Source: a virus. Taken from it: 23,466 bases of DNA. The position numbers and the translations under genes are program-made. The stretch lies in the IMG/VR virus record IMGVR_UViG_3300027784_000048, positions 1-23,466 of that record; one strand, given 5' to 3'. Below are positions 1-23,466 of the stretch, in pieces (within the stretch, counting starts at the first letter, position 1; every line of letters begins with the position of its first letter). The notes under the pieces are model-generated. The model saw only the letters and a list, made by a program, of their open reading frames with translations. It searched no databases and was not told the DNA's origin.

Positions 1-653
1 TCAATATGTTTAGATATATTAAAGGGCTCATCCCCTTCACCTTCATCAGGACTTAAATTATATAATTTTTGCCAACCTTGAGAAGTATATAAATATTGAT
101 AACCATTATTTCTATTAAATATAGTCCATCCTAATTTAGGTTCAATAAATTCCCATTTTCCATCATCAATATAAATAGTTATGTAATTTATTCTATCTTG
201 AAAAGGTCCATATATAGGATCATCACCAACAATAAACCTTTGTCCGGGTCCAGGAGATGCTGGCTGGTCATTAATAAAATCAAAAATTTCTGGTTGGGAA
301 GGGTTGTGTAATTCTGATGTTATTCTATTATATACATTATCTATATCTAATATAAAAGCTTTGTATAAAGGGGAATAATTAAGATTAATTCCTTCTTGAC
401 TTTGACTTTGATCTTCTCCTACTCCTCCTAAATTTATCCAATTGCCTTGAACTTTACCTAAAAATGAACTTCCAGTAAATTTTATAGTTCCTTCATCTTC
501 TTTAGAAGAATTCCCTATTTTAATTGAACCTCCTATTTTTATGTCATAAGGATATTTATTAGTTAAAGCATCAATAAATTGTTGTATATGATAGTGTCTT
601 ATAGGATAAATAGGGGAAATTTCATCTTGGTATTGGTCTAAAAATTTATTCAT
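1..653 (-). CDS. DUF2793-like tail/adhesin protein (3' end beyond window)
   Basis: An open frame runs from an ATG at 653-651 leftward to the window edge without a stop, giving about 217 residues of an incomplete protein. The N-terminus (MNKFLDQYQDEISPIYPIRH) leads into Gly-rich beta-like sequence. The visible C-terminal part has the pattern GPGQRFIVGDD, IYGPFQDRINYITIYID, DGKWEFIEPKLGW and a final YLYTSQGWQKL, which resembles the DUF2793 domain found in tail or fibre-associated proteins of phages and prophages (family resemblance from memory, not searched). The likely role is a surface-exposed tail or baseplate-fibre component; that role is inference. Upstream lie a host-type promoter (677-708) and a late-type box (668-681), so it may be transcribed late with the virion genes. 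It is the last gene of the leftward cluster visible here. Confidence 0.75.
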   Translation of the reverse strand, partial: MNKFLDQYQDEISPIYPIRHYHIQQFIDALTNKYPYDIKIGGSIKIGNSSKEDEGTIKFTGSSFLGKVQGNWINLGGVGEDQSQSQEGINLNYSPLYKAFILDIDNVYNRITSELHNPSQPEIFDFINDQPASPGPGQRFIVGDDPIYGPFQDRINYITIYIDDGKWEFIEPKLGWTIFNRNNGYQYLYTSQGWQKLYNLSPDEGEGDEPFNISKHI

Positions 654-667
654 AATAAATGTTATAC

Positions 668-681
668 TTTATTATACATAT
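668..681 (-). promoter_or_regulatory. candidate late promoter box upstream of the DUF2793-like gene
   Basis: Reading on the minus strand, the sequence is ATATGTATAATAAA, 15 nt before the ATG. It matches boxes upstream of 3977, 2130, 8463, 10917 and 20483. The TATAA core resembles the T4 late promoter TATAAATA. Assignment to the gp55-like sigma factor is inference. Confidence 0.4.
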
Positions 682-708
682 TTAAATTTTTTAAGAAACC
701 TTTACAAA
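677..708 (-). promoter_or_regulatory. Bacteroidota-type promoter for the DUF2793-like gene
   Basis: On the minus strand, TTTG (708-705) is followed by a 20-nt spacer and TAAATATG (684-677), one mismatch from TAnnTTTG. The predicted transcription start is about 17 nt before the ATG. The -7 box overlaps the candidate late box. Confidence 0.5.
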
Positions 709-2130
709 GACACTGCTATAAGGGGTAGAAGATTTAGAATAACCTATTATTTGGTTTAATAATTTATTTGAATTTGAACTATTTTTTATTATAAATCCTA
801 TTTTAAGAGATAAATATTTAGATATAACCCAATCATCATTTTTATCTGTTAATATATTCTTAAACTTTTCAATTTCAATTGGTTCTACTAATTCATTATA
901 ATATTTATGGAATTCTTCAACCCAATCTTTATTTAAATCACCATACAATTTTTTAATTTCAACTGCTTTGTTTAATTCAACATTTTCAATATCTCTAAAT
1001 ATTTTCATTAAAAAACCTAACCCTACCTTACCATGAGCAGCTTTACTCCCTTTTATTTCCCCAGCAAAATTTGTTGCATAATTAAAGGTTCTTAATTGTA
1101 ATTTCCCTTCATTAAATTCTATTATAGTATCTTTACTTTTAGGCGAAGATATTACACTTTCAAATTTATATTCTTCTGAATGGCTTTCGTTTAAATTATA
1201 AACTTTTAAATCAGCTTTATCCCCAACTTTTTTAAGAGATACTCCTATTAAAGATTGATCTTGATATAATGTTAAAAGTTTTCTATTTAATTCTTCTATA
1301 TTAGTGGGAAATTCTTCATTTAAAATAAATTTACTTACCATCCAAATATCAGAAGGATTCCATTTATCAGAATTTATTCCAACTTTAGTTTGTTTAAAAG
1401 CTTCATATAACCTATTTACAAATTCAGAACCTCTATGGAACTCATATTCTTTGTTAGGATATTTATTAAATAGTATATTAGAAGTATTTATAAAAGTAGA
1501 TTTCCAACCTTCTTGTCCTAAAATAAAATCCAAACATTCATTTAGAGAAGAATTTACATCTACATATTTATATGCTTCTCTAATATTTTCAATAGATAAA
1601 TGATCTTCTTGTATAATACCTCCTATTACATGATAAGCTATTGAATTTACAACACATTGAGAAGATTCTTGTATAATAGTTGAAGTAGCTCCCCCTCCCG
1701 AACCTTTCCCACTTCCAAATTCTTTAGTTTTTTTAAATTGAGAAAGGCTGTAAGGTGTTTCTTCTTTAGATATAAATAATTTAGCACCTTTTCCTAATTT
1801 GTCATATTCTTTATTTTGTAAGAATTTAATAGCATTATAAGAAGCTTCTTTATCTATAACCGCAGTAGAACCATCAATTAATTCAATAGGCTCCTCATTT
1901 TTGATTTTATCTAGCAGTTTTTCACCTCTATCTTCAAAAGGGGTGTCATCATAAAATGGTTTTTTTAATTGAACGGGAGATAATTCTACTTCAGTAAGGG
2001 GGAGAAATTTACCCAAAACCCCCTTCATAAGACTTTCTAATATTTTTTTATCTTCTTCTTGGGTCAGATCAGGATAACCCTTAGGAAATTTATGGGCATT
2101 ATTTTCTAAAAATTTTTGTATTAAATCCAT
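691..2130 (-). CDS. conserved-looking 479-aa phage protein of unknown function
   Basis: The 479-residue protein has no signal peptide and no membrane segment. Landmarks are a Gly/Ser-rich stretch FGSGKGSGGG at about 138-147, followed by ESSQCVVNSIAYH (155-167), then KWNPSDIWMV (256-265), GVSLKKVG (296-303) and AGEIKGSKAAHGKVG (356-370). From memory these motifs recur in proteins of marine T4-like phages that carry no firm function. The arrangement of an Asp-containing NPSDIW motif and a beta-strand-like SLKK motif could suit a degenerate nuclease fold, but this is speculation. A late-type box at 2143-2156 just upstream suggests it is made with virion proteins. The next gene downstream is the DUF2793-like gene, 37 bp away. 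The ORF call is secure and the function is not. Confidence 0.85.
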   Translation of the reverse strand: MDLIQKFLENNAHKFPKGYPDLTQEEDKKILESLMKGVLGKFLPLTEVELSPVQLKKPFYDDTPFEDRGEKLLDKIKNEEPIELIDGSTAVIDKEASYNAIKFLQNKEYDKLGKGAKLFISKEETPYSLSQFKKTKEFGSGKGSGGGATSTIIQESSQCVVNSIAYHVIGGIIQEDHLSIENIREAYKYVDVNSSLNECLDFILGQEGWKSTFINTSNILFNKYPNKEYEFHRGSEFVNRLYEAFKQTKVGINSDKWNPSDIWMVSKFILNEEFPTNIEELNRKLLTLYQDQSLIGVSLKKVGDKADLKVYNLNESHSEEYKFESVISSPKSKDTIIEFNEGKLQLRTFNYATNFAGEIKGSKAAHGKVGLGFLMKIFRDIENVELNKAVEIKKLYGDLNKDWVEEFHKYYNELVEPIEIEKFKNILTDKNDDWVISKYLSLKIGFIIKNSSNSNKLLNQIIGYSKSSTPYSSVFVKVS

Positions 2131-2142
2131 AAAAATTAATTT

Positions 2143-2156
2143 TTTGTTATAAATAT
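2143..2156 (-). promoter_or_regulatory. candidate late promoter box upstream of the 479-aa gene
   Basis: On the minus strand the box reads ATATTTATAACAAA, 12 nt before the ATG at 2130. It shares the TATAAnAAA core with the other late-type boxes. The upstream TTG is at a 24-nt distance, so it does not fit the host-type promoter spacing. Confidence 0.4.
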
Positions 2157-2161
2157 ATTGA

Positions 2162-2323
2162 TTATTCTTTTATTTGGGAATCAATAGTATCTATATCTTT
2201 ACAAAGAAGTTTTTTTTCTTCTCTAATATTTTTTAATTCATCAGTTATGTTATCTTCATACTTAACTAACGAAATAAGATAGTTTTTAAGATCTAGCGAT
2301 TGTTGTTCTAGTGTTTTTTCCAT
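2162..2323 (-). CDS. small charged coiled-coil protein, 53 aa
   Basis: ATG at 2323-2321, TAA at 2164-2162. The product starts MEKTLEQQSLDLKNYLISLV and continues through a Lys/Glu-rich segment (DELKNIREEKKLLCKDID) to the end. The heptad-like spacing of Leu and Ile suggests one long helix or coiled coil. No family is recognised. Support for a real gene is a host-type promoter at 2362-2393, an A-rich leader, and a tight fit between the 479-aa gene (31 bp downstream) and the promoter. It may be a small early regulator or a structural adaptor, but nothing in the sequence decides this. Confidence 0.6.
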   Translation of the reverse strand: MEKTLEQQSLDLKNYLISLVKYEDNITDELKNIREEKKLLCKDIDTIDSQIKE

Positions 2324-2361
2324 GATTTTTTTTTAATTTTAATTTAAATTTAATTTTCAAT

Positions 2362-2393
2362 GTAATGTAAAAAATATTTTTAATAAATCCAAG
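2362..2393 (-). promoter_or_regulatory. Bacteroidota-type promoter for the 53-aa gene
   Basis: On the minus strand, CTTGG (2393-2389) is followed, 20 nt after the TTG, by TACATTAC (2369-2362). The predicted leader is about 32 nt. It lies in the 189-bp intergenic gap 2324-2512. Confidence 0.5.
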
Positions 2394-2512
2394 TTATTTT
2401 GTACTTCTTAATAAATTGATATATATATAATATTTAATTAGACTTAATTTCATCAATATTCAAAACAAACCCAATACCACAAGCTATAATAATCACCGTC
2501 TTAAAATTAAAT

Positions 2513-2749
2513 TCATTTATTTTTATTTTTTATACTTTTAAATTCTTGTTCTAATTTTTTAACTTTGTCTAAATTTTTCCTATTGGATATTTCAATCTTT
2601 CCATTAAGAAATTTAATATCTTCATTAATATTTTGAATATTATTTTGAATATTTTTAGTTAATATTTTTATTTTCTTATTTAAATTAATATCTAAATAAA
2701 TTAAATATAGTAAAATTAATAAAATAAAACTAATAATAAATACTATCAT
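2513..2749 (-). CDS. small membrane-anchored coiled-coil protein, 78 aa
   Basis: The N-terminus is a single hydrophobic helix (residues 1-20, MIVFIISFILLILLYLIYLD), followed by a Lys/Asn/Glu-rich helical region with coiled-coil character (residues 25-78). The architecture is an inner-membrane anchor with a cytoplasmic or periplasmic helical tail. The ATG overlaps the last base of the upstream gene's stop (TAATG type), so it is probably translationally coupled to the 113-aa gene. It is similar in design, but not obviously in sequence, to the 94-aa protein at 7359. A spanin or holin-associated role is possible but unsupported, and no family was recognised. Confidence 0.75.
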   Translation of the reverse strand: MIVFIISFILLILLYLIYLDINLNKKIKILTKNIQNNIQNINEDIKFLNGKIEISNRKNLDKVKKLEQEFKSIKNKNK

Positions 2750-3090
2750 TATATATCTCCTTCAAAATATTTTTTAGTCATAGGATTTAACTCACACTCC
2801 TTGTTGGGTTTAAGTTTAAGAACATAATTCTCTATTATAGGATCATATTCATTTTCAAACCTCCCATCCATTTCATATAAAATATAAATAGTTTTATTTA
2901 ATAAAAAAGCAATTTCTTGTAGTTTAGTTTTATCTAATGTTAAATCTAAATCTCCATACCAAATTTTTTCTAAATCCTCAGTAAAAATGTTAGCATTAAA
3001 AACTATAAGATTATTAGGATTCATTATTCTATATGTAGATTTACTTCCTGAAATAAGCCTCCCTGAAGGACCTAAAATATTTTCAACCAT
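2749..3090 (-). CDS. conserved phage hypothetical protein, 113 aa
   Basis: Soluble 113-residue protein. The segments SKSTYRIMNPNNLIVFNANI (16-35), IWYGDLDLT (43-51) and ILYEMDGRFENE (70-81) match, from memory, a small hypothetical family found in phages of aquatic bacteria. No function is known to me. Residues in WYGDLDLT and YEMDGRFENE are rich in acidic groups and could bind metal or a nucleotide (inference). It has its own promoter (3114-3145), with a predicted leader of about 17 nt, and shares one base with the membrane-protein gene at 2749, so the pair forms a two-gene operon. Confidence 0.8.
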   Translation of the reverse strand: MVENILGPSGRLISGSKSTYRIMNPNNLIVFNANIFTEDLEKIWYGDLDLTLDKTKLQEIAFLLNKTIYILYEMDGRFENEYDPIIENYVLKLKPNKECELNPMTKKYFEGDI

Positions 3091-3113
3091 AATTATTAAT
3101 TTTCATTATGGGA

Positions 3114-3145
3114 ATAATATACAAAAAAACATTTAAATTTCCAAG
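3114..3145 (-). promoter_or_regulatory. Bacteroidota-type promoter for the 113-aa/78-aa pair
   Basis: On the minus strand, CTTGG (3145-3141) is followed, 20 nt after the TTG, by TATATTAT (3121-3114). The same 20-nt spacing occurs at the divergent promoters at 4506-4601. Confidence 0.6.
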
Positions 3146-3151
3146 TTTAGG

Positions 3152-3640
3152 CTAGTCTCCTTTGTAAATTCCACCTCTTTTAGGAGTATCCATTTTATCA
3201 TAAAACGCAGCAGCAACTTTTTGGTCTGGAAGAGGTTCAAAATATTTTTTTAACAAATTTTCATAACTAGAATTTCCAATTACTTCAAAATATTTAGGGT
3301 TTTTATATTCAGATTTTTTTCCTATTAAAAGTTCAGGATTATCAACAGCTTTAAATAAATAACCTCTATTACCATATGTTTTTATAAAATTAGACTTCCA
3401 TTTTTCCCATCTAGAAGGATTATTTAAGTCAATTCTATCAGGAAGACCATATCCAGGCTCTAATGAAATATTAGGAACATAAATCTCATCTAACTCAGTT
3501 TTATTTTTTATATCTTCAACTGAATCATTTGAAATGTTTATATATTCAGATTCATTTTCCCATAATTTTTTAACTTCAGAGCCAATATCATAAGACTCTT
3601 CTTTAAAAACTTCTCTAATTAACTTTTTTAATTTTACCAT
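3152..3640 (-). CDS. 162-aa protein with LIRE-type N-terminal tag
   Basis: The protein begins MVKLKKLIREVFKEE, a basic/hydrophobic helix containing Ile-Arg-Glu, then an acidic helical stretch and a C-terminal domain rich in Trp, Tyr and Pro (RWEKWKSNF at about 77-85; PDQKVAAAFYDKMD near 138-151; the end is GGIYKGD). The N-terminal helix resembles those of the proteins at 3977 and 10917. In T4, internal head proteins carry short N-terminal targeting peptides cut after (L/I)-x-E by the gp21 protease, so I infer a head-internal or virion protein. The C-terminal domain is not recognised; a toxin-like or ADP-ribosyltransferase-like domain would be a guess. A promoter-like sequence lies at 3684-3714. 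Confidence 0.75.
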   Translation of the reverse strand: MVKLKKLIREVFKEESYDIGSEVKKLWENESEYINISNDSVEDIKNKTELDEIYVPNISLEPGYGLPDRIDLNNPSRWEKWKSNFIKTYGNRGYLFKAVDNPELLIGKKSEYKNPKYFEVIGNSSYENLLKKYFEPLPDQKVAAAFYDKMDTPKRGGIYKGD

Positions 3641-3683
3641 AATTTTTTATTCTTATCCCTATTTTCAACATATATAATTAATG

Positions 3684-3714
3684 TAAGGATATTTACCATA
3701 CCCCCCAGTTTCAA
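3684..3714 (-). promoter_or_regulatory. possible Bacteroidota-type promoter for the 162-aa gene
   Basis: On the minus strand, TTG (3714-3712) plus a 20-nt spacer leads to TATCCTTA (3691-3684), which is weaker than the other sites. The spacer contains a run of six G. The leader would be about 37 nt. Confidence 0.35.
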
Positions 3715-3761
3715 CGTTTTCGTTTATTTAAATGTCTAATCCTAAATTACCCCCATCAATA

Positions 3762-3977
3762 CTATATTTCAAGCTTATCTATGAAGAAAAACTCTTCATG
3801 ATTAGTATTACAAATCCCAACACCATCTTCATTTTCTTCACTATCAGATATAATATCTTTTTTATATATTTGAACTAATTCTTCGAATTGTCCTGTACTT
3901 GTAGATACAGCATATACTATACTATTTGATGAGGAAATTTCTTCTCTAATGAGTTGTCTTAATTCTGATTTTTTCAT
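3762..3977 (-). CDS. 71-aa protein with KSELRQLIREE N-terminal tag
   Basis: The start is taken at the ATG at 3977-3975, giving MKKSELRQLIREEISSSNSI, rather than an in-frame ATG 13 codons upstream. The upstream start would overlap the metallopeptidase gene and add a hydrophobic tail unrelated to the recurring tag, whereas the chosen start lies after a late-type box. The remainder (about residues 20-71) looks like one small acidic alpha/beta domain (QFEELVQIYKKDI, then DSEENEDGVGI) with no recognised family. Ile-Arg-Glu at residues 9-11 fits the (L/I)-x-E rule of T4-type prohead proteases, so this could be an internal head protein (inference). Confidence 0.75.
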   Translation of the reverse strand: MKKSELRQLIREEISSSNSIVYAVSTSTGQFEELVQIYKKDIISDSEENEDGVGICNTNHEEFFFIDKLEI

Positions 3978-3987
3978 TTTATTATAT

Positions 3988-4001
3988 TTTATTATACATA
4001 T
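3988..4001 (-). promoter_or_regulatory. candidate late promoter box upstream of the 71-aa gene
   Basis: On the minus strand the 14-mer is ATATGTATAATAAA, identical to the box upstream of the DUF2793-like gene. It begins at the last base of the metallopeptidase stop codon and lies 10 nt before the chosen ATG, which also supports that start. Confidence 0.45.
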
Positions 4002-4480
4002 CAAGAATTTACACAAGATTTAAGGTTGGTTTTGGAAATTTTCAAATCAGGTTTTTCTTTTAATTTTTCTATTATTTCAGATTCCTTAAAAATATCTAAA
4101 TGCCCTTCCCAAGCACCAAACTTTTCAATAACACTATTAAATTCTTCAATATCATGTTTCTTTAAAACCCAACTTCCTACTTCAGGATCTGCTACTGAAG
4201 GTTTCCAATCAATATGTTCTAATTCATGGAAAACTAAAGCCTGTTTTTGTTTTTCAGAAGCTAATTCATCCCAATAATCAAATCTTATGAAAAGAAAATA
4301 ATCATAACCTGTAATTAATTTAGTTTCAAATGAAGTTTTCTTAACTTTACCAAGATATTTTGTTTCTTTATTTACAAAAAGGTAACAAATTTTAGCTTCT
4401 TTTGTTAATTCATTAAGTAAAGATTTAGCTACTTCCCTAACTTCAGGGGCCTTAAAATAAGGGTTTTCTTTTAGTTTCAT
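4001..4480 (-). CDS. putative phage zinc metallopeptidase (HELEH)
   Basis: The 159-residue protein carries ALVFHELEHID at residues 81-91, a canonical HExxH zincin motif (ligands His85 and His89, catalytic Glu86). It is followed by VLKKHDIEEFNSVIEKFGAW (105-124), whose His109/Asp110 could provide the third ligand. This combination matches, from memory, the 'putative phage metallopeptidase' family (PhageMetallopep, PF18894), a compact single-domain group. No signal peptide is seen, so it should act in the host cytoplasm or in the virion; its substrate is unknown. It is the first gene of the leftward cluster, behind a strong host-type promoter (4506-4537), which implies expression early after infection. 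The 71-aa tagged protein follows after 23 bp. Confidence 0.9.
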   Translation of the reverse strand: MKLKENPYFKAPEVREVAKSLLNELTKEAKICYLFVNKETKYLGKVKKTSFETKLITGYDYFLFIRFDYWDELASEKQKQALVFHELEHIDWKPSVADPEVGSWVLKKHDIEEFNSVIEKFGAWEGHLDIFKESEIIEKLKEKPDLKISKTNLKSCVNS

Positions 4481-4505
4481 AATTTTTTATATTTAAAGTT
4501 TAACA

Positions 4506-4537
4506 TAAATATAATGAAAATTTTTTGATTTACCAAA
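4506..4537 (-). promoter_or_regulatory. Bacteroidota-type promoter for the metallopeptidase gene
   Basis: On the minus strand, TTTGG (4537-4533) is followed, 20 nt after the TTTG, by TATATTTA (4513-4506). The predicted leader is about 20 nt. It is the leftward half of a divergent promoter pair. Confidence 0.7.
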
Positions 4538-4569
4538 TTTAAATTCATAAATCTTTTTATGACCTTCTT

Positions 4570-4601
4570 TTTGGTTTCCTAAAAAATATTTCGTATATTT
4601 A
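4570..4601 (+). promoter_or_regulatory. Bacteroidota-type promoter for the rightward early operon
   Basis: TTTGG (4570-4574) with a 20-nt spacer after TTTG, then TATATTTA (4594-4601). Boxes and spacing are the same as in the leftward promoter at 4506-4537. The predicted leader before the ATG at 4629 is about 21 nt. Confidence 0.7.
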
Positions 4602-4628
4602 CATTATAATAATTATAAACGTAAAACT

Positions 4629-5237
4629 ATGGTAAATAATTTTGACTTAATAAAAAATAATCTTACATTTGAAAATGATGATGAATTTTTTCATACCCAA
4701 ATTATTTGTAGAAGTAAAGACAATGAATCTCAAAGTAAAAATCATATAAAAATTAAAGATTATTATATTGATTCATTAAAAAAATTAAACAAGCTTAAAC
4801 CTGAAATTATTAAAATTTGTGATGTTTTAAATGCAAGAGCCTATATAAATTTAAATAAAAGAAGTTATAAAAAAATAGCTTTACAAACTTTAAAAACTAT
4901 AAGTGAATCTTTGGTTAATGAACAATATAAAAGTATAAAAAGTTGTTATTCTACTACTTGTGGTAGATATTCATCAACTAATAAAGAGGATAAAAGGTGG
5001 TTGGTTGATATAGATGGATTATATGGGAGTAAAATAAATTTATTTAAAGAATGGATTGAAGAATTAATAAAAGATATTAATAATTCAGAACCAATAGGGA
5101 AAAAGGATATTTTTATTAACCCTACTAAAAATGGAATCCATTTAATAACTAAACCTTTTGATTTAAGAAAATTTAAAGAAAAATATCCTTTCATAGAAAT
5201 ACATAAAAATAATCCAACTATATTGTATATACCTTAA
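4629..5237 (+). CDS. protein with primase-like (AEP) motifs, 202 aa
   Basis: This is the first gene of the rightward early unit. The middle of the protein has RWLVDIDG (123-130), a hydrophobic-D-x-D pattern like motif I of archaeo-eukaryotic primases. After about 40 residues comes TKNGIHLITKPFD (166-178), resembling the sxH motif II. The end is HKNNPTILYIP (192-202). The N-terminal half contains a basic helical region (VLNARAYINLNKRSYKKIA, about 66-84). A small AEP-like nucleotidyltransferase is therefore possible, although the protein is short and a clear third motif is not assigned. It could instead be an unrelated phage family sharing these patterns. Gene reality is well supported by its promoter and position; the function is an inference. 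Confidence 0.85.
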   Translation: MVNNFDLIKNNLTFENDDEFFHTQIICRSKDNESQSKNHIKIKDYYIDSLKKLNKLKPEIIKICDVLNARAYINLNKRSYKKIALQTLKTISESLVNEQYKSIKSCYSTTCGRYSSTNKEDKRWLVDIDGLYGSKINLFKEWIEELIKDINNSEPIGKKDIFINPTKNGIHLITKPFDLRKFKEKYPFIEIHKNNPTILYIP

Positions 5238-5248
5238 AAAAATTAAAT

Positions 5249-5533
5249 ATGAAAAAAACTGATGTTAAAATTATTAAAAAAGAATTTCCTTCTATAGAAC
5301 CAATTTTTTATGTTAAAGTAAGACACCCTTGGTTTAAAAATTGGATGTACATTGCAAAATATACTGATAGATTTTACTTTACTACTTTAAATTATAAGGT
5401 TACTTTTAATAGTATAGAAGAAGTATATAATAAACTTTATGAGTATAAAAAAATAAAAAAAAGAACAGTTAAAGAAATGGTAAATTCTGAATCTAGAATT
5501 ATAAAAGAAGGAAATCTAGAACTTGATTTTTAA
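5249..5533 (+). CDS. small basic hypothetical protein, 94 aa
   Basis: A 94-residue, Lys-rich soluble protein. The core reads FYVKVRHPWFKNWMYIAKYT (about 20-39) and YFTTLNYKVTFNSIEEVYNK (43-62), suggesting a small beta-sheet domain followed by a basic helix (EYKKIKKRTVKEM). No family is recognised. It follows the primase-motif gene by 11 bp in the same direction, so it is probably cotranscribed from 4570-4601. Its leader is A-rich with no Shine-Dalgarno sequence. Basic charge would allow nucleic-acid binding, but this is not shown. Confidence 0.75.
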   Translation: MKKTDVKIIKKEFPSIEPIFYVKVRHPWFKNWMYIAKYTDRFYFTTLNYKVTFNSIEEVYNKLYEYKKIKKRTVKEMVNSESRIIKEGNLELDF

Positions 5534-5553
5534 TAAAATTTTAATTATATTAT
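5523..5553 (+). promoter_or_regulatory. possible host-type promoter giving a near-leaderless transcript
   Basis: TTG (5523-5525), a 20-nt spacer, then TATATTAT (5546-5553), the same -7 box as at 3114-3121. The start codon is at 5560, so the predicted transcript would begin at or within a base or two of the ATG. The -33 element lies in the end of the upstream gene. Confidence 0.4.
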
Positions 5554-5559
5554 ATACGT

Positions 5560-5748
5560 ATGAAAAATTTAAATAATAAAATAATAAAATTTGTAAAAAA
5601 CTGGGGTTTGTATATTATAAACCTAACAATGTTAAATAAAGTATTAGATTATACATCAGATAATCTAATTTTACATTTTGCTATGGGTATCTGGGTTTTA
5701 ATATTGTATATGAATTTTTTACATAAAACTTGTATTATAACTGAATAA
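5560..5748 (+). CDS. small hydrophobic membrane protein, 62 aa
   Basis: The product has a basic N-terminus (MKNLNNKIIKFVKN), a hydrophobic stretch at about 15-27 and a stronger one at about 36-54 (ILHFAMGIWVLILYMNFLH). It is thus predicted to have one or two membrane helices. No family is recognised. Small early phage membrane proteins often affect host physiology or superinfection, but nothing here points to a specific role. Its stop overlaps the next ATG (TAATG), so it is coupled to the 132-aa gene. Confidence 0.7.
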   Translation: MKNLNNKIIKFVKNWGLYIINLTMLNKVLDYTSDNLILHFAMGIWVLILYMNFLHKTCIITE

Positions 5749-6146
5749 TGGTTAATTTTAATAAAATATTTGATACTTTTTCACGAAAAGAAATTTTTAC
5801 TGAAAGAGATAACTCTATAAACCAAAATATTCCTATTAATCACCCTCTATTTAAATTAAAATTATTTGAAAGGTTGGTAAATACTCATGAACAAAACTTA
5901 TCTACTTCTAAAAATAGTGACCCTAAAATAAAAGAAATGGGGGAGTTTATATTATTCAATAAGGTTTGGGATATAATTAAAGATTTTAATTTTAAAGATA
6001 AAACCTGGGTTGAAGGAATAAAAATGTTAGATAGTAATAGTTTTAATAAAAGTTTAAGTAAAGTTATAAAACATTTCATTAAATATGAAGAATATGAAAA
6101 ATGTGATTTCCTTCATAAAATTCAAAAACTTTATAAAAGTTCATAA
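5748..6146 (+). CDS. hypothetical soluble protein, 132 aa
   Basis: A mostly helical, Lys-rich 132-residue protein: ISINQ-type polar N-terminus, HPLFKLKLFERLVNTHEQNL (37-56), then FILFNKVWDIIKDFNF (67-82) and a basic C-terminal helix. No catalytic motif is visible and no family is recognised. Translation is coupled to the membrane-protein gene by a one-base overlap. The last codons lie in a short 10-bp tandem repeat (6133-6158), which could move the stop if copy number changed. Confidence 0.75.
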   Translation: MVNFNKIFDTFSRKEIFTERDNSINQNIPINHPLFKLKLFERLVNTHEQNLSTSKNSDPKIKEMGEFILFNKVWDIIKDFNFKDKTWVEGIKMLDSNSFNKSLSKVIKHFIKYEEYEKCDFLHKIQKLYKSS

Positions 6147-6158
6147 AAGTTCATAAAA
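6133..6158 (+). repeat. 10-bp tandem repeat spanning a stop codon
   Basis: The unit ATAAAAGTTC is repeated 2.6 times. The stop codon of the 132-aa gene (6144-6146) lies inside it. This looks like a replication-slippage product with no evident function. Confidence 0.7.
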
Positions 6159-6171
6159 TCTTTAACTCAAG

Positions 6172-6202
6172 TTTGGTATTAAAATTTCTTTTATTATATT
6201 GG
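6172..6202 (+). promoter_or_regulatory. Bacteroidota-type promoter with long leader for the 65-aa gene
   Basis: TTTGG (6172-6176), a 19-nt spacer after TTTG, then TATATTGG (6195-6202). The leader to the ATG at 6320 would be about 110 nt. It begins G-rich (GGGAGTACGGGGG at 6201-6213) and becomes almost pure A/T near the start codon. No convincing hairpin or riboswitch is seen in it. Confidence 0.5.
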
Positions 6203-6319
6203 GAGTACGGGGGTTAAAAATATTATAAGGGTTTTATATTAAATTTATAAAAATTTTTGAGATAAAAATAGTAATAATAAAGAGAAATAAAAATAAAATA
6301 TAAATTAAAAAATAATTAA

Positions 6320-6517
6320 ATGAAACATCGCAGAATAATTATTCAGAAATTAGAACATATGGATTCAGGTTTAACATCGTTAAATAATATGGTTTCTATG
6401 TCTCGTCCAGTCTCAGAATTCCAAGCTAAAATTAAACAAATCTCAGAAACTCTTCAAGACGTTGTAAGTTATATAGAAAGAGAAGATCTATCTTCTTATG
6501 AATTATCAGGAAAATAA
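6320..6517 (+). CDS. small helical protein with atypical codon use, 65 aa
   Basis: The 65-residue protein MKHRRIIIQKLEHMDSGLTS... is predicted entirely helical and ends in DVVSYIEREDLSSYELSGK. From memory, similar small proteins (MKHRR start, SYIERE near the end) are common in marine T4-like phages, with no known function. Unlike its neighbours it uses CGC and CGT arginine codons and contains four CpG dinucleotides in 198 bp, where the window average would give less than one. This suggests high expression or a separate history. It has its own promoter (6172-6202) with a long leader and is followed after 11 bp by the HD-domain gene. Confidence 0.85.
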   Translation: MKHRRIIIQKLEHMDSGLTSLNNMVSMSRPVSEFQAKIKQISETLQDVVSYIEREDLSSYELSGK

Positions 6518-6528
6518 AAACATTAAAT

Positions 6529-7281
6529 ATGGAATTAAAACCAGAACAATTACAGAATAATTGGGATATTTTTTTAGATTATTTTAATTATATAGAATCT
6601 CCCAGAAAAGAACAATTATTAGATCTTTATATTTCATTAGAAAAAAGGTTAATATTATACCCTTGCAGCCATAAAAAGGGATATCATAATTGTTTCCCAG
6701 GTGGTTATATATTACATGTCATAAATGTTATTAAATGGGCTTTAGACTTAAACCAGTTATGGAATGATAAACATAATAAACCTTCTTATACCGAAGAAGA
6801 GTTAGTATTTTCTGCAATAAACCATGATTTAGGTAAAATAGGAACTTTAGAAGAACCTGCTTACATACCTAATGATGACAAATGGAGAAGAGAAAAATTA
6901 GGGGAGTTATATAAATTTAATGAGAACATTCCTTATATGTCAGTACCTGATAGATCTTTGTTTTTATTAAATCAGTCAGGAATACCTCTTTCATTAAATG
7001 AAACCTTATCTATAAAACTCCATGATGGTTTATATGATGATGCTAATAAACAATATTTAATAACATACATGCCAGAGAGAAAACCAAAAACTTCTTTAGT
7101 TTATATACTTCATTCAGCAGATATGTTATCAGCTAGAATGGAATTTGAAGAAGAGTTTTTAAATACGAAAAAGGAAGAAGAACCTCCTAAAGAGAATTTT
7201 AAACTAAAAACAAGCACTAAAACACAAGCTTTAAAATCAATAGAAAGTAAAGGTATTCAAGATATATTTGATAAAATATAA
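6529..7281 (+). CDS. HD-domain phosphohydrolase
   Basis: The 250-residue protein shows an HD metal-dependent phosphohydrolase layout: GGYILHVINVIKWAL (58-72) gives the first His (63), AINHDLGKIG (96-105) gives the paired His99-Asp100, LHDGLYDD (164-171) adds a further His-Asp, and LHSADMLSARMEFE (194-207) supplies the last Asp (198). The C-terminus is a Lys/Glu-rich tail. HD proteins hydrolyse phosphate esters of nucleotides, including (p)ppGpp, cyclic nucleotides or dNMPs; which applies is not evident. It sits in an operon with the 65-aa gene and is followed by a terminator at 7301-7336. Nucleotide metabolism or interference with host nucleotide signalling is the plausible role. Confidence 0.88.
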   Translation: MELKPEQLQNNWDIFLDYFNYIESPRKEQLLDLYISLEKRLILYPCSHKKGYHNCFPGGYILHVINVIKWALDLNQLWNDKHNKPSYTEEELVFSAINHDLGKIGTLEEPAYIPNDDKWRREKLGELYKFNENIPYMSVPDRSLFLLNQSGIPLSLNETLSIKLHDGLYDDANKQYLITYMPERKPKTSLVYILHSADMLSARMEFEEEFLNTKKEEEPPKENFKLKTSTKTQALKSIESKGIQDIFDKI

Positions 7282-7291
7282 CTAACTTAAA

Positions 7292-7323
7292 CTTGGATAT
7301 AAGGTTATTCTTTACTAAATTAG
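7292..7323 (+). promoter_or_regulatory. Bacteroidota-type promoter for the gp55-like unit, overlapping a terminator
   Basis: CTTGG (7292-7296), 20 nt after TTG, then TAAATTAG (7316-7323). The -7 box lies in the loop and first base of the second arm of the terminator at 7301-7336. The predicted leader to 7359 is about 30 nt. Confidence 0.5.
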
Positions 7324-7336
7324 AGTAACCTTTTTT
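7301..7336 (+). terminator. intrinsic terminator after the HD-domain gene
   Basis: The arms AAGGTTATTC (7301-7310) and GAGTAACCTT (7323-7332) pair over 10 bp with one G-U, closing a 12-nt loop, and are followed by an uninterrupted T run (to 7336). It lies 19 bp after the HD gene stop and is the only convincing intrinsic terminator I see in the window. Confidence 0.8.
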
Positions 7337-7358
7337 AATAATTAAATATATATAAATT

Positions 7359-7643
7359 ATGGGAATGTTCGAAATATTAATTTTAGTACTATCTGTTGTT
7401 ATCATAATATTGGGTTATATTATATATAACTTATATAAAAAATTATCATACTGTGAAGATATATTATCTTCATATTTAAATTACCTTCAACAAATTTCGG
7501 CTGTAATAGAAGCTTCTGATGATAGAATTAATAAGTTAGATAGAAACCAAATGTTTTCCAGTGATGATGAAATAGGATTTTTTTTCAAAAATATTAAAAA
7601 AATTCAAGAAGTATTAAATCAATTTGATATTAAAAAATTATAG
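7359..7643 (+). CDS. membrane-anchored phage protein, 94 aa
   Basis: The N-terminal membrane helix (about residues 4-26, MFEILILVLSVVIIILGYII) is followed by a helical domain: YKKLSYCEDILSSYLNYLQQ (27-46), then DDRINKLDRNQMFSSDDEIG (54-73) and FFFKNIKKIQEVLNQF. The SDDEIGFFF...IQE pattern is familiar from a conserved small membrane protein of marine T4-like phages with no assigned function. It is the first gene after the promoter at 7292-7323 and precedes the late sigma factor gene by 7 bp, so both are expressed together. A role in membrane-associated replication or transcription is possible but not indicated. Confidence 0.85.
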   Translation: MGMFEILILVLSVVIIILGYIIYNLYKKLSYCEDILSSYLNYLQQISAVIEASDDRINKLDRNQMFSSDDEIGFFFKNIKKIQEVLNQFDIKKL

Positions 7644-7650
7644 ATATTAA

Positions 7651-8436
7651 ATGAGTATAATAAAACCAAAAAAAATTCCTAAATATTTAAAGGGGAAAAA
7701 TTATTTTACAAAAAAAACGGATAATGCTATAATAAGGTATAATATAGAAACCGACCCAAAAATAAAAAGTCAAATTTTTGAAGAAGAAATATATTATCCT
7801 TTTTATAAATTGACTGAAAATATAATTCATAGTTTTAAATTTTATAATACAGAAGTTGAGGATTTAGAAGATTTACAACAAGAAGTTATAATTTTTTTGT
7901 TAAGTAAAATATCTAAATTTGACCCTGATTTAGGGTATAAAGGGTATTCTTATTTTAGTATAATAGCAAAAAGATATCTTATAAATTGTGATTTAAAAAA
8001 TTATAATAAAAAAATAAACTCTATTCCAGTAGATTATTTTACTAATGGTTATAATTCAGATACTCCATATTTAGAATTATCAACTACAGAAGAAGAAAAA
8101 ATTTTATATTATGATGAAATATTTAATAGTTCTGAAGGGAAATATAAACAAGATTTATCGGATTTTATAGATAAATTTATTTTATATTTCTATAATAATT
8201 TAGATAATTTTATTCAAGATAAAGTTGAAATAAAAATTGCTGATATAGTATTAAGTATATTAGAAAACAGAGATAATGTTAAGATTTTTAATAAAAAAGC
8301 TATTTATTTTAGTATTAAAGAGTTTATAGGTTTCCATATTTCTACTCAAAAAATAACTAGAGTTATAAAATATATTTATAAAATATTTAATGAAGAATAT
8401 AATTTTTTTATAGAAAATGGGTATACAAGAATTTAA
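7651..8436 (+). CDS. 55: late-transcription sigma factor, T4 gp55-like
   Basis: The 261-residue protein has the hallmarks of phage late sigma factors. The N-terminal part reads NYFTKKTDNAIIRYN (17-31). Then comes EEIYYPFYKLTENIIHSFKF (45-64), followed by a sigma region 2-like segment VEDLEDLQQEVIIFLLSKIS (69-88) and FDPDLGYKGYSYFSIIAKRY (90-109). In T4, gp55 directs host RNA polymerase to the TATAAATA late box with the gp45 clamp and gp33. The gene lies just ahead of the structural module, whose first gene (8463) carries a TATAA-core box, consistent with this role. The C-terminal half is divergent and helical. Identification is from motif memory and gene context. Confidence 0.88.
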   Translation: MSIIKPKKIPKYLKGKNYFTKKTDNAIIRYNIETDPKIKSQIFEEEIYYPFYKLTENIIHSFKFYNTEVEDLEDLQQEVIIFLLSKISKFDPDLGYKGYSYFSIIAKRYLINCDLKNYNKKINSIPVDYFTNGYNSDTPYLELSTTEEEKILYYDEIFNSSEGKYKQDLSDFIDKFILYFYNNLDNFIQDKVEIKIADIVLSILENRDNVKIFNKKAIYFSIKEFIGFHISTQKITRVIKYIYKIFNEEYNFFIENGYTRI

Positions 8437-8443
8437 CTTTTTA

Positions 8444-8457
8444 ATATTTATAATAAA
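8444..8457 (+). promoter_or_regulatory. candidate late promoter box opening the structural module
   Basis: ATATTTATAATAAA, 5 nt before the ATG at 8463, in the 26-bp gap after the sigma gene. It is identical over 14 nt to the box at 10903-10916. If this were the -10 element, transcription would start at or beyond the ATG region, so either the first ATG is not used or the box acts in another way. Confidence 0.35.
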
Positions 8458-8462
8458 AAGCC

Positions 8463-8825
8463 ATGAATGGGAAACTTAATGAATTAATATTTAAAAAGAA
8501 AACATTATCTAATATTTTAGAAGAAATTTATAATAATCACTCTAAAAAAACAAATCAAGTTTCAGTTTTAATTGATGAATTAAAACCCTTAGTAAATAAT
8601 ATTGGAGATGCTACTCTTATAGTTCCTCTATTAAAAGAATATCTTGATATAGGAATTAAAAATGATGAACTTTTAATAAAAATGGCCCAATTAGCTCAAA
8701 GAACTATCCAAGATGGGGGTGGTTCTAAAGATGATTCTGTTATATCAAAAGAAGAACTAGAGCAATTATTAGAGGAATCACAAAAAGATTTAAATAAAGA
8801 TGATGAACAAAAACAAATTGAATAA
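8463..8825 (+). CDS. small helical protein preceding the spike gene, 120 aa
   Basis: A 120-residue, largely helical protein: ELIFKKKTLSNILEEIYNNH (7-26), VSVLIDELKPLVNNIGDATL (33-52), IVPLLKEYLDIGIKNDELLI (53-72), then a Gly linker (GGGSK) and a Glu/Gln-rich tail. No family is recognised. Its stop shares a base with the start of the hub/spike gene (TAATG), so the two are coupled; it may help assemble or connect the spike, in the way of small T4 hub genes, but this is inference from position only. Confidence 0.82.
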   Translation: MNGKLNELIFKKKTLSNILEEIYNNHSKKTNQVSVLIDELKPLVNNIGDATLIVPLLKEYLDIGIKNDELLIKMAQLAQRTIQDGGGSKDDSVISKEELEQLLEESQKDLNKDDEQKQIE

Positions 8826-9985
8826 TGTACAGTAAAATTGGAATAGGAAATTTAAATAAAAAATCTTATATACCCCAACATTCTAAAAGTGAAATTTATG
8901 CTGTTAGAGTTACTAAAGTTATATTAGATGAAAAAACCTATCCTGATTTATTTTCCAAAATGGGAGAATGGGATTCTATTGGGATAGTATTTTATGATGA
9001 TATAAATAATCCTAACCCCAATTTTATAGAATCAAATTTTGCTTATCCCTTATTTCCTAATATAAAAAATTACCCATTAAAAAATGAGATAATATATTTA
9101 ATAAATTTACCATCATCTGATATATATGATAATACAGGGTTAAGTAAAAGTTATTATTTTACACCTTTAAATGTATGGAATAACATAAATCATAATGCCA
9201 TTCCTGAAAATATAACAGGTAAAGAATTAGAATCCAAATTTTTAGGAAATTATTTTGAGGAAAAAGAAGGCATCAGAAGTTTAAAGCCTTATGAGGGTGA
9301 TATATTATATGAGGGAAGATGGGGGAATAGTATAAGATTTAGTAGTACCCAACCTAAGACTAATAATTTTTGGTCTTCTTTAGATGAAAACCAAGGGGAT
9401 CCTATATTATTATTAAGAAATGGGCAACCTGATAACCCCAAAGGAGAAAATTGGGTTTATATAAGTGAAAATATAAATAAAGATAAATCTAATATATATT
9501 TAACTTCATCTCAAAAAATTCCCATAAAAATTTCAAGTAAAAATTATGAATCCTACAAAGAATCCCCCCCTGAGGGTTCAGATTCATATAAAAGACCTCA
9601 AATAATATTAAGTTCTTATAGAATATTAATTAATTCTAAAGATGATCATATTTTATTAAGTTCTAATAAATCTATAAATTTAAATTCCCTAACTACTATA
9701 AATTTAGATTCAAAAAACCCTACTATTATAAATTCTCCTGAAATATACTTAGGAGGAAAAGAAGCAGAAGAACCTATAGTGTTAGGTAATAAGGGGGTTG
9801 AATTATTAGAAAAAATTCTTGATGAGATTATTTCAGTTTCAGATGAATTAGGAAGATTAATAAGTCTCCCTCCAGGAACCCCATTTGTTACTTTGAATGT
9901 AGCTTCTACTATGGCCAATGTTAGATTAAATCAATATAAAAATCAATTAAAAACCATTTTATCTAAAAGAAATTATTCTACATAA
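8825..9985 (+). CDS. baseplate hub/central spike protein (gp5-like, OB-fold)
   Basis: The 386-residue protein has an N-terminal OB-fold-like region (IYAVRVTKVILD at 24-35; SIGIVFY at 51-57; PLKNEIIYLINLP at 84-96). A middle segment, YEGDILYEGRWGNSIRFSS (156-174), is typical of phage hub/spike proteins. The C-terminal region has short beta repeats (LLSSNKSINLNSLTTINLD, IYLGG) ending in EEPIVLGNKG (315-324), as in trimeric spike needles. No lysozyme domain is present, unlike T4 gp5. It should lie at the centre of the baseplate and pierce the outer membrane. The adjacency to gp25-like and gp6-like genes supports the assignment; the exact equivalence to T4 gp5 is inferred. Confidence 0.8.
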   Translation: MYSKIGIGNLNKKSYIPQHSKSEIYAVRVTKVILDEKTYPDLFSKMGEWDSIGIVFYDDINNPNPNFIESNFAYPLFPNIKNYPLKNEIIYLINLPSSDIYDNTGLSKSYYFTPLNVWNNINHNAIPENITGKELESKFLGNYFEEKEGIRSLKPYEGDILYEGRWGNSIRFSSTQPKTNNFWSSLDENQGDPILLLRNGQPDNPKGENWVYISENINKDKSNIYLTSSQKIPIKISSKNYESYKESPPEGSDSYKRPQIILSSYRILINSKDDHILLSSNKSINLNSLTTINLDSKNPTIINSPEIYLGGKEAEEPIVLGNKGVELLEKILDEIISVSDELGRLISLPPGTPFVTLNVASTMANVRLNQYKNQLKTILSKRNYST

Positions 9986-10902
9986 TGTCAATAGGGTCAG
10001 TATTAAATATAGGAGTAAGAAGGTTAATTAAATCTTTTTTGAAGTTTGAGGCTTCTGTTGATAAAATTATATCTAAATTTGATGATGGATGTCCTTCTAA
10101 AGAAGAGTTATTATCTATTGTTGAACAGAAAAACCAAATAAATAACTCAATAGATCAAGTTCAATCTTCTATTAGTACTTTAGATAATACTTTAGATACC
10201 ATAAATACTGTTATGAGTGTTTTAAAAGTAAATATTAGGATAATTAAACTTTTACCCACCCCTTCAGCGGTTGCTGGAGTGGGGGTTCCTATAGGGTTAA
10301 TAACAACATTTTCTGATTTATTAGATATTTTACATGCTACATTAAAAGAAGGGTCTTCAACATCAAATCAAACAGTTATAGCTTTGAGGATGGTAAATAA
10401 TTTATTAAATTCATTAAAATATAAATTAAATAATTTAGACCAATTATTGATAAATTGTTTGTCTGAGTTAGATGATGTAGATAATTTAATAGAAGATTTA
10501 CAAAATTCTATAAATTCCAGGGGAGATTTTGAAGATGACGAAGATAATAAATTTATAGAAGAAGAATTAAAAAAAAGACTTAATAATGGGGAATATGTAT
10601 ATAAAAATTATAGATTAAAAATAGAATATAATAAAGATAACCTATTTGAATTTCCCCAAAGAAGGGTTGTGGGGGTAAATATAAATAATTCTAAGGATAT
10701 AGTTATTAGACAATTCTTTAAGGGGGATAATAGTTGGTCATATAGTAGTAGTTTAAAAATTTTAGTTGAAGAGATAAAATTTGTAATAGACAATCATTTA
10801 AAAAATAAACCTATATTAAATTTACCCCAAGAAATTAGTGATGAGAGTAAACCTCTTAAACTTGAAGAAATAATAACCCTAGATAAAAAATTTAAAATTT
10901 AA
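9985..10902 (+). CDS. helical virion protein next to the spike gene, 305 aa
   Basis: The N-terminal two thirds are helical: QKNQINNSIDQVQSSISTLD (48-67) looks like a coiled coil, followed by an apolar segment LLPTPSAVAGVGVPIGLITT (89-108) that may insert in a membrane or pack in the virion. The C-terminal domain has YKNYRLKIEYN (206-216), PQRRVVGVNIN (224-234), FKGDNSWSYSSSLKILVEEI (245-264) and KFVIDNHL. This last pattern (R-R-x-V-G-V-N and S-x-S-S...L-x-E-I-K-F) resembles, from memory, large-phage structural proteins near the spike gene. It overlaps the spike gene by one base. It could be a hub-associated protein or a component delivered through the tail. Confidence 0.75.
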   Translation: MSIGSVLNIGVRRLIKSFLKFEASVDKIISKFDDGCPSKEELLSIVEQKNQINNSIDQVQSSISTLDNTLDTINTVMSVLKVNIRIIKLLPTPSAVAGVGVPIGLITTFSDLLDILHATLKEGSSTSNQTVIALRMVNNLLNSLKYKLNNLDQLLINCLSELDDVDNLIEDLQNSINSRGDFEDDEDNKFIEEELKKRLNNGEYVYKNYRLKIEYNKDNLFEFPQRRVVGVNINNSKDIVIRQFFKGDNSWSYSSSLKILVEEIKFVIDNHLKNKPILNLPQEISDESKPLKLEEIITLDKKFKI

Positions 10903-10916
10903 ATATTTATAATAAA
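10903..10916 (+). promoter_or_regulatory. candidate late promoter box upstream of the 100-aa gene
   Basis: ATATTTATAATAAA lies immediately before the ATG at 10917, and the same 14-mer occurs at 8444-8457. If it acts as a promoter, transcripts would start inside or after the first codons, so it could instead mark an A/T-rich translation start. Its repeated occurrence is the main evidence. Confidence 0.3.
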
Positions 10917-11219
10917 ATGAAATTAAGTGAATTAAAAAAAGTCATTAAAGAGGTTGTAAAAGAAGCTATAAAAGATGAATTGAGGGAAATATTGTTAGAA
11001 GCAATTAAGGGTGGAAATCCTTCTCAAAAAATCACTCCAGAAACTTCTAATTCTGGGTTTGATAAAGAAGAATTAAAAAATAAATTTTTACAACTACAAG
11101 AAGGAAGTGGTCCCCAAAAAGAATTTAAACCACCTCCTATAAATACTTCAGCTGAAGGCTCAGCTTTACCTGAGGGTGAAGTTAGTTTAAATCAGATAAA
11201 TAGTTTAATAAATAAATAA
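10917..11219 (+). CDS. small protein with SELKKVIKE-type N-terminal tag, 100 aa
   Basis: The product begins MKLSELKKVIKEVVKEAIKD, an amphipathic helix related to the N-termini of the proteins at 3977 (MKKSELRQLIREE) and 3640 (MVKLKKLIRE). The rest is polar, Pro/Ser/Gly-rich and probably disordered (KPPPINTSAEGSALPEGEVS near 71-93). Ile-Lys-Glu at 9-11 is a possible prohead protease site. It lies between the hub/spike genes and gp25, so it may be a baseplate component or a head-internal protein made late. The stop overlaps the next start (TAATG). Confidence 0.8.
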   Translation: MKLSELKKVIKEVVKEAIKDELREILLEAIKGGNPSQKITPETSNSGFDKEELKNKFLQLQEGSGPQKEFKPPPINTSAEGSALPEGEVSLNQINSLINK

Positions 11220-11629
11220 TGGCTTATAGAATATTAAATAAAAAATTTCCTTCTGAAGTTAATCCTAAAAAAAGTCTAGGATATGGGTTAAATTTTAATT
11301 CAAGAAATGTATTTAACCCTATATATGAAACTAAAGAACAGGTAAAAAATAATCTTATTAATTATTTATTAACAAATAAAAAAGAAAGAATATTTAATAA
11401 TAAATTTGGGGCTAATTTAAGAAAATTATTATTTGAAGGAATTAAACTTAATCAACTTAGTAAGTTAGAAAGTTTAATAGAAAAAGATTTAAAAAAATAT
11501 TTTCCTTTAATAAAAATTATTGAACTTAAATTAAATTCATATCCTGATGAAAATAAGATAAATTTTATATTTAAATATAAGATGAATAAATATAATATAG
11601 AAGATGAAATAAATATAATAATCCAATAA
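11219..11629 (+). CDS. 25: baseplate wedge protein, gp25/GPW family
   Basis: The 136-residue length is typical of the GPW/gp25 family. The signature is TKEQVKNNLINYLL (38-51) followed by TNKKERIFNNKFGANLRKLL (52-71), with the conserved R-I-F...F-G-x-x-L core, then FE at the end of the helix. T4 gp25 and P2 gpW sit in the baseplate wedge and join the sheath-initiating ring to gp6/gpJ. The gene is followed by the gp6-like gene with a one-base overlap, the usual W-J order. Confidence in the family is high; the name follows T4. Confidence 0.93.
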   Translation: MAYRILNKKFPSEVNPKKSLGYGLNFNSRNVFNPIYETKEQVKNNLINYLLTNKKERIFNNKFGANLRKLLFEGIKLNQLSKLESLIEKDLKKYFPLIKIIELKLNSYPDENKINFIFKYKMNKYNIEDEINIIIQ

Positions 11630-13476
11630 TGAAAACTCGAGATATAAAATATTTAAATAAAGACTTTAATTCTTGGAATAATACTCTTGAGCAATTTTTA
11701 AAAACATATTTCCCCAACACATACCAGGACTTTAATCCTGAGTCTATAGGTAATATGTTTATTGAAATGAGTTCTTATGTAGGGGATGTTTTAGCTTTTT
11801 ATTTGGATAATCAAATACAAGAAAATTTCCCTCAATTAGCCAGAAAAATAGAGAATTTATTTAAACATGCTTATGTTAGAGGATACAAACCAAAAGTTTC
11901 TACTCCATCTGTTTCAGAGATTGAAATTTTTCAAGAGGTTCCATATAAGATAGTTAATAGTGAAAGAGTTCCTAATTATGAATATAGTTTATTAATACCA
12001 GAAAATACAAGTGTTAATTCTGATGAAATTCCTGAAATCAACTTTTTAACCCAGGAACCTATTGATTTTGGGTATAGTAGTTCATTTGATCCTACAATAG
12101 TTGAAATATCTCAAATCGATAGTGATAATAAACCTGAAACTTTCTTATTAACAAAAAAAAGAAAAATTATTTCTGCTAAAATTAAAGAAAAAAGTTTTGA
12201 TGTTGGAGATTATGAGAGATTTCCATCGTTTGAAATAAATGATAATAATATTATTTGTATATTAGATGTAAAAGATAGTGATAATAATGTATGGTATGAG
12301 GTAGATAATTTATCCCAAAATTTAATACCTGAATATATAAGAAATACTGAATATAGAGAGTTTAATTTTAATCAATATAAAGATACTCCCTATATGTTAA
12401 GATATAAAAAAATCCAAAGAAGATTTACATCAAGGTTTAAGGATTATAATTCTTTGATATTAGAATTTGGATCTGGTTTATATACTGAAACCGATGAAAA
12501 TATAACCCCCAACCCTTATAATATAGGAATTAATTATCCTTATAATAGATCTGGTTTTGGTATTGCTTATTCCCCTGTTAATTTTTTATTTACAAAAAGT
12601 TATGGTATAGCCCCCAATAATACTACTTTGACAATTAGATATTTAGTGGGAGGGGGGGTTGAATCAAATATTCCTAAAAATACTTTAAATAATATAGATA
12701 AAACTAATGTATCTTTTTCTTCTCCAATTGAAATGGATAATAATATATTAAATACTTTGACTTGTAATAACATTGAACCTTCTACAGGTGGAAGTGATGG
12801 GGATAGTGTCAAAGATTTAAGAATTAAATCTATGGCACAATTTTCTTCCCAATTAAGGGGGGTATCTGAACAAGATTATGTTATAAGAAGTTTAAGTATG
12901 CCACCAAGGTTAGGTTCAATATCAAAGGCTTATATTAAACCTGAAAATGTTGAAGAAATAGAAGATGGGTCTTCTCAATTAGGATTATATATATTAGGAT
13001 TTGATAATAATAAAAAATTAATAAAATCTTCTAAAGCATTAAAACAAAACTTAAAAAATTACTTATATCAATATAATACTTTAAATGATTTAATTTTAAT
13101 AAAAGACGCTTATATTATAAATGTAGGGGTTGATTTTGAAATCTTAATAAGACCAGGACATGTTGTTGGAGAAGTTTTAAATAATTGTATTAGTGAAATC
13201 CAAGAATATTTTAATATTGACAATTTTAATATTAATCAACCAATTTTATTGAAAGAAATTTATTTACTACTTGATAAAATAGAAGGAGTTCAAACAGTAA
13301 ATGATATTAAAATAAAAAATAAAGTTGGATCTGGGGAAGTTGATGAATATAGTAATTTTTCATATGATATAAATTCAGCAACAGTTAATAATATAATATA
13401 CCCTTCTATTGACCCTATGATATTTGAAGTTAAATTCCCCAATATTGATATAAGAGGTAGAAATATTAATTTTTAA
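11629..13476 (+). CDS. 6: baseplate wedge protein, gp6/baseplate J-like
   Basis: The 615-residue protein begins with the helical YLNKDFNSWNNTLEQFLKTY (8-27) and IGNMFIEMSSYVGDVLAFYL (40-59) segments characteristic of T4 gp6-type wedge proteins. The middle is beta-rich. The J-like core appears at STGGSDGDSVKDLRIKSMAQ (385-404), followed by RGVSEQDYVIRSLSMP (410-425), the conserved GG-D...R...RG-(V/T)-x-x-D-Y pattern. The last third is alpha/beta with LIRPGHVVGEV near 505-515. In T4 gp6 dimers form the iris-like inner ring that changes shape when the sheath contracts. A run of seven G (12652-12658) lies within the coding sequence without disrupting it. Confidence 0.93.
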   Translation: MKTRDIKYLNKDFNSWNNTLEQFLKTYFPNTYQDFNPESIGNMFIEMSSYVGDVLAFYLDNQIQENFPQLARKIENLFKHAYVRGYKPKVSTPSVSEIEIFQEVPYKIVNSERVPNYEYSLLIPENTSVNSDEIPEINFLTQEPIDFGYSSSFDPTIVEISQIDSDNKPETFLLTKKRKIISAKIKEKSFDVGDYERFPSFEINDNNIICILDVKDSDNNVWYEVDNLSQNLIPEYIRNTEYREFNFNQYKDTPYMLRYKKIQRRFTSRFKDYNSLILEFGSGLYTETDENITPNPYNIGINYPYNRSGFGIAYSPVNFLFTKSYGIAPNNTTLTIRYLVGGGVESNIPKNTLNNIDKTNVSFSSPIEMDNNILNTLTCNNIEPSTGGSDGDSVKDLRIKSMAQFSSQLRGVSEQDYVIRSLSMPPRLGSISKAYIKPENVEEIEDGSSQLGLYILGFDNNKKLIKSSKALKQNLKNYLYQYNTLNDLILIKDAYIINVGVDFEILIRPGHVVGEVLNNCISEIQEYFNIDNFNINQPILLKEIYLLLDKIEGVQTVNDIKIKNKVGSGEVDEYSNFSYDINSATVNNIIYPSIDPMIFEVKFPNIDIRGRNINF

Positions 13477-13489
13477 ATAAAATATTAGA

Positions 13490-14494
13490 ATGATAAAAAA
13501 ATTATTTCCAACAAAAAGCTCTACTATATACCCTCATTTTCCTTATAAAAATACAGGAATGGATCCTATTATAGAAATAATTCCCTCTGATGTAGGTTCA
13601 AGTAGATTTTTATTAGATTTTTCAGAAAATGAAATTAAATCAATTATAAATAATCATATTTCAGGGAGTTTATGGAAAGCTGAATTAGATTTATATGTAG
13701 TTAATATAGATAATTTTAATAAAGATGATTTAATAATAAATGCTTTTCCTGTAAGTGGTTCTTGGGATAGAGGCACAGGTTATTTTGGTGATATTCCTAT
13801 AAATACCTCAGGGGTTTCCTGGGTTAATTCTAAAGTAGATAACCCTTGGAATAGTGAAGGGGGGGATTATATAAATAATGTATATAGCTCATACCAATGT
13901 AAAAATAATAATGTAAGGTTTAATTTTGATATTACTAACTTAATAGAATATCAATTAAATCAAGAACTTTATGAAGGTTTCATATTTAAACTAGATGAAT
14001 TACAGGAGGTATATAATGAAACTTCATTTAAATTTTATTCCAAAAATTCAAACGAAGTATTTATTCCTAAGATTAGTTTTAAGTGGGATGACTCAGAATA
14101 TATTGAATATGATAATTTACTGACAGATTCTGATTTTATAATGTCAATGAATCATAAAGAAATATATAGTATTAAAAGTGTTCCTAATTTTGAAGTTTTT
14201 GTTTCTGAAAGATACCCAGAAAAAATATATACATCTGAAATTTTATATAAGTTTAAACATTTACCTGAAGAATCTTATTATGCTATAGAAGATGTAATAA
14301 ACCAAGAATTTATTATTCAATTTGATGAAGATTATACTAAAATAAGTACACGAGATAACAAAAGTTTTTTTAAATTACACATGGATAACTTTTATCTTGA
14401 AAGACCATATAGATTTTTAATAAAAACTATTATAAATGGGGAGGTTATTATATGGAAGTCTCCTACTACCTTTAAAGTTAGGGAAATTATTTAA
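13490..14494 (+). CDS. tail-associated protein with DNRLRE-like domain, 334 aa
   Basis: The N-terminal 200 residues resemble the DNRLRE/CBM96-like beta-sandwich seen in extracellular proteins: SSTIYPHFPYKNTGMDPIIE (11-30), SRFLLDFSE (38-46), AELDLYVVN (64-72), INAFPVSGSWDRGTGYF (83-99), TSGVSWVNS (106-114), FDITNLIEYQL (146-156), and FKFYSKNSNEVFIPKISFKW (180-199). The C-terminal 130 residues form a second, unrecognised beta-rich domain. Similar proteins accompany baseplate genes in marine T4-like phages (from memory). The likely position is the baseplate or fibre periphery, possibly binding surface carbohydrate; that binding role is inference from the fold class. Confidence 0.78.
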   Translation: MIKKLFPTKSSTIYPHFPYKNTGMDPIIEIIPSDVGSSRFLLDFSENEIKSIINNHISGSLWKAELDLYVVNIDNFNKDDLIINAFPVSGSWDRGTGYFGDIPINTSGVSWVNSKVDNPWNSEGGDYINNVYSSYQCKNNNVRFNFDITNLIEYQLNQELYEGFIFKLDELQEVYNETSFKFYSKNSNEVFIPKISFKWDDSEYIEYDNLLTDSDFIMSMNHKEIYSIKSVPNFEVFVSERYPEKIYTSEILYKFKHLPEESYYAIEDVINQEFIIQFDEDYTKISTRDNKSFFKLHMDNFYLERPYRFLIKTIINGEVIIWKSPTTFKVREII

Positions 14495-14496
14495 AG

Positions 14497-15015
14497 ATGA
14501 AGAAGTCTGATTTAAGAATTAACAAATTTGATAAAGAAGCTTTTTTAAAAAGTTTAAATCTAAAATTTAATGAACTTGTAGAAGAAAGAGACCCTTCTTT
14601 CTTTGACATTGATTTAGCTACTAAAGAAGATTTTTTTGAACTATATGAAAAATTTTTTTATGAAATTTCTAAATATGGAGGTAATAATTCTCATGAGTAT
14701 TTAATTGAAACTAGTACTAATTATATAGATTATGAAAAAGATAATGAGGAAATTAATTTATTACTGGAAGAAATATCACAATTAAGAATTGAAAATTTAA
14801 AATTACAACAAAAAATAATAAGATTACAAAGTGGGGCTTCCTTTAAAGAAATGCAAGATGATATAAAAGAAGATAGAGAAGAAGACAAAAATATAAATGA
14901 AGAGGTTGAAGAGGAAAAAATACAACTACCACAGGATGATCCTACACAACATGATGATTTTTTTGATCCTGTAAGAGATGAACCTGGTGAAGAGAGTAAA
15001 CCATTAAAAACATGA
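14497..15015 (+). CDS. acidic coiled-coil protein of the tail module, 172 aa
   Basis: After a basic start (MKKSDLRINKFDKEAFLKSL) the protein has FFELYEKFFYEISKYGGNNS (46-65), HEYLIETSTNYIDY (66-79), and a coiled coil EINLLLEEISQLRIENLKLQ (84-103). The tail (from about 120) is very acidic and Pro/Asp-rich, likely disordered. From memory, the YEKFFYEI...NSHEYLI pattern recurs in tail clusters of marine myoviruses. It follows the DNRLRE-like gene by 2 bp. It could be a trimerising linker or a chaperone for the neighbouring fibre-like protein. Confidence 0.8.
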   Translation: MKKSDLRINKFDKEAFLKSLNLKFNELVEERDPSFFDIDLATKEDFFELYEKFFYEISKYGGNNSHEYLIETSTNYIDYEKDNEEINLLLEEISQLRIENLKLQQKIIRLQSGASFKEMQDDIKEDREEDKNINEEVEEEKIQLPQDDPTQHDDFFDPVRDEPGEESKPLKT

Positions 15016-15045
15016 CCATTTATATATGATATAAAATGACTTATA

Positions 15046-18000
15046 ATGATTAAAGATATAAAACAAATAAACCCTAATGTTATATTAAATGAAGAATTTT
15101 CTCATTTAGATGCAGAAAATATTCCCATATATAACTTTACTGGATCATTTAATTCAGATGAAGATTTTATAGAACTTCATATATATGATTTAAATAATAA
15201 TTTATTATTTTCAGAACCTAATTTTAGAAAATATTATTCTGATAATATAGGGTTAGAAAATCAATTTCTAGATATAAATTTAGATCCTAGTAAATTATTA
15301 AAAGAAAAAGGGATAACAACTGGAGAAATAAATTTATTATATAATTATATTACATATGAATTAGGTTCGTCTTTAGAAAAGTTTTTTTATATAGAGGAAA
15401 TATCATCTTCTAGAACTGAAATTAAATTAAAGTCAACAAAAATAAATATATCGGAATTAGAAGAAGATTTTAATAAATTCTTTGAAAAAGTAAAAGATGA
15501 TAAATATTTTAGTGAATTTTATTTAAGATTTAAAGAAAATAAATATCTCATTGGAATAAATATCCAAATAAACTATGATGAGGATTTTATATTAGTAAAA
15601 TTATATTCACCTTTACCTTCTGAATTTGATATAAAGGATAAATTACAAATAATCACAAAACCTTCAGAAACCCAACTATTTAATGTTAAATTTGAAGAAG
15701 TTGGAGATTTCCGAATTTTTAAATCTTTAAAAGGACCTAATTTTAATTTAGATTTTAAAGATGATATTAGTGAATCTTCTCAATATATGTCTTCCCAAGA
15801 TATAGAATCAACTAATGTTAAAGAATCTTTATACAAATTAAAAAATATAATAAAAGAAAAAGGGGTTGAATTAAATGTAAATTATTCAAAATTTAATAAC
15901 TTCGTACATTTTTCATCAATACAAAAAAGACTTAATAATTTTAAATATAAAATAGAATTATTAGAATCTTACGAATCAGATATAAATACATTAAAGGATA
16001 CTGAAGATTCAAATACCCAAAACCAAGAAATTAAATTTTTGGAAAATAAAAAAGAAGATATTATATCTAATTTTGATGGATATGAAAATTATTTATATTA
16101 TGAATCCGGTTCTTTAACTTGGCCCAAATCAACTAATGAATATCCTTATGAATTATATTCTTCTGAATCTTCTGAGGTAAAAGTATGGTTTGGAAGTAAT
16201 GATGAAAATGATGTTTATTATGGTGGTGTTATTTTAGAAGCTTCAATTTATGATGATAGAAACCCTAATTATTTATATAATACTATTCCAAATTATTTAA
16301 AAGAAGACCCTAAATCAAAGCCTTATAAAGATTTTATAGATATGGTGGGTCATTTTTATGATATAATATGGTTATATATCAAATCTATAACCCAACTTTC
16401 AAATAATACAAATAATTTTGAAGAGGGGGCTCCCTTAGATATTATTGAAGATATATTAAAATCTTTTGGTTTAGAAATTCCATCCACAAATAGAAATAAT
16501 CTTGATATATTTAGGTCTTTAATAGGCTCAGGATCTTTGAATTTATCTGAAGATGAAGAAATTATTGAAGAAATAATAGACATAACAGAAAATAAGCCTG
16601 ATTTTCCTTTAAAAAGAATAAAAAAGGAAATACATCAAAGATTATATCATAATTTACCTTATTTAGTAAAAAGAAAAGGAACTTTAGAAGGTTTAAAACA
16701 ACTTATAAATATATTTGGTATTCCTTCAACTATATTAAGAATAAATGAATATGGAGGGAAAACTTTAAACCAAACCCAAGATTATGATTACTGGTATGAT
16801 AAATATAATGAATCTTTTTATACTAATGAAGTATCATATATTAATGTTCCTTGGAGTGAATTATATTATGATCAAGAATATAATGGAGAAAGTTATGTTC
16901 CTGATACAATAATATTTAGGTTTAAAGCTTTTCATTCTGAACAAACTCAACCTTTATTAACAAAAGATGATACAGGATTAGATATAGGAATATTTATAGA
17001 ACCACACCCTTCTTCTTCTTTAGAACCTTATAAAGATTATGGAAGATTATATTTTAATATAGGAACAACCCAATCAGATTATATTGATGCCCCTATATTT
17101 AATAATAATTGGTGGGGGGTTATGTTACAAAGAGAAAATAGGGTTGAAATAGGTAGTGGAACTGGGGATTCAAATAAATTTACTCTTTATTTAAAAAACA
17201 AACCTTATATAGGGGGTTATGGAAATTATTTAGGTTTTAATCATTCATCATCTATAGAAGGAACTTACAACAATGACTGGAATAATGATGGTAGTATTTA
17301 TTTAGGATATGACCCCACAACAGGAAAAAATATAGACAGTAATTTCCAAGAATTTAGATATTATAGACATCCTATATCTGAAAATATATTTGATAATTTT
17401 GTAATGAACCCTGAATCTATAGAAGGAGAAACTATATCAGGATCTTTATCTTCTTCTAATATTTTAATATTTAGAGCTCCTTTAGGAAGTTTATTAGATT
17501 TAGATAGTGATAATATTACAGGGTCTTATGAATCATTACACCCTTCTGGTGAAAATAGTTTTGTTAATGGGGGAAAGGAATATTTCATAATAGAATTGGG
17601 AGTTTTAAACCCTAATATCGAAACTATTTTTTTAAATCAGTCAAATGTTGGGTTAGAAGCTAAAGTTTCAGATAGAATTAAAATTCCAACACAAAATTAT
17701 AGAGATACTTTATTATCTAAAAATAGTAGTATAGAAATTCCTTCTTATATTGATGGAAGGTATAATTATACTCCTAATGTTATAGAAATAGGATTTTCAC
17801 TTCAAAATGAAATGGATAATAATTTAATTAATGTATATGGTTCTAAGATTATTAATAATATAATTGCAGACCCAAGAAAAAGAAGAGAAGGGGTATTTAG
17901 ATATAAAGAATTAGATAAAATATCTAAGGAATATTCTGAAAATTATGGGGGTCTATTAAATATATATGAATATTTAAATTTAACTAAATACTTTGATAGT

Positions 18001-19665
18001 TCATTATTTAAACTATTTAAAAAATTTATTCCTGCAAAAAGTACTCTTAATACAGGGTTTATTTATAAACCTCATATATTAGATAGATCAAAAATACCTC
18101 ATTCTAAATTTAAATTTTCTGATGAAACAATAGAATTTAGTTTAGATTTGGGCAAAAACCCTTTTACTGCTGGTTCAGGTGGGGTTTTAAATAAATATAA
18201 TATTTTGGAGTTTTCTCAAAGACCACAAACTTCATTTTATAGTGGAAATTTGGGATTTAATTTAAAAATAATAGAAAAGGATTTAACTTTAAATAATGAA
18301 TATAAGAGGTTTTCTAAAGATAGAGATGATAATATATTAACTCCTTCGTTTTATCATAGTGATTATAATGTCTTACTAAACAATGTTTTAAAAAATGTAG
18401 ATAAGTTTTATTATTTTGAGGGTTTATTAAGAGCTTATTATAAAGGATGTAAATTATCAAGTAAGGATTATAATTATTATAATAAGGGAGATAAAAGTTA
18501 TGGTAAAAAAGCAGTAATAGATATTCATCCTAAATATATAGCTGCTTTCAAAGAAAAGTGGAGAAGTTTAGAAGAATATGGAACATTTACATATACATTG
18601 GATACTTTAATAGAAATTCCTAATGAACCTATTAAAGACCCTAATAAATTTACCCCAAAAACTATTGAATTATCAGGAACCCAGGATTATATACAGGAGG
18701 TATCGAGCACATTTAAACCTGGGAGAAAATGTAAAGTAATAAATATCCCTGAGGGATTTGGGTTTATGAATATATCTGAATTACCCACCCAAACATTTGA
18801 AATACATTTAGGAGGGGGAGAATTTGTAACTATATTTTCAAATTTAATGCAAAATTATGACATTAACCTTTTTAGTTATTATGATATAATTCCTATAAAA
18901 ACAAGGAACCAAGATGGAGTTTTTTATAGTGGTGAATATTCTCCTGTATGGGGGAGAACAGATGAAGCTGAAACTTTACCATCTTCATCTTATTATTATT
19001 TAAGTACATATACTGATAAAATATCAGAAACCATAGAACCCCCAATTCAAGAATATGATTTAACAATATATTTTCTTGAGTGGGAAGGAGATGGAACCCG
19101 ACAACGTCCACCTTCATTATCTGGGGGGAATGTTCAAGTTAATGAAGTTGTAGTAGGAGAAGGAGTTACAAGAGTAACTCTTAAAAAAAGAAGAAATTCT
19201 AATGTGAAAATTTCAGACCCTTCTTATGTGGGTGAAGAAGATTTTAATTTTAGAAATTATAGAATAGGAGGTGTAAATTATAATAATGAAGAAATTAATT
19301 TTATAATGGATTCTAATAAAACTTTAGCTATATTCTATGTTACTAAATATTCTTTAGAATTGAATCAAAATGAATATACTATTGCAGATGGGGAGGATGT
19401 TGATACTGTTACCATAGGAGATGAGTGGGATGTATTAAGTGGAAGTTTTAATCCTGAAACCGATGTAACTATAAGAGCTAGATCTGATATTTGGGAAGAA
19501 TCTGGAGGAATGCTGGAATCAATTAGAGGCAATTTTTCTCATTGGTCAGAAACCACAGGAGATTTCCCTGAAATAGTTGGGAATTCTTCTACTGTAGATA
19601 GAACTATTACTATAAAAATGCCTAATAGAGATTTAAATTTAACAGCTAATTATAATTTAATATAA
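15046..19665 (+). CDS. giant baseplate/fibre protein: gpI (gp7)-like segment, lectin-like domain, C-terminal repeats
   Basis: At 1539 residues this is the largest product in the window. Residues 1-390 are a mixed alpha/beta region with a Lys/Glu-rich coil (290-345). Residues about 420-575 hold a P2 gpI-like tail segment ending in NLPYLVKRKGTLEGLKQLIN (536-555) and GIPSTILRINEYGG (558-571). Residues about 590-790 look like a concanavalin/LamG-type sandwich (DTIIFRFKAFHSEQTQPLL, FNIGTTQ, EFRYYRHPIS). FKKFIPAKSTLNTGFIYKPH (991-1010) is followed by a long unrecognised region. The C-terminus has two InlB/bacterial-repeat-like units (about 1336-1433 and 1434-1538) ending in NKTLAIFYV and DLNLTANYN. 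The order after gp25 and gp6 parallels P2 W-J-I, so its N-terminal half probably does the wedge job of gpI/T4 gp7, with receptor-binding extensions. Confidence 0.82.
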   Translation: MIKDIKQINPNVILNEEFSHLDAENIPIYNFTGSFNSDEDFIELHIYDLNNNLLFSEPNFRKYYSDNIGLENQFLDINLDPSKLLKEKGITTGEINLLYNYITYELGSSLEKFFYIEEISSSRTEIKLKSTKINISELEEDFNKFFEKVKDDKYFSEFYLRFKENKYLIGINIQINYDEDFILVKLYSPLPSEFDIKDKLQIITKPSETQLFNVKFEEVGDFRIFKSLKGPNFNLDFKDDISESSQYMSSQDIESTNVKESLYKLKNIIKEKGVELNVNYSKFNNFVHFSSIQKRLNNFKYKIELLESYESDINTLKDTEDSNTQNQEIKFLENKKEDIISNFDGYENYLYYESGSLTWPKSTNEYPYELYSSESSEVKVWFGSNDENDVYYGGVILEASIYDDRNPNYLYNTIPNYLKEDPKSKPYKDFIDMVGHFYDIIWLYIKSITQLSNNTNNFEEGAPLDIIEDILKSFGLEIPSTNRNNLDIFRSLIGSGSLNLSEDEEIIEEIIDITENKPDFPLKRIKKEIHQRLYHNLPYLVKRKGTLEGLKQLINIFGIPSTILRINEYGGKTLNQTQDYDYWYDKYNESFYTNEVSYINVPWSELYYDQEYNGESYVPDTIIFRFKAFHSEQTQPLLTKDDTGLDIGIFIEPHPSSSLEPYKDYGRLYFNIGTTQSDYIDAPIFNNNWWGVMLQRENRVEIGSGTGDSNKFTLYLKNKPYIGGYGNYLGFNHSSSIEGTYNNDWNNDGSIYLGYDPTTGKNIDSNFQEFRYYRHPISENIFDNFVMNPESIEGETISGSLSSSNILIFRAPLGSLLDLDSDNITGSYESLHPSGENSFVNGGKEYFIIELGVLNPNIETIFLNQSNVGLEAKVSDRIKIPTQNYRDTLLSKNSSIEIPSYIDGRYNYTPNVIEIGFSLQNEMDNNLINVYGSKIINNIIADPRKRREGVFRYKELDKISKEYSENYGGLLNIYEYLNLTKYFDSSLFKLFKKFIPAKSTLNTGFIYKPHILDRSKIPHSKFKFSDETIEFSLDLGKNPFTAGSGGVLNKYNILEFSQRPQTSFYSGNLGFNLKIIEKDLTLNNEYKRFSKDRDDNILTPSFYHSDYNVLLNNVLKNVDKFYYFEGLLRAYYKGCKLSSKDYNYYNKGDKSYGKKAVIDIHPKYIAAFKEKWRSLEEYGTFTYTLDTLIEIPNEPIKDPNKFTPKTIELSGTQDYIQEVSSTFKPGRKCKVINIPEGFGFMNISELPTQTFEIHLGGGEFVTIFSNLMQNYDINLFSYYDIIPIKTRNQDGVFYSGEYSPVWGRTDEAETLPSSSYYYLSTYTDKISETIEPPIQEYDLTIYFLEWEGDGTRQRPPSLSGGNVQVNEVVVGEGVTRVTLKKRRNSNVKISDPSYVGEEDFNFRNYRIGGVNYNNEEINFIMDSNKTLAIFYVTKYSLELNQNEYTIADGEDVDTVTIGDEWDVLSGSFNPETDVTIRARSDIWEESGGMLESIRGNFSHWSETTGDFPEIVGNSSTVDRTITIKMPNRDLNLTANYNLI

Positions 19666-19675
19666 GATAATAATT

Positions 19676-20434
19676 ATGAGTAAAACAATAGCAACAGGAT
19701 CAGGAAGAATAGTTTTTAAAGATGAATATTATAATGTTTGGGAACCAAACCCTTTCGATTTTATTCCAGATACAGGAAGTATTCCTACATATGATGAAGA
19801 TATAGAAGTAAAAACTTTAGGAGAAATATGGACTTATAACTATTGGATTGAACAAAGTTATGAACCCCCTGAAGATTCTGATTTATACATATATTTTAAT
19901 CCTAAAAAATTTAACCCAAGTGAATTCATTTTAGATGGGGCCCCGATTTCATCCCAAGGTGAAATTAATTTAAATTTATATAAAAAACCAAAATTTCCCA
20001 TAATACCTAAAAAGGGAGATATTATAATTTCTTCTCCCAATAATAGAGAAATTATTTATAGTAAGATAATAAATATTTTAATACCTGAAGAAGAAAATAA
20101 ATTTATATTAGATATAGAAATAAATCCTGTAAAACATAAAATTTTTGATGAAGAAATCATTACAGAAGATTATTTTGATAACATACCTCATTATAAATTT
20201 TTACATAGGAGAACAAATTTTGTTGATAATAAGGTTATATTAAATCAACCTACAGCAGTATATGATAAAATAGAAGGAATAGAAACTTCTCCTGAAAAAT
20301 TTGGATATTTAATTCCTGATGATTTATCTCCAGTCCAAAAGGAGAATCTTTCAATAATTTTAAATATATTAAGAGATAAATCAGTTTTAAAATCTAATCA
20401 AAAAGAAGGAGGTGTGGGTTCGGTATATCTTTAA
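19676..20434 (+). CDS. probable tail structural protein, 252 aa
   Basis: A beta-rich 252-residue protein beginning MSKTIATGSGRIVFKDEYYN. It contains LYIYFNPKKFNPSEFILDGA (70-89) and ends with YKFLHRRTNFVDNKVILNQP, GYLIPDDLSPVQKENLSIIL and a Gly-rich tail. No family is recognised. It sits between the giant baseplate protein and the 217-aa structural protein, 10 bp after the former, so a baseplate or fibre-attachment role is likely by position. There is no signal peptide or membrane segment. Confidence 0.78.
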   Translation: MSKTIATGSGRIVFKDEYYNVWEPNPFDFIPDTGSIPTYDEDIEVKTLGEIWTYNYWIEQSYEPPEDSDLYIYFNPKKFNPSEFILDGAPISSQGEINLNLYKKPKFPIIPKKGDIIISSPNNREIIYSKIINILIPEEENKFILDIEINPVKHKIFDEEIITEDYFDNIPHYKFLHRRTNFVDNKVILNQPTAVYDKIEGIETSPEKFGYLIPDDLSPVQKENLSIILNILRDKSVLKSNQKEGGVGSVYL

Positions 20435-20452
20435 TTAAAACTTGAATTCAAT

Positions 20453-20466
20453 ATATGTATAAGAAA
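20453..20466 (+). promoter_or_regulatory. candidate late promoter box upstream of the 217-aa structural gene
   Basis: ATATGTATAAGAAA lies 16 nt before the ATG at 20483, in a 48-bp gap that is the widest in the structural module. The gene downstream has codon use suggesting strong expression. A TTG at 20442 is not at the host-type spacing to any TAnnTTTG-like box. Confidence 0.45.
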
Positions 20467-20482
20467 ATAAAATATAATAAAA

Positions 20483-21136
20483 ATGGGCTATTTAAATAAT
20501 CAAATTATAACAGTAGATGCAATCCTTACTAAAAAAGGTAGAGAATTAATTTCTGACGAAGATGGTTCTTTTAGAATCACTCAATTCGCACTTTCAGATG
20601 ATGAAATAGATTATACTCTTTACAACCCTAACCACCCTTCAGGATCTGCATATTATGGAGAAGCAATAGAAAGAATGCCTATTATAGAAGCATTCCCTGA
20701 TGAAAGATATATAATGAAGTATAAACTTGTTTCTCTACCACTAGGAACAGAAAAAATTATTAAAATAAGTTTAGGAATAGAAGAAATAATTTTAGAACAG
20801 GGAGCTGAATATAAGTTAACTCCTGATACTTTAAATTATCCACAAGGAGAATCTTATTATATAGTTTCTATTTCGGATGGAAGATTATTAGAAGTTTTTA
20901 AAGGAACAGGTATGGAACTAAAAGCTCCTTCAACACGATTAATCTCAGGAAGAACCAAAGTTATAACAACTGAGGTATCTAAATCTATTAAAGGTTTAAG
21001 CTTTTCAATGGTTGCCTCAAGACGTAATATATTTAAAGAAGGAGAAAATTCAGTGACTGGTACTATTACAGTTGAAGGGGGAAATAGTGGAGCATCAAAA
21101 TCAATTCCAATAACAATAAAAAAATATAATAAATAA
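20483..21136 (+). CDS. conserved virion structural protein with Ig-like C-terminus, 217 aa
   Basis: The N-terminus is strongly familiar from marine T4-like phages: MGYLNNQIITVDAILTKKGR (1-20), FRITQFALSDDEIDYTLYNP (30-49), and HPSGSAYYGEAIERMPIIEA (51-70). These precede a beta-rich second half that resembles an Ig-like domain, ending TGTITVEGGNSGASKSIPIT. The function is not established; the abundance of the family in virion gene clusters suggests a tail or neck component. Codon use differs from its neighbours: five CpG in 654 bp against one in the 1044 bp of the next gene. A late-type box lies upstream and the next ATG follows the stop after 2 bp. Confidence 0.88.
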   Translation: MGYLNNQIITVDAILTKKGRELISDEDGSFRITQFALSDDEIDYTLYNPNHPSGSAYYGEAIERMPIIEAFPDERYIMKYKLVSLPLGTEKIIKISLGIEEIILEQGAEYKLTPDTLNYPQGESYYIVSISDGRLLEVFKGTGMELKAPSTRLISGRTKVITTEVSKSIKGLSFSMVASRRNIFKEGENSVTGTITVEGGNSGASKSIPITIKKYNK

Positions 21137-21138
21137 TA

Positions 21139-22182
21139 ATGGGAACTTTTAAACAATTAGATGAACAAAAAGATATAGTAATATGTATAGAACCTTCTTC
21201 AGTTCCTTTATGGAGTAATAATAACCCTATATTAACTGACATAGTTACTGGAAGTTCACAAGTAGAAAGTGATCAGGGGTATTTTTATATAAATATACAT
21301 AAAGAAACAACTGATAACCCTGTAGAATTTTCTATATCTTATGCCCATAAATATGGTAGTGGTAGTGCTCAATTTAATGATTTAGTAGATAACCAAACCC
21401 CCTCAAAATCTTTATATAGTAAATATAAAAATCTTATAGTTAGAGGAAGCACCATAGAAGATTTTTATTTTGGAGAAGATCATACTTCAGAACATTTTTA
21501 TATATTAAATATTGAAAGATCCAATTATAAAGAACATCTTCTTCCAGGTTCTTTAAGTTTAAAATTGACCAATTCAGGAGATGATTTATATTTAACTGAT
21601 AATAGTAAAAAAATTTCCCAACCCCAACATTCAAATGTGGGAAGGTTATTTCAAATGGTTTCAGGTTCTTTGGGAACAGTTCATACTGGAGAAAATGCCA
21701 AGGGATATTCTAAGGATTCAGGTTCTTATGGGTGGTTTTTACCAGATGCTGGCCTAATATTACTAAATGCAGAAGCTTTAGACGAATCTTCAGTAAATGG
21801 AGGTATTAGTTTAGGTACTGATACTACAAATTCAGAGTCTGATTGGGATTCTTTTGATCCTAATAATTCAAATTCTTCAAAAATGTTTGATGCAATAGAT
21901 GAAGGAAATAGTTTTATTTTAAATAGTGAAGAAACTTTACCTTCTACATTTGTTTTTGTGAGAGTTAATAATTCTGAATTTAATATTAGTAATAATCCAA
22001 GTTTTGTAGATGAAGAAGGTAATATAATATATGATGATTTTATTCAAAACCCTGTTACTTATATAACTACAGTAGGGTTTTATAATGATAATAATGATTT
22101 ATTAGCAGTAGCTAAACTTTCAAGACCTTTACCTAAAAACTTTACAAAAGAAGTTTTAATTAGGGCCAAATTAAATTATTAA
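21139..22182 (+). CDS. conserved marine-phage structural protein, 347 aa
   Basis: The 347-residue protein shows the pattern GSYGWFLPDAGLILLNAEAL (195-214), FILNSEETLPSTFVFVRVNN, and a C-terminal block YITTVGFYNDNNDLLAVAKL (308-327) followed by SRPLPKNFTKEVLIRAKLNY. From memory this family is widespread in T4-like phages of aquatic hosts, with no experimental function known to me. It belongs to the late structural operon and overlaps the next gene by one base. The following protein (22182-23036) repeats the C-terminal 40-residue block, so the two are partial paralogues. Confidence 0.88.
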   Translation: MGTFKQLDEQKDIVICIEPSSVPLWSNNNPILTDIVTGSSQVESDQGYFYINIHKETTDNPVEFSISYAHKYGSGSAQFNDLVDNQTPSKSLYSKYKNLIVRGSTIEDFYFGEDHTSEHFYILNIERSNYKEHLLPGSLSLKLTNSGDDLYLTDNSKKISQPQHSNVGRLFQMVSGSLGTVHTGENAKGYSKDSGSYGWFLPDAGLILLNAEALDESSVNGGISLGTDTTNSESDWDSFDPNNSNSSKMFDAIDEGNSFILNSEETLPSTFVFVRVNNSEFNISNNPSFVDEEGNIIYDDFIQNPVTYITTVGFYNDNNDLLAVAKLSRPLPKNFTKEVLIRAKLNY

Positions 22183-23036
22183 TGTATACTTATAAACAAT
22201 TTTTATCAAGAGAAGTAAACATTGCTCCTATAGTTTTAAATAAAAATTTTAAATTTGATAATAATAATATTTTAAATAACATAGGGGGAGGGGTAATTAT
22301 TCCTAATGTTGATTTTTTACACGGTATAAATTTAAATCCAAATGAAATTAATTTTTGGGATGAATCTAAAAACCCTTTAACTGGTTTTGATACTGAAACT
22401 TCTGAAGAATACACAAGATATAATAAAGGTCAAATATATAAAAGTATAATTCAATTATATAAGTTATATAAAACTTTTTATTTAGAGGATAGGTTTTTAA
22501 ATTTGGATTTTAAAGAAATTCCTGAAGAAATATTTATAATTTCAATATCCCCTGAAACTTATGGTGAGAAAATTTTTCAAAAATCTTTTAAATTAATATA
22601 TGAGGGGAATATATATTTAGATGATGGATTTGGAAATATTTATTTAAATGATGATTTTATAGGTAATATATTTTATAAAAAGGGGATAATTGTTTTATAT
22701 AAAGAAAAAGATAATTATAAGAATTTATTTTTAAACCCAGATAGTGAATATTCTAAAGTAGAATTGGAATTTTCCTCAACTATCATTATTAGGGAACATA
22801 ATTATATTTGTAAAATAAATCCTTCTGAATTTAAATATTCTTTAAACCCTACTTTAGTTAAATCTAATTCAGATGAATATGTTGATTTTATAAATAAACC
22901 ATATTTTTCCCCATATATTACTACTGTAGGGTTATATAATGATAATAAAGAATTATTAGCTGTAGCTAAGTTGGCCAACCCAATTCCTTCTTCTAAATTT
23001 ATGGAAACTAATTTAATAATTAAATTTGATGAATAA
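22182..23036 (+). CDS. structural protein sharing a C-terminal domain with its upstream neighbour, 284 aa
   Basis: The C-terminal 40 residues (245-284) begin YITTVGLYNDNKELLAVAKL and align without gaps over the first 20 positions to the end of the 347-aa protein, and the preceding stretch (YICKINPSEFKYSLNPTLVK) corresponds to VRVNNSEFNISNNPSFVD. The N-terminal part is different: RGQ-type helices and a repeated beta hairpin (GNIYLDDGFGNIYLNDDFIG at about 146-165). The gene is probably a diverged duplicate whose N-terminus was replaced or lost similarity. It may be an alternative or adjacent subunit in the same virion structure. Its 3' end overlaps the endonuclease gene by 8 bp. Confidence 0.85.
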   Translation: MYTYKQFLSREVNIAPIVLNKNFKFDNNNILNNIGGGVIIPNVDFLHGINLNPNEINFWDESKNPLTGFDTETSEEYTRYNKGQIYKSIIQLYKLYKTFYLEDRFLNLDFKEIPEEIFIISISPETYGEKIFQKSFKLIYEGNIYLDDGFGNIYLNDDFIGNIFYKKGIIVLYKEKDNYKNLFLNPDSEYSKVELEFSSTIIIREHNYICKINPSEFKYSLNPTLVKSNSDEYVDFINKPYFSPYITTVGLYNDNKELLAVAKLANPIPSSKFMETNLIIKFDE

Positions 23037-23466
23037 TTGGTTTTATAAAGGTAATGAAATAACAGATATTACTCAATTTCCTAAAGGAACAGTTTCATTT
23101 GTATATAAAGTAACACATAAAAATAGTGGAAAATATTATGTGGGTAAAAAAATATTAAGAAATGTTATAAATAAAAAATTAGGAAAAAAAGAAATAGCGG
23201 AATATAAAACCAAAGGGTTAAAAGGTAGACCTCCTACAAAAAAGAAAGTAATAAGAGAAAGTAATTGGAAAACTTATTATGGCTCAAATTCCCAATTAGT
23301 AGAAGATGTTAAAAAATTAGGTTTTGAAAATTTTGATAGGGAAATAATAAAAATTTGTTTTTCTAAAAAAGAAGCTACATATTATGAAGTATATTATCAA
23401 TTTTTATATAAAGTTTTAGAAGATCCATTATCATATAATACAAATATTTTAGGTTCTTTTTATAAA
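23029..23466 (+). CDS. GIY-YIG (Seg-like) endonuclease, cut by right edge
   Basis: A frame opens at ATG 23029-23031, overlapping the upstream stop by 8 bp, and remains open to the window end (146 residues seen). VSFVYKVTHKNSGKYYVGKK (22-41) contains the two GIY-YIG strands (VYK and YVG). The segment NWKTYYGSNSQLVEDVKKLG (79-98), FDREIIKIC, and KEATYYEVYYQFL (114-126, with Glu120 as probable catalytic residue) match phage Seg-like homing endonucleases. Such enzymes cut DNA near their own genes and promote their spread. Here the gene sits inside the structural cluster, in an overlapping arrangement rather than as an isolated insertion. The C-terminus is close to completion but no stop is visible. 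Confidence 0.85.
   Translation, partial: MNNWFYKGNEITDITQFPKGTVSFVYKVTHKNSGKYYVGKKILRNVINKKLGKKEIAEYKTKGLKGRPPTKKKVIRESNWKTYYGSNSQLVEDVKKLGFENFDREIIKICFSKKEATYYEVYYQFLYKVLEDPLSYNTNILGSFYK

Follow-up and report, generated by a model that had tools for sequence, protein, structure and literature searches.

A stand-alone, minimal AEP-fold protein family of phages and its possible role in RNA repair

Our analysis describes a small phage protein that, judged by predicted fold, motifs and profile match taken together, is a minimal, full-length member of the archaeo-eukaryotic primase (AEP) superfamily reduced to the catalytic core. The gene lies in a 23,466-base fragment of a virus record (hereafter the window, meaning the whole stretch of DNA analyzed). 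Its family, phrog_14949, is widespread in phages, is listed as of unknown function, and is left without a functional name by PHROGs, Pfam, NCBIfam and PADLOC. In several relatives the gene is embedded in operons with RNA ligase and end-healing genes, and we consider the chances about even that this stand-alone enzyme serves phage RNA repair as a nucleotidyltransferase that fills gaps. The features of the window are as follows.

4001-4480, minus strand: phage metallopeptidase (PF18894, E 2.9e-20)
4629..5237, plus strand: AEP-fold protein gene, phrog_14949 (E 2.8e-39); ATG start, 202 aa; fold and profile match to AEP primases
4710..4718, plus strand: R28-x-K30, invariant (69/69, 45/45)
4836..4838, plus strand: R70, invariant, in the ARAYINLN segment (69/69, 45/45)
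4998..5018, plus strand: motif I, WLVDIDG, residues 124-130 (D127, D129), at the end of the modeled strand 124-129; invariant (69/69, 45/45)
5130..5150, plus strand: motif II, NGIHLIT, residues 168-174 (G169, H171), on the modeled strand 169-174; invariant (69/69, 45/45)
5193..5213, plus strand: probable motif III, IEIHKNN (E190), on the modeled strand 190-192; paired by hhalign with the Prim-Pol motif III Asp
7651-8436, plus strand: divergent sigma-70 region 2 protein, just ahead of the baseplate genes
23026-23466, plus strand: SegE-type GIY-YIG endonuclease (PF19835, E 6.9e-27), interrupted by the window end

The reading frame is exactly that given in the initial annotation, which remarked that the protein has only 202 aa. 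The size is right, but 52 new loci encode proteins of 187-234 aa, which makes it normal; the window protein is therefore complete and no remnant. No fusions were seen among the loci examined, where the longest protein has 246 aa; BFVD holds a relative of 386 aa (A0A8S5RU62). The gene had also been described as leading an early rightward operon. It does open the rightward block, divergently from the metallopeptidase gene, but "early" finds no support here, as the block continues into the sigma-like gene at 7651 and the baseplate genes. Downstream lie genes for an HD phosphohydrolase, for the sigma-70 region 2 protein (a possible late sigma factor), for gp25-like and baseplate J-like proteins and for the SegE-type endonuclease. 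The gene order from HD to baseplate is common to the window and Flavobacterium phage immuto, the HD genes sharing 64.6% DNA identity over 467 bases. Since immuto keeps this block and is absent among the tblastn matches of the window AEP protein, the AEP gene is an accessory gene at the edge of a conserved block.

The active-site residues are strictly conserved. R28, K30, R70, D127, D129, G169 and H171 are unchanged in 11/11, 69/69 and 45/45 sequences, the 11-sequence set being the first and most diverse and containing Campylobacter phage CP21. The primase-like catalytic pattern proposed from the window alone, with D127, D129 and H171 as the residues to follow, is thus not a chance resemblance. 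G112, F177 and N195 are also invariant in the 69-row alignment. According to PMC5862659, the AEP motifs are hhhDhD/E (I), sxH (II) and hD/E (III). WLVDID conforms to motif I and G169-x-H171 to motif II, while motif III, a catalytic motif overlooked at first, is present at position 190 in the window protein and in the family, though not in every member: D or E occurs in 65/69 and 43/45 sequences, 108/114 in total, and is missing in 6, the exceptions having been read one by one in the first set (69 rows). In the RepE/RepS family the motif III Asp is replaced, according to the same paper, so that its loss in a few members is compatible with an AEP assignment. The invariant R28-x-K30 probably contacts phosphate or nucleic acid.

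The predicted structure agrees with this assignment. The AlphaFold2 model of the window protein, built with 69 sequences, has a pLDDT of 94.8 and a pTM of 0.88, with a helical stretch at residues 80-113. A Foldseek search of the model against the PDB gave no match at E <0.001. VIA-align, run on the same candidates as Foldseek, placed primase catalytic chains in all of rows 1-11, with Z from 7.2 to 6.4 and 126-157 residues aligned (human Pri1 157, yeast Pri1 155, P. furiosus 145, RepB' 126), followed by S-2L PrimPol and the S. solfataricus primase, both at Z 6.1. Nearly all remaining rows are ferredoxin-like and confined to about residues 118-198. An independent AlphaFold model of a distant member, found in a Clostridia contig (L098; pLDDT 93.2), has DNA-bound RepB' on top (Z 7.0, 125 residues aligned); the rows below it are limited to the core, apart from a few weaker exceptions, HP0184 and a Rubisco activase domain among them. 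A Z of about 7 is middling by the tool's own note and alone is no proof, and the weight therefore rests on the preference of both models for AEPs, combined with the motifs. The structure search against AEP folds that had been proposed as a check thus matched AEP catalytic cores over nearly the whole length, and both models are predicted to have the AEP catalytic fold, an RRM-like core plus N-terminal unit (Z 6.1-7.2 and 7.0).

Several other likenesses were rejected: eIF4E, which ranked first in Foldseek, had weak scores and an rmsd of ~10 Å or more; a Pfam hint of RNase E/G scored weakly (E 0.067); and a likeness to HAD phosphatases (PDB 4jdp, E 0.94; Acid_phosphat_B) spans the DxD strand only. 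As a separate observation, the uncharacterized Helicobacter pylori structure HP0184 (PDB 2atz) aligns to most of both AEP models, with Z 5.2 and 4.8, and is perhaps another small AEP-like protein.

At the sequence level, searches of Pfam, NCBIfam, PADLOC and PDB sequences with the protein or its profile returned noise only, and the relationship to an accepted AEP family emerged from hhalign instead. An alignment of 84 family sequences with 30 Prim-Pol domains, drawn from 299 genomes of one phylum, had a probability of 63% and an E-value of 6.9e-5, a value that refers to a single pair and not to a database search. Motifs I, II and III are in register, with VDIDG paired with VLDVDG, NGIHLIT with GGRHLLF, and IEIHKNNPTILYIP with LDVRGDGGYIVVPPS (family and Prim-Pol, respectively). 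The probability was 58-75% with random halves of the family and 22-72% with random halves of Prim-Pol. Control values were 0.0-0.4% for 14 other protein families taken from these loci, 0.3% when the family was reversed and 0.1-4.6% when its columns were shuffled. RepB_primase matched in 1/296 genomes, too few for a profile.

Among the AEP families tested, Prim-Pol and RepB' are the nearest. RepB' of plasmid RSF1010 (PDB 3h20, 3h25) ranks first for the second model and near the top for the first, and Prim-Pol (PF09250; cyanophage S-2L PrimPol, 6zp9) shares the motif register; together their structural matches span Z 6.1-7.0. However, no pairwise or Pfam match to either was detectable, and the phage family lacks PriCT and helicase domains and, in part of its loci, has RNA-repair genes as neighbors. 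The archaeal and eukaryotic catalytic subunits PriS/Pri1 give the top VIA-align rows over the whole model (Z 6.4-7.2, 145-157 residues), but at 344-394 residues these targets are nearly double the size of the family protein. The polymerase domain of LigD and Prim-PolC resemble the proposed system as AEP polymerases that work with a ligase and end processing; they act with a DNA ligase on DNA ends, whereas the phage family involves separate genes and RNA ligases. LigD-POL was absent among the 50 VIA-align matches listed, an absence that carries no weight as a test.

The genomic context points to RNA repair in a subset of phages. Some phages have the AEP gene in translationally coupled operons, where it overlaps a neighbor by 1-4 bp (L024, L172, L203, L181, L030/L045/L081 and L062), and the following loci bring it together with RNA ligase, end-healing or tRNA-acting genes.

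L024: RNA ligase 6634-8004, AEP 8001-8594, PNKP 8591-9544; two 4-bp overlaps
L062: RNA ligase ending at 8004, AEP 8001-8615, Rnl1 8636-9697
L030, L045, L081: AEP and small P-loop kinase (4-bp overlap), then RNA ligase and metallophosphatase
L172: RNA ligase 6694-8004, AEP 8001-8618, AAA_33 kinase 8615-9058, metallophosphatase 9051-9710
L203: AEP 5958-6620, metallophosphatase 6617-7267, kinase 7264-7665, Rnl1 7659-8690
L181: RNA ligase and AEP with a 1-bp overlap; ligase under the Pfam curated cut-off
L143: AEP overlapping an RNA ligase-like gene; ligase under the Pfam curated cut-off
L002, 8001-10509 (Cellulophaga phage phi17:2_18): AEP, then CCA-adding enzyme and WGR-PARP ADP-ribosyltransferase

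Operonic linkage with RNA ligase or end-healing genes is thus seen in L024, L062, L172, L203, L181, L143 and L030/L045/L081, and was not seen in the window, where the 22 ORFs scanned gave no RNA-repair gene by Pfam or PHROGs, nor in most loci. The varied ligase families and gene orders around the same AEP gene favor a functional link over one inherited arrangement.

We examined the neighborhood statistically in 47 genomes, comprising 39 of 80 IMG/VR contigs (at least 76 kb, near-duplicates removed) and 8 phage records. RNA_ligase (PF09414) was found in 31 of them, Rnl1 (PF09511) in 13, the PNKP phosphatase (PF25109) in 13 and the CCA/PolyA head (PF01743) in 10; 10/47 genomes had no match to any of these four repair families. 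For PNKP, 12 of the 13 genomes were used, two sub-threshold rows of genome G008 being excluded from the distance test. The nearest RNA ligase, PNKP or CCA gene lay within 5 kb of the AEP gene in 18/37 genomes, with 4.0 expected, and in 12.8/25 with 2.5 expected when weighted by 60%-identity clusters. The null here places the AEP gene at random with uniform probability, which is lenient because phage genomes are modular. Control genes within the same distance were PhoH in 0/17, RNR in 4/24 (1.6 expected) and DnaG-type genes in 1/16. The nearest RNA ligase or PNKP gene was on the AEP strand in 34/36.

In the first-set neighborhoods (±8 kb; background within three genes 440/1818), genes at most three away from the AEP gene included RNA ligase (PF09414) in 12/19, the AAA_33 kinase in 8/13, CCA in 5/7, an SF1 helicase cluster in 7/9 and an HD cluster in 5/8, with lower fractions for the metallophosphatase (6/22), DNA ligase (1/11), Rnl1 (1/11) and PNKP (1/6); PNKP alone and Rnl1 alone showed no enrichment at ±3 genes in this set. 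In the new loci the corresponding values were 5/9 for RNA ligase, 8/18 for metallophosphatase, 2/8 for PNKP-like and 1/6 for DNA ligase, and the pooled repair set reached 9/22, which is borderline (p 0.06). Loci with a same-strand repair gene within three genes are a minority, 17/76 in the first set and 6/45 among the new loci.

PMC7824862 describes phage RNA repair as using RNA ligases, PNK, phosphatases and the nucleotidyltransferases RlaP, CCA enzyme and Thg1, RlaP being predicted to put back the nucleotides missing after nucleases such as RloC have cut out the wobble base; Thg1 has been linked to RNA repair through its neighbors PNK and RNA ligase (PMC2904730). RlaP, the CCA enzyme and Thg1 resemble the phage family in their neighbors (RNA ligase, PNK, phosphatase) and in the step predicted for them, the restoring of lost nucleotides. 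They differ in kind: RlaP and the CCA enzymes are of Pol-beta fold, Thg1 polymerizes in the 3'-5' direction, and the phage family has the AEP fold; section 21 of PMC7824862, which enumerates these nucleotidyltransferases, names no AEP. Burroughs and Aravind (2016) predicted AEP domains in RNA repair, mostly that of kinetoplastids, as cited in PMC5862659 and PMC8211822; by these citations, those AEPs are described as parts of multidomain proteins, whereas the phage family stands alone. A literature search on AEPs or primases with RNA repair, RNA ligases or phages, with most subscription papers outside its scope, found no account of the phage family.

The initial annotation had considered a minimal priming or nucleotidyl-transfer enzyme. 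Fold and motifs support a minimal nucleotidyl-transfer enzyme well, while priming is the weaker half, the gene context pointing to RNA repair and not to replication genes; by this context, priming is probably not its job. We propose the following scheme, in which the chemistry, the RNA substrate, the template and the direction of synthesis are what we infer. During infection a host nuclease would cut tRNA or other RNA, and nucleotides may be lost. The 3' end would be cleared by a phosphatase, either the PNKP HAD domain or a calcineurin-like enzyme. D127, D129 and D/E190 would hold two metals, H171 and the invariant basic residues would hold the incoming NTP, and the AEP enzyme would add the missing nucleotide(s) to the 3'-OH before sealing, with the opposite strand of the broken stem-loop as the probable guide. 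A kinase would phosphorylate the 5' end and an RNA ligase would seal the break. The whole set would be a split-gene RNA counterpart of bacterial LigD, which combines AEP polymerase, phosphoesterase and ligase, and the window copy would work with repair genes outside the 23-kb fragment.

The general form of this proposal is more tentative, and we would put it at rather less than even: large Bacteroidota phages and some Bacillota phages may carry a distributed, RNA-directed LigD counterpart, with minimal AEP polymerase, end-healing kinase/phosphatase and RNA ligase in one operon, that rebuilds tRNA nucleotides excised by host defense nucleases before resealing. If true, one branch of the AEPs would be devoted to RNA repair, and phage counter-defense would have its first AEP-fold enzyme that restores nucleotides. 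It would mean that primase-fold enzymes were recruited in phages for RNA repair as well as DNA repair, and would explain how phages could restore nucleotides removed by tRNA nucleases, beyond rejoining ends. The compact, operon-encoded enzyme set may also serve for RNA joining and filling in vitro. For a family of 315 IMG/VR relatives without a functional name, the present analysis provides a fold and an active site and suggests a role that can be tested.

Alternatively, the protein could prime or reprime phage DNA synthesis, as a minimal AEP that makes primers alongside a separate helicase; we regard this as unlikely. The AEP fold and the Prim-Pol profile match would suit such a role, as would the 31/47 genomes with no match to a DnaG-type Toprim or zinc-ribbon domain. 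The first reading of the window had found no helicase partner, which is true of the window but does not extend to every relative: in one clade a Dda/PIF1-like SF1 helicase gene, identified by Pfam in L027 and by position in L018, L023, L027, L031 and L041, is next to the AEP gene, overlapping or close, and the 7/9 members of the SF1 helicase cluster within three genes agree with this. However, the pairing is confined to a few related phages, most of which have RNA ligases 3-10 kb away. At 187-234 aa the protein is too short to contain a zinc-ribbon, PriCT or helicase domain as well; no linked or fused helicase, zinc-binding or PriCT domain was found beyond the helicase neighbor of that clade. 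A DnaG-type candidate exists in 16/47 genomes, and its distance from the AEP gene gave no support for a replication primase (within 5 kb in 1/16). The accessory status of the gene, inferred from immuto, which retains the HD-to-baseplate block but is absent from the tblastn matches of the protein, also speaks against this role. As an observation on the clade itself, the helicase gene follows the AEP gene in all five loci, with a few-base overlap in several, and the two may be a helicase-primase-like pair.

A DNA end- or gap-repair polymerase, resembling LigD-POL or Prim-PolC with LigC, seems quite improbable. PNKP can act on DNA ends, and DNA ligase genes turn up 11 times within the ±8-kb neighborhoods. 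AEP polymerases do occur in LigD/LigC repair systems, as described in PMC8656161 and PMC5663958. However, DNA ligase is within three genes in only 1/11 and 1/6, against 12/19 and 5/9 for RNA ligase PF09414, and CCA-adding enzymes, which act on tRNA, are close by in 5/7. The least probable reading, and in our view a very doubtful one, gives the AEP-fold protein some other function, be it making an oligonucleotide signal, tailing without a template or acting as a decoy that binds nucleic acid, and takes its presence among accessory early genes as incidental. This would fit the 59/76 and 39/45 loci with no repair gene within three genes, the 6/114 sequences that lack D/E190 and the Bacteroidales copies L094 and L095 with no visible repair gene nearby, but the full conservation of D127, D129 and H171 implies catalysis, and a functional link is implied by repair operons that recur in different orders and with two families of ligase.

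The family was delimited by several searches. tblastn with the window protein matched 27 phage records, including Cellulophaga phi17:2, Tenacibaculum pT24, Lak megaphages, crAss-like cr116_1 and Dulem virus 40, and, weakly, Campylobacter phage CP21. A profile pattern scan of IMG/VR gave the 315 relatives, of which 80 were kept, and another scan, started from gut phages, yielded 135, of which 80 were kept; pattern scans that used one protein as the seed, P0001 or L010, brought up no relatives. The 69-row alignment (A3) represents 68 of the 80 first-scan loci, 12 being omitted as near-duplicates by judgement, mostly on equal lengths and E-values. One sequence set holds 76/78, L071 and L085 having been dropped with the loss of the target ORF. 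The second set of 45 remains from 73 new loci after removal of 20 in first-set contigs, 1 without an ORF and 7 more than 90% identical.

The AEP gene is also present in five bacterial contigs (L094-L098). The Bacteroidales MAG copies (L094, 7992-8609; L095, 881-1498) sit among apparently chromosomal genes, by eye YigZ-like, PASTA-domain and acyltransferase-like, and no phage gene was noticed around them. Contig L097 showed no repair gene on reading, L098 has a CCA-enzyme-like ORF, judged by eye, at 10685-12151, and L096 carries a PNKP gene at 2358-3293.
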